A stretch of 64,000 nt of DNA from positions 1 through 64,000 of the forward strand of contig CAJQLW010000002.1 of the NCBI GenBank assembly GCA_905479325.1. The letters are read 5' to 3'. Made by a program: the position numbers and the translations under genes. This document shows positions 1 to 64,000 of the stretch, in pieces (position 1 is the stretch's first letter; the number at the start of each line of letters is the position of its first letter). Below the pieces are notes generated by a model. That model was not told the DNA's origin, searched no databases, and was given only the letters and a program-made list of their open reading frames with translations. Origin of the DNA: an uncultured Flavobacteriales bacterium. GTDB lineage: Bacteria > Bacteroidota > Bacteroidia > Flavobacteriales_E > Vicingaceae.

Positions 1-402
1 ATGGAAGAAGGCACATTAAAGATTGAAGGAGGCCAATTTAAAGGCAAGAAAATCTCATTTCACGACCCTTGTTATTTAGGCAGGGGGAATGGAGAATATG
101 AGGCACCTCGTGTTTTACTTCAAGAATTAGATGCTGACTTGGTAGAATTAAAACGTTGTAAATCCAAAGGTTTGTGCTGTGGTGCAGGCGGTGCACAGAT
201 GTTTAAAGAAGCTGAGCCTGGTACAAAAGAAGTGAACATTGAGCGAATGGATGATGTAGTAGAAGCTAATCCCAATATTGTTGCCGTTGGTTGTCCTTTT
301 TGCATGACAATGATGATGGACGGCGTTAAGAATAAAAACAAAGAAGAAACACTCAAAGTGTACGATTTAGCAGAATTAATTGCAGAAGGAAAAGGACTAT
401 AA
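1..402 (+). CDS. CCG-domain Fe-S binding protein, C-terminal part (5' end outside window)
   Basis: This is the C-terminal part of a (Fe-S)-binding protein of the heterodisulfide-reductase/LutA/GlpC type. These proteins pass electrons in flavin- or quinone-linked oxidoreductases. The visible part carries one complete CCG cluster motif: HDPCYLGR near residue 22, then KGLCCGAGG near residue 57 and GCPFC near residue 98. The family usually has two such modules or an added ferredoxin domain, so much of the protein lies before base 1. The ATG at base 1 is therefore probably internal. A strong terminator follows at 463-492. The subfamily and partner enzyme cannot be named from this fragment. Confidence 0.85.
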   Translation: MEEGTLKIEGGQFKGKKISFHDPCYLGRGNGEYEAPRVLLQELDADLVELKRCKSKGLCCGAGGAQMFKEAEPGTKEVNIERMDDVVEANPNIVAVGCPFCMTMMMDGVKNKNKEETLKVYDLAELIAEGKGL

Positions 403-462
403 TATTCTGTCGCACTGAGCTCCGATAGCTATCAGAGTCGAAGTAGACAAATTTTGAATTAC

Positions 463-492
463 AAAAAAGGGAAGCAGATGCTTCCCTTTTTT
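463..492 (+). terminator. Rho-independent terminator
   Basis: A perfect 13-bp stem with a 4-base loop (AGAT) runs from an A6 tract into a T6 tract. It lies 60 bases after the stop of the Fe-S protein gene. The A/T flanks would let it work in both directions. Confidence 0.85.
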
Positions 493-565
493 GGTTAATA
501 GGCTTGGCAATATATGTTCGTGTGGAGTTACGGATACAAGGTGCAAGTTTGCGGGAATAGGGCTG

Positions 566-705
566 GATGAATTTCATCTGTTTTAGTATAGAAGGAATAG
601 ATAAAAATAGTTTTATGGATACATTTGGATACGATATGGATATATCCAAGATAAAAATACAGAAGCTACTATATTCAGGAGGATATCGATGAATTTCATC
701 TGTTT
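566..705. repeat. Two 18-bp direct repeats, each containing a short palindrome
   Basis: GATGAATTTCATCTGTTT occurs at 566-583 and again at 688-705. The first 13 bases of each copy form an inverted repeat (GATGAA, T, TTCATC). The 104 bases between are AT-rich with scattered GGATA words. No gene is supported here. A 139-codon minus-strand frame across the region has no recognisable family and low-complexity content. Confidence 0.5.
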
Positions 706-758
706 CAGAAATAGTGAAAAATGATGTTACTTTGTAATTGGATAAAATTGGATAGAAA

Positions 759-1020
759 ATGGATATGCCCAAAACAATAAGTGAGAAGTTAGACTTTACA
801 GTAATTGTTTATCAGCAATTTATGAAGCAGTTAAGTTTAGTTGATAGCTTTAAAGGAAGATGGGAAACTATAGAGTTAAGAGACAGTAAACATTATATGA
901 TGGAATAGGGGGGAGTATTACATTTACAACTGCTACACCTGCTTTTTATGAAGGTAATTATCTATTTGAAGGAGAAAATATAGTTACATCAGAAAAAAAT
1001 AGAGCTGAGCGGGAGCTTTA
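759..1020 (+). pseudogene. Possible decayed coding remnant, family not recognised
   Basis: The stretch from the Fe-S protein to base 1178 (about 775 bases) has no intact gene. It does contain two adjacent short frames with ordinary protein-like composition. One starts at ATG 759 and stops at 906-908 (about 49 codons). The other, shifted by one base, is readable from about 899 to a stop at 1018-1020 (about 40 codons). The switch falls next to a G6 run at 908-913. This looks like the start of a frameshifted and truncated gene. I cannot assign a function, and chance remains possible. Confidence 0.3.
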
Positions 1021-1155
1021 AGGCCTGCCCTAGGATATAAGTCCAGTTTGTACGTATTTGTAGTTCGCGCTAACTGGGTAAACAAGTACGATCTAAAACA
1101 GTGAATGTATTTGTAATTCTCTTGACTTCTAAAACGGTCTTAATTTCTCAATTCT

Positions 1156-1163
1156 TACCTTTG
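1156..1163 (+). promoter_or_regulatory. -7 promoter element (TACCTTTG)
   Basis: The box matches the Bacteroidota consensus TAnnTTTG and lies 15 bases before the ATG at 1179. No clear TTG (-33) element is visible at the expected distance. Confidence 0.4.
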
Positions 1164-1178
1164 AAAAAAGACTGAACA

Positions 1179-1655
1179 ATGAATTATAAAGATTTAGCAG
1201 ACCATAGTAGAGTATGGATTTACCAAGCAGACAGACAATTAAGCAACAATGAAGTTGAAGAAATAAAAAAGCATGGAGCTAATTTTATAGGCAATTGGGC
1301 GGCTCACGGTTCAGACTTGCAAGCGGCTTTTGAAGTTTTTTACAATCAATTTATTGTTCTCTTTGCTGATGAAACTCAGGTGAAAGCCTCAGGATGCTCT
1401 ATTGACTCCTCCGTTAGGTTTATCAAAGAGCTTGAAAAGCAGTATCAGTTGGATTTATTTAACCGCTTGAATTTAACCTATAAGTTAGGTGGTGACATAA
1501 AAATATTGGCAATGACAGATTTTCAAGCCGCTTTACAAAAAGGAACATTAGATGATCGTACAATTGTATTTAACAACTTGGTGGAGACCAAAGCTGATTT
1601 TGATACAAACTGGGAAGTACCTGTTCAAAATAGTTGGCACAAACAATTAATTTAG
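1179..1655 (+). CDS. Conserved Bacteroidota protein, often labelled 'ABC transporter ATPase'
   Basis: This 158-residue soluble protein belongs to a family common in Flavobacteriia. Recognisable segments are SRVWIYQADR near residue 9, the central SGCSIDSS near residue 71, and the C-terminal NWEVP and SWH. Databases often call homologues 'ABC transporter ATPase', but no Walker A, Walker B or signature motif is present, so that name is not supported. The true role is unknown. It has no signal peptide and no membrane segment. Its last bases overlap the stop of the convergent methyltransferase gene by 4 bases. Confidence 0.75.
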   Translation: MNYKDLADHSRVWIYQADRQLSNNEVEEIKKHGANFIGNWAAHGSDLQAAFEVFYNQFIVLFADETQVKASGCSIDSSVRFIKELEKQYQLDLFNRLNLTYKLGGDIKILAMTDFQAALQKGTLDDRTIVFNNLVETKADFDTNWEVPVQNSWHKQLI

Positions 1656-2395
1656 TCAGTAGGTTCAGGATATTTCGAATCTCCTACTAATGTTTCAATT
1701 TGTACTGTATTCCAGTCGAAATTCTCAACGTGTTCCATTTTTTTGCCCAAAAATTCTACATGGCAATACATTGCCTTTACCGGTTTTAATCGCAGATAGC
1801 TAGCGGCATATTTCGAAAACCGACCAACAATTGGGGTGGAAACACCTGCCTCAATACACTGGATACCCATTGCTTCTGAAAATAGGGTTCGTAATGCCAT
1901 ATCGCTGAAATGATAAAAATGCCACGGACGTTCGTGCGAAGAAAAGGAGAAGTGGGTCTCAACAAAAATGTGTCCACCAAGCTTACACATCTTAGCCATC
2001 TCTTTCGATACTTGCCAAGGCATGGCAAAATGCTCAAAACAAGCACTAGAAAAAATCAAGTCAAATTGTTCTCCGTCTTTAAAGTATTGAGATAATTTAT
2101 GCGCATCACCAACCACATCAACGTTGTTTCCATCGTAGTAGTCAAAACCTACATATTCAGCCTTATCAAAACGATTTCTTGCATCTGAATTTCCAGTTAC
2201 TTCTCTACTTCCAACCTCTAGTATGCGTAAGCCTGGTTTATTGAAGGTGGTATACAAATATTCTTCCCACCGATCGTGACTTACTATGTTAGAATGGTGA
2301 ATGTCTTTGGCTATGTAATCTTCGTCAAATAATGACTCTACTTTTTGTATTTGTCCTAATGTTTTGCGCAAAAGTCCTTTTAATAATTCTTTCAT
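1652..2395 (-). CDS. Class I SAM-dependent methyltransferase
   Basis: This is a 247-residue Rossmann-fold methyltransferase of the Methyltransf_11/25 kind. Motif I is degenerate (LRILEVGSREVTG, about residues 56-68). It is followed by the acidic end of strand 2 (YVGFDYYDG) and a post-I motif (FDLIFSSACFEHF) typical of enzymes that modify small molecules or cell-surface sugars. The replacement of the usual GxGxG by GSREVTG is notable. The substrate cannot be inferred, and no glycan gene cluster is adjacent. It is convergent with the preceding gene. Confidence 0.8.
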   Translation of the reverse strand: MKELLKGLLRKTLGQIQKVESLFDEDYIAKDIHHSNIVSHDRWEEYLYTTFNKPGLRILEVGSREVTGNSDARNRFDKAEYVGFDYYDGNNVDVVGDAHKLSQYFKDGEQFDLIFSSACFEHFAMPWQVSKEMAKMCKLGGHIFVETHFSFSSHERPWHFYHFSDMALRTLFSEAMGIQCIEAGVSTPIVGRFSKYAASYLRLKPVKAMYCHVEFLGKKMEHVENFDWNTVQIETLVGDSKYPEPTD

Positions 2396-2498
2396 TTACT
2401 ACGTTGATAAAAAGTCAAATTCTAGTTAATTGGTGCCTGTCAAAAATAACCTATGATCTTGGTAAATCAATTCATTCATATCTATTACTTTTAAATTT

Positions 2499-2927
2499 AT
2501 GAATAAAGCAAGAAAAGTCTACGAATCCATGATGGAAAACGACTTCTGCTCTCAATGGTTAGGAATTCGGCCAATGGTAATAGAAGAAGGCCATTGTGTT
2601 TTAGAGTTCACCGTAAGAAAAGAAATGTTGAATGGCTTCGGAACCTTACACGGAGGAATTGCTTATGCCGCAGCAGATTCTGCTTTAGCTTTTGCGTCAA
2701 ACTCCTATGGTAGAATTTCTCCGTTAATCAACGGCAACATGGTTTATTCCAAATCAGCTAAAATTGGAGACGTTTTAACGGCTACTGCCAAAGTAATTTC
2801 GTTGGGCAATAAGAAAGCAGATATAGATGTGGTAATTTCCTGTAAAGGGCATGATGAGCCGTTTTATTTTTTTCGTGGTACGGTTTACCGAACATCCAAA
2901 GAACATGAAATAACCAAGTTCAAATAA
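2499..2927 (+). CDS. PaaI-family hotdog-fold thioesterase
   Basis: This 142-residue protein has the hotdog fold of acyl-CoA thioesterases related to PaaI. The active-site signature is clear: N45-G-F-G-T-L-H51-G-G, followed by A-D60 on the central helix. PaaI-type enzymes hydrolyse phenylacetyl- or hydroxyphenylacetyl-CoA esters and release CoA from stalled intermediates. No paa genes are nearby. The next gene is fabG, so an acyl-CoA/ACP house-cleaning role is equally plausible. An imperfect promoter box (TACTTTTA) lies a few bases before the ATG. Confidence 0.85.
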   Translation: MNKARKVYESMMENDFCSQWLGIRPMVIEEGHCVLEFTVRKEMLNGFGTLHGGIAYAAADSALAFASNSYGRISPLINGNMVYSKSAKIGDVLTATAKVISLGNKKADIDVVISCKGHDEPFYFFRGTVYRTSKEHEITKFK

Positions 2928-2996
2928 GTACATTTTTCAACGGACTAAATGTTAGTATCCATCGCAATTTAATTCTGCTTAAAAGGCAAGTTTAAT

Positions 2997-3004
2997 TACA
3001 TTTG
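2997..3004 (+). promoter_or_regulatory. -7 promoter element (TACATTTG) for fabG
   Basis: The box matches TAnnTTTG exactly and lies 16 bases before the fabG ATG. It suggests that fabG has its own promoter rather than being transcribed only with the thioesterase. Confidence 0.45.
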
Positions 3005-3020
3005 AATAAAATATTTTTTT

Positions 3021-3767
3021 ATGAAATTACTAGAAGGAAAAGTAGCCTTGGTAACTGGCGCAACAAGAGGAATTGGAAAAGGAATCGCTTTAAAATTGGC
3101 AGAGCATGGAGCAGATGTAGCTTTTACGTTTGTATCTTCTCCTGAAAAGGCGAAGGAGGTAGAACAAGAGGTAGCTGCATTTGGAGTGAAAGCAATGGCT
3201 TTTCAATCTAATGCAGCTGATTATGCTGCGGCAGAAAAGTTAATTGCATACGTAAATGAAAACTTCGGAAGAATTGACATTGTGGTAAACAATGCAGGAA
3301 TTACAAAGGATGGTTTACTCATGAGAATGTCAGAAGAGAATTGGGACGATGTAATGAATACGAATTTAAAGTCTGTGTTCAACATTACAAAAAACGTTCA
3401 AAGAACCATGTTGAAGCAGCGATCAGGTTCAATTATAAACCTTAGTTCTGTCGTAGGAGTTAGAGGAAACGCAGGACAATCAAACTATGCAGCTTCGAAA
3501 GCTGGAATCATTGGATTTACTAAATCTATTGCACAAGAATTAGGCAGTAGAAACATTCGTTGCAATGCCATTGCTCCTGGCTTTATTGCTACTGAAATGA
3601 CAGCTGAGTTAGGGGAAGATACAATTAACGAATGGTTGAAATCAGTTCCGTTAAACAGACCCGGTACAGCAGAGGATGTTGCAAATGCAGTATTGTTTTT
3701 AGCTTCAGATTTATCAACTTATGTTTCGGGACAAACCTTGAATGTTTGTGGTGCAATGCTAACTTAA
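3021..3767 (+). CDS. fabG: 3-oxoacyl-[acyl-carrier-protein] reductase FabG
   Basis: This 248-residue short-chain dehydrogenase has the usual FabG length. It reduces 3-oxoacyl-ACP to 3-hydroxyacyl-ACP with NADPH in fatty acid synthesis. The nucleotide-binding motif TGATRGIG is at 12-19, NNAG at about 90-93 and the structural Asn at 115. The catalytic residues are Ser142/143, Tyr156 and Lys160 (Y-A-A-S-K). The C-terminal half follows the FabG pattern (APGFIATEMTAEL, then the SGQTLNVCGA ending), which separates it from other SDR enzymes. A PaaI-like thioesterase gene precedes it. Confidence 0.95.
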   Translation: MKLLEGKVALVTGATRGIGKGIALKLAEHGADVAFTFVSSPEKAKEVEQEVAAFGVKAMAFQSNAADYAAAEKLIAYVNENFGRIDIVVNNAGITKDGLLMRMSEENWDDVMNTNLKSVFNITKNVQRTMLKQRSGSIINLSSVVGVRGNAGQSNYAASKAGIIGFTKSIAQELGSRNIRCNAIAPGFIATEMTAELGEDTINEWLKSVPLNRPGTAEDVANAVLFLASDLSTYVSGQTLNVCGAMLT

Positions 3768-3781
3768 TTTACTCGTAGTCA

Positions 3782-5860
3782 GTGAATATTGTTAGCCCGT
3801 ATCCGTTATGGTACTTTCTTTTTTGTGTTGTATTGGGCGCCTTAATGGCCTTTTTGCTGTACAAAAATGACAAGAAACTTTCGGAATTTTCTAAACTAAC
3901 TAAGGGAATTCTTTTCGGACTCCGCTTTTTATGTATTTCGTTGTTGGCAGCAATGTTACTTTCGCCATTGTTAAAATATTTTAGCAAAACGGTTGAAAAG
4001 CCAATTATCATTATTGCTCAAGATAACTCCGGTTCCATGCTTATGGCGTCAGATTCTTCTTACGTTAAAAATGAACTGCAACAGCAATTGGAAAGGGTTA
4101 AGAATGAATTAGCGGAAGATTACAGAGTAGAAAGTTATTTGTTTGATGAACGCATTCAGTCAAATGAAGGAACACCCGATTTTAGTGGGAAAATAACTGA
4201 TTTTGACGTTCTTTTTGAAAGCATAGAGCAGCGTTTTGTAAACCGAAATGTTGGCGGCTTATTGTTACTCTCTGATGGGATTTACAATCAAGGTAACTCG
4301 CCCATATATAGCACACAGTCTTTTGATTTTCCCATTTTTACGCTTGGCATTGGCGACACCAATAAGTATGTAGATGTGCAATTGCGAAATCTGAGAAATA
4401 ATAAATTAGCGTTTTTAGGTAATGAGTTTCCGGTGCAATTTGATGTGAAGACTCAAAAGTTGCCTGTGGGTAAATTAAAACTTTCAGTATATCGAGGAAC
4501 TTCTTTGATTACCACAAAGCAAATAGAAGGATTAAAGAGAGATGGGCGAGCCACTCAAAAATTGACGTTAAAGGCAGAAGTAGTAGGAAAACAACAATAT
4601 ACTGTTGTGGTAGAAACTGTTGAAGGGGAACGAAATATTCTAAACAACAAGATTAATTTTTACATAGACGTTCTCGATGGTAGGCAAAAACTTTTGCTCT
4701 TGGGCATGTCGCCTCATCCAGATTTAGGTGCGTTGAAAGCAGCTATTCAGTCCAATGAAAATTATGAATTGGCATCTTCAATTTATTCAGAATACGCCGG
4801 ATCCTTTGATCAATATGACTTGGTTATTTTACATCAAGCAGCAAATGCAAGACTTGTTTCTATTGATCAAAAAATGAAACAGTTGTTAGCTTCATCTAAA
4901 CCATTACTTTTATTTGGTGGTGGATGGAAAAACATTGAATTGCTCAAAGATATTTCTGGTAAAAGTGGTGGTAGAAGTAGTGTAAATGAGGTACAAGCAA
5001 GTATAAACGAATCGTTCAGTTTATTTACAGTAGACCAAGATATACGCAAATTGAGCAACTTTCCTCCATTGACAACTGAGGCAAATCAGCTTGTCAAGTC
5101 AAATGGGAATCAAACCTTGCTCACGCAGAAAATTGGGTCTGTTTCTACACCTTATCCCTTATTAAGTTTTTATGATGTACAAGATTCAAAAATAGGTCGC
5201 TTTACAGGAGAGGGTATTTGGAAATGGCGAATTGCTAACTTTCAGGAGGCGGGGAATCACGATGTTTTTAATCGTTTTGTTGGTAAGGTAGTTCAATACA
5301 TGGCGGTAAAAGCAGATCGAAGTTTTTTCCGCGTAAGCACCATCAATGAACTTTATGAAAACGAATCGATTAATTTTTCGGCTCAATTGTTTAATCCGTC
5401 ATACGAGTTAGTAAATGAATCAGATGTTAGCTTAGAATTGAAAAATGAAGAAGGTAAAAGTTTTAGTTTTACTATGAATCGTTCTGGGGAAACCTATCAG
5501 TTAACTATTCCTAGTTTAGAGCCTTCTACTTATAGTTACACGGCTGCAACTACCTTCCAAGGCAAGAGATATGAGGAAACGGGTGTGTTTACCGTAAAAG
5601 AGCTGCGACTAGAAGCGATGAATACCGAGGCTGATTATCAATTGTTAAATCAATTGGCACTGCGGTCGAAAGGTGAAATGCTGAGCCGTGAAAACCTACC
5701 AAAATTCAAAGAATTACTCAACAGTAGGAAAGATGTGACTTCTGTTTCTTATATGAACGAAGAAGTTCAAGACATCATTAATTTACAATGGCTATTCTTT
5801 CTAATCTTGTCACTTTTAAGTATCGAGTGGTTTGTTCGAAAACGAGGTGGTGCGTATTAG
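3782..5860 (+). CDS. Membrane-anchored VWA-like protein (BatA/BatB-related topology)
   Basis: This 692-residue protein has two N-terminal membrane segments (about residues 9-26 and 44-64). A VWA-like domain follows with a metal-site motif (QDNSGSM, about 79-85) and a later SDG. Next come beta-sandwich regions and a GATase-like segment, and a final membrane helix lies close to the C terminus. The start is a GTG, and no better in-frame ATG exists upstream. The domain plan resembles the Bat proteins encoded convergently just downstream. The two stops are only 5 bases apart. Its function is unknown, but envelope stress or substrate binding in the periplasm is a reasonable guess. Confidence 0.8.
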   Translation: MNIVSPYPLWYFLFCVVLGALMAFLLYKNDKKLSEFSKLTKGILFGLRFLCISLLAAMLLSPLLKYFSKTVEKPIIIIAQDNSGSMLMASDSSYVKNELQQQLERVKNELAEDYRVESYLFDERIQSNEGTPDFSGKITDFDVLFESIEQRFVNRNVGGLLLLSDGIYNQGNSPIYSTQSFDFPIFTLGIGDTNKYVDVQLRNLRNNKLAFLGNEFPVQFDVKTQKLPVGKLKLSVYRGTSLITTKQIEGLKRDGRATQKLTLKAEVVGKQQYTVVVETVEGERNILNNKINFYIDVLDGRQKLLLLGMSPHPDLGALKAAIQSNENYELASSIYSEYAGSFDQYDLVILHQAANARLVSIDQKMKQLLASSKPLLLFGGGWKNIELLKDISGKSGGRSSVNEVQASINESFSLFTVDQDIRKLSNFPPLTTEANQLVKSNGNQTLLTQKIGSVSTPYPLLSFYDVQDSKIGRFTGEGIWKWRIANFQEAGNHDVFNRFVGKVVQYMAVKADRSFFRVSTINELYENESINFSAQLFNPSYELVNESDVSLELKNEEGKSFSFTMNRSGETYQLTIPSLEPSTYSYTAATTFQGKRYEETGVFTVKELRLEAMNTEADYQLLNQLALRSKGEMLSRENLPKFKELLNSRKDVTSVSYMNEEVQDIINLQWLFFLILSLLSIEWFVRKRGGAY

Positions 5861-5865
5861 CTTGA

Positions 5866-6630
5866 TTATATTTCAGCGATAGATACTTTGTTCACCCAAC
5901 CTTGGTTACCGTTAGGTAAAGAAACTTCCATCCATTCTTCGGTGGTGTCTTCTATTTTTACTTTCGTTCCCTCATGCAGCAAAAAAAGCTGAGAGCTCCC
6001 CGATGATGGAGCACTTAAGATATCAACTGTAGGTTCCATGATAATAGCATGCGTGGAAGATAACGCATGATTTCTCTGGCTTGCTGCGAAAAGCAAAAAT
6101 GACAAACTCATTACAACTCCACTTGCCATCATTCCAAAACCAAATTTTCGAACCAATAAATTGGCGGATAATTTGTAGCAACCAAAACCAATCAACGTAA
6201 CAATAAGCACAGTAATCATGAGTTTAGCCCATTTATCTGCAGAATAGAGGTTGTATACTGCTTTCCACCAACGGTAAATGAACAATTCGGGTACTTGATC
6301 AATTTTATCCACCGTGCGGTCATAGGCAATTTTTAAATTGTACGCAGCATCTTCTGAATTTGGATTTTGCTTCAGCGCCTTTTCATAATGCAAAATAGCC
6401 AAAGCCAGATTGTTGGATTTAAATAGGCTATTTGAATAATTAAAATGCAAATCTTCAGAGGTGTAGTTCCGATCAAGGAGTAATTTGTAAGTGTTTGCTG
6501 CAGCCTCATAATTCCCAGAATCGTATTCTTTATTCGCCTGGTTCATTATGTTCAAAGGATCTGCTTCTTGAGCAATTGCTGAAAAATTCAAACACAGAAA
6601 ACCGATAAGATAAAACGTTAATTTCTTCAT
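5866..6630 (-). CDS. batE: BatE-like protein: TPR plus SH3 domain
   Basis: This 254-residue protein is the last gene of the Bat operon. It has an N-terminal signal peptide ending near ...SAIAQ. Tetratricopeptide repeats follow (about 23-105, including ALAILHYEKALKQNPNSED), then two membrane segments (about 135-160 and 165-185). A C-terminal SH3-like domain ends in a GWV motif. This matches BatE of the Bacteroides aerotolerance operon. TPR and SH3 modules suggest a scaffold for the BatA/BatB membrane complex. Only 5 bases separate it from batD. Confidence 0.85.
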   Translation of the reverse strand: MKKLTFYLIGFLCLNFSAIAQEADPLNIMNQANKEYDSGNYEAAANTYKLLLDRNYTSEDLHFNYSNSLFKSNNLALAILHYEKALKQNPNSEDAAYNLKIAYDRTVDKIDQVPELFIYRWWKAVYNLYSADKWAKLMITVLIVTLIGFGCYKLSANLLVRKFGFGMMASGVVMSLSFLLFAASQRNHALSSTHAIIMEPTVDILSAPSSGSSQLFLLHEGTKVKIEDTTEEWMEVSLPNGNQGWVNKVSIAEI

Positions 6631-6635
6631 GATAA

Positions 6636-8426
6636 TTAGCTTTCTAAATTCTGAATTAAACTCGATGCCTTGTCGTATAGAATACTTGGGTTAATGCCTG
6701 ATTTCGGTGCAAATCGAGCCATTTCTGTTTCGTCGAGAATGGTTTTAACATTTTGTTTATCATCATCTGACGATCCATTTTCTGCCAATAAATCAAGTAT
6801 TCTTTCTTGTGATATTTCAGCCACCTCTAAGTTAAATTTATCTGCAAAGTACCCAAATAGAGCAGTTGAAATTTCTTCGTAGAACTTAGCATTCTCTTTC
6901 GTGTCTAGAAGTTTTTTGGCTTTAGCCAAACGCTTCTTGGCAATTTTTGAGGCTCTTGATTTTCTTAAACCAGATTTATCCGAAAGTATGGATTTATTCC
7001 GTTTTGCTATTAGCACAATTAAAATTGCGAACAGCGCAATGGCTGCAATGATCAGATAGAATAGGGAAGAACCAAAAAAGTAGTCGTTAGTCTTGTACAG
7101 TGCTAGGTTGTTGATGTGTATGAATCGAATGTCTGTTCCGAGCACCTCTATGTCTTCTTTTCGTCTACCAACAAACGTTACGTTTTCCTCTTCATCTCCT
7201 TTTTCTACCATAAAATGGATTGGATCTGCGGTTATTGTTTTGTAACGTTTTTCATTCACGTCGAAATAGGAAAAGGCATAGGCATCTAAATCAAACTCTC
7301 CTGAATGCCTTGGTATTACTAAATAGTCAAATGTTTTAGAGCCTGTAGATCCGTTGTAGCCAGTTTTAAAATTGTTTTTTGTTTCTGGGTCATAAACCTC
7401 AAAGTCGGCAGGAAAATTTAAGTTAGGCGCATTGATTAGAGGTAGATTTCCGTTTCCTTTAATTTCAATTTTAATATTAGCCGATTCGTTTGCTGTTAAG
7501 CTGTCTTTGTTGGCCGACATTTTCATATTGAACTTACCAACGGCTCCAGAAAAATTGGCCGGTTTACCCGCGTTCGGCAATGGAATTACTTCGAGCTTTA
7601 TAGGCTTACTAGTAGCTATAACCTCTTTTAAGTCGTAACCACCTCCCCAAAATTGCTCCATGTACGTCCGAGCTCTTCTTGGAATTTGCACCTTCGCTAA
7701 AATAGAAAGGGCGTCTATTGTTAACTCTCCACTTCGCTGAGGGTAGAGAAGTGTTTGCTGAAGTTCAACAACATCATAAACTTGACCTTGATAGTTTTCT
7801 CTTGTTTTTTGAATGTTTCTGCCGTAAAGTGTTTGCAGGTCTTGGGTCCAAAAACCATTGAATCGGGTTGGGGCTTCTAAATCTAAACCGCTTAAGTTTA
7901 ATCTTGAGTACAGTTTATAAGTAACAGCTACTTTTTCACCTACGTACGCCTTCGTTTTATCTACTGTCGCTTTTACAAAAACATACTCTTTTAGTTGTTC
8001 AGCTTCCGTTTTTCGCTGCTCATTTTTATTTCGTTGTGCTGCAGCTCCATTTGGATTTTGATCAACAACCTTAATTTCAACTGGTTCCGTTTCTTTCGTT
8101 GTGCCGTCTGAGCTAATGCTTGCAGGCCCAATGGTATAATTTCCTTTTTCTTGGGCAACTAGAATGTAGCTAATGGACGTGCTCTGAGACATGTTGCCAT
8201 TAATGTATTGCATGCTTTGTGATTGGTTGGGACCACTAACCACCCTAAAATTCTCAAACGAGGGAGGAGAAAAGTTACCTCCTCTTGCGTTGATTGTAAA
8301 TGTAATTTGAAAGCGTTGGCCAACTTCTACAGTCGAACTGCTCACTTTTACGGTGAACTCGCTAGCGGCCGCAAAACATACTACGCTTGCAAGCAATAAA
8401 ATGTATGTTATAAAAGCTTTTTTCAT
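6636..8426 (-). CDS. batD: BatD family protein
   Basis: This 596-residue protein has a signal peptide (about 1-21), a long periplasmic region of beta-sandwich repeats, one membrane helix (about 455-477) and a cytoplasmic basic/helical tail. The N-terminal FTVKVSSSTVEVGQRFQITFT is typical of BatD (Pfam BatD, oxygen tolerance). Its role is thought to lie in the periplasmic part of the Bat machinery, whose biochemical activity remains unknown. The gene sits between batC and batE with the order conserved in Bacteroidota. The 93-base gap to batC shows no strong promoter. Confidence 0.9.
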   Translation of the reverse strand: MKKAFITYILLLASVVCFAAASEFTVKVSSSTVEVGQRFQITFTINARGGNFSPPSFENFRVVSGPNQSQSMQYINGNMSQSTSISYILVAQEKGNYTIGPASISSDGTTKETEPVEIKVVDQNPNGAAAQRNKNEQRKTEAEQLKEYVFVKATVDKTKAYVGEKVAVTYKLYSRLNLSGLDLEAPTRFNGFWTQDLQTLYGRNIQKTRENYQGQVYDVVELQQTLLYPQRSGELTIDALSILAKVQIPRRARTYMEQFWGGGYDLKEVIATSKPIKLEVIPLPNAGKPANFSGAVGKFNMKMSANKDSLTANESANIKIEIKGNGNLPLINAPNLNFPADFEVYDPETKNNFKTGYNGSTGSKTFDYLVIPRHSGEFDLDAYAFSYFDVNEKRYKTITADPIHFMVEKGDEEENVTFVGRRKEDIEVLGTDIRFIHINNLALYKTNDYFFGSSLFYLIIAAIALFAILIVLIAKRNKSILSDKSGLRKSRASKIAKKRLAKAKKLLDTKENAKFYEEISTALFGYFADKFNLEVAEISQERILDLLAENGSSDDDKQNVKTILDETEMARFAPKSGINPSILYDKASSLIQNLES

Positions 8427-8519
8427 TTTAATTAAACTCAGTACTTGTTAATAGTTGAACCTGAATTGCTTTTTGTGATCATCAGTAGATGTACAAAAAG
8501 CAATTTATTCCTGTTTGTT

Positions 8520-9263
8520 TTACCAATCTTTTTCAATTTCAACTTTTACACCCTTTATTTTTTTCTTCTTTAGTTTTTCTTGTAGTTCTTTTTCTTTCTG
8601 ATTAAGCGCTTCTAGAATTCGTTCTGCATCTTCTCGCGAAACTTGCTGTTCTTTTTGCTGTTGCCGTTGTTCTTTCTGCTCTTGTTCCTTTTCTTCGTCA
8701 CTTTTTTGTTCTTCGTCCTTTTGTTCTTCGTCTTTCTTTTCCTCGTCTTTGTTCTCTTGTTGGTCCTTATTTTCTTGTTCCTCTTTGTTTTCCTCGTCTT
8801 TGTTTTCTTCCTCCTTTTTTTGTTGCTCTTGCTGCTGCTGCTGAAGCATTTTCTGAGCGTAAGCTAAGTTGTATCTGCTTTCTTCATTCTGTGGGTTATT
8901 TCTCAAGGCACTTTTATAGGCTTTTACGCTTTCCTCAAATTTTTCTTCTTTCAACAGGGCATTACCCAGGTTGTGATAAGCATTTGACCTTACCATTTTA
9001 TCCTCCGTTTTGTTAGCAGCTTGGTTAAAGTATCTAGCAGCATCTTCATATTTTTCTTGGCGGTATAGCGCATTGCCAATGTTATAGGAAGATTCAACAG
9101 GTTCAACATCTTTGGCTAAACTTTCTTGATATTTTTGGGTCGCTTCTTGAAAGGAATTATTTTTAAAAAGTTCATTTCCTTCTCTAATTTCTTGATAGGC
9201 AGACTGAGCTTGAGCGTAAATACTCAAACACATTAATAGCGGTATGAGAATTAACTTTTTCAT
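8520..9263 (-). CDS. batC: BatC-like TPR protein with a long charged low-complexity tail
   Basis: This 247-residue protein has a signal peptide (about 1-19) and three TPR units (about 20-130). The region from about 133 to 205 is almost entirely Glu, Lys, Gln and Asp, with repeats of KDEE/ENKDQQ type. It ends in a basic helical segment. TPRs plus an acidic linker are typical of BatC. At DNA level the tail is an imperfect repeat of CTT/CGT/TTC triplets (8640-8850), which produces a false open frame on the other strand. It overlaps batB by 4 bases, so the two are probably translationally coupled. Confidence 0.85.
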   Translation of the reverse strand: MKKLILIPLLMCLSIYAQAQSAYQEIREGNELFKNNSFQEATQKYQESLAKDVEPVESSYNIGNALYRQEKYEDAARYFNQAANKTEDKMVRSNAYHNLGNALLKEEKFEESVKAYKSALRNNPQNEESRYNLAYAQKMLQQQQQEQQKKEEENKDEENKEEQENKDQQENKDEEKKDEEQKDEEQKSDEEKEQEQKEQRQQQKEQQVSREDAERILEALNQKEKELQEKLKKKKIKGVKVEIEKDW

Positions 9264-10291
9264 GTTCCAAACAGGTTTATGTTTTTTGCTAGTTTACCTT
9301 TCTTCTCAGTAATTAACATTGAAATAAGGAAAAATAAGAGAGCTGCTCCAATAAAAAATTGAAACCGATCTTCGTAATCGGTGTACACTTGGCTTTCAAA
9401 TTCAGCTTTATCCAAACCACTTAAATCGTCTAAAATGGATCCGAAGCCTGCATTGGCGTTGGTCGCTCTAACGTATATTCCACCACCACTTCCGGCAATG
9501 TCTTTTAACATGTTTTCGTTTAAGCTACTTACAACTGTATTCCCATCGTTATCTTGTCGGTATCCGATTTTTTGTCCTCTTCTAAAAAGTGGGATAGGTG
9601 CTCCATTTGGACTTCCCATACCAATTGTATATACTTGGATTCCCTTTTCTCTTGCGTTCTCAGCAGCTTCAATCGCATCATCCTCATGGTTTTCACCATC
9701 GGTTACTATAATCAGCGCTTTGCTGCCACCAGCCTCATAATCAAAAGACTCTATAGTCAAATCAATTGCTGCTCCAATGGCTGTGCCTTGAGTTGGGACA
9801 ATGTCAGTGTCAATGGTATTTAAAAATAACTTAGCAGCTGAGTAGTCGGTAGTTATTGGAAGCTGAGTATATGCCTGGCCGGCAAAAACAATGATTCCAA
9901 ACCGGTCACTTTTTAGTTCTTCAACCATTTGTAACATGGCTCTTTTGGCTCTTTCTAAGCGGTTAGGGGAGAGGTCCTCAGCCTTCATGCTATTTGAAAC
10001 GTCTACCGCAACAATCAAGTCAATTCCTTCACGTTTCACCTCTTCAATCTTGGTTCCAATTTGTGGATTAGAAATTCCTATAACCAAAAGTCCAAATCCT
10101 ATTAAAAATAGTACAAACTTAGCGTTGTATCTAAAGTTTGAATAGTCGGGCATGAGCTGAATAAATAGATCGTGCTCAGCAAATTTTTCCCGCGACTTTT
10201 TTCGCCAACGTTTCATCACGTAAAACAACAGTAAGAAAATGGGAACCAATAATAAACCCCACAAAATATAGCTATGTTCAAATCGAAACAT
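9260..10291 (-). CDS. batB: BatB, VWA-domain membrane protein
   Basis: This 343-residue protein has two N-terminal membrane segments (about 10-27 and 60-77). A VWA domain (about 90-290) carries a complete MIDAS: DVSNS in strand 1, a threonine in the TQLPITTDYS loop, and TDGENH. A C-terminal membrane helix lies near 312-330. It is one of the paired VWA proteins of the Bat complex and probably faces the periplasm. The start codon shares one base with the batA stop (position 10291), which points to tight coupling. It is paralogous to batA. Confidence 0.92.
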   Translation of the reverse strand: MFRFEHSYILWGLLLVPIFLLLFYVMKRWRKKSREKFAEHDLFIQLMPDYSNFRYNAKFVLFLIGFGLLVIGISNPQIGTKIEEVKREGIDLIVAVDVSNSMKAEDLSPNRLERAKRAMLQMVEELKSDRFGIIVFAGQAYTQLPITTDYSAAKLFLNTIDTDIVPTQGTAIGAAIDLTIESFDYEAGGSKALIIVTDGENHEDDAIEAAENAREKGIQVYTIGMGSPNGAPIPLFRRGQKIGYRQDNDGNTVVSSLNENMLKDIAGSGGGIYVRATNANAGFGSILDDLSGLDKAEFESQVYTDYEDRFQFFIGAALLFFLISMLITEKKGKLAKNINLFGT

Positions 10292-11298
10292 TAGTTTATG
10301 GTTTTAAATATAGTGTTGCTCAACATAAATTGAAATGCAAAAAGAATACCTGCAACTAGCGCGAAAGGGAAAAACTCTTCTTTCTTTTTTCGGTATTCGG
10401 TTACTTCTATTTTTGATTTTTCTAATTGATCAATCTCTTCATAAATGGCCGCTAAACTTCTATTATTCGTTGCTCTGAAATACTTTCCTCCAGTCATTTG
10501 AGAGATTTCCTTCATTGTTTTTTCATCAATTCTAACTTCCACATTTTGATAGCTCGTTCCACCAAAACCGTTTTGATAAGGCATTGGAGCCATGCCGTTT
10601 GTTCCTAGGCCTATAGTGTATGTTCTCACACCAAATTCTCTAGCTATTTCTGCGGCAGTTAATGGGGGTATAGAACCTGAGGTATTGAAACCATCTGTTA
10701 ACAAAATCACAACTTTACTTTTTGCGTCACTTTCCTTGATTCTATTCACTGCTGTTGCCAAGCCTAAACCAATTGCAGTTCCATCTTCAATCATTCCATT
10801 TTTAACATCCTTAAATAAATTTTTAAGTACTGAATGGTCTGTTGTTAAGGGAGATTGAGTGAAACTTTCTCCACTGAAGGTGACCAATCCAATTCGATCA
10901 TTTGGCCTGTTTGAAATGAAATCCATGGCTACATTTTTAGATGCTTCCAAACGATTTGGTTTCAAGTCTTCTGCCAACATAGAGCCGGAAATGTCCATGG
11001 CAATTATAATATCAATCCCTTCTGTGGTAACATCTTGCCAGCTTAATGAAGACTGTGGGCGAGCAATGCAAATGATTAGTAAGCTTAATCCGACTAAACT
11101 GAGTAAGAATGGTAAGTGCCTTAAATAAAGTTGAATTTTATTTGTTTCGTCAGGTAAAAACTGAAATCCGGATAAGGTAATACGGGCTTTTTGTTTTTTC
11201 AACCGAAATAGGTAAGCCAATGCCAATAAGGGTATTGCAGCAAATAACAGAAACAACTCTGGATTGGCAAATTGTATGTCGTTCCACCAACTAAGCAT
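10291..11298 (-). CDS. batA: BatA, VWA-domain membrane protein
   Basis: This 335-residue paralogue of BatB has membrane segments at about 13-29 and 60-78. Its VWA domain has an intact MIDAS (MDISGSM, then TQSPLTTDHS, then TDGFNTSG). A C-terminal membrane helix is at about 310-330. BatA and BatB are thought to form a membrane complex that may receive substrates through the MoxR ATPase encoded upstream. It overlaps the preceding 324-aa gene by 8 bases and batB by one base. Confidence 0.92.
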   Translation of the reverse strand: MLSWWNDIQFANPELFLLFAAIPLLALAYLFRLKKQKARITLSGFQFLPDETNKIQLYLRHLPFLLSLVGLSLLIICIARPQSSLSWQDVTTEGIDIIIAMDISGSMLAEDLKPNRLEASKNVAMDFISNRPNDRIGLVTFSGESFTQSPLTTDHSVLKNLFKDVKNGMIEDGTAIGLGLATAVNRIKESDAKSKVVILLTDGFNTSGSIPPLTAAEIAREFGVRTYTIGLGTNGMAPMPYQNGFGGTSYQNVEVRIDEKTMKEISQMTGGKYFRATNNRSLAAIYEEIDQLEKSKIEVTEYRKKKEEFFPFALVAGILFAFQFMLSNTIFKTIN

Positions 11299-12265
11299 TT
11301 TCTTCTTGTTGATTTAAGGTTTCACTTTCTTTATTTTCAGGAACAACCTTTGTATTCTCAATAAACAAGTAGGCAGTTTTAAGCGCTTGCTCATTTTCTG
11401 CTCCAATAGGCTGTTGCTTGGCAAACTTTGCCATATCTGCTAAATGAAGCATTTGAATTAATTGTTGTAAATCGGTTTTGTCAATTTCTGGGTGTGCTAT
11501 GAGCAGCATTGAGATTTCATCAGTTGTTTGCTCCAATGCGTTTATTTCGAACCTATTCTCTATGTATTCTCTTACGATAAACGAAAGTTGAGAATGAAAT
11601 TCTTTCACTTCTCCTTTTTGCCATACTTTTTTAGCTTCTAACTCTTTTAGTTTTCGATTGGCAATGAGGTCTGCATCTTCTTTCGGAATTACGATTTCTT
11701 GTTTATCATCTTCCTTGTTTGCATATTTTCTATAGAGCAAGTAGGCTATTAATATGAGTAATAGAATTCCTACTATTGATCCAATTTCAATTCGATGAGC
11801 TAAAATCCAATCCCACAACGAGAAAGGGACTTCCATAATGCCTTTTATGTCTTTAATATCTTGTTCTTCGGCTAACTGAACTGTATTCACTGAAAGTAAA
11901 AGTGGTTCACTGTAAAGTGTATCTGTCCATACAATAGCCTGCATTGGAGGAATCACATGTAATCCGCTATCCCACGAAGTGATGGTTATTTTTTGAGTGA
12001 AATATTTGCTTGTAACATCATCCTCATCAAATGTGGTATCGATTTTTGAAACGTCAACTACCTCTATAAATTTGCTAATGGTATCTTTTAAAGCAGGCAG
12101 CATAATTTGTTTTTCCGCTGCAGAAAACTTGCACTCTAACTCTAACGTTGCTTGCTCTCCAATTTTAATTTCCAAGGGGCTAAGTTTTGCCGTAAATTCT
12201 TGCCCTTGCGAATAGCTTATAAGGCTCACTAAGAAAATAATCAAAACACCTAGTTGTTTCATCAT
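11291..12265 (-). CDS. BatD-like single-pass protein of the moxR-bat operon
   Basis: This 324-residue protein has a signal peptide (about 1-21) and a beta-rich periplasmic domain (about 22-140) whose pattern (SPLEIKIGEQATLELECKF) resembles the start of BatD. A membrane helix is at about 156-175, followed by a helical cytoplasmic domain. The latter contains WQKGEVKEFHSQLSFIVREY, reminiscent of the DUF4381-type region found beside moxR and DUF58 genes. It overlaps both neighbours (4 and 8 bases), so it is an integral part of the operon. No catalytic motif is visible. Confidence 0.8.
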   Translation of the reverse strand: MMKQLGVLIIFLVSLISYSQGQEFTAKLSPLEIKIGEQATLELECKFSAAEKQIMLPALKDTISKFIEVVDVSKIDTTFDEDDVTSKYFTQKITITSWDSGLHVIPPMQAIVWTDTLYSEPLLLSVNTVQLAEEQDIKDIKGIMEVPFSLWDWILAHRIEIGSIVGILLLILIAYLLYRKYANKEDDKQEIVIPKEDADLIANRKLKELEAKKVWQKGEVKEFHSQLSFIVREYIENRFEINALEQTTDEISMLLIAHPEIDKTDLQQLIQMLHLADMAKFAKQQPIGAENEQALKTAYLFIENTKVVPENKESETLNQQEENA

Positions 12266-13149
12266 CTTGATCCTCTTCGTTTAAATAGTGTCATTAATGG
12301 TTGAATGTATGATTCATGCGTGGCTAATTTAGTATGGTCAACGCCACTTCTTCTGAGTGCTTCACGAATTTTTCCATGCTTTCTCAATCCATTCGCTTTG
12401 TAAGCAGTTCTGTTTTTTTCTTTTGAAGTATCAAACCACCTTACAGCACCTGTTTCTGCATCTTCTAGCTGAACCAATCCTACGTTTGGCATTTCAATCT
12501 CTCGTTGATCATAGATTTGTAAAGCCACCAAATCATGTTTTCTATTTGCAATTTTTAATTCGTCTTCAAAACCTTCATTCAAAAAGTCTGAAATTAAAAA
12601 CGCCGTGCATCTTCGTTTTATCGCAAGGGTAAAATACCGAAGAGCTTCTTTTATATTCGTTCCTTTATTTTCTGGTGTAAAGTTTATTAGTTCTCTAATA
12701 ATCATTAAAATATGGCTTTTCCCCTTTTTGGGAGGAATAAATTTTTCTATTTGATCACTAAAGAAAATAACCCCAACCTTATCGTTGTTCTGAATGGCAG
12801 AAAAGGCCAACACAGCGCACAACTCTGTAACTAAATCTTGCTTTAATTGTGTTCTAGAACCAAAACCTTTGGAAGCACTCATATCCACCAAAAGCATTAC
12901 GGTCATTTCCCGCTCTTCTTCAAAAACCTTAACAAACGGTTCGTTAAAGCGCGCCGTTACATTCCAATCAATGCTTCGAATTTCATCGCCCATTTGATAT
13001 TCACGCACTTCAGAAAATGCCATGCCTCTACCTTTAAAAGCAGAATGATATTCACCAGAGAAGATTTGGTTTGATAAACCTTTCGACTTGATTTCTATCT
13101 TTCTTACTTTTTTGAGTAGCTCTTGCGTATTTTTTCTCGAATTACTCAA
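12262..13149 (-). CDS. DUF58 domain protein
   Basis: This 295-residue protein belongs to the DUF58 family that almost always accompanies MoxR ATPases. The family signature is clear: GRGMAFSEVREYQMGDEIR, then SIDWNVTAR, then the VWA-like strand MLLVDMSASKGFGS. No membrane segment is present, so it is likely cytoplasmic. It may act as an adaptor between MoxR and the membrane VWA proteins. It lies 11 bases after moxR and overlaps the following gene by 4 bases. Confidence 0.92.
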   Translation of the reverse strand: MSNSRKNTQELLKKVRKIEIKSKGLSNQIFSGEYHSAFKGRGMAFSEVREYQMGDEIRSIDWNVTARFNEPFVKVFEEEREMTVMLLVDMSASKGFGSRTQLKQDLVTELCAVLAFSAIQNNDKVGVIFFSDQIEKFIPPKKGKSHILMIIRELINFTPENKGTNIKEALRYFTLAIKRRCTAFLISDFLNEGFEDELKIANRKHDLVALQIYDQREIEMPNVGLVQLEDAETGAVRWFDTSKEKNRTAYKANGLRKHGKIREALRRSGVDHTKLATHESYIQPLMTLFKRRGSR

Positions 13150-13160
13150 AGTGGTAAGGT

Positions 13161-14210
13161 TTATGGAACTTCAACTGCGTTTAAAATCTCATTTACAATG
13201 TCTTCGCTTGTAATGTTTTCGGCTTCGGCTTCGTAGCTTAAGCCAATTCTGTGGCGAAGTACATCTTTGGCAATGGCTCTTACGTCTTCGGGAATCACAT
13301 AACCTCTTCGCTTGATAAAAGCATATGCCTTTGATGCCAAAGCTAAACTAATACTTGCTCTAGGAGATCCTCCAAAAGTGATGAGTTCTTTTAAGTTCTC
13401 AAGGCCATATTCTTCAGGATTTCGGGTAGCAAATACAATATCCACGATGTACTGCTCAATTTTTTCATCCATGTATACTTCTCGGACCGTTTCACGAGCT
13501 CGAACAATATCTTCCGGGCTTAAAATTTGGCTAGCCTTTGGCATGCCTGCCTTGGCGATGTTACTTCTAATAATCTGTTTCTCTTCTTCTTTTTTGGGGT
13601 AATCTAACACCACTTTTAGCATAAAACGATCAACTTGAGCTTCAGGCAGAGGATATGTTCCTTCTTGTTCTACCGGGTTTTGGGTTGCTAATACTAAAAA
13701 TGGTTTTGGCAAAGGAAAAGATGTATCGCCAATGGTTACCTGCTTTTCTTGCATGGCTTCTAACAACGCTGATTGCACTTTTGCAGGTGCTCTGTTGATT
13801 TCATCAGCTAAAATGAAATTAGCAAAGATTGGCCCTTTTTTAATGGTGAATTCTTCCTTCTTTTGAGAATAAATCATTGTTCCAATCAAATCTGCCGGAA
13901 GCAGGTCTGGAGTAAATTGTATTCTGCTGAAATCAGCCTTCACCGTTGTAGCTAACGTGTTTATGGCAAGTGTTTTTGCTAATCCAGGAACTCCTTCTAA
14001 CAAAATGTGTCCATCTGATAGTAATCCTACTAACAAACGTTCAACCATGTACTTTTGACCAACAATTACTTTGTTCATCTCCATGGTCAACAAATCGACA
14101 AAGGAACTCTCTCTTTGAATTTTTTCGTTTAATGCTCTTATATCCATTGAGCTACCTTCAGAAACAACGGGTGTTTCTACGTTTTCATTCATTGAATTAT
14201 TTTCTTCCAT
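13161..14210 (-). CDS. MoxR-family AAA+ ATPase
   Basis: This 349-residue AAA+ ATPase is the first gene of the eight-gene Bat operon. Walker A is GVPGLAKT (73-80) and Walker B is ILADE (133-137). The sensor-1 region LATQNPVEQEGTYPLPEAQ and the arginine-finger helix of the MoxR/RavA clade follow. MoxR proteins act with VWA partners as chaperones that mature or load metal centres and membrane complexes. An imperfect promoter box (TACTTTAG on the minus strand) lies close upstream, and no perfect box was found. Confidence 0.93.
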   Translation of the reverse strand: MEENNSMNENVETPVVSEGSSMDIRALNEKIQRESSFVDLLTMEMNKVIVGQKYMVERLLVGLLSDGHILLEGVPGLAKTLAINTLATTVKADFSRIQFTPDLLPADLIGTMIYSQKKEEFTIKKGPIFANFILADEINRAPAKVQSALLEAMQEKQVTIGDTSFPLPKPFLVLATQNPVEQEGTYPLPEAQVDRFMLKVVLDYPKKEEEKQIIRSNIAKAGMPKASQILSPEDIVRARETVREVYMDEKIEQYIVDIVFATRNPEEYGLENLKELITFGGSPRASISLALASKAYAFIKRRGYVIPEDVRAIAKDVLRHRIGLSYEAEAENITSEDIVNEILNAVEVP

Positions 14211-14313
14211 TCTTTGTTAAATTTGGCTTGCTAAAGTATTCAGAACCTACGCGGCATGTCACTTTCGGCTGTTAAATTATGTTAAGCATTTTCACTAAAA
14301 AATCATAAAAATT

Positions 14314-14745
14314 ATGGATCTTCAAATCGTTTCGTTCAAAACGAGTAACTCTGTTCTATTTCAGCAAGTTCGAGAAATTCGAGATGTTGTTTTTATTCAA
14401 GAACAACGAGTAGAGGAGCAAGATGAATTTGATGAATTTGAGGATGAATGCGAACACTTCCTCATGAGCTACCATGATCAACCTATTGGAACAGCAAGGT
14501 GGAGAGTTGTAGCTGATAAAGTGAAACTAGAACGCTTTGCAGTTTTGAAAGATTTTAGAGGTAAAAAATACGGTGACCAATTACTGCAAGCAGTATTAAA
14601 ATCTGCTCAAAAAGAGAATAAAACCATGTATTTACATGCTCAGTTAAAAGCAATTCCGTTTTACGAAAGACAAGGCTTTAAAAAGGTAGGTGATTTATTT
14701 GTTGAGTGTGAAATAGAGCATTATAAAATGATTCGCAAAGCGTAG
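14314..14745 (+). CDS. GNAT family N-acetyltransferase (ElaA/YjcF-like)
   Basis: This 143-residue single-domain GNAT enzyme transfers an acetyl group from acetyl-CoA to an amine. The N-terminal strand-helix pattern (VREIRDVVFIQEQ) is typical of the subfamily that includes ElaA and YjcF. The acetyl-CoA loop is V-L-K-D-F-R-G-K-K-Y-G (about 76-86). The C-terminal motif A/B ends in FYERQGFKKVG. The substrate is unknown. The gene is isolated: it is divergent from moxR and ends directly against the convergent amidase gene. Confidence 0.88.
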   Translation: MDLQIVSFKTSNSVLFQQVREIRDVVFIQEQRVEEQDEFDEFEDECEHFLMSYHDQPIGTARWRVVADKVKLERFAVLKDFRGKKYGDQLLQAVLKSAQKENKTMYLHAQLKAIPFYERQGFKKVGDLFVECEIEHYKMIRKA

Positions 14746-15332
14746 TTACTTTACAGCATTGTAAATTGCTTCTGCTATTTCCCACTGCCCAGCTTCACTT
14801 AGCAAATAGTTTCTATCATTTTCGTTGCTTAAGAAACCTAATTCTAATAATGCTGAAGGGCAATTGCTCTTTTTTAGGACGTGAAAATTAGCTGTCGTGA
14901 TCTGTCTTTTTTGAATTTGATTGGGATATTCGCGCTCAATAGCACTAGCCATTTTCATTGACTGTTCTGCAAGAGAATTATTTTTCACGTAAATCTCAAA
15001 TCCACTTATAGTATCTTTTGCAGCATAATTGGTATGAAGTGAAAGAAAAAACGAAGGGGTTTGTCTATTAGCAAAATTTACACGCTCTTCCAATTCAACA
15101 AAATGATCTATCTCTCTAGTTAGAATAATATCCAATTTTCCGCTGCTATTCAACTCTTGAACCTTTTGAGCGATCTCCAGCACAATATCTTTCTCAGATA
15201 ATTCACCATGAATACTTCCACGATCTATTCCTCCATGCCCACATCTATTACAATAACCTTTTTTGCTTTAGGAATAAAGGACAAACAAAATAGAACACTA
15301 GCGATAAACGAGATTATAGCAACTCTTTTCAT
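14746..15332 (-). pseudogene. N-acetylmuramoyl-L-alanine amidase (Amidase_3) with a one-base frameshift
   Basis: The gene starts at ATG 15332 with a signal-peptide-like N terminus (MKRVAIISFIASVLFC) and reads to VIVID. A single missing base at about 15238-15240 (a CCC run on the plus strand) then sends it to a TAG at 15225-15227. In the next frame the expected zinc-amidase motif GHGGIDRGS continues and runs to the stop at 14746. The downstream part holds the catalytic domain (TREID, SLHTNY, the LLELGFLSN signature with Glu). Adding one G restores about 195 residues. The enzyme would cleave peptidoglycan amide bonds in the periplasm. This is either a recent lesion or an indel error. Confidence 0.85.
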
Positions 15333-15461
15333 AATTTATATTTTAAGATGCCTTCAAGATAAGCCGATTTACCAGTTAGTTAAACTATAAAGTACTGTAG
15401 TTGTAAAGGTTGAATTGTTGATAATCAGATATAAAATAAACGTAAGGTACTGCGAACCGCT

Positions 15462-17078
15462 TTATTGCTTTAAAAACTTTGTATTGTATTGTTTGCCATC
15501 TAGTTGAAATGTAAGAAAGTACATTCCACGAGTTAACGAATCAATATTATTTAGTTCAATTTTATTTTGTTGAACTGTAGCACTGAAAGTGTTCACTAAT
15601 TTACCTTGTACATTGTAAATTTGAACGTTTGTATTATTTTGTAACGTTGAGTTAACTTCTACGGTTAGTTTGTTGTTCACAGGGTTTGGGTAAAGGTTCA
15701 GTGTTGTAGAAAGCGATTTTTCTGTCAAACCAACGGGTGTTTCTTGATAAATTCGGATATAATCAATATCCATTGAACTTTGAGTAAAACTTGGAGTGAT
15801 GCTTGGCTGAATAGCGATGTTAAATAGCATGTATTGTGGGGCATCAAAAGGCCAAGTTGCCGCATTTCTAACGGTTGGTTGGTAGGTAAAATGAACGACA
15901 CTATCTACGCTAAAAATCAATCGGTCAGGTCTCCATTCTAAGGTATAAACATGAAATGCAGTAGAAACAGTTGGAATGGTTTGGCCTCCGTGGTTGATGG
16001 TATTGCCTGAGCTAGAAGTGGTGTGTGTTGCACTAGAAACGTAGTTCTGATTGTTTCCCCAATGCTCCATAATGTCAATTTCACCACAAGCAGGCCATCC
16101 CGTTGTGCCATATCCTTGGGTTTGCCAATAAGCGCCTGTTTCAGTAATGTTTTTACCTAGCATCCATATGGCAGGCCAAGTTCCAACTCCTGTAGGTAGT
16201 TTTGCTCTTACTTCAACTCTGCCGTAGGTAAATGCAAACTTAGAATTTAGTCGCGCTGAAGTGTATTGTTTGGTATGTCCTTGATCTGTAAAAGTTTCCT
16301 TTCTAGCGATTAAGTTTAAAACTCCATTGTTAACAACCGAATTAGCTGTTCTATTTGTGTAGTGTTGAATTTCGCCATTGAACCAGCTACCACCTTGAGG
16401 CAATTGAGTTTGATGAAACCATTTGTTTGGATCGATAGGTCCATTTGTATTGAACTCATCTGACCAAACTAAATTATTATATACCGGCGAAGGGACGATA
16501 CTGTCGAAGTAATAAAAATCATCAATGTAAGCTAGAACTTGATCGTTGTTATTTTCTCCATTTACCTGCAGCAGAATTCTATTAAAGTCTGAACGTTGTG
16601 TTGGAGCAGCCGATGTGCCATTTAAGTTTGTGAACGGATCGTTCGCAAAGTCAAAGGTTATTGTTTGCCAAGTATTAAGAAGTATGGGTTTTATGATCTC
16701 TGATTGAGTAGACCAGGGAGCTGCCAAATTTCCATCTTGTAGTTTTAGAGAAATTTGATTGTTTTGATTACCTGTTAACCCAGATGAGGGAACATAAATT
16801 TTTAATGTAAACGTATTGTAAGTTGTAAGGTCTAAATTTCTTCCAGCATCAAACCTAATGTTGGCATATTGTCCACCTAAATCGTGGTATTTTAATACTG
16901 TGCTAGAAGTATTGCCTGAAGTTGAGTGCGGGTTACTAAAGTTGGTAACAATAGAACAGTCGTCTCCAGCCCAGGTAGTAATGTTCCCATTGCCTTCAAA
17001 ATCGTCTTGAATAATTTGTGCGAATGTAAAGGTAGTTAATAGTGTGGAAAATAGGATGGATAGAATTGATTTCAACAT
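15462..17078 (-). CDS. Secreted GH16 beta-glucanase (laminarinase-type) with T9SS sorting domain
   Basis: This 538-residue protein has a signal peptide (1-20), an N-terminal beta-sandwich carbohydrate-binding-like domain (about 22-195) and a glycoside hydrolase family 16 domain (about 200-452). A type IX secretion C-terminal domain (about 460-538) begins with LNLYPNPVNN. The GH16 catalytic motif is E333-I-D335-I-M-E338, the nucleophile, assisting aspartate and acid/base. The family cleaves beta-1,3- or mixed beta-glucans, and laminarin from algae is the likely substrate in an aquatic bacterium. It stands alone, not in a polysaccharide-utilisation locus. No good promoter box was found. Confidence 0.92.
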   Translation of the reverse strand: MLKSILSILFSTLLTTFTFAQIIQDDFEGNGNITTWAGDDCSIVTNFSNPHSTSGNTSSTVLKYHDLGGQYANIRFDAGRNLDLTTYNTFTLKIYVPSSGLTGNQNNQISLKLQDGNLAAPWSTQSEIIKPILLNTWQTITFDFANDPFTNLNGTSAAPTQRSDFNRILLQVNGENNNDQVLAYIDDFYYFDSIVPSPVYNNLVWSDEFNTNGPIDPNKWFHQTQLPQGGSWFNGEIQHYTNRTANSVVNNGVLNLIARKETFTDQGHTKQYTSARLNSKFAFTYGRVEVRAKLPTGVGTWPAIWMLGKNITETGAYWQTQGYGTTGWPACGEIDIMEHWGNNQNYVSSATHTTSSSGNTINHGGQTIPTVSTAFHVYTLEWRPDRLIFSVDSVVHFTYQPTVRNAATWPFDAPQYMLFNIAIQPSITPSFTQSSMDIDYIRIYQETPVGLTEKSLSTTLNLYPNPVNNKLTVEVNSTLQNNTNVQIYNVQGKLVNTFSATVQQNKIELNNIDSLTRGMYFLTFQLDGKQYNTKFLKQ

Positions 17079-17184
17079 AATAAATTCTTATAGTTTTTTA
17101 TATTATAAGTAAATATAAAAAAAGAAAAGCTAATGCTCTAATTTTTATTCGAATGTTTGAGTTATATGTAGTCTGCTCTGTGTT

Positions 17185-19206
17185 TTATTTCGCTTTTTTT
17201 ACCATTGCTTCCAATTCAAACATTTCGTCTCTTAATTTGGCGGCCATTATAAAATCCATTTCTTTCGCAGCCTTTTCCATTTCTTTTCTCGTGCGTTTGA
17301 GTGATTTTTCCAAATCAGCCTTACTGAGGTATTTTGTTTCAGGATCAGCAGCTAATGGTATGCTTTCATCAATTTTATATTCTCTTGGGGCTTTACTTCC
17401 GTCTGCAACTTCAGTTTGTCGAAGGACATTCTCTTTACTCTTGTTTAGGGCCTGCGGTACAAGGCCATGCTTGGTGTTGTAGGCTATTTGCTTTTCTCTT
17501 CTGCGCTCAGTTTCATCCATTGTACGTTGCATTGAACCGGTAATTGTATCTGCATAAAAAATAGCAATTCCATTCACGTTTCTAGCAGCTCTACCCACTG
17601 TTTGTGTCAAAGATCTACCGGATCTCAAAAAACCTTCCTTGTCAGCGTCCATAATTGCCACCAAAGAAACTTCTGGTAAATCCAAACCTTCTCTTAATAA
17701 GTTCACACCCACCAAAACGTCAAAAACGCCAAATCTTAAGTCCCTTAGAATTTCTACCCTTTCCAAAGTGTCAACGTCAGAGTGAATGTATCGCGTTTTA
17801 ATTCCATTTTTTATGAAATACTTGGTAAGTTCTTCTGCCATCCTTTTGGTCAGTGTTGTTACCAATGTACGTTCGTTCTTTTCTATACGAATGGCTACCT
17901 CTTCCATCAAATCATCCACTTGATTTTGGGTTGGGCGTACCTCAATGATAGGGTCTAGCAATCCAGTGGGTCGAATTACTTGTTCAACAATGACACCTTC
18001 AGATTCTCTTATTTCATAATCTGCAGGAGTTGCACTCACGTAAATGGCTTGATTTCGTAAAGCTTCCCATTCTTCAAACTTTAACGGTCGGTTGTCCATT
18101 GCGGCAGGAAGTCTAAAACCATATTCTACCAAGTTAATTTTTCTTGAACGATCGCCGCCGTACATGGCATTTACTTGTGAAACTGTTACGTGACTTTCAT
18201 CAACAACCAATAAATAATCGTCAGGAAAATAATCTATTAAGCAGAATGGTCTCGTGCCAGGCTCTCTTGCATCAAAATACCTAGAGTAGTTTTCAATACC
18301 GGAACAGTATCCCAACTCTTTCATCATTTCTAAATCATACAAGGTTCTTTCTTCTAACCTTTTTGCTTCAAGTGGTTTGCCAATTTCTTTAAAATATTCC
18401 ACCTGCTTTACCATATCTTGCTGAATTTGCCAAATTGAATCGTTCATTCGGTCTTTGGTGGTTACGAAGATGTTGGCTGGATAAATGTTCAAGTTTTGAA
18501 ACTTTTCAATGGTATTGCCATTGTTCGGATCAAAGGAGCGAATGTCTTCAATCTCATCCCCGAAAAAACTAATTCGATAAGCGATGTCGGCGTATGCAGG
18601 AAATAAATCTACCGTATCTCCTTTTACACGAAATTTCCCTCTTGTAAAATCCCCTGAACTTCTAGAATATAGGGCACTCACAAATTGGTGCAGTAGTTTA
18701 TTTCTGCTAATTAATTGACCAACTTTGATGTGTGTTACATTTTGCTTGAAGTCAGATGGGTTAGAAATACCATAAATGCAAGATACAGAGGAAACTACTA
18801 TAACATCTCTTCGTCCTGAAAGTAGGGCAGAGGTGGCGCTTAATCGTAGCTTTTCAATTTCATCGTTAATGGAAAGGTCTTTTTCTATATAGGTATCTGA
18901 ACCGGGAATGTAGGCTTCTGGTTGATAATAATCATAGTAAGAAACAAAGTACTCAACAGAGTTTTCAGGAAAAAACTGTTTAAACTCCCCATACAGCTGA
19001 GCCGCTAGGGTTTTATTATGGCTAAGAACCAAGGTTGGTCTGCCTGTTTCTTGTATTACGTTAGCAATGGTAAACGTTTTACCAGACCCTGTAACACCTA
19101 AAAGTGTTTGAGCAGTAATGCCATCATTAACTCCTTCAACGAGTTGCTTTATTGCTTGTGGTTGATCTCCAGTTGGTTTGTAATCAGAAACAAGTTTGAA
19201 TTCCAT
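17185..19206 (-). CDS. uvrB: Excinuclease ABC subunit B, UvrB
   Basis: This 673-residue protein has the normal UvrB length. It is the damage-verifying helicase of nucleotide excision repair. Walker A is GVTGSGKT (37-44). The beta-hairpin that clamps DNA has the usual aromatic cluster (SYYDYYQPEAY, about 89-99). Later helicase motifs include VDESH and GVNLLREGLDLPEVSL. A C-terminal UVR domain for UvrC contact is at about 632-668. The ATG at 19206 is fixed by family alignment. It lies only four bases after a perfect promoter box, so the message is probably leaderless. Confidence 0.97.
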   Translation of the reverse strand: MEFKLVSDYKPTGDQPQAIKQLVEGVNDGITAQTLLGVTGSGKTFTIANVIQETGRPTLVLSHNKTLAAQLYGEFKQFFPENSVEYFVSYYDYYQPEAYIPGSDTYIEKDLSINDEIEKLRLSATSALLSGRRDVIVVSSVSCIYGISNPSDFKQNVTHIKVGQLISRNKLLHQFVSALYSRSSGDFTRGKFRVKGDTVDLFPAYADIAYRISFFGDEIEDIRSFDPNNGNTIEKFQNLNIYPANIFVTTKDRMNDSIWQIQQDMVKQVEYFKEIGKPLEAKRLEERTLYDLEMMKELGYCSGIENYSRYFDAREPGTRPFCLIDYFPDDYLLVVDESHVTVSQVNAMYGGDRSRKINLVEYGFRLPAAMDNRPLKFEEWEALRNQAIYVSATPADYEIRESEGVIVEQVIRPTGLLDPIIEVRPTQNQVDDLMEEVAIRIEKNERTLVTTLTKRMAEELTKYFIKNGIKTRYIHSDVDTLERVEILRDLRFGVFDVLVGVNLLREGLDLPEVSLVAIMDADKEGFLRSGRSLTQTVGRAARNVNGIAIFYADTITGSMQRTMDETERRREKQIAYNTKHGLVPQALNKSKENVLRQTEVADGSKAPREYKIDESIPLAADPETKYLSKADLEKSLKRTRKEMEKAAKEMDFIMAAKLRDEMFELEAMVKKAK

Positions 19207-19210
19207 GTTT

Positions 19211-19239
19211 CAAAATTACAGATTGAATGACATCCTCAA
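19211..19239 (-). promoter_or_regulatory. uvrB promoter (TTG - 18 bp - TAATTTTG)
   Basis: On the minus strand a TTG (19237-19239) is followed by 18 bases and the -7 box TAATTTTG (19211-19218). Only AAAC separates the box from the uvrB ATG. With the usual Bacteroidota start position, transcription would begin at or next to the start codon. Confidence 0.7.
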
Positions 19240-19248
19240 TGAGAAATT

Positions 19249-20199
19249 TTAGTTCTTTATTACCTTGCTTACTATTTTTTCATTGTCGGCAGTAATGATT
19301 TCAACAAAGTAAATACCTTTTTCACCTGAGATGGATATATCTTGTTTTTCAGTTTGCAAAAATCCCTCTGCTACATTTTGGCCAAGCATGTTTCGAATTA
19401 CAAATGTTGAACCCAATAGAGACTTATTAGATACAATTGAAATGTTTTCTTTTGTTGGATTTGGATAAATTGAAATTTCTACTTCTTTGTTTTTTGTGTT
19501 TGTGATGGATGTAGAAATTGGGAAAGTAGAAAGAATTGATATTTCCGCTTGAGTTAGAATTCTGTTATACACTCTAACGTCATTTAATCCACCAATAAAA
19601 CTTCGTGTATTTAAATTAGAGGCTCCTAGATATATTTTTTTCAATAAAGGAGAATTCCCCGTTGACAAGGTTTCTGTGTGAGTTTTCATTAATTGACCAT
19701 CTATATACAATTTAGTTGTAACTCCATTATTTTGAGCAACTATATGATGCCAATTTCCATCAAAGTAATTTGAGTCAGAAACTACTCCATTAGCAGAACT
19801 GTAAGAGAAAAAAGCGAGAAGGTTTCCAGTACCATTTTTTATTCCTAAACCAAAACCCGCATATGCTCCTTGAATAAATATTTGGTCTGGTGTTAAAAAC
19901 CCAATTGGCACTAAAGAATCAGCTCTAAACCACAAGGCAACTGCAGTTGAAGTGAAATTGGAATTATTAAATATGGTTGTTTGATCTGCTCTGTCTGTTC
20001 CATTGAATTCCAACGCCATATTATTTCCAAAAAATGGACTAAAGGTTGCGTTGCTGTCAATAATTAAATGGTTAGACGTTGTGCTTAAGTCATTCCCGTT
20101 ATTGTCCAACGGGTAGTGTGCGACTAAACCAACTTGTAAATTTTGAGCCGTTAATGTTATTCCGATGATAGAAAGTAATGTGAGTAGAATTGTTTTCAT
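19249..20199 (-). CDS. Secreted LamG/concanavalin-like domain protein with T9SS sorting domain
   Basis: This 316-residue protein has a signal peptide (about 1-18), a LamG-like jelly-roll domain (about 22-228) and a type IX secretion sorting domain at the C terminus (about 238-316, starting VEISIYPNPTKEN). The core pattern LVAHYPLDNNGND, followed by ALEFNGTDRA and WHHIVAQNNG, is typical of LamG_3 modules that bind glycans or surface proteins. No enzymatic motif is present. It probably acts on the cell surface or as a secreted binding protein. It sits upstream of uvrB but is separated by uvrB's own promoter. Confidence 0.88.
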   Translation of the reverse strand: MKTILLTLLSIIGITLTAQNLQVGLVAHYPLDNNGNDLSTTSNHLIIDSNATFSPFFGNNMALEFNGTDRADQTTIFNNSNFTSTAVALWFRADSLVPIGFLTPDQIFIQGAYAGFGLGIKNGTGNLLAFFSYSSANGVVSDSNYFDGNWHHIVAQNNGVTTKLYIDGQLMKTHTETLSTGNSPLLKKIYLGASNLNTRSFIGGLNDVRVYNRILTQAEISILSTFPISTSITNTKNKEVEISIYPNPTKENISIVSNKSLLGSTFVIRNMLGQNVAEGFLQTEKQDISISGEKGIYFVEIITADNEKIVSKVIKN

Positions 20200-20329
20200 T
20201 ATCTATGATTTTCTTCAAATTAAAAGTACGTAATTATTTATAGATGTTAGTTTTGGATTTTAACAATGCTTATATAATTAACCTTCTATCTATTCATTTA
20301 AAGACTCACTTATTCACCGATTCAAAAAT

Positions 20330-21610
20330 CTACTCAATTTCCAACTCCAACCATCTTTCTAAAGCTGCAACCATTTGCTCTCTTTGTTTGTCTGTCATGT
20401 TCTTTATTCGCGCAGCTCCATGGTCCTTTCCTTCTAAGAAAAACCAAAGTGCATCAACTCCTTTTTGCTCACGTTCAGCGGTAACTGACCAAGTGTCTTT
20501 ATTACCATTAATGTATATGAATTGATTCCCATTGGTTTTAATCCATTTTTGCATTTTTTGAGGTACAGAATTATCAAAATCAACCTTCATTTTGTTGGGC
20601 ATAAAAATAGCCGAAGGGTTTTTATCGTTGGGTAATGCTTTTATATATTCTTTAAAATCAGAAATATCATATCCATAATAGCCCATTTCAGAACCTGCCT
20701 GATAGTAATGTGATGCAAAACTTTCCATGCTTTCGTCTGAGAAAAAATCTAATCCAGATACTTTAACAAAATGGTACAAGATCGTTTCTAAGTCAGTGTC
20801 CTTAGATGGGATATCTGAGCATTCAGTGCCCCACTGCCAAAAAGAAAATGGATATTCTAAAACAGCATATTCAAATGCTTCTTCAAATTTCAAGTAATTG
20901 AAGTTCAACCTCGCGCCGTAAGTGTACCATTTTAAAAGTGGTAATACCTTTTCTCTATTTTTAAACAATGTAAACTGAACTTCCTTAATGGCATCTCTGC
21001 ACTCTTTACTACCAACTGTATCTAAAAAAGTGTAAATTCTTTTATCTTCGAGTCCCCGGGTTGAAGGCGCTACATAAGGCATGCTCACGTCAACGTCTTT
21101 GGGATAAAAATACCTGTAAAAAATGGTAGTCTGTCCTCCTTTGCTAATTCCCGTTGATATCCACTTGCCGCTGTATATGGTTCTAAATATTTCATTGATA
21201 TGGTGTAAATCTCCGGCTACTTGCTCTAGATTAAGGTAGTTGAAATCTATGGAGTCTGGCATGCTTTCACCAAAAAACCTGTGTTCAATGTTGATTTGGT
21301 TCGCACCGAGCAACTCTGCCGGTTCTGAAATTCTGTTTCGAGCATTGGCATAGCCATTGGTAACCATTACGATAGGTTCATCAAACCCGGCATGACTTAT
21401 GAAGGCTCTTTGATAAAAATATCCTTTAGATGGGTCGTTGTGATCTAGTGGTTGCCTGATTTTTAGCTCGTATGCCGCTTCGTAGCCAACAGGCGTAAGT
21501 ACCTTTTCGAACATCACATCAGGTAAATTAAATAATTGTTCTCTTATGTTCTGAGCTGATATTAAGTTCGCTATTAAAACGAAAGCGATAAAGAAACTTG
21601 TTTTTTTCAT
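20330..21610 (-). CDS. Secreted S37/S28-type serine aminopeptidase (PS-10 family)
   Basis: This 426-residue protein has a signal peptide (1-19) and an alpha/beta-hydrolase fold of the peptidase S37 (PS-10, tripeptidyl aminopeptidase) type. The nucleophile elbow is G-I-S156-K-G-G-Q. The family motif NIEHRFFGES is at about 107-116. The likely acid and base are Asp in NGNKDTWS and His in GKDHGAAR near the C terminus. It would trim tri- or dipeptides from imported or extracellular protein. It lies 9 bases after the preceding gene of the same strand, so the two may be cotranscribed. Together with the S46 peptidase nearby it suggests use of peptides as nutrients. Confidence 0.85.
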   Translation of the reverse strand: MKKTSFFIAFVLIANLISAQNIREQLFNLPDVMFEKVLTPVGYEAAYELKIRQPLDHNDPSKGYFYQRAFISHAGFDEPIVMVTNGYANARNRISEPAELLGANQINIEHRFFGESMPDSIDFNYLNLEQVAGDLHHINEIFRTIYSGKWISTGISKGGQTTIFYRYFYPKDVDVSMPYVAPSTRGLEDKRIYTFLDTVGSKECRDAIKEVQFTLFKNREKVLPLLKWYTYGARLNFNYLKFEEAFEYAVLEYPFSFWQWGTECSDIPSKDTDLETILYHFVKVSGLDFFSDESMESFASHYYQAGSEMGYYGYDISDFKEYIKALPNDKNPSAIFMPNKMKVDFDNSVPQKMQKWIKTNGNQFIYINGNKDTWSVTAEREQKGVDALWFFLEGKDHGAARIKNMTDKQREQMVAALERWLELEIE

Positions 21611-21619
21611 AGGTGTAAA

Positions 21620-22645
21620 TTAATGGTTTAGGCTTCTCATTTCACTCCAAGTCCAATTTTTTTTTGGTTCAATCAACTGGTAGATGTTGCTGAAATAAGA
21701 TAAAATCTTATCCTCAAAGTTTTTCGGTAAAATACTCGAGGAGTAGATTGTTCGTTCCGAAGGGTTCGCAAACCGATCTGCTTTTGTTAGTTCGGCAGAT
21801 TCTAACCTTACTATCGGTCCTGTGTCTGCGATTGAGTCTACCTTCCATCGGTAACCTGATGTTTCTATTTGGTTTAAATCAAAAACGAGTGGTTTTAAAT
21901 CAACTCTTGGCAAGTTTGGTCGGCTAGCTAAATCAATCCAAGTAGTGTATTTGTATTCTAGCTCATATCTGTTGTCAGGGTAAATGGCTAGCAGAATATC
22001 AAAACCTTCTGATGAATTAAACAAAGCGTAATAATGTGAAGGGTGTTCAAATTCTTTCTTTATAAGACCTATGTTTTTATAGGCACAAGCTTTGATTTCA
22101 AATTTTATACCCGAAACAACTAAATTGTATTCGGTTTCCCAATTCTCTTTGTATTGATCTATGTTCTGTAAAACATCTGGAAAGACTTGTAGAAAAAAAT
22201 CAAACTTTCGAACACAATTTTCTATTTCATCTTTGTTTTCAAACGGACGATAGAATTTATCCTTCTCCACTTTATTCATCCAACAGCAGAGCTTTAATGC
22301 ATAATCGTCATTCTCATTATTCGGTCTAAATTCTCGGAAGTCTCCAATTCTAGCCATTGCAATTAATTCTTCTTTAAAAGATAAAGCTAATTCAGGGTAA
22401 AAGAGTGCAAAAACTCCTACAAATCCATCAATATCGAAATGAGTCGCAGAAACGAGAGGGTTTTCAATGCCTGTATAATGCACGGACAAAGCATTTAGTA
22501 CAATTTCTCCTGAAGTATCTGCTGCTATTTCACGTATGGTATTTGCTCCTTTCCGGTGTGAAAAACATAGATTTTGCGGATGCAGACCATCAACAATAGT
22601 AACTTTTTGGTTTCCTATTTTATGAAAAGGGACAAAGGTTTTCAT
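21620..22645 (-). CDS. DUF6687-like conserved protein
   Basis: This 341-residue cytoplasmic protein has no signal peptide. The N-terminal half carries IVDGLHPQNLCFSHRKG, then ADTSGEIVLNAL and a conserved SATHFDIDGFVGVFAL. That pattern resembles DUF6687 proteins, which are possibly metal-dependent. The His-x-Asp-x-Asp arrangement could be a metal site. The family name comes from memory of the motif and should be checked. The S37 peptidase gene follows after 9 bases, suggesting an operon. The role is unknown. Confidence 0.65.
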   Translation of the reverse strand: MKTFVPFHKIGNQKVTIVDGLHPQNLCFSHRKGANTIREIAADTSGEIVLNALSVHYTGIENPLVSATHFDIDGFVGVFALFYPELALSFKEELIAMARIGDFREFRPNNENDDYALKLCCWMNKVEKDKFYRPFENKDEIENCVRKFDFFLQVFPDVLQNIDQYKENWETEYNLVVSGIKFEIKACAYKNIGLIKKEFEHPSHYYALFNSSEGFDILLAIYPDNRYELEYKYTTWIDLASRPNLPRVDLKPLVFDLNQIETSGYRWKVDSIADTGPIVRLESAELTKADRFANPSERTIYSSSILPKNFEDKILSYFSNIYQLIEPKKNWTWSEMRSLNH

Positions 22646-22664
22646 GTTTGATGAACTGATTGCT

Positions 22665-22693
22665 TTTGCGTATTATTGAACATGCTAAATTTC
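22665..22693 (+). promoter_or_regulatory. Promoter for the TMEM175-like gene (TTTG - 17 bp - TAAATTTC)
   Basis: TTTG at 22665-22668 is followed by 17 bases and TAAATTTC, which differs from TAnnTTTG only in the last base. Four bases (CACA) separate it from the ATG at 22698, the same spacing seen at other predicted leaderless genes in this window. Confidence 0.55.
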
Positions 22694-22697
22694 CACA

Positions 22698-23663
22698 ATG
22701 TTTAAGAATATTCATAGTAAACACAGACGTTTTTCCGAGACTGGTTTCCGTTATAGTGGTTTGGAAAGTAGTCGGTTAGAAAACTTAACCGATGCAGTAT
22801 TTGCCTTTGCCATTACCTTATTGGTGATTGCTTCAGAAGTTCCTAAAACCTACGTTGAGCTGCAGGCTTCTATGTACGATTTTATAGGTTTTATTGCATG
22901 TATTTTAATGTTATTAGCGCTTTGGAGCAACCACGCAACTTATTTTCTAAAATATGGTTTGCAGGATAAGCGAACGAAAACCTTGAATTTTCTATTTCTG
23001 TTTGTTTTATTGTTTTACATCTACCCTTTAAAGTATTTATTTTCCTACATAGGTTCTGTGCAGTTAGTAAATATGTTACGCAATTTCGGATTTACTTCTG
23101 ATGCGTATTTAATAGCCTTGGAAAAGGCAAGATTGGCTCAATTATCTGTAGACGATTGGGCTGACATTATGATTCGTTTTGGAATAGGACTACTAGCCAT
23201 GCATTCTATTCTATTTGGATTTTTTCAGAATGCTTACCGGAATAGGAAGCTGCTTAAATTAAACAAACTCGAATTATTCGAGACCAAAACCTCCATGATT
23301 GCATTTTTAATGATCATCTGCATTCTATCTATCGCAATAGTGGTGATAGGAGGAGGATATTATTCTGGATATTCCGGTATGATTTACTTGGCAATTCCTA
23401 TTTCATTGGTGCTTTTGAAGAAAATACGAGGAAAGAAAATGAAGGCGCTTAATGTGCTGAAAACAAAACGTAAAAAAGAAGCAAAGAAAAATCACCTAAA
23501 AATAAAAGTCACTTCAAAAGAACAAAATGAAGCTTCAACTTCTTTTTCTGCTACATCTAATGTGGAGGCAGAAAGTATTTCAGAAGTAAGTGTTGAAGCG
23601 AAGAGATTTGATCAAGATGAAAATTTTTCTTCTTCCAAAAGTGAAACAGATCAAAAAAAATAA
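22698..23663 (+). CDS. TMEM175/DUF1211 family potassium channel-like protein
   Basis: This 321-residue protein carries the DUF1211 signature (RLENLTDAVFAFAITLLVI, about 26-44). In TMEM175 channels this element forms the helix-1 hydrophobic gate. Further membrane segments lie at about 62-80, 98-115, 157-177 and 198-240. The C-terminal 80 residues are hydrophilic: first Lys-rich, then Ser/Glu-rich, and probably disordered in the cytoplasm. Bacterial members conduct K+ and assemble as tetramers. No partner gene is evident. The following S46 peptidase lies on the same strand 23 bases away. Confidence 0.82.
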   Translation: MFKNIHSKHRRFSETGFRYSGLESSRLENLTDAVFAFAITLLVIASEVPKTYVELQASMYDFIGFIACILMLLALWSNHATYFLKYGLQDKRTKTLNFLFLFVLLFYIYPLKYLFSYIGSVQLVNMLRNFGFTSDAYLIALEKARLAQLSVDDWADIMIRFGIGLLAMHSILFGFFQNAYRNRKLLKLNKLELFETKTSMIAFLMIICILSIAIVVIGGGYYSGYSGMIYLAIPISLVLLKKIRGKKMKALNVLKTKRKKEAKKNHLKIKVTSKEQNEASTSFSATSNVEAESISEVSVEAKRFDQDENFSSSKSETDQKK

Positions 23664-23686
23664 TCAATTAATAAGTAAACAAAACC

Positions 23687-25828
23687 ATGAAAAAAGTAAC
23701 AGCATTATTTCTAAGTCTATTCATCACCATTTCTATACTTTCTGCAAAGGAAGGAATGTGGTTACCAATGCTTTTAAAAAGTTTAAATGAGGGAGACATG
23801 CAAAGCATGGGGCTGAAATTATCGGCAGAAGACATTTACAGTGTAAATCAATCGAGTTTAAAAGATGCAATTATTTCTTTTGGAGGATTCTGCACAGGAG
23901 AAATTATTTCGGATCAAGGACTAATTTTAACAAACCACCACTGTGGCTATGGTCAAATTCAGTCACACAGTTCAGTTGAAAACGATTATTTGACAAATGG
24001 GTATTGGGCAATGAATCATTCAGAAGAGTTAACAAACCCCGGTCTTACCGCTACCTTCATTATAAGAATGGAAGATGTAACCAAAGAGGTTTTAGATGGA
24101 ATTTCTGCTGAACTAAATGAAAGTGAGCGCCAAGCTGAAATTAGTAAGAGAACTAAAGCGAAAGTTGAAGCAACTACAAAAGACACTCATTATGAAGCAT
24201 ATATACGTCCTTTCTTTTATGGAAACGAATATTACATGTTTGTAACCGAAACGTTTAAAGATATTAGATTAGTGGGAGCGCCTCCTTCAGCCATAGGCAA
24301 GTTTGGGGGAGATACTGATAATTGGATGTGGCCTAGGCATACTGGGGATTTTTCTCTTTTTAGAATATATGCCAACAAAGACAATATGCCTGCTGACTAT
24401 GCAGAAGATAATGTTCCATTTAAACCAAGACATTTCTTGCCTATTTCGATGGATGGAGTAAAAAAAGGAGACTTTACCATGGTGTATGGATTTCCGGGGA
24501 GAACACAAGAGTATTTAACTTCATATGCTATAAAACAGATTAAAGAAGTGATTAACCCTGCACAAATAGAGGTTAGGGACCAAGCGTTGAAGATTATGGA
24601 TAAGCATATGAAAGCTAGCGATAAGGTGAGAATTCAGTATGCCTCAAAATATGCAAGCATTGCCAATTATTGGAAAAAATGGATTGGAGAAAATAGAGGT
24701 CTTGAAAAAGCAAATGCAATACAGTTGAAACAAGAAAGAGAAGCAGCTTTTTCAAAGGCTACAGCAGGAATGGATGAGTATAAAACGGTGCTTTCAGATC
24801 TCGAAAAACGTTACGAAGCGATTGAAGAGTATGAATTAGCTAGAAGTTTCTTCATCGAAATTCCATACCGAAAAATGGAAATGCTCCGATTAGCAAATAG
24901 ATTCACTTCTATTGTTGCTAAAACAGAAAAGGGAGAAGAAGTAGATCAAGAGACTATTAGTCAACTTAAAAAACAAGTTCAAGCTCATTTTAAAAACTTT
25001 GATTTGTCGACAGAGGTTGATGTTTCTCAAGCATTGTTAAAAGAGTACAAATCAAAGTTAGATGCGAAATACGTTCCCGATTTGTTAAAGGGTGGCAAGT
25101 CAGATGTGCTGCTAACAAATTATGACGATTTTATAAAGAAATCAAATTTTACAACTGAAAATCAAGTGGTCGAGTTGTTAGATAATTGGGGAAAAGGAGC
25201 TGCTAAGAAAGTAAGTAAAGACCCTGTTTATACGCTAATGAATCAGTTTTGGGACATCTATTTTAAAAATGTTAGGCCTCAACACTCAAAATATTCAAAT
25301 GAAATTGATTCGTTGAGTAAGATTTACGTTAAAGGATTACGAGATCATGTACCGGGTACATACTATCCTAATGCGAATTCTACGCTGCGATTGGCTTATG
25401 GGCAAGTTGATAATTACGATCCCAAAGATGGCGTTATATATGACTTCTTTACAACTGGAAAAGGGATTTTAGAAAAATACGATCCAGATAACGTTGATTT
25501 TAATTTACCGGAGCGACTTGTAACTTTGATCGAGAATAAAGATTTTGGACAATACGCCGACGAAGATGGAAGTTTACATGTTTGTTTTACAGCGTCAAAT
25601 CATACTACAGGAGGAAATTCAGGCAGTCCGGTAATTAATGCAAATGGAGAACTAATAGGTTTAAATTTTGACCGAAATTGGGAGGGAACCATGAGCGATA
25701 TAAACTACGACGTGAATCAATGTAGAAATATTTCGGTAGATGTGCGTTATGTTCTTTTTGTAGTAGACAAGTTTGCTAACGCAGGCCATTTAGTGAAAGA
25801 AATGAAGTTAGTTTCATCAAAAAAATAA
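23687..25828 (+). CDS. S46 family dipeptidyl-peptidase, DPP11-type (Asp/Glu-specific)
   Basis: This 713-residue periplasmic serine peptidase has a signal peptide (about 1-20). The family triad is visible: His85 in LTNHHCGYG, a candidate Asp221 (HTGDFS) and Ser645 in GGNSGSP. Arg663 in LNFDRNWEG lies 18 residues after the catalytic Ser. That is the same spacing as Ser655/Arg673 of Porphyromonas DPP11, where the Arg selects acidic P1 residues. DPP7 has Gly there. The enzyme releases dipeptides from peptides for uptake. The AMP nucleosidase gene starts 4 bases later. Confidence 0.92.
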   Translation: MKKVTALFLSLFITISILSAKEGMWLPMLLKSLNEGDMQSMGLKLSAEDIYSVNQSSLKDAIISFGGFCTGEIISDQGLILTNHHCGYGQIQSHSSVENDYLTNGYWAMNHSEELTNPGLTATFIIRMEDVTKEVLDGISAELNESERQAEISKRTKAKVEATTKDTHYEAYIRPFFYGNEYYMFVTETFKDIRLVGAPPSAIGKFGGDTDNWMWPRHTGDFSLFRIYANKDNMPADYAEDNVPFKPRHFLPISMDGVKKGDFTMVYGFPGRTQEYLTSYAIKQIKEVINPAQIEVRDQALKIMDKHMKASDKVRIQYASKYASIANYWKKWIGENRGLEKANAIQLKQEREAAFSKATAGMDEYKTVLSDLEKRYEAIEEYELARSFFIEIPYRKMEMLRLANRFTSIVAKTEKGEEVDQETISQLKKQVQAHFKNFDLSTEVDVSQALLKEYKSKLDAKYVPDLLKGGKSDVLLTNYDDFIKKSNFTTENQVVELLDNWGKGAAKKVSKDPVYTLMNQFWDIYFKNVRPQHSKYSNEIDSLSKIYVKGLRDHVPGTYYPNANSTLRLAYGQVDNYDPKDGVIYDFFTTGKGILEKYDPDNVDFNLPERLVTLIENKDFGQYADEDGSLHVCFTASNHTTGGNSGSPVINANGELIGLNFDRNWEGTMSDINYDVNQCRNISVDVRYVLFVVDKFANAGHLVKEMKLVSSKK

Positions 25829-25832
25829 ATAA

Positions 25833-26621
25833 TTGAAGAATAAAAAGGAAATAGTAGAAAACTGGTTGCCAAGGTATACGGGGGTTCCATTGGAGGATTT
25901 TGGTGAATATATCTTACTCACCAACTTTAGTGATTATGTTAAAATGTTCGCTCAAGAATTCAATGTAGAAATTCATGGAGCAGATAAACCAATGCAGTCG
26001 GCTACCAGTAATGGTATTACAATTATAAACTTTGGAATAGGCAGTGCAATGGCGGCAACTGTGATGGACCTGTTGTCTGCTATTACTCCAAAAGCTGTTT
26101 TGTTTTTGGGTAAATGTGGTGGATTAAAAAAGAAAACTGTTTTGGGTGATTTGATTTTACCCATTGCAGCCATAAGAGGTGAGGGGACAAGTAATGATTA
26201 CCTGCCACCAGAGGTGCCGGCGTTACCTAGTTTTAGGTTACAGCGGGCAGTTTCTTCAATGATTAAGAAACACGAATTAGATTATTGGACGGGAACAGTT
26301 TACACAACAAATAGAAGAGTTTGGGAGCACGATGAAAAGTTTAAAGACTATCTGCGAGAAATAAGAGCAATGGCCATAGATATGGAAACAGCTACCATAT
26401 TTTCAGTCGGTTTTTTTAATGGAATACCACATGGAGCATTGTTATTGGTATCTGATAACCCTATGATTCCAGAAGGCATAAAAACAGCCGATAGCGATAA
26501 AAAAGTTAGTTCGACTTTTGTAAACAAACACATTCAAATAGGCATAGATTCGCTGCTTGAACTAAAGGAGTCTGGTGAGTCTGTGAAACACATGCGTTTT
26601 GAGAGCCCCTTAGATGTTTAA
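25833..26621 (+). CDS. amn: AMP nucleosidase
   Basis: This 262-residue protein is the short Bacteroidota form of AMP nucleosidase, which splits AMP into adenine and ribose 5-phosphate. It is a PNP/UDP-phosphorylase superfamily fold with the phosphate/ribose motif FGIGSAMAATVMDLLSA, then FLGKCGGL. A late nucleoside motif has the catalytic pattern AIDMETATIFSVGF, and SDNP follows. The start is TTG, 4 bases after the S46 peptidase stop. The N-terminal EIVENWLPRYTG is the family norm, which supports this start. A strong terminator follows at 26653-26685. Confidence 0.9.
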   Translation: MKNKKEIVENWLPRYTGVPLEDFGEYILLTNFSDYVKMFAQEFNVEIHGADKPMQSATSNGITIINFGIGSAMAATVMDLLSAITPKAVLFLGKCGGLKKKTVLGDLILPIAAIRGEGTSNDYLPPEVPALPSFRLQRAVSSMIKKHELDYWTGTVYTTNRRVWEHDEKFKDYLREIRAMAIDMETATIFSVGFFNGIPHGALLLVSDNPMIPEGIKTADSDKKVSSTFVNKHIQIGIDSLLELKESGESVKHMRFESPLDV

Positions 26622-26652
26622 TTGTTAATTCGAGAACAAAGTATTAGAAATC

Positions 26653-26685
26653 AAAAAAGCCCTTGCAATTTGCAAGGGCTTTTTT
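26653..26685. terminator. Bidirectional Rho-independent terminator
   Basis: Stem GCCCTTGC / GCAAGGGC with a 5-base loop, extended by A6 and T6 flanks. It lies between the convergent amn and siaC-like genes and can serve both. Confidence 0.9.
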
Positions 26686-26708
26686 ATTATACTATTGTTT
26701 TTCGGTAA

Positions 26709-27092
26709 TTAATCTTCTTCTATTTCAACCATTTTAAAAGGTATATTGATTATCGCCTGATAATCCTCTCCAGCCTCTAACATATCTTCATCATCTTCTT
26801 CGTAGTGCCAGTTAATGGTTACTCCGCCGCCGGCTTCATTTATTCTTTCTAGCTTTTTAAAAACATCAAGAATACACTTAGATGAACTCGTGTTGAAATA
26901 TTCCAAAACAATATCAACTTTGGTGGCTTCTTTTACACCACCTGCATATTCTTCTAATGCGTCTACCAAAGGTTTGTAAAAGTCAATTGAATTTTCAGGA
27001 ATAGATCTTCCTTGAATCAATAATTTTCCTTCTTCGGGGTTGAACTTAATAGTTGGTGTCTTAGGACTTCCTTCTATAACTAAATTTTCCAT
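26709..27092 (-). CDS. SiaC family regulatory phosphoprotein (DUF1987)
   Basis: This 127-residue protein matches DUF1987/SiaC. The core has TPTIKFNPEEGKLLIQGRS and then VDIVLEYFNTSSSKC. In Pseudomonas aeruginosa, SiaC is phosphorylated on Thr68 by SiaB and, when unphosphorylated, binds a diguanylate cyclase. Residue 68 here is also Thr (N-T68-S-S-S), in the same motif. It follows the siaB-like gene by 15 bases, so they form a kinase/substrate pair. No SiaA phosphatase or SiaD cyclase is present in the window, so the output partner is unknown. Confidence 0.88.
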   Translation of the reverse strand: MENLVIEGSPKTPTIKFNPEEGKLLIQGRSIPENSIDFYKPLVDALEEYAGGVKEATKVDIVLEYFNTSSSKCILDVFKKLERINEAGGGVTINWHYEEDDEDMLEAGEDYQAIINIPFKMVEIEED

Positions 27093-27107
27093 CTTTTCTT
27101 ATGTTAA

Positions 27108-27653
27108 CTATTGAGGTATATTAATATTTAAACTGTAGAACGAATACTCTTCGTCTACCTTTTGAAAATCGAAATCCAAACGCTGACCTGATTTACGAGC
27201 AATATCTATCATTCCTAATCCGCCGCCACCTTTGTCAGACATCATTCCGTTGTTTAAGACTTCTTTGTAATACGCTTTTAATTCATCAGCATCTAGTGAA
27301 TTAATTTTTTCAAGTCGAGACTTTAATTTTTCTGCATTGTCATTAGAAATATAATTTCCTGTGAAAATGCTATAAGCCTCTTCTGTTTTACCAATCATGA
27401 AGATCACAGTATTATGACCTTTAGGAGCTCCCTCCGGTTGTTTATCTAAATGATGGTAGAGATTTTGTAAGGCCTCTACAAGAATATTGTAGACCTTTTT
27501 TTTGATTCTATTTGGCTCGTTTAACTTATCCATTTTTGACTCCATAATTTGGAGAACGGAGGTTAGGAGCTCAGATGTAACATTCCCCTTGAAAGATAAC
27601 ATGATGTTATCTTGTTCCATCTTATTGTAGAAATCGTATATGTTTATGTCCAT
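27108..27653 (-). CDS. SiaB family protein kinase (DUF6272)
   Basis: This 181-residue GHKL-like ATPase-fold protein is the upstream partner of the SiaC-like protein. The N box is present (NILVEALQNLYHHLD, about 56-70), as is a G-rich lid (SDKGGGGLGMIDIAR, about 140-155). SiaB acts as a Ser/Thr kinase on SiaC, like anti-sigma kinases in partner-switching systems. It has no sensor or membrane domain, so the signal must come from elsewhere. An AT-rich gap of about 190 bases separates it from the divergent methyltransferase gene. Confidence 0.85.
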   Translation of the reverse strand: MDINIYDFYNKMEQDNIMLSFKGNVTSELLTSVLQIMESKMDKLNEPNRIKKKVYNILVEALQNLYHHLDKQPEGAPKGHNTVIFMIGKTEEAYSIFTGNYISNDNAEKLKSRLEKINSLDADELKAYYKEVLNNGMMSDKGGGGLGMIDIARKSGQRLDFDFQKVDEEYSFYSLNINIPQ

Positions 27654-27814
27654 TCTAAACAGTTATAACTTTCTCATTAATTTGCGGTAAAAAAAAACAC
27701 TATTTAATGCATAACGAAATAAATTAAAATTGTCTTACAAAACAACTTTTTAGTCGAAATTATTTTCCAGTTGATATTTAAAAAAATTAAATGTTCTTTT
27801 TTTCTTTGAATAAC

Positions 27815-27822
27815 TAACTTTG
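27815..27822 (+). promoter_or_regulatory. -7 promoter element (TAACTTTG)
   Basis: Perfect TAnnTTTG match 21 bases before the ATG of the methyltransferase gene, in a very AT-rich upstream region. The -33 element is not obvious. Confidence 0.5.
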
Positions 27823-27843
27823 GCAGCCCTTTAAAAAAAGAAA

Positions 27844-28581
27844 ATGCAGCATAATTGGTTTGAAAATTGGTTTGATTCTCCGTACTACCATTTGTTGTAT
27901 AGTCATCGTAATTATTCTGAGGCAGAGCATTTTATTACAAACTTATTTGGCTATCTAAATTTGCCAAAAGGAAGTGAGGTATTAGATTTGGCTTGTGGTA
28001 AAGGAAGGCATGCGTTGCAGATTCACAATTTAGGAAATGACGTAATAGGACTTGACTTAAGTCCTCAAAGCATAGATGCGGCCAATGCTAAAGCGGAAAA
28101 AGGACTTTCCTTTCAAACGGGTGATATGCGAAACCTATCATTTAATTCAGAATTTGACTTGGTGGTGAATCTTTTTACAAGTTTTGGATATTTTAAACAA
28201 GAAGGAGATAATGTAAAAGTCATTAAATCTATTGCTCGTTCTTTGCGTAAAGATGGCCTTTTAGTGCTGGACTATCTTAACGTTTCAAAAGTTGTTTCCG
28301 GGCTTCCCACAAAAGAAACCATCGTTAGAAAGGATATATCGTTTGATGTCAGTAAAACTGTTATTGATGGTTTTATTGTAAAAACAATAAAATTTGAAGA
28401 TCAAGAAGAGAACTTTGAATTTAGAGAACATGTTAAGCTGATCAGCTTAGTCGACTTCGAAAGAATTTTTGAAGTTTGTGGATTTGAAGTAAAAGCCACT
28501 TTTGGCGATTACAATTTAAATCGTTTTGAGGAAAACACTTCAGAACGTTTGATATTTATAGCAAGAAAAATTAACGAATGA
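27844..28581 (+). CDS. Class I SAM-dependent methyltransferase
   Basis: This 245-residue methyltransferase has a textbook motif I (VLDLACGKGRHAL, about 45-57). Motif II is VIGLDLSPQS and the post-I segment is FDLVVNLFTSFGYF. It is of the Methyltransf_25 type, common in Bacteroidota. The substrate is unknown. Its stop overlaps the start of the ZIP transporter gene (ATGATG), so the two are probably cotranscribed together with the DUF1456 gene. Confidence 0.85.
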   Translation: MQHNWFENWFDSPYYHLLYSHRNYSEAEHFITNLFGYLNLPKGSEVLDLACGKGRHALQIHNLGNDVIGLDLSPQSIDAANAKAEKGLSFQTGDMRNLSFNSEFDLVVNLFTSFGYFKQEGDNVKVIKSIARSLRKDGLLVLDYLNVSKVVSGLPTKETIVRKDISFDVSKTVIDGFIVKTIKFEDQEENFEFREHVKLISLVDFERIFEVCGFEVKATFGDYNLNRFEENTSERLIFIARKINE

Positions 28582-29279
28582 TGTATTTGGTTCTATTTTT
28601 AGTGAGCTTCGTAAGTGGTTCGTTAATTTTTATAAAACAGCTGAAATTAAAAAGTAAGATTTCATTTTTGCTTTCTTTCAGCGGAGCGTACTTGTTGGGG
28701 ATTTGTTTTCTTCACTTAATACCTGAATTGTTTGAATCAGGTAGTGAGTCTGTTAGCTTTTATTTGTTAATTGGGTTTTTTCTTCAACTTATTTTGGATT
28801 ATTTCTCCGGAGGGATTGAACACGGGCACACGCATGTTAATATTAAAAAAATTGGTCAGTTTCCCTATTTGGTTTTTCTTAGTTTAGGCTTACACGCTTT
28901 TTTAGAGTCTTTCCCATTAACTGAACTAAATTTAGAGATGGAGTCTAATTCATATTTATTGGGACTATTACTGCACAAAGTGCCAATTGCTATTATTTTA
29001 GCAAGTTTGTTGTTGGCTTATAAGTTAAAAAATATTCAAATTTTAATAGCTATTGTAATATTCTCATTAATGGCACCTTTTGGAGCATTAATAGGCAGTA
29101 GTTTTACATCAGATACTGAAGTTTACCAGCAATTTTTAGCAGTCTCAATTGGTATTATTTTACACCTTTCAACGACTATTTTGTTAGAAGTTAATGAGGA
29201 ACATCATATTAGTATCAAAAAACTAATTCCAATCATATTAGGGGTTACGCTAGCATTGCTTACTTTGGTTGTTCATTAA
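28578..29279 (+). CDS. ZIP family metal transporter
   Basis: This 233-residue membrane protein has seven to eight hydrophobic segments. ZIP signature helices are present: CFLHLIPELFESG (about 48-60), LGLHAFLESFPL (about 111-122) and LLLHKVPIAIILASLL (about 133-148), with the metal-binding His and Glu. The loop EHGHTHVN (about 79-86) is a typical His-rich metal-sensing loop. ZIP proteins move Zn2+, Fe2+ or Mn2+ into the cytoplasm. It overlaps the upstream methyltransferase gene by 4 bases. Confidence 0.9.
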   Translation: MMYLVLFLVSFVSGSLIFIKQLKLKSKISFLLSFSGAYLLGICFLHLIPELFESGSESVSFYLLIGFFLQLILDYFSGGIEHGHTHVNIKKIGQFPYLVFLSLGLHAFLESFPLTELNLEMESNSYLLGLLLHKVPIAIILASLLLAYKLKNIQILIAIVIFSLMAPFGALIGSSFTSDTEVYQQFLAVSIGIILHLSTTILLEVNEEHHISIKKLIPIILGVTLALLTLVVH

Positions 29280-29290
29280 AAAAAATAAAC

Positions 29291-29656
29291 ATGGCACTCA
29301 CTAATAACGATATCATTAAAAAACTTAGAGTTGCATTAAGTTTTAAGGATACAGACATAATTGAAATTTTGAAGCTAGTAGATTATGATATTTCGAAGTC
29401 AGAATTAAGTGCCTTTTTTCGAGCAGAGGATCATGAAAAGTATATGCCTTTGAAAGATCAAATTCTAAGAAACTTTTTAAACGGCTTAGTAATCTATAAG
29501 AGAGGTAAAATGGAGAGAAAACCAAAAGCTACCTCTGATATTTCTAAAGAGGATATTAATCCACCTAAGGAGTTCAGAAAACCGATGGGTTTTAAGCCCC
29601 AAAAAGAAACGGTTAAAAAGATTGCTGGCTTAAGGGTAAAGAAGAAAGGTGAATAA
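29291..29656 (+). CDS. DUF1456 family protein (YehS-like)
   Basis: This 121-residue protein has two copies of the DUF1456 helical repeat. The first is LTNNDIIKKLRVALSFKDTD and the second is clearly diverged. A Lys-rich disordered tail starts at about residue 75. Homologues such as Escherichia coli YehS have no known function. It follows the ZIP transporter by 11 bases in the same direction. Confidence 0.85.
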   Translation: MALTNNDIIKKLRVALSFKDTDIIEILKLVDYDISKSELSAFFRAEDHEKYMPLKDQILRNFLNGLVIYKRGKMERKPKATSDISKEDINPPKEFRKPMGFKPQKETVKKIAGLRVKKKGE

Positions 29657-29789
29657 TAGCTAAACAATTCTTTGAAATTAAGAGAACTAACCATTATTTG
29701 TTAGAGAGGTTGGGTGCTTATTTTATAGTTTAATAAATTGCTTTTCAGTAAATTATTTAGTTAATTTCGCCCATCGAAAAAATCAAGAG

Positions 29790-30239
29790 ATGAAGCGAAT
29801 CAACGAGTATAAAAAACTTTTCTCAATAGAAGAGGAAATAGACCTTAAGGACCTTAAAACAAAATACAGAAACTTAGTAAAAGATTGGCATCCTGATAAG
29901 TTCCAATCAGATGATGAAAAGTTTGCGGAAGCTGAGCTAAAAAGTCAGCAAATTATCGATGGGTACCATTTCTTAATTAGTATCTCTCCTGAAACAAAGG
30001 AAGCAAATGCTGTTGAATACTCTGAAACTACCTCTACTTGTAGAATTTTAGATTTTGATTTGAAAGGACAAGTGTTACGAATTGACTTTTCAAATGGAGA
30101 CAGTTATGAGTATTTTGGAGTAAGTAAAAAGGTATTCCAAAAACTGATTAATTCAGATATACCTGTCAGATTTGCAAAACGGAACATATACAATGACTTT
30201 CTTTATCGGAAAATGAAGAAAGCTGCTGTCGTAGCTTAG
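29790..30239 (+). CDS. J-domain protein with C-terminal KTSC domain
   Basis: This 149-residue protein joins two small modules. Residues 4-65 form a J-domain with the HPD tripeptide at 34-36 (W-H-P-D-K-F), which stimulates Hsp70 ATPase. Residues about 82-145 match the KTSC domain (LRIDFSNGDSYEYFGVSKKVF), best known from the C terminus of some lysyl-tRNA synthetases and stand-alone proteins. The KTSC function is unknown and may involve nucleic acid. The combination suggests a co-chaperone targeted to an RNA or ribosome-linked client. This is inference. Confidence 0.82.
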   Translation: MKRINEYKKLFSIEEEIDLKDLKTKYRNLVKDWHPDKFQSDDEKFAEAELKSQQIIDGYHFLISISPETKEANAVEYSETTSTCRILDFDLKGQVLRIDFSNGDSYEYFGVSKKVFQKLINSDIPVRFAKRNIYNDFLYRKMKKAAVVA

Positions 30240-30351
30240 TTCCAAGTTATGCTTTAGTAAGTTATTGCACGAATGGCGTAGTCAAGCAATAAAACCGCTC
30301 ATCCATTTTCTTTTTTAAGTGGTTGCTTTTCATTTTACCTTTAAATAAAAA

Positions 30352-30534
30352 ATGTCGAAAGGAACTTATTATTTTATCATAACACTTGGAGTTTTAGGTA
30401 CAATCTCTTCTGTTTATCTATTTTTCTTCACAGAAGATGAAAGCTTTGGCAACTTTGCGTTAAACTTTTTTAATGGAATAGCACTAACCGGTGTTGGTTA
30501 CATGAATTTAAAGAAGTTAAATAGCAGCAATTAG
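30352..30534 (+). CDS. Small two-helix membrane protein
   Basis: This 60-residue hypothetical protein has two hydrophobic helices (about 6-26 and 32-50) separated by a short charged turn, plus a basic tail. The composition and predicted start are consistent with a real small inner-membrane protein, but no family is recognised. An imperfect promoter box (TACCTTTA) lies about 10 bases before the ATG. Confidence 0.5.
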   Translation: MSKGTYYFIITLGVLGTISSVYLFFFTEDESFGNFALNFFNGIALTGVGYMNLKKLNSSN

Positions 30535-30630
30535 TCTCTAATAAATCGTTGTTTTAGAATTATTGTGGTTTAGATTGAACGCTTTTACATTGACGGTGTA
30601 TATTTTCATGAACAATAAATTGAATTTAGA

Positions 30631-31197
30631 ATGCAACACAAATTAATTATAGCTGCAGCGTTAGTTAGCGCAATTTTTCTTTCGTCTTACGCCGCTGATG
30701 AAAAAGTGAAAGGATGGTTTCTAGCAGGATCAAATCCCAGTGAATATGAGATTGGAGTAGAACAAAATGCTGAACGAGGAGGAAAGGTCGCATTTTTAAA
30801 ATCAAAAACTGCAAAAGTGAAAGATGGTTTTGGAACCATAATGCAAACCTTTGATGCTAAAATGTTTTTAGGAAAAAAGGTGAAGCTGACAGGCTTTATA
30901 AAATCTAAAGATATTAAAGGTTGGGCAGGAATGTGGATGCGAGTTGACGATGCTAAAGGAAGCGTCAGTTTCGACAACATGCAAGATCGGCCGATAAAGG
31001 GAAATACAGAGTGGATAAAATATGAAATAGTGTTAAACGTACCTGAAAATAGCAAAACGATAAACTACGGTGTACTTGTTCGCAATTCAGGTCAAGTTTG
31101 GATAGATAACCTTTCGTTTGAAACGGTAGGTTCTGCCGAGGGGAGTACAGGTAAAACTCGATTAATGGCTCCGAAGAATTCGAATTTTGAAGATTAG
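30631..31197 (+). CDS. Secreted beta-sandwich protein, carbohydrate-binding-like
   Basis: This 188-residue protein has a signal peptide (about 1-21). A single jelly-roll domain follows, with the pattern KVKLTGFIKSKDIKGWAGMWMRVDDAKG and then VWIDNLSFE. That arrangement is typical of galactose-binding-like or CBM-like modules found next to regulatory or enzyme domains. No catalytic residue is evident. It immediately precedes an ECF sigma factor (16 bases), so a link to envelope signalling is possible but unproven. Confidence 0.7.
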   Translation: MQHKLIIAAALVSAIFLSSYAADEKVKGWFLAGSNPSEYEIGVEQNAERGGKVAFLKSKTAKVKDGFGTIMQTFDAKMFLGKKVKLTGFIKSKDIKGWAGMWMRVDDAKGSVSFDNMQDRPIKGNTEWIKYEIVLNVPENSKTINYGVLVRNSGQVWIDNLSFETVGSAEGSTGKTRLMAPKNSNFED

Positions 31198-31213
31198 CTT
31201 GGTTTATTAGATT

Positions 31214-31774
31214 TTGGCAAATACTGAATATTCTGACGAAGAGCTTGTTTTAGAAATTATAAAAGGAAATCAATGGGCATTTGAGGCCATTTATGATCGC
31301 TATGCAACGCCATTGTATAATTTCTTTTTTATGAAGCTAGGAAGTAAAGAAAAGGCGGAAGATCTTTTACAAAATATTTTTCTAAAGTTAATTGAGAAAG
31401 CTAACTTTTTTGACGAACACAAAAGTTTTAAAACGTGGTTTTATACATTGGCGCACAACCTGTGTAAAAATGAATATCGAACAAGGAGTAGGTCAAAGGT
31501 TACTTATGAGAATATAGAGGTAAATCGTTTAGTTAACAATTGGGAAAAGAGCTCGGAAAGAATTGACGCTTCAATTTTTTCTGAGCACTTGTCTTTGGCA
31601 TTGAAGAATTTAAACGAAAATCAACAAACCTCATTTATACTTCGATTTAAATACAACCTTTCAATAAAAGAGATTAGCGATATTTTAGGTTGCTCTGAAG
31701 GAACAACAAAGTCTAGAATTTTTTATACGTTGAAGCAAATAGCTAATGATTTAAAGGCATTTAATCCTTACTAA
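31214..31774 (+). CDS. ECF-type RNA polymerase sigma factor
   Basis: This 186-residue sigma-70 family protein has region 2 at about 15-85 (YDRYATPLYNFFFMKLGS, then KAEDLLQNIFLKLIEK, then TWFYTLAHNLC). Region 4 is at about 125-180 and contains the helix-turn-helix ISDILGCSEGTTKSRIF. It starts with TTG. The next gene, 1 base away, encodes a single-pass protein likely to be its anti-sigma factor. It probably controls envelope or nutrient-uptake genes, possibly including the downstream lipoprotein. Confidence 0.9.
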   Translation: MANTEYSDEELVLEIIKGNQWAFEAIYDRYATPLYNFFFMKLGSKEKAEDLLQNIFLKLIEKANFFDEHKSFKTWFYTLAHNLCKNEYRTRSRSKVTYENIEVNRLVNNWEKSSERIDASIFSEHLSLALKNLNENQQTSFILRFKYNLSIKEISDILGCSEGTTKSRIFYTLKQIANDLKAFNPY

Positions 31775-31775
31775 G

Positions 31776-32267
31776 ATGGATGATTTTAATAAACAAAGGG
31801 AAAAGTTTATCAACCAATGTTTTGGTTTGTTAAATGAGGAAGAACGATCTCAAATAGAAGATTGTATTGATTCAGAAATAGTACAGGATTATCAATTATT
31901 GGTGGATTCTGTGAAAAAGCAAGCGGAAGTTAATCCGGACGGGGAAATTAGAACTCTCCTAATCAATCAATTTAAAGACAAGTATTCTAAACAATCAAAG
32001 AATGTGTCTAAATCCAATCGTTTTTTGCTGCAGTCACTAAAAGTGGCAGCATCCACAGTTTTCATAATTGGAATTGGGATGATATTTTTGTATCAAACTA
32101 GCGAAAGCTCTGAAATTTCAAAAAATGAAATTGAAATGGAGGAATTTAATAAGTACACTCAATTGAACAATACAAGTAATGCGGAAGATAGTATTGCAAA
32201 TGAGACCAAGTTTTTAATGAGTGTAGATTTTTTTTCCAACTCAGGAATTGTATTAGAAATGAATTAG
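31776..32267 (+). CDS. Probable single-pass anti-sigma factor
   Basis: This 163-residue protein has an N-terminal soluble helical region (about 1-80), one membrane helix (about 86-107) and a short extracytoplasmic tail. It follows the sigma gene with one intervening base, the typical position for a Bacteroidota anti-sigma partner. It lacks the HxxxCxxC zinc motif of ZAS factors. The role is inferred from position and topology. Confidence 0.65.
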   Translation: MDDFNKQREKFINQCFGLLNEEERSQIEDCIDSEIVQDYQLLVDSVKKQAEVNPDGEIRTLLINQFKDKYSKQSKNVSKSNRFLLQSLKVAASTVFIIGIGMIFLYQTSESSEISKNEIEMEEFNKYTQLNNTSNAEDSIANETKFLMSVDFFSNSGIVLEMN

Positions 32268-32301
32268 AATAATAAAAAGTCTTACAACTGAAATTGGATA
32301 G

Positions 32302-32333
32302 TTTGAACTTCATCAATATATTTGTTAGCTTTG
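32302..32333 (+). promoter_or_regulatory. Promoter (TTTG - 20 bp - TAGCTTTG)
   Basis: A TTTG at 32302-32305 lies 20 bases before TAGCTTTG (32326-32333). A second perfect box, TATATTTG, sits at 32317-32324. The position argues that translation of the next gene starts at 32348 or 32354 and not at the TTG at 32294. Confidence 0.6.
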
Positions 32334-32347
32334 GTAGCAAAATTTAT

Positions 32348-33256
32348 ATGGTTATGAAAAAGTATAGACTATTTACTTTAGTATTATTTTCAATTGCGAT
32401 ATCTTTCGCAAGTTGTGAAAAGGACATTGCGTTAACACCGAATGAGAATTTTGCTCCCAGCAGTGATCAGTCGATTGACTCCACAGCGTTAAATGGAGGT
32501 GGTATCGGAGGACCTGTCTCTAATTTGATTGTTCAAAAAAGACAACGAGCAGTAGTAACTTATGTTGGGGCCACTTGGTGTCCACCATGCGGAGCATATG
32601 GCGATCCTACAAAAATTCATATGGAAACGGCACATGGAAGTGATGTTATCATATTAAACGTTCAGTCGGGTGATGCAATAAGCAGTCAAGGTGCCTTTGG
32701 TCCAACATTTGGACGTGCCTTTCAAACATTTGCCAATAGTAGTAGTATCCCTTATGCATATTGGTCAGGAGCTAACTTTACGATGGTTTATCGTGGATTT
32801 TATACTTCTGCAAACAGTAATAATTCTGCTGCAGATCAGGATATAAATTCGATTAAAGGAGATAGCCCTGAAATAGGAGTTGCTGCAAAGGCTGTTGTCT
32901 CTGGAGATTCAATAAAAGTTGAGACGCTAACAAAATTTTATTCTGCAACTACAGATGCATACATAGGTGTTTATATTTTAGAAGATGGAGTTGAAGCATC
33001 TCAAAAGATCAGTGGTTCACCTGATGCTATCACTTCTCATGAAAATGTTGTTCGAGGAGCTGCATTTGTAGGCAATGATTTAGGCATACAATCTTTGGGG
33101 AATGCTTTTGCTGTTGATCAGCAAGTTATTGGTAATTATTCAATCGCAATTCCAAGCACAGTGTTGGATAAGACAAAGTTGCAAGTGGCGGTTGTAGTTT
33201 GGGAGTCTGAAAATGCAGATGGTATTTCAAACGGTATATTGGTTGATGCAGATTAA
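32348..33256 (+). CDS. Omp28-related thioredoxin-like outer-membrane lipoprotein
   Basis: This protein of about 302 residues starts at ATG 32348 or 32354. A lipoprotein signal ends in FASC. A linker rich in Asn/Ser/Gly follows, then an Omp28-type domain whose N-terminal part is thioredoxin-like (VTYVGATWCPPCGAYG, with CxxC near residue 78). A beta-rich C-terminal region is typical of Omp28 of Porphyromonas. It is likely anchored in the outer membrane. Whether the CxxC is redox-active is not known. It follows the sigma/anti-sigma pair but has its own promoter. Confidence 0.82.
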   Translation: MVMKKYRLFTLVLFSIAISFASCEKDIALTPNENFAPSSDQSIDSTALNGGGIGGPVSNLIVQKRQRAVVTYVGATWCPPCGAYGDPTKIHMETAHGSDVIILNVQSGDAISSQGAFGPTFGRAFQTFANSSSIPYAYWSGANFTMVYRGFYTSANSNNSAADQDINSIKGDSPEIGVAAKAVVSGDSIKVETLTKFYSATTDAYIGVYILEDGVEASQKISGSPDAITSHENVVRGAAFVGNDLGIQSLGNAFAVDQQVIGNYSIAIPSTVLDKTKLQVAVVVWESENADGISNGILVDAD

Positions 33257-33276
33257 CTAAATACTTCAATACATTC

Positions 33277-33314
33277 AAAAAAACCTTTAGGCTAACCGGC
33301 CTAAAGGTTTTTTT
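33277..33314 (+). terminator. Rho-independent terminator
   Basis: Stem CCTTTAGGC / GCCTAAAGG with a 6-base loop, preceded by A7 and followed by T7. It lies 20 bases after the Omp28-like gene. Confidence 0.9.
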
Positions 33315-33381
33315 GTTTTAACAAAAGAAAGCATAACAAACAGCGGGCGAAATCTTTTTATACTCTCAATTAATATTATAG

Positions 33382-33389
33382 TAACTTTG
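33382..33389 (+). promoter_or_regulatory. -7 promoter element (TAACTTTG)
   Basis: Perfect TAnnTTTG box 26 bases before the TTG start of the CDP-alcohol phosphatidyltransferase gene and after the preceding terminator. No clear -33 TTG is visible. Confidence 0.5.
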
Positions 33390-33415
33390 CCTTTCTAATT
33401 TTTTAGTATTTCCTT

Positions 33416-34177
33416 TTGTCAAAATTACCTCAAGCACACCAGTTCATAGATCTTTCAGATTATGGACGTCCCATAGCCCGCAAAATTGCAAATGCCCTTA
33501 AAAACACATCGGTTACTCCCGTACAAGTAACAATTTGGTTTGTTGTTTCCGGTATTATTTCCATTGTATTTATGCTCCAAGGTAATTATTGGTTAGCAGG
33601 ATTTTTCTTGGTCCTAAAATCTATATTAGATGCAGTAGATGGGGAATTGGCAAGAATAAAACAAACTCCATCGTATACCGGTCGTTATTTAGATTCTGTT
33701 TCAGATATCATTCTCAATTTTATCATTTTTATGGTGATATGGTATATAACCGATTTGTCGATTTTGTGGGCTTTTCTAGCATTTTTCTGCTATCAACTAC
33801 AAGGTACACTTTATAACTATTACTACGTCATTTTACGAAGTAAGCTAAATGGGGATACAACCAGTAGAATCGTGGAAAAAGGCACCCCAACTGCTTTAGG
33901 AAACGAAAGTCAGCGTGCTGTGAATGTTTTATTTATGATGTATACGGTGCTGTATTCTGTTTACGACAAAATCATTTTTCAATTCGATAAAAAAGCTGCT
34001 CAAGGAAAAATTACTCCAAATTGGCTCATGACAGCGGTGTCAACCTTTGGGTTAGGATTTCAGCTTTTGTTAATTAGTGTTTTTTTAATTGTTGGCTGGA
34101 AATCGTTGATTATTCCTTTTTTCATCGGATACTCAATAATGATATTTATCTTCATTGGCCTAAGAAAAGCGTTATAG
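33416..34177 (+). CDS. CDP-alcohol phosphatidyltransferase family membrane enzyme
   Basis: This 253-residue membrane protein moves a phosphatidyl or related group from a CDP-activated donor to an alcohol. The complete catalytic signature is present as D-x2-DG-x2-AR-x8-G-x3-D-x3-D (about residues 78-103, from DAVDGELAR to the last Asp), and five to six hydrophobic helices surround it. The acceptor is unknown: phosphatidylserine, phosphatidylglycerol and inositol types share the motif. The start is TTG with the usual N terminus for the Bacteroidota group. It ends against the convergent helicase gene (1-base gap). Confidence 0.88.
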   Translation: MSKLPQAHQFIDLSDYGRPIARKIANALKNTSVTPVQVTIWFVVSGIISIVFMLQGNYWLAGFFLVLKSILDAVDGELARIKQTPSYTGRYLDSVSDIILNFIIFMVIWYITDLSILWAFLAFFCYQLQGTLYNYYYVILRSKLNGDTTSRIVEKGTPTALGNESQRAVNVLFMMYTVLYSVYDKIIFQFDKKAAQGKITPNWLMTAVSTFGLGFQLLLISVFLIVGWKSLIIPFFIGYSIMIFIFIGLRKAL

Positions 34178-34178
34178 T

Positions 34179-35489
34179 TTAAACGATATTAACTCTGATC
34201 TTTCGTTTTTTAACGTGAGTATTATTCAACTTTTGAATAAGCGGTATAGCTTTTTTTGCGCGAACGGCTACAAATGCACAATCGTCTTTCAATTCAATCA
34301 CTCCAAGATCCGCCGGTTTTAACTCTCCCTTCTTAAAGCATATACCTGCAATATCACCTTTTGATATTTTGTCTTTTCTGCCACCAGAAATAAAAATTGT
34401 TTTCCAATCTGGAATAGATGGCATTGGACGGTCGCTTAGTTCTTCGACCTCAATTTCTGGAATAAAGTCTGGTAACGGTTCGTTTTTCCAATGCACAATG
34501 TAGGCTGTTCCATTAGCGTTCATTCTGGCGGTTCTTCCATTTCTGTGCGTAAACTCTTCTTGTCTGCCGGGTAATTGGTAATGTATAATGTAATTTAATT
34601 CAGGTACGTCAATTCCTCTTGCTGCGAGATCTGTAGCAATAATAAGTCTATGCGTTCCATTTCTAAATTTTATGAGTGTTCGTTCTCGATCGATTTGATC
34701 CATGCCTCCATAAAAACAGCCGTGTGGAATTTGTTTCTCGGTTAAAAAATCACTCAAACGTTGAATACTATCCTTATAGTTGCAAAAAACAATACCCGAT
34801 TTATTACCCAGGTGGGCCAATGTTTGTGCTAGCGTTTCTAGTTTATCTTTATCAGGCGATAGAATGCTTTTTAGCTGTAATTTGGTGGCTTTGTCATTTA
34901 AAAAGTTGATGGTTTTTGGGTTCTTTAACCGTACAAAGTTTGGTACATCAACCCCTTGTGTGGCAGAAGTTAGTATTCGTTTCTCAAGGTTGAATAAAGA
35001 AGAAATTATATCTTTCATTTCTTTCTCAAAACCAACTTCTAGTGATTTATCGAACTCATCAAGAACGAGTGTTTGTATAAATTCTGAGGTAAATGAATGT
35101 CTTCGCATGTGATCTGCAATTCTACCGGGTGTACCGACTAAAATTGCAGGCCTGTGCTTCAAATCCATTTTGTCTTTTGATCCGGATTTACCACCATAAA
35201 AAGCGTTTGTTTTAAAACCTGTTCCCATTTCTCGAATAACTTGATTAATTTGAATGGCAAGTTCCCGAGAAGGGACTAAAATTAAGATTTGAATTTCTTC
35301 ACAATCTTCATCTAGTTGGTCAATAATAGGAAGTAAGAAGGCAAGTGTTTTACCTGTGCCGGTTGGGCTAAGTAATATCACATCAGAATCTGAACAAATA
35401 GCTTCTTGAGCTTTTTCTTGCATTTCATTCAATTTCTTGATGTTCAATTTAGCAAGTATGTCAGCTTGATTTTTTTGTGCTTTTCCCAT
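34179..35489 (-). CDS. DEAD-box RNA helicase, DbpA-like
   Basis: This 436-residue protein has both helicase domains plus a C-terminal RNA-binding domain of the DbpA type (about 370-436: GGRKDKISKGDIAG, then the RRM-like IRVNIV end). Motif I is SPTGTGKT (41-48) and motif III is SAT. Motif II reads DEFD instead of DEAD. Motif VI is HRNGRTAR. DbpA binds 23S rRNA and helps build the large ribosomal subunit, and a similar role is likely. The ATG is four bases after a perfect TAnnTTTG box, predicting a leaderless message. Confidence 0.88.
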   Translation of the reverse strand: MGKAQKNQADILAKLNIKKLNEMQEKAQEAICSDSDVILLSPTGTGKTLAFLLPIIDQLDEDCEEIQILILVPSRELAIQINQVIREMGTGFKTNAFYGGKSGSKDKMDLKHRPAILVGTPGRIADHMRRHSFTSEFIQTLVLDEFDKSLEVGFEKEMKDIISSLFNLEKRILTSATQGVDVPNFVRLKNPKTINFLNDKATKLQLKSILSPDKDKLETLAQTLAHLGNKSGIVFCNYKDSIQRLSDFLTEKQIPHGCFYGGMDQIDRERTLIKFRNGTHRLIIATDLAARGIDVPELNYIIHYQLPGRQEEFTHRNGRTARMNANGTAYIVHWKNEPLPDFIPEIEVEELSDRPMPSIPDWKTIFISGGRKDKISKGDIAGICFKKGELKPADLGVIELKDDCAFVAVRAKKAIPLIQKLNNTHVKKRKIRVNIV

Positions 35490-35493
35490 GATG

Positions 35494-35501
35494 CAAAGTT
35501 A
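35494..35501 (-). promoter_or_regulatory. -7 promoter element (TAACTTTG), four bases before the helicase ATG
   Basis: Minus-strand TAACTTTG followed by CATC and then ATG at 35489. A perfect box with the same 4-base gap as uvrB. No clear -33 TTG. Confidence 0.6.
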
Positions 35502-35573
35502 GTTTTTAAAACTTCTACTTTAAGGATGTTTGTTAACGATTGTCAAGCAGTAGTATTGATGCAATAGGTTTCG

Positions 35574-35581
35574 TAAGTTTG
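35574..35581 (+). promoter_or_regulatory. -7 promoter element (TAAGTTTG), four bases before a GTG start
   Basis: TAAGTTTG followed by AAGT and the GTG at 35586. A TTG lies 15 bases upstream of the box, slightly closer than usual. Confidence 0.6.
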
Positions 35582-35585
35582 AAGT

Positions 35586-35996
35586 GTGAAAAAACTACAT
35601 TCATTATTTAGCTTACTTCTATTATTCGGATTTCTGAGTAGTATTACTGGTGTAAATGTGTACAAGCATTATTGCGGTGATTTTTTAGCAGATGTTAGTT
35701 TTTTTGTGAAGAGCAATCCCTGCGCAGATGAAGATGGAAATGACACCTGCAGTGCCGATAAAGAAATGGATTGCTGTGAAGATGAAACTGAGTTTTATCA
35801 ATTAGAAACTAAGCTTTTTAAACAGCAATCTAGCTCGGAGGAATTTATTCTTGAACCTTTACCTATTGAACGCATTGATTCAATAGTTCCACCTGCTAAT
35901 CTAGAGGAGACAAAGCTAGAAAAGGAAATAGCACCTCCTCCTAAATACCAAAACCCCTTATATCAAGAGTTTCAGCAGTTGATTTTTTATGGATGA
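35586..35996 (+). CDS. HYC_CC_PP family protein
   Basis: This 136-residue protein has an N-terminal hydrophobic signal (about 1-24). The family's eponymous motifs follow: H-Y-C-G-D (about 29-33), a Cys pair MDCCEDE (about 64-70), and a Pro-rich C-terminal part (PPPKYQNPLYQ). It is probably periplasmic or membrane-anchored. The conserved His and Cys suggest metal binding. It starts with GTG and is the first gene of a three-gene set with an HMA protein and a TonB-dependent receptor, which supports a copper- or zinc-related role. Confidence 0.82.
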   Translation: MKKLHSLFSLLLLFGFLSSITGVNVYKHYCGDFLADVSFFVKSNPCADEDGNDTCSADKEMDCCEDETEFYQLETKLFKQQSSSEEFILEPLPIERIDSIVPPANLEETKLEKEIAPPPKYQNPLYQEFQQLIFYG

Positions 35997-36052
35997 TTGA
36001 AATGTGAATTTTAACCATCAATTACAATACATAAAACATAAAATAATCAACG

Positions 36053-36406
36053 ATGAAAAAGATATTATTAATAATCGCAGTTTTTACTTATACTGCGAGT
36101 TACGCTCAGAAAAAAGAAGATCCAATTAAAGAAACTGTATTTAAAGTAGAAGGTGTTTGTGGCATGTGTGAAAAGCGCATTGAAGAAGCAGCACTGCGAA
36201 CCAAAGGTGTTAAGTTAGCAGATTGGGACAAGAAAACCAAGGATTTAAAAGTAGTGTACAACTCTGAGAAAGTAAAGTTAGAAGAAATTCAACTTGCTGT
36301 TTCAGTTGTAGGACATGATACTCCTACTACCCAAGCAGACAGTGCTTCCTATGCTAAGTTGCCTGATTGCTGTCGTTATAGAGACGGAGCAAATTGCGGA
36401 CACTAA
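36053..36406 (+). CDS. Periplasmic heavy-metal-associated (HMA) domain protein
   Basis: This 117-residue protein has a signal peptide (about 1-18) and one ferredoxin-like HMA domain with a C-G-M-C-E-K metal motif (about 37-42). The C terminus adds a second Cys/His cluster (CCRYRDGANCGH). The HMA domain binds a soft metal such as Cu+ or Zn2+ through the CxxC pair. It lies 12 bases before the TonB-dependent receptor gene and after the HYC_CC_PP gene. It may hand metal to or from the outer-membrane receptor, which is inference from context. Confidence 0.87.
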   Translation: MKKILLIIAVFTYTASYAQKKEDPIKETVFKVEGVCGMCEKRIEEAALRTKGVKLADWDKKTKDLKVVYNSEKVKLEEIQLAVSVVGHDTPTTQADSASYAKLPDCCRYRDGANCGH

Positions 36407-36418
36407 AGGGCAGTTGTT

Positions 36419-38707
36419 ATGAGATACAAAATATTAGTCCTCTTGCTATGGCAAGTTGGGATTGCTGATGCTTTTTCGCAAAAAGAAGTGCAAGGAGCCG
36501 TTGTATTCGTTAATTCGAAAGGTAAATTAGAGCCTGTTCCATTTGCCAATGTGCACTGGCAAGAGACAAACTTTGGAACAACTACAGATTCTAATGGATT
36601 TTTTAGATTGGCAGTTCCTGAAAATGCTAATTATTTAATAACTTCATTTATAGGCTATAAGTCAGATACTTTACGGGTTGAAAATTTCAACAAACCAATT
36701 AGTATTAGTTTAAAAAAAGCATCAAATACCTTGGGTGAGGTTGAAGTAGAATACAGACAGAGATCTTCTGAAATGTCATTCATAAATCCTTTAGCAACCA
36801 TCACCATGAATGAAAAGGAGCTTTTTAAGGCTGCATGTTGTAACCTTTCCGAAAGTTTTGAGACCAATCCGGCAGTCGATGTAAATTTTACGGATGCAGT
36901 TACAGGAACAAAGCAGATTCGGATGTTGGGTTTGAACGGTCCTTACACCATGATTTCTCGTGAAAATATGCCGGGAATAAGGGGATTAGGGAATGCTTTT
37001 GGTTTGTCATTCGTTCCAGGTTTATGGGTAAACTCAATTCAAGTAACGAAAGGAGTCGGTTCTGTTGTTAACGGATACGAAAGCATTGCCGGTCAAATCA
37101 ATGTTGAGCTGGTAAAACCTGATTTGGGTGAACAAACATTTGTCAACTTATTTACCAATTTAGGTGGTAGGTCAGAGTTTAATGCGGGGCATACGGAGCA
37201 GCTAACAGAGCACGTTGGAACAACAGTTTTGCTGCATGGCAATACACGTTTTTTTGAGGTAGATGCGAACGACGACGGCTTTAGAGATTTTCCGTTGCAA
37301 AATCAAATTAATGCATTAAACCGTTGGAAATTCACATCAAACAAAGGCTTGATGGCACAAATTGGCGTTCACATTTTAAAGGAAGAAAAAGTTGGAGGTC
37401 AAACAGATGAATACATCGATCGCAATGAGAATAGTTTCACGTGGCAAGGTCCTTATCGAATCAATATAGACTCAGAGAGTGCTGAATTATTTGGAAAGGT
37501 AGGTTATGTCTTTTCTGATTTTAAGTACAAAAGCATGGGCTTCCAGTGGTCTTTAAAACAACATGAGCAAAATTCAACTTTTGGCAATAGGATTTATGAT
37601 GTGAGACAAAGAAGTGGTTATGCCAACTTTATTTACCAGTCGATTATTGGCAATACCAATCATCAGTTTAAAACAGGAGCAAGTTTTGTTTACGATGAAT
37701 ACGATGAAAATTTTGAAAACCAAAGTTTTGATCGGGCAGAGCGAACGCCAGGAGCATTTTTTGAATACACCTTTAAACCCAATGCCAATTTTACCATGGT
37801 TGCCGGTTTAAGAGGAGATTACCATAACATTTACGGAGCATTTGCTTCTCCAAGAATACATTTCCGGTATGCTTTGAGTGAGACATTGGTGGCTAGGGCT
37901 TTGGCCGGTAGCGGACAGCGCTCTCCGACAGTGTTAATGGAACGACAATCATTAATGGCAAGTGCTAGGGCCTTCAACTTTTTCGGGGATAATGCCGATG
38001 GCGTATATGGATTGGATATGGAAAAGGCATGGAATTTTGGGTTCAACTTAACAAAAGGCTTCACCTTAGATTACAGGGAAGGGAGTATTCAATTTGACAT
38101 TTACAGAACACAATTTGAAAACCAAGTTGTAGTTGATATGGAGAATAGTTACGAGGTCAATATTTATAACCTCACCGGAGAATCCTATTCAACAACGGCA
38201 CAAATTCAAGTAGATTACGAATTGATTAAGTTTTTAGATGTTCGTTTGGCATATCGCTGGGCGCAGGTTGAAACTGATTTCAACCTTGGCGGAGTAGAGG
38301 AAAATCAGGTTCGGTTGCAGCAGGCATATACGCCTGAACATCGATTTTTTATAAACTTTGGTTATGCTACTAGGAAGACCTTAAAAGAGTCAAATTGGAC
38401 CATCGACTTTACAGGTCAACTGTTAAGTGAGCAGCGAATCCCTTCTACAGAAAACAATTTAATTGGGAATAGAAGAGAGCAAGTTTCGCCTAGCTTTACC
38501 CTATTAATCAGTCAAGTTACCCGTAATTTTAACACGCGTTGGGCGGTATATGTTGGTGTTGAAAATATGTTGAATTACAGACAAGAAGACCCGATAATAG
38601 ATGCTGATAATCCATTTGGGGATGAGTTTGATGCGAGTATGGTTTGGGGGCCAATTTTTGGCAGGAATATATATGCAGGTATGCGCTGGAAAATAGCGAA
38701 AGAGTAA
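36419..38707 (+). CDS. TonB-dependent outer-membrane receptor, probably metal-related
   Basis: This 762-residue receptor has a signal peptide (about 1-20), a carboxypeptidase-regulatory-like domain (about 22-105), a plug domain (about 120-225) and a 22-strand barrel to the C terminus. The plug begins with the unusual KAACCNLSESFETNPAVDV, whose Cys pair recurs in receptors sitting beside HMA proteins. TonB/ExbBD energy would drive uptake of a metal chelate or peptide-bound metal. The gene is last in the HYC_CC_PP-HMA-receptor set and is followed by a terminator. Confidence 0.9.
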   Translation: MRYKILVLLLWQVGIADAFSQKEVQGAVVFVNSKGKLEPVPFANVHWQETNFGTTTDSNGFFRLAVPENANYLITSFIGYKSDTLRVENFNKPISISLKKASNTLGEVEVEYRQRSSEMSFINPLATITMNEKELFKAACCNLSESFETNPAVDVNFTDAVTGTKQIRMLGLNGPYTMISRENMPGIRGLGNAFGLSFVPGLWVNSIQVTKGVGSVVNGYESIAGQINVELVKPDLGEQTFVNLFTNLGGRSEFNAGHTEQLTEHVGTTVLLHGNTRFFEVDANDDGFRDFPLQNQINALNRWKFTSNKGLMAQIGVHILKEEKVGGQTDEYIDRNENSFTWQGPYRINIDSESAELFGKVGYVFSDFKYKSMGFQWSLKQHEQNSTFGNRIYDVRQRSGYANFIYQSIIGNTNHQFKTGASFVYDEYDENFENQSFDRAERTPGAFFEYTFKPNANFTMVAGLRGDYHNIYGAFASPRIHFRYALSETLVARALAGSGQRSPTVLMERQSLMASARAFNFFGDNADGVYGLDMEKAWNFGFNLTKGFTLDYREGSIQFDIYRTQFENQVVVDMENSYEVNIYNLTGESYSTTAQIQVDYELIKFLDVRLAYRWAQVETDFNLGGVEENQVRLQQAYTPEHRFFINFGYATRKTLKESNWTIDFTGQLLSEQRIPSTENNLIGNRREQVSPSFTLLISQVTRNFNTRWAVYVGVENMLNYRQEDPIIDADNPFGDEFDASMVWGPIFGRNIYAGMRWKIAKE

Positions 38708-38732
38708 GAGGGATTATTAATCTCTTGCAAAC

Positions 38733-38759
38733 GGCTGTGCTGTAAAGCACGGCCTTTTT
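38733..38759 (+). terminator. Rho-independent terminator
   Basis: Stem GGCTGTGCT / AGCACGGCC (one G-U pair), loop GTAA, then T5. It lies 25 bases after the receptor stop. Confidence 0.85.
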
Positions 38760-38826
38760 GCTATCTCATTAAATGGCGTTCTATTTCGGAACAGAATAAC
38801 AACGGCAGAGTTTAATTTTGAATAAA

Positions 38827-38834
38827 TAACTTTG
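38827..38834 (+). promoter_or_regulatory. -7 promoter element (TAACTTTG)
   Basis: Perfect TAnnTTTG box 17 bases before the ATG of the phosphodiesterase lipoprotein gene and after the preceding terminator. No clear -33 TTG is visible. Confidence 0.5.
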
Positions 38835-38851
38835 AACCTTAATAAATACTT

Positions 38852-39823
38852 ATGAATTTTCAGCTGATTATTATTTCTCTTTTTCTTGTATTAAGTTCTT
38901 GTAATACATCAGATGAGACTTATGGTAATGGGATTATTCCATCTGCTACTCCAAAAAGCTATCAAACCGAGAATGTTATTATTGTCGTAATTGATGGTCC
39001 AAGGTATACAGAAACTTGGGGAGATACGTTGCACCAATATCAACCTCGACTATTGAATAGTTTGGCAGCTGAGGGAACAATCTACACGAATTTTTACAAC
39101 AATGGAGTAACCTATACAAATCCGGGGCATACCGCAATAACAACAGGAAATTATCAAGCTTTAGACAACACGGGGCAGGCTATTCCTAATCACGCTTCAA
39201 TTTTTCAACATTGGCTAAAAGACTCAGGAGCAGATTCAAGTAAGGCCTGGCTAATTACGAGTAAGGATAAATTGCAGATCCTTGCAAATTGTCAAGACAG
39301 CCTTTGGAACAATTCGTTCATGCCATCTACTAATTGCGGAGTTGGAGGCAATGGCCTAGGAAGTGGATATAGAGAAGATAGTCTAACTTTCATTCAAATC
39401 CAACGTATTTTAAACACACATCATCCAAAGTTAACGTTGATTAACTTTAAAGAACCTGATGCTTCAGGGCATCGAAACGATTGGAGTGCATACCTAGACG
39501 GGATAAGAAATACCGATGAATACGTGTTTCAGATTTGGAATATGATTCAGAATGATGTCGTTTACGCGAATAAAACGACAATGTTTGTTACCAATGATCA
39601 TGGTAGACACACGGATGGTCACTTGGATGGATTTATTTCACATGGAGACGATTGCTCAGGTTGCAGGCATATAAATTTATTTGCCGCAGGTCCTGATTTC
39701 AAAAAAGGGCAAATTTTATCAAGCAATCGAGAACAAGTTGATATCTCAGCTACAGTAGCAGAATTAATGAGCTTTGAATTCTCCTCAGGGAAGGGAGAAG
39801 TGATGCAAGAATTGTTTAAGTAG
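38852..39823 (+). CDS. Alkaline-phosphatase-superfamily lipoprotein (type I phosphodiesterase/sulfatase-like)
   Basis: This 323-residue lipoprotein has a signal ending in LSSC (Cys17). The mature protein has the alkaline phosphatase superfamily fold. Strand 1 carries IIVVIDGPRYTE with the first metal-binding Asp. The nucleophile region is TNPGHTAITTGNYQ (Thr nucleophile). Late metal ligands are in FVTNDHGRHTDGH and FISHGDDCSG. The family hydrolyses phosphodiesters, phosphates or sulfates, and the substrate cannot be told. It has its own promoter and is monocistronic. Confidence 0.85.
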   Translation: MNFQLIIISLFLVLSSCNTSDETYGNGIIPSATPKSYQTENVIIVVIDGPRYTETWGDTLHQYQPRLLNSLAAEGTIYTNFYNNGVTYTNPGHTAITTGNYQALDNTGQAIPNHASIFQHWLKDSGADSSKAWLITSKDKLQILANCQDSLWNNSFMPSTNCGVGGNGLGSGYREDSLTFIQIQRILNTHHPKLTLINFKEPDASGHRNDWSAYLDGIRNTDEYVFQIWNMIQNDVVYANKTTMFVTNDHGRHTDGHLDGFISHGDDCSGCRHINLFAAGPDFKKGQILSSNREQVDISATVAELMSFEFSSGKGEVMQELFK

Positions 39824-39848
39824 GTTTTAGAGAATTGTGATTTAGGAA

Positions 39849-40916
39849 TTATTCCGAAATCCTAAAAACAACACTTTTAACAGCCTTTAAATTCTTCCCT
39901 TCTTTTACTTCTTCGAGCAATAAATGTTGAGCTTCTGGCAGTTCAAAAACTTCCTTCATGTTTCGTAATGCACCCGCAGGAACTTGTTTTTCCAATAGCA
40001 GTTCCATTAACTCGGATCTATTAAAAGCAGCAATTGCTTTTTCTAACATTTGAGCCAATTCAACACGATGTTGAATTCTAGATTGATTGCTGTTAAATCT
40101 ATCGTTAGTGATCAGATCTTCGCTATACAATACCTTGCACAGGTTTTTAAATTGAGAATTACTGCCAATCGCAAGTACAATTTGTTTTCCGTCTTTGCAG
40201 GTAAATAATTCTCCGTAAGGTGCAATATTCGGATGAAGCGTTCCCATGGGTTGAGCAATGTGCCCTCCCATGAGCCAATTGGTTGCTTGATTTGCCAAAG
40301 AGGCTAGTGCGGCGTCTATCAAAGAGACCGACACTTTTATTGCTTTTGGTTTTTGTTGAAATTCTAGCAATGCAAGAAGCAAACCTTCTTTTAAATGATG
40401 TGCAGCTAAAAGATCAATTAGAGCAACTGGCATTTTACATAATTCGCCGTTTGCCGTTCCACTCATGCTCAAAAAGCCGCTTTCTGCTTGTAAAACAACA
40501 TCGTAAGCGGTTCTATTCACTGAGCCAAAACCTGTAATTTCTCCGTATATAATTTTGTGATTGTATGCTTTTAACGCGTCGAAATCTAATCCCAACTTTT
40601 GTGCATCACCTGGTTTAAAGTTGGCAATAACAATGTCTGCTGTTTTAATTTCTTGAAAAAGTTTACTACGGTCTTGGTCATCTTTCAAGTCCATGAACCA
40701 ACTTTCTTTGCCGGTATTTACAGAACTGTAATAGGCAGAGTACGGATGAGTTTTATCTTCACTTGCTAACTTCCAACTTCTAGTCACATCACCTCCTGTA
40801 TTTTTATTTTCAATTTTAATGACTGTTGCGCCAAGTTCTGCAAAAAATAAACCTACTGAAGGCCCTGCTAGTACACTTGCTAGTTCAATGATTTTTAGAT
40901 GCTGAAATGGCTTCAT
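39849..40916 (-). CDS. CaiB/BaiF-type CoA transferase
   Basis: This protein of about 355 residues is a family III CoA transferase, moving CoA between carboxylic acids. It begins LKIIELASVLAGPSVG, contains the donor-binding NTGKESWFMDLK and the region AYDVVLQAESG where the catalytic Asp is expected, and ends in the usual domain-swapped C-terminal part. An upstream in-frame ATG at 40982 lies inside the preceding methyltransferase gene. The start at 40916 overlaps that gene's stop as ATGA, the normal sign of translational coupling. The substrate acid is unknown. Confidence 0.85.
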   Translation of the reverse strand: MKPFQHLKIIELASVLAGPSVGLFFAELGATVIKIENKNTGGDVTRSWKLASEDKTHPYSAYYSSVNTGKESWFMDLKDDQDRSKLFQEIKTADIVIANFKPGDAQKLGLDFDALKAYNHKIIYGEITGFGSVNRTAYDVVLQAESGFLSMSGTANGELCKMPVALIDLLAAHHLKEGLLLALLEFQQKPKAIKVSVSLIDAALASLANQATNWLMGGHIAQPMGTLHPNIAPYGELFTCKDGKQIVLAIGSNSQFKNLCKVLYSEDLITNDRFNSNQSRIQHRVELAQMLEKAIAAFNRSELMELLLEKQVPAGALRNMKEVFELPEAQHLLLEEVKEGKNLKAVKSVVFRISE

Positions 40917-41797
40917 TTTGTAGTAGTTATCAATCCGTATTTCCACAAGCCTGCATCTAAGCTGCTTAGCAAATGATAGCACATTTTGGTATTTGCCTCT
41001 TGTGTTTTTGAAAAACGCTTTCCAACCATTCTGTGAACAAAGTTGTAGGCTGCCGCTGCGTAATAAAACTTTCTTAATCGAACAATGCTCGGCCGAATGC
41101 GAGGTGTTTCATCAATGTAAATGATATTTGAAAATCCAAGCTCCTTAAGGTTTTCTCGGTATTGTTTTTCAGTATCAAGGCTAAGTACTTTACAGCCGTT
41201 GAATGCATCTGTATATAACGATTTATATTCCTTAGCATTCAACTCGTCTTTTCCTTGTAAGTTTTCTGCCAAAGCAATTCTACCATTTGGTTTTAAAAGT
41301 CGCTTAGCTTCTTGTAAAAAAGCCATTTTAGGTTCTGCATAGCAAATGCTTTCCATTCCTGTAATTAGTGTAAAGCTTTCATCATTAAAAGTGGTATTGG
41401 TATAATCCATTACCTCAAACTTGATCAAATGGTCAACACCTTCTCTTTTGGCATTGTTGTTCGCTTTATCAGCCTGATGTGGTGTGAGTGTAATACCAAC
41501 TCCTGTGCAGCCGATCTTTTTTGCAAAGTGAATTAAGGTGCCACCAACACCACAACCAGCATCCAAAACATGGTCCTGTTTTTTAAGATTTGCAATTTGC
41601 ATCATCTCATTGTTCAAGTTGATCAGTGCCTCACTTAACTTTTTGGTTTCTTTATTCCAAATACCTAAATTAAGCTGCATGTTTTGATCCATTCCCCATG
41701 CATCACGGTAAGCATTATCGCATTCTTCGTAATAGCTTACAATTGCTTTTTGCTGTTGTTCCCAACTGCTATTTTTAAGATTTTTATCGTCTTTCAC
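40913..41797 (-). CDS. SAM-dependent methyltransferase (gamma-TMT/cyclopropane-synthase-like group)
   Basis: This 294-residue methyltransferase has motif I VLDAGCGVGGTLIHFAKK (about 75-92), which fits the sterol/tocopherol/glycine methyltransferase group. A motif II-like segment GVGITLTPHQ and post-I GMESICYAEP follow. The GTG start at 41797 is preceded by a TAGATTTG box at 41817-41824. The downstream CoA transferase is coupled through an ATGA overlap, so both act in one pathway, possibly lipid or small-molecule modification. The substrate is not known. Confidence 0.85.
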   Translation of the reverse strand: MKDDKNLKNSSWEQQQKAIVSYYEECDNAYRDAWGMDQNMQLNLGIWNKETKKLSEALINLNNEMMQIANLKKQDHVLDAGCGVGGTLIHFAKKIGCTGVGITLTPHQADKANNNAKREGVDHLIKFEVMDYTNTTFNDESFTLITGMESICYAEPKMAFLQEAKRLLKPNGRIALAENLQGKDELNAKEYKSLYTDAFNGCKVLSLDTEKQYRENLKELGFSNIIYIDETPRIRPSIVRLRKFYYAAAAYNFVHRMVGKRFSKTQEANTKMCYHLLSSLDAGLWKYGLITTTK

Positions 41798-41816
41798 TAA
41801 AATGGAATTATTATTG

Positions 41817-41824
41817 CAAATCTA
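41817..41824 (-). promoter_or_regulatory. -7 promoter element (TAGATTTG) for the methyltransferase/CoA-transferase pair
   Basis: Minus-strand TAGATTTG matches TAnnTTTG and lies 19 bases before the GTG at 41797. Confidence 0.5.
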
Positions 41825-41844
41825 ATGAGACAAAACGAACAGAT

Positions 41845-42450
41845 ATGAAAACTACGATATACTTATTCACGATACTTTTAGCATTAGCTGCTTGTAAAGG
41901 CAAAAAGAATGCAGCAGCGAATAAGGAGAAACCGAATGTTGAAACCACAGCAAAAGAGATGACTGATGCGGAACGCGAAGCTGCGATTATTGAGCAAATG
42001 AAAAATGAAAAATTGCCAAATGAAGGAGAAGATTATTACGAAATGGTTGAAAAGGAGATATCTGCAAACGCCATTGCTCGAATTCAACGTACTCCATGTT
42101 TTGGTCGTTGTCCTATATACACCATAACGGTTTATGAAGATGGAGGAGTCGAATATTTTGGTAAGAAATTCGCAGCAAGAGAAGGTCTGTGGGGATCACT
42201 TCTATCACCAGGACAAGTCAAGAAGCTAATGGACTTTGCCAACGAAATAGGCTATTTTGAGATGGAAAATGTTTATGATCAGCAGTCTGTTACCGACGTG
42301 CCTTCAACGATTACTAGTTTAAGAAACGAGGAGGGGTTAAAAACCGTAGTAGACCGATTCAACGCACCTGAGGAACTAATCCGTTTTGAAAAATTCTTCG
42401 ATAGTTTATTTGAGGGATTAGAGTGGATTCCAATAGGTGATGAAGAATAG
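41845..42450 (+). CDS. DUF6438 lipoprotein
   Basis: This 201-residue lipoprotein has a lipobox LAAC (Cys17) and then a Lys/Glu-rich linker. A DUF6438 domain (about 73-190) carries the family signature RIQRTPCFGRCPIYTITVYEDG with its two conserved Cys residues, which may form a disulfide. It probably sits on the outer membrane facing the periplasm. No catalytic residues are known for the family. It is divergent from the methyltransferase gene and convergent with the large propeller/barrel gene (4-base gap). Confidence 0.82.
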   Translation: MKTTIYLFTILLALAACKGKKNAAANKEKPNVETTAKEMTDAEREAAIIEQMKNEKLPNEGEDYYEMVEKEISANAIARIQRTPCFGRCPIYTITVYEDGGVEYFGKKFAAREGLWGSLLSPGQVKKLMDFANEIGYFEMENVYDQQSVTDVPSTITSLRNEEGLKTVVDRFNAPEELIRFEKFFDSLFEGLEWIPIGDEE

Positions 42451-42454
42451 TTGA

Positions 42455-45193
42455 TTAAAACCTGCTTACAGGTATAAAAACTTCAAAAGCAGAATTCTCA
42501 AAGCTTTTTTGAGATAGCAAATAATTGTATCGAATACCAATTGGAACTTGCAAAAGCCGTAAAAGCTTTGTGTCGAAAATTAATTCAACGCCCGTGCTGT
42601 TAAACTCTCGATTAAACCCTTGTGCAATGGAATAATCAAAAAACAAATTCCCACGTATTCTCAACAAGTAAAATATGCCCAATGCTCCTTTGTCAGGATA
42701 GGCAATTGGGAAATGGTAATTTCCGCTGAAACGATACATCTTATTGGTTCTTATGGCTAAAAATCCTCTAGAATAAACGAAACGATCGGTAAATCTGTAG
42801 TTTGTTTCTCCATCCTCAATTCGTAAATCGGCTTCTATTACTAGACTATTATTTCTAAAAACACCCGGTAATGCAACAGCATTTTGTGCTACGAACTGGT
42901 ATTCCTTTTTATTGAACGATCTAATGTCTTGGATTGAAGTTGAAAAGCCCAGTTTGGTGAAAATGTTTTTTCTTGCCTTTAGTTTACTTTGGCGGTAACT
43001 AAAGTTATTTTGAAACAGATGTAAATCAAAATTTTTTAATTCTTGGCTAGTGTTTTGAGTTGAGAGGTAGTTGTATCGGGTAGCTAAGTTTAACCTTCTT
43101 GAGAATGTTTTAGAAGAATAATTCAGCGGTAGGCTGAAGGCTATACCTGTGCTGGTTTCTGTAAAATTGGAATTGCCATTTATTGACCTCTGCTGACTGC
43201 TAAAAAAAGTATTTAAGTGAATGTAATATTTGGCGTAAATGGCCGAAAAATTGAAACTATTCGTTTCTTCGTTAAAATTATAGCCCCAACCGGCTTGCAT
43301 ATCTAGTGTGTTTAATACGTCGTCAGATAGTAGGTTCACCTCAAAATCGGTTTGTGTAATGTTGCTCGACCAAGAATGCATGTTGATGAGGTGTTTTGCC
43401 TTTTTGTAGGGTTCAACAAGTATTGAGTCGGTACTTACTTTGGTTGAAATTTTGGTTGATTCCTTTATAAATTCAGGATTGTAAAAAGGAAGAGCAGATA
43501 GAGGAGGAATCGATTCAAATCTATTCAGGGTATTAGGAATCTCGCTTTTTTGCAATTGAATACCATTTAAGCTGAATTCAGTAAAATAAATTTCCCCTGT
43601 AGCAGGTTGAATGGTAGGGGAGTATCGCCCGGGTCCATTTGAGCTTAATTCTAACAGTGTATCGTTTTGAAGCATATAAATGTTATCTGTGCCATTAAAG
43701 CTTGCTTCGAAGTAGATGTTTCCATTGTGCTCCATCGGTCTACCTAAAATATGATAAGTCCATTTTGTTTTCGCTGTTATTTTGCCAGATTCACTTAATT
43801 CAATAATGGCATTTTTTCCATCAAGATCACGTGCATTTGCTAAAAAAGTACCGGCAGAGGTGGAGCTAATTTCCGTGATGTAATATTGATTGGAATTATC
43901 AAACTTTTTAAGAAGTGTTCCGTCAGCACTCAGCAGGTGAATTTCGTAGGTGCCGTTTGGGTGTACATAGCTACCTAGTATTTTTTTACCATCGTTCGAA
44001 AAGCTAGGGCAGAAATACTTTCCATTCGTGGTTAACTGTTTGAATTCATTTGTTGCCACATTGTAGAGAACAATGTCTTCATAATCAATCCATCCCCATC
44101 GTTTGTCAAAATGAGTTTCAGTTGATAAAAGTTGTTGATTATGGACGTCAAAATAGTTGTTTGAACGAATTCCCGCTTGACGAATTTTTATTCTTTTGCC
44201 GTTCTCAACTTTATAAAATGCAGTGGCATTATCATAGCTTCCGCTTATAAAATAAAGTACGCTGTCCGTGTCAAACTGAGGGTAGTAATAATTGCTTACT
44301 TCGTTCCTTTTGACTGGGAAAACTGATTCATCGAAAATGTCTTCGCTGCTGTTCCACTCTGCACTTAAGTCCACCATCATGTTCTTGTACATTTTTCTAG
44401 AATGTTCGCCACCCTCTTGTTTTAAAGCTCTCGAAAAAGGATAGATTATTCCACTGTACGACGAAGCTCGTTTCAATACGTTTGTCCAATATTCTTCGCC
44501 ATATTTCTCACGACCATAGCGCACCATTAAATACCCTAACCTGTAGTGATCTGGAAGTAAATCTTGAAACGAACCGTTTCGTAATTTATCGTACTTAGGC
44601 GTTTTATTTTCAATCGCAAAAGAGCGAAACTCATTAAAGAAGGTTGGAATTCTCCCCCTTCCTTGTTCGGAGTACTGAGTTTCGACCAAAACAGCATTGC
44701 CCTCAAAAAACCAATTTGGAATAGCGATAGACTGCGCGGCACCCCAAGCCAACTCTCCACCAAACCAATGAAGTATTTTAGACGCTCCGTAATAAGAGTT
44801 GGCGTATTGCAATGCGTGTTGATATTCGTGAACGCCAAGAGTATAATGCCAAGGCAATGTTCCAATTGCATTGTTTACAGGGTAGGGTGTAAGAAAGAAT
44901 TCAGATACAAATGGAGCCAAACCTACATAGCCGTTTGCTTGGGTTGTTGAGTTTTGAAGAATAATATTGAGGTTTCTTCGTTTTACACCAATGTTAATAT
45001 CTAACTGATTCATTCGGATAAATATAGCGGCTACTTTTCTTGCTGTAGCCTCAAGTTCTGGCGAAAAAACAAGGCGGTAGTTCTCATTTTTTAATTGGCT
45101 CCATTGCTTACTTGGTTTGAAGCCACCAAATTCTTGGGCAAAAGAAGGCAGTTTGAAAGCCAACAATAAAACCACTAAAAGAATACGGAACAT
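42455..45193 (-). CDS. Large outer-membrane protein: HExxH domain + beta-propeller + C-terminal barrel
   Basis: This 912-residue protein has a signal peptide (about 1-19). Residues about 25-260 form a gluzincin-like domain with H122-E-Y-Q-H126 and a later W-F-F-E164-G, the arrangement of a zinc metallopeptidase (peptidase MA-like). Residues about 270-570 hold WD40/PD40 TolB-like repeats. The last 290 residues alternate polar and hydrophobic strands and end VFIPVSRF, as outer-membrane barrels do. A start at 45238 is possible, but 45193 gives a clean signal peptide and avoids overlap with the divergent bcp gene. Confidence 0.8.
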   Translation of the reverse strand: MFRILLVVLLLAFKLPSFAQEFGGFKPSKQWSQLKNENYRLVFSPELEATARKVAAIFIRMNQLDINIGVKRRNLNIILQNSTTQANGYVGLAPFVSEFFLTPYPVNNAIGTLPWHYTLGVHEYQHALQYANSYYGASKILHWFGGELAWGAAQSIAIPNWFFEGNAVLVETQYSEQGRGRIPTFFNEFRSFAIENKTPKYDKLRNGSFQDLLPDHYRLGYLMVRYGREKYGEEYWTNVLKRASSYSGIIYPFSRALKQEGGEHSRKMYKNMMVDLSAEWNSSEDIFDESVFPVKRNEVSNYYYPQFDTDSVLYFISGSYDNATAFYKVENGKRIKIRQAGIRSNNYFDVHNQQLLSTETHFDKRWGWIDYEDIVLYNVATNEFKQLTTNGKYFCPSFSNDGKKILGSYVHPNGTYEIHLLSADGTLLKKFDNSNQYYITEISSTSAGTFLANARDLDGKNAIIELSESGKITAKTKWTYHILGRPMEHNGNIYFEASFNGTDNIYMLQNDTLLELSSNGPGRYSPTIQPATGEIYFTEFSLNGIQLQKSEIPNTLNRFESIPPLSALPFYNPEFIKESTKISTKVSTDSILVEPYKKAKHLINMHSWSSNITQTDFEVNLLSDDVLNTLDMQAGWGYNFNEETNSFNFSAIYAKYYIHLNTFFSSQQRSINGNSNFTETSTGIAFSLPLNYSSKTFSRRLNLATRYNYLSTQNTSQELKNFDLHLFQNNFSYRQSKLKARKNIFTKLGFSTSIQDIRSFNKKEYQFVAQNAVALPGVFRNNSLVIEADLRIEDGETNYRFTDRFVYSRGFLAIRTNKMYRFSGNYHFPIAYPDKGALGIFYLLRIRGNLFFDYSIAQGFNREFNSTGVELIFDTKLLRLLQVPIGIRYNYLLSQKSFENSAFEVFIPVSRF

Positions 45194-45231
45194 ATTGAAT
45201 AAAATGGGGTTCTTTATACCAAATAACAAAG

Positions 45232-45687
45232 ATGGCAAAAGAAATTGGCGTTGGAGATGTAATTCCTGAATTTACCTTACCGAATGAAAACAATGAAATG
45301 GTTACCGTTTCAAAATCGGATCAAGAAAAGAGGGTGATCTACTTTTACCCAAAAGATGACACAAAAGTTTGCACGGCTCAGGCCTGTAGTTTTAGAGATT
45401 GGCAAAGTGAGTTGAACGCTTTGGGATACAGGGTGATTGGAATTAGCAGTGATAGCCCATCTAGTCATCAAAAATTTATTGCAAAGCATAATCTTAATTT
45501 TACCTTGTTGAGCGATCAAGGAGGCAAAGTGAGAAAGCAGTTTGGAGCAGCTTCTTTAGTTGGAATTATTCCTTCAAGGAAAACCTTTGTAATTGACGAA
45601 AATGGAACAATAGAATTTATTTACAATGCTCTATTTGAAAGCGAAGAGCATGTGGAAGCGATTAAACAATTTTTAAACAACAAATAA
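45232..45687 (+). CDS. bcp: Peroxiredoxin, Bcp/PrxQ type
   Basis: This 151-residue thiol peroxidase reduces peroxides using thioredoxin. The peroxidatic site is T44-K-V-C47, and a resolving Cys52 lies five residues later, the two-Cys PrxQ arrangement. Residue 43 is Asp (DDTKVC) rather than the more usual aromatic or Met context. The rest of the family pattern (YFYPKDDT, ACSFRD, ISSDSPSSHQKF) is intact. The gene is 9 bases before a lipoprotein hydrolase gene and divergent from the large barrel protein. Confidence 0.92.
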   Translation: MAKEIGVGDVIPEFTLPNENNEMVTVSKSDQEKRVIYFYPKDDTKVCTAQACSFRDWQSELNALGYRVIGISSDSPSSHQKFIAKHNLNFTLLSDQGGKVRKQFGAASLVGIIPSRKTFVIDENGTIEFIYNALFESEEHVEAIKQFLNNK

Positions 45688-45696
45688 ATAAAACAG

Positions 45697-46542
45697 ATGA
45701 AAAAGATTGCAATGAGTGCATTGGTAATGATTGGTTTAATTGCCTGCGGTGGCCCAAAAGAAGAAAAGAAAGCAGATGAAGAAAAGAAAACCGATACGGA
45801 AGCGTTTTCTGAGTTAGCTGATGAAGAAGGGTTTGCTGAAAAACACGATGAGCCACTTGAGATTGAAGTGTATGCCTTAGGTGAAATGAGAAAAGTAGCA
45901 ACAGCAAATGGAGAGGATGCTAACATTTATGTAGTAGAAAAGGAAGGTGCAACAAATTATGTTTTGGTTTTGCACGAATGGTGGGGATTGAACAACCACA
46001 TTATTGGAGAAGCAGACAAGCTTTATGATAAATTGGGTAACGTGAACATTATTGCCTTGGATTTATACGATGGAAAAATGGCAACCGACAGAGAAACTGC
46101 AGGTAAGTATATGCAAGGAGCAGATGAAAATAGAATTAATGACATTGTAATGTCAACAATAAACCAATTACCTGCAGATGCTAAAGTAGCTACAATAGGA
46201 TGGTGCTTTGGAGGAGGATGGTCGCTGAAAACGGCATTAGCAGCAGGTGATAAAACTGTTGCAACAGTAATGTATTATGGAATGCCTGTTGAAGATATTG
46301 AAAAGCTAAAGGAGCTTAATTCAGACGTTTTGTTTGTTTGGCCAATTCAAGATCAGTGGATTAACGAGGAGGTTGTAACAAAGTTTACTGCTAACATGAA
46401 GGCTGCAGAAAAACAACTTGATGTATTAACCTTTGATGCTGACCACGCTTTTGCAAACCCAAGCAGTGAAAAGTTCATAGAAACAGCAGCACAAGAAGCA
46501 AATGCAGCAGCTTTAGCGTATTTGAAAGAAAGATTGAAGTAG
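45697..46542 (+). CDS. Dienelactone hydrolase family lipoprotein
   Basis: This 281-residue protein has a lipobox (LIAC, Cys17), a Lys/Glu-rich linker (about 19-50) and an alpha/beta-hydrolase domain of the dienelactone hydrolase family. The nucleophile is Cys in IGWCFGGGWS. The likely partners are Asp in PIQDQWINEE and His in DADHAFANP. DLH enzymes open lactones of aromatic degradation, but secreted lipoprotein versions have unknown substrates. It is probably cotranscribed with the peroxiredoxin gene. A repeat tract and a terminator follow. Confidence 0.88.
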   Translation: MKKIAMSALVMIGLIACGGPKEEKKADEEKKTDTEAFSELADEEGFAEKHDEPLEIEVYALGEMRKVATANGEDANIYVVEKEGATNYVLVLHEWWGLNNHIIGEADKLYDKLGNVNIIALDLYDGKMATDRETAGKYMQGADENRINDIVMSTINQLPADAKVATIGWCFGGGWSLKTALAAGDKTVATVMYYGMPVEDIEKLKELNSDVLFVWPIQDQWINEEVVTKFTANMKAAEKQLDVLTFDADHAFANPSSEKFIETAAQEANAAALAYLKERLK

Positions 46543-46554
46543 AGAGACTTTAGA

Positions 46555-46745
46555 TCGTAAGAATACAAGAGTTTAAGATTTTAGACTTTGAGACATAAAG
46601 AAGTTAAGGCTACAAGAGTTTAAGATTTTGAGATTTTAGATTTTAAGACTACAAGACTTTGAGACTTTAAGAAGTTAAGATTCTTAGACCATAAGACTTA
46701 AAGGTTTTGAGGCCATGAGAATTCGAAAATTTAGATCTTAGACTT
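46555..46745. repeat. Degenerate AT-rich tandem repeat tract (TTTAAGA/TTTGAGA words)
   Basis: About 190 bases are built from variants of a 9-10 base unit such as GACTTTAAGA, GATTTTGAGA and CTACAAGAGT. The word TACAAGAGTTTAAGATTTT occurs at 46564 and again at 46611. AAGAAGTTAAG occurs near 46598 and 46670. On the plus strand C is scarce and G nearly always occurs in an AGA/GAG context. It lies between the dienelactone hydrolase stop and a bidirectional terminator. It contains no gene. Confidence 0.8.
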
Positions 46746-46761
46746 TACATTGAGTGAAATA

Positions 46762-46806
46762 AAAAAATCCCAAGATTTCGAAAAATCGAAACGCTTGGGA
46801 TTTTTT
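46762..46806. terminator. Bidirectional terminator
   Basis: A long hairpin with an outer stem AAAAAATCCCAAG / CTTGGGATTTTTT and an inner TTTCG / CGAAA stem. It ends the plus-strand hydrolase transcript and the minus-strand aminoacyl-transferase gene. Confidence 0.88.
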
Positions 46807-46821
46807 ATGCATTTAGTTTTA

Positions 46822-48066
46822 TTAAACTGCTGCGATCTCGTCTGACTTGTATTCTCCAGTCAATAATTTTGAATGAACCTTCTTAAAGGTTTCAATCGTG
46901 TATTCTACATCTTCCAACGTGTGCATCGCTGTAGGAATTAATCTTAAAATAATCATTCCTCTTGGAATAACAGGATAAACTACAATTGAGCAAAACAGTC
47001 CGTGATTTTCTCTTAAGTCAAGTGTTAAGTTCGTTGCCTCACCTAAACCACCTTCTAAAATTACAGGAGTAACTTGGGTATTAGTTGTTCCAATGTTAAA
47101 ACCGGCATTCACCAACCCTTTCTGTAAAGCATTGGCAACAGTCCACAATTGATCTTTCAATTCTGGCATGGTTTTAATCATTTTCAATCGCTTTCTAGCA
47201 CCAACAACCAATGGCATTGGCAACGACTTTGCAAAAATTTGAGAACGCATGTTATAACGTAAATAACGCACCATGTCTTCATCTCCTGCTATAAATGCTC
47301 CAATACTAGCAAACGACTTTGCAAATGTTCCGAAGTATACGTCAATTCCATCTTGGCAATCTTGGGCTTCACCAGTACCTGCACCAGTTTTTCCCATAGT
47401 TCCAATCCCATGGGCATCGTCAACAAAAAGTCTGAAATTATACTGTTTTTTTAATTCAATAATTTCTTTCAGCTTGCCTTGATTTCCACTCATTCCAAAC
47501 ACACCTTCAGTAATCACCAGAATAGCACCATGTTGCTCTGTAGCTAATTTAGTTGCTCTTTCTAGTTGTTTCTTCAGGTTTTCAATGTCATTGTGTTTGT
47601 AAACATATCTTTTACCTTGGTGCAATCTAACTCCATCAATAATACAAGCATGAGATTCTGCATCGTAAACGATAACGTCGTTTCGGTCTACTAAGGCATC
47701 AATAGCCGACATACAGCCTTGGTAACCAAAATTTAATAGAATTGAATCCTGCTTCATTACAAAATCAGCTAATTCTTTTTCAAGCTTTTCATGAAGAGGA
47801 GTGTTTCCCGACATCATTCTAGCTCCCATCGGATATCCCATTCCCCACTTTTTAGCAGCTTTATAGTCTACTTTTCTAATTTCAGGATGGTTACTTAAAC
47901 CCAAATAATTGTTCAAACTCCATTGCAAAACCTCTTTACCTCTAAAAGTCATTCGATTTTTTATTTCGCCTTCTAACTTTGGGAACGTAAAATAACCGTG
48001 ACTCTCTTTTGCATGCTGCCCTAAAGGACCTGGATTTGCATTAATCTTATCAAATAAATCTTTCAT
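46822..48066 (-). CDS. Alpha-oxoamine synthase: serine palmitoyltransferase-like (or cysteate acyltransferase)
   Basis: This 414-residue PLP enzyme condenses an amino acid with an acyl thioester. The PLP lysine is K250 in GTFAKSFASIGAF. The stacking His139 is in DAESHACIIDG and the pocket motif VDDAHG is at about 215-220. Bacteroidota homologues make 3-ketosphinganine (sphingolipids) or the cysteate-derived base of sulfonolipids. Database names such as 2-amino-3-ketobutyrate CoA ligase are also used. Sequence alone does not decide between Ser and cysteate. A TACCTTTG box lies upstream at 48089-48096. Confidence 0.87.
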   Translation of the reverse strand: MKDLFDKINANPGPLGQHAKESHGYFTFPKLEGEIKNRMTFRGKEVLQWSLNNYLGLSNHPEIRKVDYKAAKKWGMGYPMGARMMSGNTPLHEKLEKELADFVMKQDSILLNFGYQGCMSAIDALVDRNDVIVYDAESHACIIDGVRLHQGKRYVYKHNDIENLKKQLERATKLATEQHGAILVITEGVFGMSGNQGKLKEIIELKKQYNFRLFVDDAHGIGTMGKTGAGTGEAQDCQDGIDVYFGTFAKSFASIGAFIAGDEDMVRYLRYNMRSQIFAKSLPMPLVVGARKRLKMIKTMPELKDQLWTVANALQKGLVNAGFNIGTTNTQVTPVILEGGLGEATNLTLDLRENHGLFCSIVVYPVIPRGMIILRLIPTAMHTLEDVEYTIETFKKVHSKLLTGEYKSDEIAAV

Positions 48067-48088
48067 TCAATTTAATTTTATGAAGCTG

Positions 48089-48096
48089 CAAAGGTA
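48089..48096 (-). promoter_or_regulatory. -7 promoter element (TACCTTTG)
   Basis: Minus-strand perfect TAnnTTTG, 22 bases before the ATG at 48066. No clear -33 element. Confidence 0.5.
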
Positions 48097-48195
48097 AATG
48101 TTATTTGAATCATAAAAAAATATTACTATCAACTGGTAGACCTTGATAACTAAGGGGATTTTGTCTTACGGTTAAAGCAAGCAAAACAATAAACC

Positions 48196-48203
48196 TAATT
48201 TTG
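48196..48203 (+). promoter_or_regulatory. -7 promoter element (TAATTTTG)
   Basis: Perfect TAnnTTTG, 17 bases before the phnA-like ATG at 48221. Confidence 0.5.
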
Positions 48204-48220
48204 CGCAAAAACCAATACCA

Positions 48221-48799
48221 ATGGCCTTAATAGACGATTTAGAAAATAGAAGTGGAAACAAGTGTGAACTTTGCGGATCGACCGTGAATTTAACGCCATT
48301 TTTAGTCGCTCCAAAAACTGAAAAAGTTGCGAATAATTACGTGTACGCTTGTGAAATTTGTAACGCTCAATTAGAGCAGCAAGAAACCGCTGATGCCAAT
48401 CACTGGAGATGTTTAAACGATTCAATGTGGAATGAAAATGCTGCAGTAAAGGTGATCTCATATAGAATGTTACATCACTTAAGAGCTGAAGGTTGGCCAC
48501 AAGATTTGTTGGACATGATTTACCTTGACGAGGAAGAACTTGAGTGGGCAAAAGAAGGGATAGTAGAAGAAAATCCGAATGCTATTGTTCACAAGGATAG
48601 CAATGGAGCTATTTTAAATCACGGAGATAGTGTAACGGTAATTAAAGACTTAAATGTGAAAGGCAGTAGCATTGTAGCCAAACGAGGCACTGCGGTTCGA
48701 AATAATACGTTGGTGAATGATAACGCGGAACAAATTGAAGGAAGAGTAGAAGGGCAGCAAATTGTGATTTTAACGCAGTACGTGAAGAAGAACGCTTGA
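48221..48799 (+). CDS. PhnA (YjdM) domain protein
   Basis: This 192-residue protein has an N-terminal zinc ribbon (C15-E-L-C18 and C44-E-I-C47) and a C-terminal PhnA/YjdM domain (about 105-190) with HKDSNGAILNHGDSVTVIKDLNVKG. The name comes from a location next to phosphonate genes in Escherichia coli, but the function is unknown and phosphonate use is not implied. It has no operon partner in this window. Confidence 0.9.
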   Translation: MALIDDLENRSGNKCELCGSTVNLTPFLVAPKTEKVANNYVYACEICNAQLEQQETADANHWRCLNDSMWNENAAVKVISYRMLHHLRAEGWPQDLLDMIYLDEEELEWAKEGIVEENPNAIVHKDSNGAILNHGDSVTVIKDLNVKGSSIVAKRGTAVRNNTLVNDNAEQIEGRVEGQQIVILTQYVKKNA

Positions 48800-48884
48800 T
48801 TATAATGAAGGATGTAAATCTGTATAAGTATAATAGATACTAGTGAAAGTACGTGCAATTTAATTATTCGGTAAATTAGCTGTT

Positions 48885-48892
48885 TATATTTG
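48885..48892 (+). promoter_or_regulatory. -7 promoter element (TATATTTG)
   Basis: Perfect TAnnTTTG, 29 bases before the kelch lipoprotein ATG at 48922. Confidence 0.45.
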
Positions 48893-48921
48893 TTCAAAAT
48901 CGAGAAAAGAAAATTATTGAC

Positions 48922-49977
48922 ATGAGATTATTAAATGTTTTCGCAGCTGTAGCTGTACTATCTATATCGCTAACATCATGTTTGAAGGAAGATGCATTAA
49001 CAACTTCTCCCGTTGGTGCTCCAAATTTTAATCAATTACCAGCTTCCTTAGGCGGAGGTGGAGGGATCAACCAACAATACACTTGGTCTCCAATAGCTGA
49101 TTTTCCCGGAGCCGGAAGAGATGCTGCAATTGCATTTACACTAAATGGATTAGGTTATGCTGGGCTTGGGCATGCTTACCCCAACTTTTTCAGCGATTTA
49201 TATAGCTATAATCCAAATGCAAATGTTTGGACAAGGTTAGACACTTTCCCAGGAGGAGCAAGAAGAAGCGCTACTAGTTTTGTGCTAAATGATACTGTTT
49301 ATGTCGGCCTTGGTTATGGTCGTAACTATTCGGCAGGAAGATGGGAAGAATTTAGAGACTTATGGAAGTACAATGCTGCTGCAGATCGTTGGATTCAATT
49401 AAATGATGTTCCGTTTTATTCAACTGAAAGTGCTCAAACATTTGTTATTGGGTCAAAGGCTTATGCAGTGCTAGAAAATGGAGATGTTTATGACTATGAA
49501 GCAGAAACAGACACTTGGACTCAGAGAAAGGAATTGAACGAAAGTGGTATAAATAGTAGGGGGTCTGCTGTTTCATTTGCTATAGGTTCTAGAGGGTATT
49601 ATGGAACAGGTAACGACGACGGTTTAAGTAGTTTAGATTCACGATTAAGGGATCTTTATGAATACAATCCAAGTTCAGATACGTGGACAACATTGGATAG
49701 TTTGCCCGACGCAAAACGAAATAATGCGGTTAGTTTTGTAATTAACGGATTTGGAGTTATTGGAATGGGAAATGATTTCTTTTCTAATTATGCTGATTTT
49801 CATTACTATCGTCCTGACATAAAGCAGTGGTCTAGATTGAATGATTATCCAGGCGGACCAGGATCGGACTTGTGCGCTTTTGTTATAAATAATCAGGCTT
49901 ATGTAGGTTTAGGATATCTAGATGCAGGAGGATTTCTTGGAGGACAATCAAATAAATTTTACCGCATTTCGCTTTAA
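48922..49977 (+). CDS. Kelch-repeat lipoprotein
   Basis: This 351-residue lipoprotein has a lipobox LTSC (Cys20). After a short Gly-rich linker it carries about five to six kelch blades. Each blade shows the pattern hydrophobic-x-h-N/G-x-x-h-GLG followed by Tyr and W-x-x-L, for example AFTLNGLGYAGLGHAY and DLYSYNPNANVWTRLDTFPG. This gives a beta-propeller probably displayed on the outer membrane. Homologues are often called galactose oxidase-like, but no copper ligands or oxidase domain are visible. A protein- or sugar-binding role is likely. Confidence 0.87.
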   Translation: MRLLNVFAAVAVLSISLTSCLKEDALTTSPVGAPNFNQLPASLGGGGGINQQYTWSPIADFPGAGRDAAIAFTLNGLGYAGLGHAYPNFFSDLYSYNPNANVWTRLDTFPGGARRSATSFVLNDTVYVGLGYGRNYSAGRWEEFRDLWKYNAAADRWIQLNDVPFYSTESAQTFVIGSKAYAVLENGDVYDYEAETDTWTQRKELNESGINSRGSAVSFAIGSRGYYGTGNDDGLSSLDSRLRDLYEYNPSSDTWTTLDSLPDAKRNNAVSFVINGFGVIGMGNDFFSNYADFHYYRPDIKQWSRLNDYPGGPGSDLCAFVINNQAYVGLGYLDAGGFLGGQSNKFYRISL

Positions 49978-50052
49978 TGCCAAAGCGTGTAACTTATAGT
50001 TTGTGTAGATGCCTTCTCACTAATTTTTTACTTCATTTTTAGAAAAAGAGTG

Positions 50053-51435
50053 ATGAAAAGAATTTGTACAGCAGTTTTCATTCTTTTCTATATCATTTTT
50101 TTCAGTGTTTTCCAACCAGCACTTAGCGCTCAAAATAACTTCCACTTCTCAGGAACAATAGAAAATCCCAACGCAGATTCAATAGTAATCATTCAATATT
50201 ACCCTACATCCTTTCATAGGTTCGATTTAGATGAAAACGGAAATTTTGAAGATTCACTGCAAGTTGAGGAGGGGTTTTATTGGTTGGCAGATGGAACGGA
50301 AACAACGGAAATATATTTAGCACCCAATAATGATTTAGGTGTTTTTATAGATGGGAAGGAATTTGATGAAACCTTGCAATTTACCGGAAGCTTATCAAAC
50401 GAAAATGATTATTTAGCACGAAAGGCTCGTTGGTTAGAGAGTTTTGGTAGTTTTTCGGTTTATAGTGTTTACACTGTAAAAAGTGAACAAGATTTTCTTT
50501 ATTACTCAGACTCACTTTATCAAGAGCGAGTAGCCTACTTAAAAAACGATAAAACCCTCAATAAGCAGTTTCGCAGCTTATCAGCGAAAGATGATGAATT
50601 TGATCTTATTGTAGCTATTGATAGTTATGCAGGTTTTCGTCGATTTTATACCAAGGACGAAGAGTTTAGAAAAAGTGATACCTTCCCTGAACCAATTAGA
50701 GACATTGACTTTGATAACCCTAGCTGGATTAATCTTTCTTCCTACCGCAATGCTATAGTCCATTGGGTCAATCGAAAAGTAGGAGATGTTGGAGTGCAAG
50801 AAGGCGAAGATTGGAGCCTCGCATGGGTGAAAATGATGGAAAGGAGCTTGCAAGATAAAAAAGTAAGGGAAGTTATGTCAATAAACTGGCTATCAAGAAT
50901 GACTTCTTCAAAACAAGTAGATTCTGTTTACTTCTATTTGGACAAAATGATAACTCGTAAAGATTTTAAGAAAATGGCACTAAATGCCTATAGAAAAGTG
51001 AACAAGACAGCAAAAGGAATGCCTTCACCAGGCTTTACTTTTAAAGACAGAAATGATAAACAAGTAAGTCTCGATGATTTCAGAGGCAAGATAGTATATA
51101 TTGATATATGGGCAACTTGGTGTGGTCCGTGTATCTCTGAAATTCCAAAATTGAAAGAAGTCACGAACCATTTTAAAGGAAAGGATGTCGTTTTTATTAG
51201 CATTTGTCAAGATGATACCCATGAGCGATGGATAAAAATGTTGGATAATAAAGAGTTAAAAGGGGTGCAACTTTACGCGGAGAATAAAGAAGATTCGTTT
51301 TTTACAGATTACTCCCTTAACGGAATTCCGCGTTTTATTTTACTCGATCGGAATGGGATTATTGTTAGCCCAAATGCAAAAAGGCCTTCCAACCCTGAGT
51401 TGATTTCAGAATTAGAAGGCCTTTTGGAGAAGTAG
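50053..51435 (+). CDS. TlpA-like thioredoxin family protein with DUF4369-like N-terminal domain
   Basis: This protein of about 460 residues has a signal peptide (about 1-24) and an N-terminal beta domain of the DUF4369 kind (NFHFSGTIENPNADS, about 28-110). A helical middle follows. The C-terminal thioredoxin/AhpC fold (about 325-460) has C357-G-P-C360 in WATWCGPCISE. It is a periplasmic thiol-disulfide enzyme of the TlpA/ResA group, as used in Bacteroidota for cytochrome or surface-protein maturation. The ATG at 50053 is preferred over the GTG at 50050. Confidence 0.88.
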   Translation: MKRICTAVFILFYIIFFSVFQPALSAQNNFHFSGTIENPNADSIVIIQYYPTSFHRFDLDENGNFEDSLQVEEGFYWLADGTETTEIYLAPNNDLGVFIDGKEFDETLQFTGSLSNENDYLARKARWLESFGSFSVYSVYTVKSEQDFLYYSDSLYQERVAYLKNDKTLNKQFRSLSAKDDEFDLIVAIDSYAGFRRFYTKDEEFRKSDTFPEPIRDIDFDNPSWINLSSYRNAIVHWVNRKVGDVGVQEGEDWSLAWVKMMERSLQDKKVREVMSINWLSRMTSSKQVDSVYFYLDKMITRKDFKKMALNAYRKVNKTAKGMPSPGFTFKDRNDKQVSLDDFRGKIVYIDIWATWCGPCISEIPKLKEVTNHFKGKDVVFISICQDDTHERWIKMLDNKELKGVQLYAENKEDSFFTDYSLNGIPRFILLDRNGIIVSPNAKRPSNPELISELEGLLEK

Positions 51436-51446
51436 TTTGGTCTTTT

Positions 51447-51785
51447 TTAATCCTTTGCTCCAAGCATTAAGATTTCGTTTACTAGAATTTCTGTGACGTA
51501 CCTTTTCGTGCCGTCTTTCGCCTCGTATGATCTGCTGGTGAGTTTTCCTTCAACTGCAACTTGAGCGCCTTTCTTTAAATACTTTTCAGCTATTTCTGCA
51601 GTTTTTCCCCAAGCTACCACATTGTGCCAAGTAGTGTCGTTCACTTGCTCACCTTTGTTGTTTTTATAACGCTCGCTGGTTGCAATGGAGAACTTGGCTA
51701 GTGTTGAGCCGCTTTCTAAAGTTTTTACTTCTGGATTCATACCTAAGTTACCGATGAGTTGTACGCTGTTTCTTAAATTTTTCAT
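51447..51785 (-). CDS. ssb: Single-stranded DNA-binding protein
   Basis: This 112-residue protein has an OB fold of the SSB family (NSVQLIGNLGMNPEVKTLESG, then TTWHNVVAWGKTAEIAEKYL, then GKLTSRSYEAKDGTKRYVTEI). It lacks the long acidic C-terminal tail (DDDIPF) of the housekeeping SSB. It may therefore be a secondary SSB used in repair, competence or mobile DNA, while the main SSB lies elsewhere. It is convergent with the TlpA-like gene. A hairpin (CCGCC / GGCGG, 51817-51841) lies in its 5' region. Confidence 0.88.
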   Translation of the reverse strand: MKNLRNSVQLIGNLGMNPEVKTLESGSTLAKFSIATSERYKNNKGEQVNDTTWHNVVAWGKTAEIAEKYLKKGAQVAVEGKLTSRSYEAKDGTKRYVTEILVNEILMLGAKD

Positions 51786-52121
51786 GACTAATATGAATTA
51801 AATGTTTTTAAATAACCCGCCTTTGTTTTTTATTTCGGCGGACAAGTTTGTTTTTGTTTGTCGTTGAATTCAATTGACGGTGCAAAGATTAGAAGGCAGG
51901 AAAGTTCGATTCGGGAAATAAACGTTTGTAGTCGTTTAAGAGTCGTTTGTAAATGTTTGTAAACGTTTAAAAACGGATATTTAATTGTATATTAGTAATT
52001 AAATTGAAAATATTAATTGTGATTTTTTTTAAAAAGAAATTCAATTTAAAAGATAGAAACGAATAAAAAACACGTTTAACTTGGAAATCGTACTTTCGAA
52101 CGGTTCCAAATACTTTTTAAA
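51786..52121. other. 336-base intergenic region with CGTTT repeats and a hairpin
   Basis: This AT-rich stretch lies between divergent ssb and sulfurtransferase genes. It holds a hairpin CCGCC...GGCGG at 51817-51841. It also holds an array of CGTTT/TGTTT words starting at 51923, 51933, 51944, 51954 and 51964, a spacing of 10-11 bases. No open reading frame and no perfect TAnnTTTG box was found. The nearest is TACTTTCG at about 52091, a possible promoter for the sulfurtransferase. Confidence 0.6.
51923..51968. repeat. Helically phased CGTTT array
   Basis: Five copies of CGTTT (one TGTTT) recur every 10, 11, 10 and 10 bases and so face the same side of the helix. Two copies have the longer form AGTCGTTT. 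The array lies about 140-185 bases upstream of ssb and about 155-200 bases upstream of the divergent sulfurtransferase start. Confidence 0.65.
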
Positions 52122-52931
52122 ATGATGCTAAAATCTCTCGTTTCTACTCAATGGCTTTCGGAGCATTTGGAGGATGAAAATTTGATTATTCTATACACCA
52201 CATTGGTAGCAAAAAAAGAAACAATTCCGGCTGAGTTTGAAAATTTGAAAATCAGAAACGCTCGTTTTTTCGATTTAAAAGAAAAGTTTTCAGATCAAGA
52301 TTCTGACTTACCAAATACTTTTCCAAGTGAGTTTCAATTTCAAGAGGAATGTAGAAAATTGGGAATTAATAAAAACAGTAAAATAGTTGTGTACGACTTG
52401 TTGGGCATTTATTCTAGCCCGCGGGTATGGTTCCTTTTTAAAAGTATGGGGCATGAAAATGTATTTGTACTGAATGGAGGATTGCAGGAATGGATAAATT
52501 CTGGCTTTCCTACAGTGAATAACAGGGAAGAGCAATTTGAGCTGGGAAACTTTGAAGCGATATTTCAACCTCAATTTCTCATAGATTATCAGGGAATTCA
52601 AAAGAATTTAGAAACCAATACCGCCCTAGTTGTTGATGCTCGTTCTGAACTTCGATTTTTAGGCAAAGCTCCCGAACCTCGGGAAGGGTTGCGATCAGGA
52701 AATATACCGAACTCTTGTAACTTGCATTATGAAAGCTTACTGGAAAATGGAAAATACAAATCAGTTGAAGAATTGAAAAAACGTTTAATATTGTTTGAAA
52801 ATGAAAACTCTATTATCTTTTCATGCGGATCTGGCATTACAGCTTGTATTTTATTTTTAGCAGCTTCTGAGTTCATGCAAGCGAAGCTATCCGTTTACGA
52901 TGGTTCGTGGACAGAGTGGGGAAGTAGGTAA
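52122..52931 (+). CDS. 3-mercaptopyruvate/thiosulfate sulfurtransferase
   Basis: This 269-residue protein has two rhodanese domains. The N-terminal one is inactive (about 10-135). The C-terminal one (about 155-265) carries the active Cys in FSCGSGITAC, matching the CGSGVTA loop of mercaptopyruvate sulfurtransferases. The inter-domain signature LVVDARSELRFLGKAPEPR is well conserved. It moves sulfur from mercaptopyruvate or thiosulfate to a thiol or cyanide acceptor. The start is either of two adjacent ATG codons at 52122/52125. Confidence 0.9.
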   Translation: MMLKSLVSTQWLSEHLEDENLIILYTTLVAKKETIPAEFENLKIRNARFFDLKEKFSDQDSDLPNTFPSEFQFQEECRKLGINKNSKIVVYDLLGIYSSPRVWFLFKSMGHENVFVLNGGLQEWINSGFPTVNNREEQFELGNFEAIFQPQFLIDYQGIQKNLETNTALVVDARSELRFLGKAPEPREGLRSGNIPNSCNLHYESLLENGKYKSVEELKKRLILFENENSIIFSCGSGITACILFLAASEFMQAKLSVYDGSWTEWGSR

Positions 52932-52932
52932 C

Positions 52933-52965
52933 AAAAAAAGTCCCTCTGCTTTCGCAGAAGGACTT
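52933..52965 (-). terminator. Rho-independent terminator for the minus strand
   Basis: The hairpin AAGTCC...CTGC / GCAG...GGACTT (52938-52965) is followed on the minus strand by T7. It lies 30 bases past the stop of the minus-strand GldL-like gene. The adjacent plus-strand gene lacks a T-run after it. Confidence 0.75.
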
Positions 52966-52994
52966 GCCACAAATAATTGTTTAACTACTCTCCT

Positions 52995-54097
52995 TTACTT
53001 GTGTGCTAAAAGGTTGGTTAAATAGCTATTTTCATTCACTGCCAGTTGTTGCTGCGTTCTAGCAAGCACATTCATGGCTACATCGGTATTCACCTCGTTC
53101 AATCTTTTGAAGGGTTTCAACTCAATGGAGGTTAGTTCTTCCATGTTTAATTCTGCAATTTGAATGTTGTAGCTATTCACATTATCGTCTAGTGCTGCCA
53201 CAAACTGAAGAGCATCTCTGGTAGATTGACTTTCAACAATTTCTTTCACGATTGCTTCAATTTCACTGTTTAACTCAGTAGACAGTTGGTGAAACTGCTG
53301 AGCCGTTGGATTGCCCATTTCTATTGCCATTAACCGTTCATTCGAACTCCTTAATTTTTCAGTATTCTCATGAATGTAAATGTGATTCTCTACCATTAAC
53401 TGCTCGTATTTTCTGCTGTAGCTCATGTCGAACATGGAATAGAAGATACCGCCAACGGCAATCATTAAAACAGAGTTCACCATGGTGTTAAACTTTTTTT
53501 CAGGTTTTCTGAACCGAGTGATAAAGTAGATTGGCACAAATATGAAAGTGAACAAAAGGGTAGAGTAAAACATGAGGTTGTTGGCGTAAGGCCATCTCAT
53601 AATTTTAAACAATACTCCGGCAGTTAAGAAAATCGCTAAGATTAATCCAAAAGAATGAACCAACTTGTCAATTTTAGATTCGTCATCTTTCAGCTTAAGC
53701 ACAATAAGCAGAGGCATGTAAATGATACTAAACGAAAAACCGCCTAGAATAATGAGCATTGCGGCACCTGGCCAATGCATGCTTTTAAATAAAGCGCCTA
53801 AAATGGTGAGCACTACAGTGGCAATGCCCGAAAAATTTAATATTTTTTCATGGTATAAAAGTTTTTAAATTTGAGTAAATTATCAGTTTCTGTTTGCATT
53901 TCAGCTGGTTCGTTCTTAAAAAATCGGGGCAGAATACGATGATAGTATTCATCGAAATCATCGTTTTCGTTCATTTCATTTTCAAGAATACAACAAATGT
54001 GATCCAAGAGATTGTCTCGTAAATCCTCCGAAACAATCCCTCGTGATTTGAGATCACGCTCAATAAAGTCAAACTCTAAATCACCAAGGCTATGCAT
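52995..54097 (-). pseudogene. PadR-linked membrane protein with GldL-like repeats, split by a frameshift
   Basis: The reading frame starts at ATG 54097 (MHSLGDLEFDFIERDL) and stops at 53837-53839. The other part runs from about 53867 to 52995 in the next frame without an ATG. At the junction ATGAAAAAATATTAA has A6. With A7 the two parts join as ...NFYTMKKILNFSG..., giving about 367 residues. The N-terminal 85 residues are a helical Cys-containing domain (LLDHICCILENEM). The rest has several membrane helices with the motif LFKxMxWPxA twice (LGALFKSMHWPGA and AGVLFKIMRWPYA) and then a helical tail. This looks like a one-base deletion or a slippery site. Confidence 0.8.
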
Positions 54098-54434
54098 TTC
54101 CTAGTTTGGGTTCAAGATCTAACAAAAATTTCATGGTATTCATGAAGTCGGCTAATTCATTTACCTTTTGGCTGGCAGTTTCTTGGCCTTGCGAAGTAAG
54201 TGAGTAGTATTTTCTCACTCGCTTCCCAATAAACTCCTTTTCTGTTTCCAGTTCGCCGTTTTTTTCGAGCGAATGCAAGGTTGGATACAGTGCGCCTTCC
54301 GTTATTTGAATTTTACCGTCTGTTAGTTCCTTCACCTTAGCGGTGATTTCGTAACCATACATTCTGCCCTTGTCGCGCAACAAGTTTAGTACAATGGTTT
54401 TTAGGGTTCCTTTTATTAGTTCTGATGAATACAT
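54090..54434 (-). CDS. PadR family transcriptional regulator
   Basis: This protein of about 114 residues is a winged-helix repressor of the PadR family. The core is ELIKGTLKTIVLNLL, then GYEITAKVKELT, then QITEGALYPTLHSLEKNG, then RKYYSLTSQG. It overlaps the start of the downstream split gene by 8 bases and is likely its regulator. The start at 54434 (MYSSEL) is favoured over 54449 because the promoter box at 54439-54446 would lie inside a longer protein. Exactly four bases separate the box from this ATG. Confidence 0.9.
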   Translation of the reverse strand: MYSSELIKGTLKTIVLNLLRDKGRMYGYEITAKVKELTDGKIQITEGALYPTLHSLEKNGELETEKEFIGKRVRKYYSLTSQGQETASQKVNELADFMNTMKFLLDLEPKLGNA

Positions 54435-54438
54435 AGGA

Positions 54439-54483
54439 CAAATATACATAAGATTCTTAAGTATTTAATAAAAATACATAAGA
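54439..54483 (-). promoter_or_regulatory. padR promoter and probable operator repeats
   Basis: On the minus strand TATATTTG (54439-54446) is followed by TCCT and the padR ATG. A 10-base direct repeat ATACATAAGA occurs at 54444-54453 and 54474-54483, and the first copy overlaps the box. Such repeats at the regulator's own promoter are consistent with autoregulation by PadR. Confidence 0.55.
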
Positions 54484-54656
54484 ATATTAGGTATTAATTC
54501 ATTTTTTATTTTTTAATATTAAATTTCAGTTAGTTAAGATTGTTGTTTTTTTGAGATTCATTTATTCTCTTAAAAAAAGTTTTTAAAAATACTGGTTTTC
54601 CGGTATTTCATCTTTTCAATGAATTTTATATCATTGCCAAAACAAAACAACAAAAC

Positions 54657-55095
54657 ATGAAAAAATTATTAGCGCTGTGCAGCGCTATCTATAGGATTAG
54701 TGGCTTGCTCCTCTGTAAGTAAAATTAAAACCACAGATGTAGATTACATTCGTAAAACCGGTGTTATTTCTCACCCTATTCTCGCTGAAGTAGAAATTCA
54801 AAATGCCAAATTATCAGGACAGTACATTATGAGAACTGCAGATTATGCAATAAATCCGGAGTATGGCAAAAACATGGCGATTGCCCATGCAATACAGCAA
54901 AGCGGGGCAGATTATTTAGTCCACCCAATGTTTGAAATAATAAAGAAGACCACAAAAACCGAGAACAACGTAACCGGGTATCCAGGGAAATATAAAAACT
55001 TTAGAAATGTTACAGCTGCCGACTCTACTGTTTTACAATTAGGAATGGTTGAAGTAGGTGTGCCTGTTAAGCCAAAAAAAGTTAGAAGAAGATAA
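54657..55095 (+). pseudogene. Small lipoprotein with a frameshift in the signal peptide
   Basis: ATG 54657 opens MKKLLALCSAI..., a lipoprotein signal. The frame then changes by one base near 54685-54690. After the change the sequence reads IGLVACSSVSKIKTT, so the lipobox Cys and the mature protein are in the next frame and run to the stop at 55093-55095. Removing one base would restore about 145 residues. Annotation from the GTG at 54700 gives MACSS..., which has no export signal. The mature protein is a small soluble domain of unknown family with a basic C terminus. Confidence 0.75.
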
Positions 55096-55175
55096 GCAAC
55101 GAAAAGAATGACGGCATTTTGAGGTGCTACTTTTCCGATAACAAATAAGATCTACCACAGAGATTTTATGACAGC

Positions 55176-55216
55176 AAAGCCACAGTGAATTTGTTCTCTG
55201 TGGCTTTTGTGTTTTT
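55176..55216 (+). terminator. Rho-independent terminator
   Basis: Stem AAAGCCACAG / CTGTGGCTTT, 12-base loop, then TGTGTTTTT. It lies about 80 bases after the lipoprotein stop. Confidence 0.75.
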
Positions 55217-55326
55217 AGGGTAAGGCTGCACTAAAAGAAAGTTGATATTGGCATTTAATAAGGATGATGCAATTAATTGCAATCAAAAGGTGATAAGAAT
55301 AAACATCAATCGCAATCTATTTAATC

Positions 55327-55968
55327 TTACCCCTCTAATCTCAGAACCCATTGCTCTAACTGCTCTTTCCGCACTACTAAATCAGTTCCAACTATTTCTG
55401 CTCTTTTCACTTGCCAAAATTTTGGCATTGCCCATTTCCCTTTAGCAAAAGAGTACAGGTAACTCAGTTCAATAAACTGAAGTATAGAGTTTATCTTCCA
55501 AAATAGAGAAGCATTGCTCAAGGTGAATCCAAACTTTTCAGCCGTCCTTGTATTAAAAAAATAACTGCACCCAACTACCTTAACGTTTGGCGATAGTTGC
55601 TCGTTCTCAATTCTTTCAATAATGGTAAGCAATGATTTAACATAATGCACCAGCAAAACTTTTTGGGCATACGCTCCACGATCTTCCCATTTAAAGTTTA
55701 TCAAATAGTCGAATGTAAAAATGTTATGAAGGTCATATTCCTTATCGTTTTGAACGCAAGAAAGTACATACGGATTGAGGTATTTGTAGTAACCTATTAA
55801 CTTGAAAAAGGGAACAGTTACCAAATTTAACAAAGGGGCTAGCAACGGAACTATGAGTAGTCCATACGGTTTCAGTATGAGAGGCATACATAGTGCTAAA
55901 CCCCCAACCATTAAAATGATAGCGATAAACCACTGAACGAACTTCGGAAGATCATAAAATCGCCTCAT
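55327..55968 (-). CDS. Membrane protein of unknown function
   Basis: This 213-residue protein has two adjacent N-terminal hydrophobic segments (about 10-30 and 34-52). A soluble, mostly helical C-terminal domain includes FDYLINFKWEDRGAY and a Trp-rich stretch. No known family or catalytic motif is recognised. It precedes no partner in an obvious operon, since the aldose epimerase lies upstream with a 27-base gap and may be cotranscribed. Confidence 0.7.
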   Translation of the reverse strand: MRRFYDLPKFVQWFIAIILMVGGLALCMPLILKPYGLLIVPLLAPLLNLVTVPFFKLIGYYKYLNPYVLSCVQNDKEYDLHNIFTFDYLINFKWEDRGAYAQKVLLVHYVKSLLTIIERIENEQLSPNVKVVGCSYFFNTRTAEKFGFTLSNASLFWKINSILQFIELSYLYSFAKGKWAMPKFWQVKRAEIVGTDLVVRKEQLEQWVLRLEG

Positions 55969-55995
55969 TTACCTTATTTCATCGTGTCGCGTACT

Positions 55996-56874
55996 TCATT
56001 CCTCAATCTCAATCTCAAAACTCGCTTCAAAACTTTCTCCTTTTGGCAATTTAATTAGACCGTCTTTTTTCAGATAGTCACCATCTGTATTTTCATGGTC
56101 TGCAATGCCAAGCCAAGGTTCAATGCAAACAAAAGGTGCGTTGGGTTTTGCCCAAAGCCCTAAATATTTAAAATCAGCAAAGCTTAGGCTGAGAACCTGG
56201 CTTGATTTTTTGCTTTTTAAGCTCACCTTTCTCGATTTTAACTCTTTGAAAATAAGCGCATCGTTGTTAAAAAGAGTAGGGTGTAAGTTGAGAATGTTGC
56301 TGTTGGTTAATATTGTAGTAGTGTTATTGGTTATTAACCCATTTTCGGAAAGTAGGGTGCTTGAAGCACTTTCAACTTTTTCAAATTCAATATAATAATT
56401 AGAATATTCCTCATCTAGGTGCAGCGGGCAGTTAAATGCAGGATGCCCTCCCAACGAAAAATAGATTTCTTGATCTTCTAAATTTTCTACCTTATGAGAT
56501 ACAATTAACTTGTTAGCTTGCAATTTAAATGAAATCGTAAACCTGAATTTATATGGATAAATACTCAAGGTTTTGTCAGAATAGTTCAAAAGGAAATGCA
56601 ATTCTGTCTCTGTCTTTTCGTGTAAAACTAACTCTTCGTTATGTCGAATAAAGCCATGTTTCGGAATTTGGTATTCTTTCCCATCAATGGTGCAAACATC
56701 ATTTCGAAATGAACCGATGGCGGGGAATAAAACTGGCGCATGGCTTCCCCAAACTTTTGGGTCGGCCTGCCACATGAATTCAACACCTGTTTTATTCGAT
56801 TTTAAGCTGCAAAGTTCAGTGCCCTGGTTTAATACACTTACGTGTAAATGTGCGTTAGAAATACTGTGTTTCAT
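55996..56874 (-). CDS. Aldose 1-epimerase family protein (galactose mutarotase-like)
   Basis: This protein of about 292 residues is a beta-sandwich of the galactose mutarotase superfamily. Conserved positions are the first core strand VLNQGTELCSLKSNKTG, FPAIGSFRNDV, the catalytic His in FIRHNEELVLHE, and SLGGHPAFNCPLH. Members interconvert alpha and beta sugar anomers or bind modified sugars such as hexose phosphates (YeaD-like). The start MKHSIS at 56874 is preferred over MTMKHS at 56880. A near-perfect box (TATTTTAG) lies upstream. Confidence 0.87.
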   Translation of the reverse strand: MKHSISNAHLHVSVLNQGTELCSLKSNKTGVEFMWQADPKVWGSHAPVLFPAIGSFRNDVCTIDGKEYQIPKHGFIRHNEELVLHEKTETELHFLLNYSDKTLSIYPYKFRFTISFKLQANKLIVSHKVENLEDQEIYFSLGGHPAFNCPLHLDEEYSNYYIEFEKVESASSTLLSENGLITNNTTTILTNSNILNLHPTLFNNDALIFKELKSRKVSLKSKKSSQVLSLSFADFKYLGLWAKPNAPFVCIEPWLGIADHENTDGDYLKKDGLIKLPKGESFEASFEIEIEE

Positions 56875-56946
56875 GGTCATGCTAAAATAAGTTTTTATTC
56901 ATTTTGTACACATACCAATTGTGCTCTATTGGTTGCTTCAAAACTT

Positions 56947-57630
56947 TCAGTAAAAGTTAAAACTTACCTTTTCTTTTGACTTCTTTTTTATAGCCGACTT
57001 ATTGAGGGTATATAGTTTCGCTGGTCGTCCGAAGGCTTTTCTTGTTTTATTAATGGGTTTTACCAATTCACTCTTAATAATTTGCTTTGAAAAATTAGAG
57101 GCATCAAGTTTTGTTAAAAATGCTTGTTGATAGATGGTTAAGATGTCGGGTAAAACAAATTCTTCGGGTAAAATTTCAAACACTCTAGGATGGCGGACTA
57201 GCCCTTTTCTAAAACTATTACGAATGAGTTTAACAATATCATTGTGATCGTAACAAAGGTTTGGAACATTGTTCAGTTCATGCCACGATAATTTCGAAGA
57301 CATCTGTTTTACTTTTTCGAAAGAAATTAGCCCATAAAAGGTAAAGCAAACAACTCTGCCAAGTGGATGCCGATTCACTTTCGTGAAGGCATTTAATTGC
57401 TTTCTGTAAAAATTAGTTGTTCCAATTAATTCGAGCATTAGCTTTTTTAGCGCATCCTCTGTCTCTTCGTTGGGTAGGATTATTTTACCCGGTAAACCAG
57501 TTTCGTTTTGTGAAGGGTAATCTTCTTTTTCTTGTATAAGAAGTTGCAATTTACCTTCATGGTAGGTGATCAAACCAATATTTACGGAAAAGGCTCCGCG
57601 AAATAAATGTTCAAATTCAAACATTGCCAT
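56947..57630 (-). CDS. Nudix-domain transcriptional regulator with degenerate Nudix box (NrtR-like)
   Basis: This 227-residue protein has a Nudix fold (about 10-140) followed by a winged-helix domain (about 150-215). The Nudix box is degenerate: GKIILPNEETEDALKKLML keeps the outer residues but lacks the REUxEE glutamates needed for Mg2+ hydrolysis. This points to a ligand-sensing regulator of the NrtR/AraR group rather than an enzyme. Such proteins bind ADP-ribose or sugar derivatives. The target could be the divergent or nearby sugar gene, which is inference. Confidence 0.8.
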   Translation of the reverse strand: MAMFEFEHLFRGAFSVNIGLITYHEGKLQLLIQEKEDYPSQNETGLPGKIILPNEETEDALKKLMLELIGTTNFYRKQLNAFTKVNRHPLGRVVCFTFYGLISFEKVKQMSSKLSWHELNNVPNLCYDHNDIVKLIRNSFRKGLVRHPRVFEILPEEFVLPDILTIYQQAFLTKLDASNFSKQIIKSELVKPINKTRKAFGRPAKLYTLNKSAIKKKSKEKVSFNFY

Positions 57631-57944
57631 ATCGTTAATCGATTGTTTGTTCTAGTTTTAAAGCTCTAGCTTTTGATTTTAAAAGATCAGTCAATGTTCG
57701 TTTTAAATTAGTTGTTGTTTCATATTTGTTACCTTTTTATCTCTGTTGCAGATAAATCAGCAATATTTCATCATTTTATTTAATATATCTTCAGTGTTTA
57801 ATTGGTTTGAGTGTAAATAGTTGAGAAGTCTATAATTCTATTCTACCTTATAAAATTACAGCTAAGCTGTTCTGCATAAAAAAGCCACCTCATACAATGT
57901 ATTAAGGTGGCTTTTTCAATTAGAATTGGTTGAAGTAAATGATT
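57631..57944. other. Intergenic region with a terminator; no gene seen
   Basis: These 314 bases are AT-rich and hold no convincing frame, tRNA or perfect promoter box. A terminator at its end (57878-57916) is the only clear element. Confidence 0.6.
57878..57916 (-). terminator. Rho-independent terminator
   Basis: Stem AAGCCACCT / AGGTGGCTT with a 14-base loop and A/T flanks. On the minus strand it follows the bTHX-like gene by about 30 bases. Confidence 0.85.
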
Positions 57945-58193
57945 TTACTCTTCTTTTTTCTTTGCGGTAGTTTTTTTAGCAGGAGCTTTTTTTGCTGCCG
58001 GCTTTTTTGCAGCTGTTTTCTTTGGCGCAGCTTTGGTTTTTTCTTCGGTTGCTTTAGGTGCTGCTTTTTTCTTCGTCGCCGCTTTTTTGGGCTTTGCTTC
58101 GATTACGCTACTCACTGTTTTTCGCTTTCTACTTACTCCGTAAGACCCTGCATTTCGCTTACCTTTTTTTGTCTTAATATCACCTTTTCCCAT
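57945..58193 (-). CDS. Ribosomal protein bTHX N terminus fused to a histone H1-like Lys/Ala tail
   Basis: This 82-residue basic protein is made of two parts. Residues 1-25 match the small 30S protein bTHX (Thx), with MGKGDIKTKKGKRNAGSYG, which stabilises the top of the 16S head. Residues about 33-80 are a Lys/Ala/Pro-rich low-complexity tail (AAKKPAAKKAPAKK repeats) like the C-terminal tail of histone H1. Classic bTHX proteins are only about 25 residues. The tail could add nucleic-acid binding. The start is fixed by the family N terminus. Counts of the repeat differ among homologues, so exact length may vary. Confidence 0.85.
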   Translation of the reverse strand: MGKGDIKTKKGKRNAGSYGVSRKRKTVSSVIEAKPKKAATKKKAAPKATEEKTKAAPKKTAAKKPAAKKAPAKKTTAKKKEE

Positions 58194-58302
58194 GTCGTAG
58201 TTCTCTTTTTTTGATCGTTAATAATTGATTGAAAACAAAGATATAAAAATTGAGCTACTTTAAAAAATCAAATCAAATTCTTTTATTTTGAAATACTTAA
58301 AA

Positions 58303-58338
58303 CAAAAAAGCCCATTTCAACAAGGTTGAAATGGGCTT
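58303..58338 (-). terminator. Rho-independent terminator for ndk
   Basis: Stem AAGCCCATTTCAAC / GTTGAAATGGGCTT with a 3-base loop. On the minus strand it is followed by T6. It lies 19 bases past the ndk stop. Confidence 0.9.
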
Positions 58339-58356
58339 GTAAGATTTTATAATACC

Positions 58357-58776
58357 TTAGAAACGCTCTAAATTAGAGAAGAAGAAATCTCCCTCTATTT
58401 TTGCATTGTCATCGCTGTCAGATCCGTGAACGGCATTCGCACCAATAGATTCTGCATACAATTTACGAATAGTTCCTTCTGCTGCTTCTGCCGGGTTGGT
58501 AGCACCAATTAAAGTTCTAAAATCATTCATAGCATTGTCTTTTTCAAGTATTGCAGCAACAATAGGTCCTGATGACATAAATTCAACTAACTCACCGTAG
58601 AAAGGTCTTTCTTTGTGAACTTCGTAAAATTGACCTGCAGTTTCCTCTGTTAACTTGGTGTATTTCATGGCAATAATTTTAAAGCCTGCACCATTAATTT
58701 TGTCTAAAATAGCTCCAATGTAGTTGTTTTTAACTGCATCAGGCTTAATCATTGTAAACGTTCTGTTTGTTGCCAT
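58357..58776 (-). CDS. ndk: Nucleoside diphosphate kinase
   Basis: This 139-residue protein is a standard-length NDK, which equilibrates nucleoside triphosphates through a phospho-histidine. The N terminus FTMIKPDAV, the substrate loop [15 protein letters not shown], and the catalytic-His region NAVHGSDS are intact. A much longer in-frame extension upstream to 59028 is out of family and overlaps the divergent gene, so the ATG at 58776 is used. A TACTTTTG box lies 20 bases upstream (58797-58804), and a strong terminator follows the stop. Confidence 0.97.
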
Positions 58777-58796
58777 AATTTTTATTTTTTGGAGTG

Positions 58797-58804
58797 CAAA
58801 AGTA
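58797..58804 (-). promoter_or_regulatory. -7 promoter element (TACTTTTG) for ndk
   Basis: Minus-strand TACTTTTG, 20 bases before the ndk ATG at 58776. Perfect match to TAnnTTTG. Confidence 0.55.
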
Positions 58805-58872
58805 ACAATTGAATACAGCTTTACGCTTAAAAAAGAGATTAAAAATTGATTAATTATTACAGTCGAAAGAAT

Positions 58873-58880
58873 TACTTTTG
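58873..58880 (+). promoter_or_regulatory. -7 promoter element (TACTTTTG), four bases before a GTG start
   Basis: TACTTTTG followed by AGAA and the GTG at 58885. A TTG at 58846-58848 lies 24 bases upstream of the box, a little farther than usual. A TGA ends the in-frame sequence just before the GTG, so no longer start exists. Confidence 0.65.
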
Positions 58881-58884
58881 AGAA

Positions 58885-60261
58885 GTGTATGCAATAGTAG
58901 ATATAGAAACAACGGGAGGCAGTGCCACTAGGAGTAGAATCACGGAAATTGCAATATACAAACATGATGGTGAAAAAATTGTGGATGAGTACCAAACGCT
59001 CATTAATCCATGCCAAGATATTCCACATAACATAACAAAGCTTACAGGAATTGATAATAGTCTAGTAGCAGATGCGCCTATCTTTTTTGACGTTGCTAAA
59101 GAGATTGATTCGTTCTTAGAAGATTGTGTTTTTGTTGCCCATAATGTAAATTTCGATTACGGATTTGTTAAGGCTGAATTTGATAGAATTGGATTATCTT
59201 TTCGAAGAAAGAAACTGTGTACCGTTCGGCTTAGCAGAAAGTTGCTTCCGGGAAAATTCTCATATAGCCTAGGAAAACTTTGTGCAAGTGAAGGTATTCC
59301 GCTCAATAATGCTCACCGTGCTGCGGCAGATGCCAAGGCAACAGCAATTCTCTTCACTCAATTAATGAAAATAGACCGAGAAGGGTTTATTGATAAAGCC
59401 TTGAATCCATTGAGTTTAGAAGGCTTGATGCCGCCGAATATGCCCAAGGAGGATTTTATAGCCTTGCCTAACAAACCGGGTATTTATTATATGTTAAATC
59501 AAAAAAAAGAAGTGATTTACATTGGCAAAGCGAAAGACATTAAGAAACGGGTTCACTCTCATTTTTCGGGCAATACAAATACCAAATCCAAGTACCATTT
59601 TGTAAAAAATATATTTGGAATTGATTTTAAGGGAATTCCAAATGCTTTACTGGTTGATATTATTGAAGCAACAGAAATCAAAAAACATTGGCCCATACAT
59701 AATCGCTCATTAAAGCGAATTACTTTGAATTACGGCTTGTTTCAATACACAGATCGGAATGGCTACGAGCGATTTAGTTGTGGAAGGTGCGGCAAACACG
59801 ATAAACCAATTAAATCCTTTAAAAGTTTGCTCGAGTTAAAACGATTTCTAAAAGAAATGGTAGAGGATTATGATTTATGTCCCCGCTTATCAGGCCTTCA
59901 ACCTATTTCTTCAGGAAAATGCAACTACATAGAAGACCTAGATTGCAGAGGTGCCTGTGAAGCTAAGGAAGATTCCTCGACGTACAACCTCAGAGTGCAA
60001 CAAGCGGTGGAAGAAAAAGTGGAGAGGAACACAACTTTTGTATTGAAAGAGGAAATGGCTAAAGAAGCCAAACAGGCTATCGTTTTAGTTGAAAAGGGCA
60101 GGTACAAAGGTTACGGAAAGGTTCCCTTATCAGTTGATTTAATGAATGTGGAATTGATTAAATCGCAATTAGAACCTGCATATGATGATCAGGATATGTC
60201 TATTATTGTACATGCGTGGTTAAAAAAGTCAAAACCTGAAGATGTAGTTTTTATCAATTAA
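58885..60261 (+). CDS. DEDD exonuclease fused to a UvrC-like GIY-YIG nuclease
   Basis: This 458-residue protein joins two nucleases. Residues 1-165 are a DnaQ/PolC-type 3'-5' exonuclease with Exo I VDIETTG (5-11), Exo [11 protein letters not shown] (87-95) and Exo [13 protein letters not shown] (144-153). Residues about 193-275 are a GIY-YIG domain (NKPGIYYML, then [15 protein letters not shown]), as in UvrC and Cho. A Cys-containing C-terminal part has a UvrC-like [11 protein letters not shown]. The family occurs in Bacteroidota and Actinobacteria. It probably acts in repair. Its GTG start follows a promoter box by four bases, as uvrB's does. Confidence 0.9.
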
Positions 60262-60270
60262 ATTTGGGGC

Positions 60271-60732
60271 ATGGGAGAGAAGTTGAGTGCAGATGTAAAA
60301 ATTAGAAATAAAAAAGCATCCTTTTTATATGAATTTCTTGAGACTTTTGAAGCGGGAATTCAGTTAAGAGGCACTGAAATTAAGTCTATTCGACTAGGAA
60401 AGGCAAGTATTAAAGAAGGCTATTGTGCTTTTAAAGGTGGCGAATTGTTTGCTTACAACATTGACATAACTCCCTATGAAAATGCAAGTTTTTCAAACCA
60501 CGAATCTAAACGAGCGAGAAAACTATTACTACACAAACAAGAAATTGAAAAACTGATAAAGAAAAAGAAAGATGTAGGGTTAACTATCGTTCCCACTCTT
60601 TTATTTATCAATGATAAAGGCTACGCAAAACTGAATATAGCCTTGGTGAAAGGTAAAAAAATAGCCGATAAACGTGAAAGTTTAAAAGAAAAAGATGCTA
60701 AGCGTCAAATAGATCGTGCGTTAAAAAGCTAA
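60271..60732 (+). CDS. smpB: SsrA-binding protein SmpB
   Basis: This 153-residue protein binds tmRNA and delivers it to stalled ribosomes. The family motifs are IRNKKASFLYEFLETFEAGIQL (broken in family style as RNKKA..YEF..TFEAGI), GTEIKSIRLGKASI, HESKRARKLLLHK and KGKKIADKRESLKEKDAKR. Nearly every bacterium has it. It follows the exonuclease/GIY-YIG gene by 9 bases and may be cotranscribed. The tmRNA gene ssrA was not recognised in this window. Confidence 0.95.
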   Translation: MGEKLSADVKIRNKKASFLYEFLETFEAGIQLRGTEIKSIRLGKASIKEGYCAFKGGELFAYNIDITPYENASFSNHESKRARKLLLHKQEIEKLIKKKKDVGLTIVPTLLFINDKGYAKLNIALVKGKKIADKRESLKEKDAKRQIDRALKS

Positions 60733-60812
60733 CCACTAATACTCCCGTATTCCCAACTATCAAGTTATTGTTAATTCTATCACTTAAGGAAACATAATCC
60801 TTAAGCTACGGT

Positions 60813-60820
60813 TAAATTTG
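60813..60820 (+). promoter_or_regulatory. -7 promoter element (TAAATTTG)
   Basis: Perfect TAnnTTTG, 18 bases before the ATG at 60839. It overlaps the alternative TTG start at 60818, which argues for ATG 60839. Confidence 0.55.
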
Positions 60821-60838
60821 CGCCGAATTATCTTCATA

Positions 60839-63229
60839 ATGAAAAAAATAACCTTATTATTATTCAGTTTTTTACTTCTATTTGCAGTAAACGCTCAAGA
60901 AAAATTTACCATCAGTGGCTATGTTACTGCAGCTGAATCAGGTGAAGAGTTAATTGGAGCTACAGTTGCGGTAAAATCTATCGGAACAGGTGTAAGCGCC
61001 AACGTCTACGGGTTCTATTCGCTCACCTTACCACAAGGAACATATTCAGTCACTTATTCTTTCATAGGGTATGATGAAAAGGTAAAAACAATAGAATTAA
61101 ATTCGAATCAAAAAATAGATATAGAGTTGTCAGAAGCTGCCAATGAAATTGATGAAGTTGTTATTGAGGCAGAAGGGGCTGAACAAAACATAAAAAGTAT
61201 AGAAATGAGTGTCAATAAAATTGATGCTAAGGACATTAAAAAAATACCTGCTTTGTTGGGAGAAGCAGACGTTGTTAAGAGTGTTTTATTACTTCCGGGG
61301 GTGAGTACTGTGGGAGAAGGAAGTACAGGGTTTAATGTAAGAGGAGGAGGCATTGATCAGAATTTAGTTTTGTTAGACGAAGCTCCTGTTTATAATTCTT
61401 CTCATTTGTTCGGCTTCTTCTCTGTGTTTAATCCTGATGCGGTGAAAAATGTTAAGTTGGTAAAAGGAGGAATAGCACCTGAATATGGTGGTCGACTATC
61501 ATCTATTTTAGATGTTAGAATGAAAGAAGGGAATAGTAAAAAATTTACCGGAACAGGAGGGGTAGGTTTGATATTTAGTAGATTAGCTTTAGAAGGTCCT
61601 ATAAATGATAAAACATCTTTCATAGTTGCCGGTAGAAGATCATATGCAGATGTATTGGCAAAACCTTTTTTAAACAACGATCTGCGAGATAGTAGGTTTT
61701 ATTTCTATGACTTAACTGCAAAAATCAACCATCGAATAAATGAGAATAACCGAATATTCTTATCTGGCTACTTTGGAAGAGATGTTTTTGGTTCAGGTTT
61801 TGCCTTTAATTGGGGAAATGCTACAGCAACCTTCCGTTGGAATCACATTTTTAATGAGAAGTTATTCATGAATTTAACTACTTTTTATAGCGACTACGAT
61901 TACTCTTTTGGAATTGAAGAGGATGATGCTAGAGATGATTTCGAGTGGTCATCAAGCATTGTTAGTGGAAGCATAAAGCCCGACTTTACTTATTACTTGA
62001 ACAATAAAAATACCGTGAAATTTGGAGGACAAATTATTTACTACGATTTTAAACCGGCAGAAGCGGCATTTATAAGCGATGGTCAGTCTAACAGTTTAAG
62101 CCTTCCCGAAAAATTTGCCAATGAGAGTGGAGTATACGCCCAGAATGAGCAAAAAATAGGATCTCGACTTTCATTGCTTTATGGGGCAAGAGTCTCTCAT
62201 TTTAGGTTTGAGGGAGATAGAGAGCAAGAGTATGTAAATGGTGAGCCCGGAATACGAAAAGAACTAGCATCGGAAACACTGAATGAGTCAGAGTTGTATA
62301 AACTAGACTTAGGCTTTTGGAGACCATCTTACCGCAACTATAAGTCGAATACGAGTTATACCAACTTTGAACCAAGGTTCGCTGTTAATTATTCGCTTAC
62401 CGAAACGAGTTCTTTAAAAGCAAGTTTTAATAGAATGACGCAATATTTACATTTAATATCAAACACAGTTGCTTCAACACCTGTTGATTTGTGGTTACCT
62501 ACTACAAATAACATAGAGCCTCAAATTGCAGATCAAGTTGCTGTTGGCTACTTCAGAAATTTTAAGCAAAACAAGTACGAGGCTTCAGTTGAATTATATT
62601 ATAAAGACTTTCAGAACCAAATAGATTACATAGATAATGCTGATCTATTTTTTAATACTCAATTAGAAGGAGATTTACTCTCTGGAGATGGAAGAGCATA
62701 TGGGGTAGAGTGGTACATTAAAAAAAATACTGGAAAGTTAACGGGTTGGGTGAGCTATACGTTGGCCAAAACTGAACGACAAGTGAATGGAATTAATCGA
62801 GATGCTTGGTATCCAACAAGGTTCGATAGAGCGCATAATTTAAGTGTCGTATCAAGTTATGAATTAACTGAGAAATGGAGCTTTTCGGCAAACTTTGTTT
62901 TTTCAAGCGGAACTCCAGCTACTTTTCCAACAAACCGTTACGAAATTCAAGGAGTTGTGCTTCCGCATAACGATGGAGATGCTCGGAACAATTATCGTAT
63001 TCCTAATTATCACCGATTAGATATTTCTGCAACCTTAACACCAGAGAAAAACAAAGACAGAAAATTCAATGGGGAGTGGGTATTTTCTGTTTACAACGTG
63101 TATAGCAGAAGAAATCCATTTTCTATTTTCTTTGAACAAGACAATGATAGCCCACGAGTTACTAATGCAGTTCGTTTTGCAGTGATAGGAAGCTTTGTTC
63201 CTGCGGTTTCTTACAACTTTAATTTTTAA
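60839..63229 (+). CDS. TonB-dependent receptor with carboxypeptidase-like domain
   Basis: This protein of about 796 residues has a signal peptide (about 1-19), a carboxypeptidase-regulatory-like domain (about 22-105), a plug domain (about 120-230, NVRGGGIDQNLVLLDEAPV) and a large barrel ending SYNFNF, a typical final strand. It is of the group encoded next to DUF4249 lipoproteins in Bacteroidota. The following gene is exactly such a lipoprotein, and the stop and a start overlap as TAATG. The substrate is unknown. A promoter lies at 60813-60820. Confidence 0.9.
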   Translation: MKKITLLLFSFLLLFAVNAQEKFTISGYVTAAESGEELIGATVAVKSIGTGVSANVYGFYSLTLPQGTYSVTYSFIGYDEKVKTIELNSNQKIDIELSEAANEIDEVVIEAEGAEQNIKSIEMSVNKIDAKDIKKIPALLGEADVVKSVLLLPGVSTVGEGSTGFNVRGGGIDQNLVLLDEAPVYNSSHLFGFFSVFNPDAVKNVKLVKGGIAPEYGGRLSSILDVRMKEGNSKKFTGTGGVGLIFSRLALEGPINDKTSFIVAGRRSYADVLAKPFLNNDLRDSRFYFYDLTAKINHRINENNRIFLSGYFGRDVFGSGFAFNWGNATATFRWNHIFNEKLFMNLTTFYSDYDYSFGIEEDDARDDFEWSSSIVSGSIKPDFTYYLNNKNTVKFGGQIIYYDFKPAEAAFISDGQSNSLSLPEKFANESGVYAQNEQKIGSRLSLLYGARVSHFRFEGDREQEYVNGEPGIRKELASETLNESELYKLDLGFWRPSYRNYKSNTSYTNFEPRFAVNYSLTETSSLKASFNRMTQYLHLISNTVASTPVDLWLPTTNNIEPQIADQVAVGYFRNFKQNKYEASVELYYKDFQNQIDYIDNADLFFNTQLEGDLLSGDGRAYGVEWYIKKNTGKLTGWVSYTLAKTERQVNGINRDAWYPTRFDRAHNLSVVSSYELTEKWSFSANFVFSSGTPATFPTNRYEIQGVVLPHNDGDARNNYRIPNYHRLDISATLTPEKNKDRKFNGEWVFSVYNVYSRRNPFSIFFEQDNDSPRVTNAVRFAVIGSFVPAVSYNFNF

Positions 63230-63234
63230 TGGTT

Positions 63235-64000
63235 ATGAAATTTAAACACATACTTTATTTACTGTTTGTTACATTCTTATTTTCTTCTTGTGAAGACGTT
63301 ATTGACTTGGAACTAGACAGTGGCAGAGATCGATTGGTTGTGGATGCTTTTCTAAATAGTGATTCAACCGTTCAGATCATAAAACTAACAACCACCGCTC
63401 CTTATTTTTCCAATGTAGCAACTCCTTCGGAAGACGATGCAACTATAAGAGTTGTGGGCCCTAGAAACACCCTGTACAATTTTGTAAACGATGGTAATGG
63501 GAATTATTTTTACGACCCATCTGATTCTGGGCCACTTGATAGTATTGGTTATTCGTATAAGTTAGAATTAGAATATAAAGGTGTCACATATACAGCATCC
63601 TCAACTTTAAATCCTGTACCTGTAATCGATAGCATGACGTATGCCTTCGAGCCCTCGACCTTTAGTTCTGAAGAAGGGTTTTATTCACAGTTTTTCGCCC
63701 GTGATTTTCCAGGAAGAAAAGATTTTTATTGGATTAAGCCATTTAAAAATGGAGAGCCGGTTTACAAGGAGGATCCTGCTTTTATGATTCTTTCTGAAGA
63801 TGCGGCTTTTGGCGGAGATGCAGGTGATGGTTTAGTATTCATATTACCTTTACGTTCTGTGATTACAGACGATGATAATCCGTTTGTTGTTGGAGACGTT
63901 TCTTCTGTAGAGTTACAAAGTATTAACTCTGAAGTATTTGAGTTTTTGAGCCAAGTCGCAGCTACTTCAGGCAATGATGGTTTATTCGCGGTGCCCCCAT
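63235..64000 (+). CDS. DUF4249 lipoprotein, cut at the window end
   Basis: The first 255 codons of a DUF4249 lipoprotein are visible and the frame is open to the last base. The signal MKFKHILYLLFVTFLFSSC ends in a lipobox Cys, followed by EDVIDLELDSGRDRLVVDA, the family hallmark. Start codons at 63229 (overlapping the receptor stop) and 63235 are both possible. The C-terminal part present (TSGNDGLFAVPP) also fits the family, so few residues are missing. It probably forms the surface partner of the preceding TonB receptor. The gene starts outside the usual length filters only because it is truncated. Confidence 0.88.
   Translation, partial: MKFKHILYLLFVTFLFSSCEDVIDLELDSGRDRLVVDAFLNSDSTVQIIKLTTTAPYFSNVATPSEDDATIRVVGPRNTLYNFVNDGNGNYFYDPSDSGPLDSIGYSYKLELEYKGVTYTASSTLNPVPVIDSMTYAFEPSTFSSEEGFYSQFFARDFPGRKDFYWIKPFKNGEPVYKEDPAFMILSEDAAFGGDAGDGLVFILPLRSVITDDDNPFVVGDVSSVELQSINSEVFEFLSQVAATSGNDGLFAVPP

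Follow-up and report, generated by a model that had tools for sequence, protein, structure and literature searches.

One gene on the reverse strand of the 64,000-nucleotide stretch of marine Flavobacteriales DNA analyzed here, which we call the window, encodes a protein of 912 residues that, as modeled, very probably joins three domains in one chain: a peptidase-like domain, a TolB-like β-propeller and an Omp85-type β-barrel (Table 1). The reading frame runs from an ATG at 45193 to a stop codon at 42455–42457, with residues encoded by positions 42458–45193 of the reverse strand, and the chain ends in ...VSRF. Its predicted signal peptide (residues 1–19), judged by eye, is without a lipobox cysteine. 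Most comparisons below use a 34-row alignment of the window protein with 33 full or near-full chains that are 22–67% identical to it, namely 10 close relatives and 23 further matches from the class; one relative is N-terminally cut by a contig end and keeps the HExxH motif. The C-terminal Phe is present in at least 21 of the 34 rows, a lower bound because the rows were trimmed to the matched part. An AlphaFold2 (AF2) model of the full chain computed from this alignment is confident (mean pLDDT 87.1, pTM 0.87).

Table 1 Features of the locus, with predicted features given at the strength of the evidence in the last column.
Feature	Position	Strand	Details and basis
Convergent neighbor, lipoprotein-like protein with DUF6438	41845..42450	+	Pfam scan
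Whole CDS	42455..45193	−	912 aa plus stop; peptidase-like domain, TolB-like propeller, Omp85-type barrel
Predicted 16-stranded Omp85-type barrel, C-terminal Phe	42458..43384	−	Residues 604–912; AF2 strand list and VIA
Long loop linking predicted barrel strands 11 and 12, at the position of loop 6; contains R809-G810-F811	42743..42811	−	Residues 795–817; AF2 model and alignment
Predicted TolB-like β-propeller	43523..44341	−	Residues 285–557; VIA fold match to TolB; PD40 just below cut-off
Predicted gluzincin-like peptidase domain	44342..45136	−	Residues 20–284; AF2 models and fold matches to M9, M30 and M1
E164, proposed third zinc ligand	44702..44704	−	Predicted helix 160–174; 34/34, spacing 38
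H122-E-Y-Q-H126	44816..44830	−	Helix 115–133 in AF2 model; 34/34 aligned chains
Probable Sec signal peptide	45137..45193	−	Residues 1–19, MFRILLVVLLLAFKLPSFA followed by QEF; sequence judged by eye
Divergent neighbor, AhpC/TSA (Bcp-like) peroxiredoxin	45232..45687	+	AhpC-TSA E 3e-35

The order DUF6438 gene, CDS, Bcp peroxiredoxin gene recurs in five of 11 relatives (G001, G002, G004, G012 and G019) and is missing in the other six (G007, G010, G035, G038, G314 and G375), with neighbors judged by eye across flanks of mostly no more than 1.5 kb. Because the neighbor is kept in five of the 11, the peroxiredoxin is not a general partner, and because all five carriers belong to the window's own family, we read the shared order as inherited and set aside a functional link to the peroxiredoxin. 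No bam or tam genes were seen among the neighbors read, and no Tol-Pal genes beside the CDS. In its own genome (2.71 Mb, 92% complete) the CDS was the sole match to itself, and 72,556 plasmid records gave no match at E 1e-3. A promoter scan returned 11 sites against 8.6 expected, and a terminator scan 2 against 2.2. Searches of solved structures with whole-chain or domain profiles found no relative by sequence; the single weak match to a solved chain, a dynein tail at E 0.49, was taken as chance.

The predicted barrel and propeller

The C-terminal domain, as modeled, is an Omp85-type barrel by fold. It has 16 strands within residues 605–906, a count that leaves out a 3-residue strand at 835–837, and its nearest solved barrels in VIA comparisons are those of BamA (8xnb, Z 19.5, 291 residues aligned, 4.0 Å; Flavobacterium johnsoniae BamA, 9n2d, Z 19.3, 280 residues, 3.7 Å), Sam50 and TamA (both at Z about 18–18.7). 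BamA and Sam50 also make up the top Foldseek rows (E about 1e-6); since these align with the barrel alone, TM-scores over the whole chain are low. Omp85 proteins carry the loop-6 motif (V/I)RG(F/Y) between strands 11 and 12, and R809-G810-F811 of the window protein matches it in both place and kind: G810 is found in 34/34 chains, R809 in 29/34 and F or Y at 811 in 31/34, and S, P, A or T stands ahead of R809 in place of the motif's V or I.

Fold and topology are the basis for calling the barrel Omp85-type, because sequence profiles link it to BamA weakly. The Pfam scan of the window protein gave no match to PF01103 (Omp85), a barrel profile matched none of the solved chains, and hhalign of window-family barrels against the relatives' own BamA barrels scored 6.6%, with negative controls at 0.1% and 1.0%. 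Barrels from the third subfamily described below reach 39% (E 3e-4) against window barrels and 70% (E 4e-5) against BamA barrels, and form a profile bridge between the two. BamA has POTRA domains, which serve for partners. In the AF2 model of the window protein no POTRA domain is present, residues 557–604 between propeller and barrel holding just short elements, and the chain falls outside the strict definition of Omp85 as a barrel with at least one POTRA domain. Nor does it belong to the type Vd (patatin-type) Omp85 proteins, as it has no patatin Pfam match and no POTRA domain, and its N-terminus models as a peptidase fold.

The propeller region aligns by VIA with TolB-titled entries at Z 19.9–21.1 over 227–238 residues (13 rows among the matches listed; for TolB 1crz, Z 21.0, 230 residues, 2.7 Å), and TolB/Pal complexes are among the best matches. 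Non-TolB propellers come within 2 Z of TolB (7x2n, Z 19.5), so that the resemblance to TolB only slightly exceeds that to propellers in general and reflects the fold more than the TolB family. The window protein shares this fold with TolB but lacks a Pfam match to TolB_N and lies far under the cut-offs of the TolB NCBIfam equivalogs (18.3 against 428 bits, and 14.6 against 343 bits). Pfam PD40 scores 20.4 bits against a cut-off of 20.9.

The peptidase-like domain

Near the start of the chain, H122-E-Y-Q-H126 is followed after 38 residues by E164, in the context N-W-F-F-E164-G. An HExxH motif by itself is weak evidence, because shuffling the letters of the window chain 20,000 times produced one in 1.6% of cases. 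Chance does not explain it as a feature of the family, because each of the 34 aligned chains, the window's included, has exactly one HExxH, in a count that leaves out 25 of the 55 class genomes with a long match, and the spacing to the Glu of [WY][FY]xEGxA is a constant 38 residues in all 34. Also invariant in this alignment are P94, E98, Q129, P159, G165, A167, E171, T172 and G178-R-G-R181, and mean column identity is 52% in the peptidase domain versus 33% in the barrel. The placement of HExxH in one predicted helix and the downstream Glu in a second fits a gluzincin of the peptidase MA clan.

The predicted fold likewise supports assignment to peptidase MA. Modeled alone, the N-terminal domain reached a pLDDT of 82.3, and its VIA matches include, among those listed, M9, M30 and M1 peptidases, led by an M9 collagenase (8jt1, Z 14.1, 216 residues aligned, 3.3 Å) and the M30 enzyme lugdulysin (7bb8, Z 13.7, 224 residues, 4.7 Å), with M1 aminopeptidases at about Z 11. 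Because Z values under about 13 can arise by chance for helical models, the weight falls on the top VIA rows together with the motif. Foldseek gave a best E of 3.3e-4 (4ar8, TMq 0.48) and just two rows at E ≤0.001. The M9, M30 and M1 enzymes share the peptidase fold with the window domain but keep other domain company and have no detectable sequence match to it: a profile of the domain found nothing among solved chains at E up to 10, and the Pfam scan of the window protein returned no peptidase model, PF13485 (Peptidase_MA_2) among those not reaching the gathering cut-off. We infer that H122, H126 and E164 bind zinc and that the domain is proteolytic. The run from H122 to Q129 resembles the signature of a toxin-type metallopeptidase; PVC-metallopeptidases have the printed signature HExxHxxQ-E (PMC3482391). 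The Pfam scan matched no such family.

The sequence-only reading of this DNA had anticipated much of the above. It gave the frame, strand and residue numbers correctly (912 aa; H122-E-Y-Q-H126; E164 38 residues on), and the peroxiredoxin it saw as divergently encoded does start at 45232 (AhpC-TSA E 3e-35). Its gluzincin-type active-site residues recur in all 34 chains at constant spacing and lie in helices predicted at 115–133 and 160–174; comparison with peptidase folds bore this out through the M9, M30 and M1 matches, with a best Z of 14.1. The propeller that it described as of PD40/WD40 kind matches, as modeled, the TolB fold at Z 21, with PD40 itself slightly under the Pfam cut-off, and the barrel-like C-terminal region ending in Phe is, in the confident full-chain model, a 16-stranded barrel with BamA-like fold matches. 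The Omp85 type of the barrel is an addition of the present work.

Distribution and relatives with and without HExxH

Homologues of the window protein occur in 11 of 41 close genomes, its own included, and in five of the six genomes of its genus. A class-wide search with an 11-row profile matched 92 of 395 genomes; in 55 of the 395 (own included, counted by hand) one match covers at least 800 of the 924 profile positions, G312 is matched in two pieces inside one 906-aa frame, and the remaining genomes were mostly matched in the propeller alone. A phylum-wide search with the 34-row profile matched 218 of 395 genomes, many of them partially or in the propeller only; in both searches at most two candidates were scored per genome. 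A profile of the N-terminal domain found matches in 160 of 296 Bacteroidota genomes. Among the matches listed, each lies in an open frame of at least 933 aa, so the domain was not seen there as a stand-alone protein; frame length is the criterion here and does not imply a barrel in each frame. From these profile searches, the protease–propeller–barrel layout is widespread in Bacteroidota, not rare. The architecture had been called unusual in the sequence-only reading, a view that does not survive the 160 of 296 genomes or the description of a propeller–Omp85 subfamily in 2014.

Thirteen divergent members, from 20 fetched loci (L101, L104, L105, L108, L110, L113 and L117 were left out), fall into two further subfamilies, both of which keep HExxH...EGxA. 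One has HE(L/Q)xHA...EGxA in 7/7 sequences, with 36–37 residues from the second His to the Glu; its N-terminal domain aligns with that of the window family at 99.9% (hhalign, E 1e-34), and the three members scanned matched no Pfam peptidase model. The other, the third subfamily, has HE(F/Y)TH(I/M)...EGxA in 6/6 sequences with a spacing of 56 residues, and aligns with the window domain at 99.2% (E 1e-19; unrelated control, 0.1%). Peptidase_MA_2 is over its cut-off in four of five third-subfamily members scanned, and PD40 is found in 5/5.

The genome that carries the window also encodes a 1074-aa relative (G000:C35:71315-74539, reverse strand) without HExxH. Pfam models score below cut-off on its frame (PF01103, E 6.5e-4; Peptidase_MA_2, E 0.08; TolB, E 4e-11), and a scan of the whole 1074-aa protein at E 0.1 listed nothing. 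We compared it with 10 homologues from 19 fetched loci: HExxH is missing from the N-terminal 300 residues of all 11 chains, as is the Glu that precedes the helix glycine, one chain having D. HExxH can thus be lost; in the 34 chains of the window family such loss was never seen. The N-terminal domain of the HExxH-less chains aligns with the third subfamily at 93.7% (E 2e-7) and poorly, at 9%, with the window family, and the 1074-aa protein is presumably a pseudo-peptidase. At a threshold of E 1e-10, its profile matches 107 of the 119 class genomes sampled, of which 40 (counted by hand, own included) have a single piece over at least 1,000 of 1,074 positions; the weakest matches may belong to other subfamilies.

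Among described families, the nearest is the WD40-Omp85 subfamily, which Heinz & Lithgow defined in 2014 and likened to a BamA–BamB fusion, in a classification that follows the barrel and takes in groups without POTRA domains (PMC4104836). It shares with the window protein an N-terminal TolB-like propeller, an Omp85 barrel and the lack of POTRA domains, and differs, by its main-text description, in that no HExxH domain is named there (PMC4104836). Judged by that description and by our model, the window protein belongs in or beside this uncharacterized subfamily. According to a 2024 paper, the Omp85 subfamilies whose N-terminal domain is a metalloprotease or WD40-like are not well characterized (PMC11116518). 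In the open PubMed Central literature searched, as distinct from subscription papers and supplements, no HExxH domain was found described in WD40-Omp85 proteins; the propeller–Omp85 layout is thus already known, and a conserved HExxH domain ahead of the propeller was not found in print within that open literature. The window protein has no match to PF00149, the Pfam entry named Metallophos. We take PF00149 to be a phosphoesterase family and not one of HExxH peptidases. It is the entry cited in the main text for the 'Metallo' Omp85 subfamily, which shares with the window protein an N-terminal enzyme, there called a metalloprotease, on an Omp85 barrel (PMC4104836).

Possible roles at the outer membrane

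Our preferred reading, which we hold tentatively and at somewhat less than even probability, is that the window protein is an outer-membrane-anchored periplasmic zinc peptidase with a propeller, acting in envelope quality control or processing. In Omp85 barrels both ends are periplasmic and the N-terminus lies in the periplasm. Because the barrel is Omp85-type by fold, the N-terminus is more likely periplasmic than at the surface, and the barrel would anchor the propeller and the gluzincin-type peptidase on the periplasmic side of the outer membrane. Propellers such as those of TolB and BamB are protein binders, and this one could serve as a protein-binding platform that presents envelope proteins, nascent or damaged, to the peptidase. 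Outer-membrane proteins or lipoproteins would thereby be processed or undergo proteolytic quality control; this class of substrates is our guess. Taken separately, an active periplasmic peptidase is probable, and a quality-control role is possible at rather less than an even chance. We counted in favor of the peptidase role the invariant catalytic set, the higher conservation of the peptidase domain, the fold matches and the two HExxH-keeping subfamilies, and against it the weak barrel profile link, the lack of a POTRA domain, the lack of a Pfam peptidase match and the absence of bam or tam neighbors. An essential general role is argued against by the patchy presence of the protein (a long match in 55/395 class genomes).

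The proposed arrangement would be a one-chain counterpart of BepA plus BAM. BepA carries TPR repeats and differs from the window protein in being a separate chain of peptidase family M48. The two would share the placement of a periplasmic zinc peptidase on protein assembling at an Omp85 barrel: BepA acts on LptD, promoting or degrading it, and probably does so on BAM (PMC8423444), and two other M48 metalloproteases have been linked to OMP biogenesis (PMC13067283). A 2025 paper reported the structure of the BAM complex from F. johnsoniae (PMC12611786); the component BamP, considered for its name, was dropped as a candidate, the words 'peptidase', 'propeller' and 'HExxH' being missing from the main text of that paper.

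Alternatively, the barrel could export both N-terminal domains to the cell surface, as was once proposed for patatin-type Omp85 proteins, and the enzyme would there digest external protein or process surface proteins. Among the closest peptidase folds are those of M9 collagenases, which are secreted enzymes, and the sequence-only reading had proposed a self-anchored surface or periplasmic protease; for enzyme–Omp85 fusions a surface option was raised by Heinz & Lithgow (PMC4104836). However, a 16-strand barrel would have to pass a large cargo, consisting of the propeller and a folded peptidase domain of some 265 residues, and Omp85 N-termini are periplasmic. Moreover, PlpD, a patatin–Omp85 protein that shares an enzyme domain N-terminal to the barrel, holds that domain exclusively in the periplasm, although PlpD differs in having a patatin-like enzyme, a POTRA domain and a homodimeric form, with no propeller mentioned in the consulted part of that report (PMC11116518). 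We therefore consider a surface protease very unlikely. The barrel anchor of the earlier proposal stands, by model and fold, whereas the surface side, and with it a surface 'sensor-protease', is disfavored by Omp85 topology and by the PlpD precedent (PMC11116518).

Two other explanations concern the task of the protein. In one, the propeller would bind Pal-like or peptidoglycan-linked partners, as in a Tol-Pal-type system, and the peptidase would trim lipoproteins or wall-linked peptides. That the best fold matches of the propeller are TolB, including TolB/Pal complexes, and that a lipoprotein-like DUF6438 gene adjoins in five of the 11 relatives read, speak for such a role, but the very low TolB equivalog scores, the lack of any Tol-Pal gene seen adjoining and the closeness of other propellers, which makes this a likeness of fold more than of family, make it quite unlikely in our estimation. 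In the other, the peptidase fold would bind without cleaving while the barrel does the work, as in BamA or TamA. The widespread relative of similar layout, with HExxH in 0/11 chains, indicates that the layout can serve without catalysis; in the window family, by contrast, the catalytic set is invariant in 34/34 chains and conservation is higher in the peptidase domain than in the barrel, and we judge a pure scaffold or assembly factor to be improbable here.

Returning to the periplasmic peptidase that we prefer, a more speculative extension, which we think unlikely, is that the active form, patchily present in the window family, and the protease-dead form, matched in nearly all class genomes sampled, make up a working pair as distinct Bacteroidota Omp85 machines. 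The dead form would then serve as a core envelope factor, with the active form as its partner in proteolysis, and these one-chain units would do the jobs of the separate BamB, BepA and BamA of Escherichia coli. More broadly, the window chain would unite a protease with a barrel of the assembly type, and one large group of poorly characterized Omp85 proteins gains a testable candidate enzyme with defined residues, for which the HExxH-less relative in the same genome is a natural contrast. Proteolysis at such a barrel, if demonstrated, would represent a new coupling of quality control to outer-membrane assembly.

The HExxHxxQ motif and the Omp85-metalloprotease label

Residues 122-129 of the window protein (window 44807-44830) form an HExxHxxQ motif, in which Q129 is invariant across all 34 aligned chains of the family, the window's included. 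An identical HExxHxxQ-E signature appears in PMC3482391, where it is given for PVC-metallopeptidases. For the ‘Omp85-metalloprotease’ subfamily, section 10 of Heinz & Lithgow 2014 (PMC4104836) cites the domain PF00149, which Pfam names Metallophos; the wording ‘Omp85 metalloproteases’ persists in later texts (PMC11014939, PMC11116518).

Genomic setting

The DUF6438 gene beside the protease gene is retained in 5 of the 11 relatives whose flanks were read. Peroxiredoxin is followed by the dienelactone-hydrolase-like gene in the window and, as judged by eye, at four loci (L002, L003, L007 and L014), and at L014 a comparable overlapping ORF pair adjoins the DUF6438 gene. Within the window's pair, the methyltransferase was called by a Pfam scan and the CoA-transferase-like protein by eye. 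Genome searches matched the protease gene in every sampled genome of the window's genus except G005, where its absence is uncertain because that assembly is 87% complete and lies in 520 contigs.

Flanking genes and the HExxH-less relative
Feature	Position	Strand	Remark
Methyltransferase and CoA-transferase-like ORFs	window 39849-41797	-	overlapping
DUF6438 lipoprotein-like gene	window 41845-42450	+	adjoins protease gene
Dienelactone-hydrolase-like protein	window 45697-46542	+	Pfam DLH
1074-aa relative	contig C35, 71315-74539 (L126:1816-5040)	-	window's genome

An HExxH-less relative

The 1074-aa relative lacks HExxH. Profile comparison matched it to a TolB-like propeller and, weakly, to Omp85, and a Pfam scan at E 0.1 returned zero matches. 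Profile searches matched it in 107 of 119 class genomes; it is a widespread protein of the class and apparently uncharacterised.
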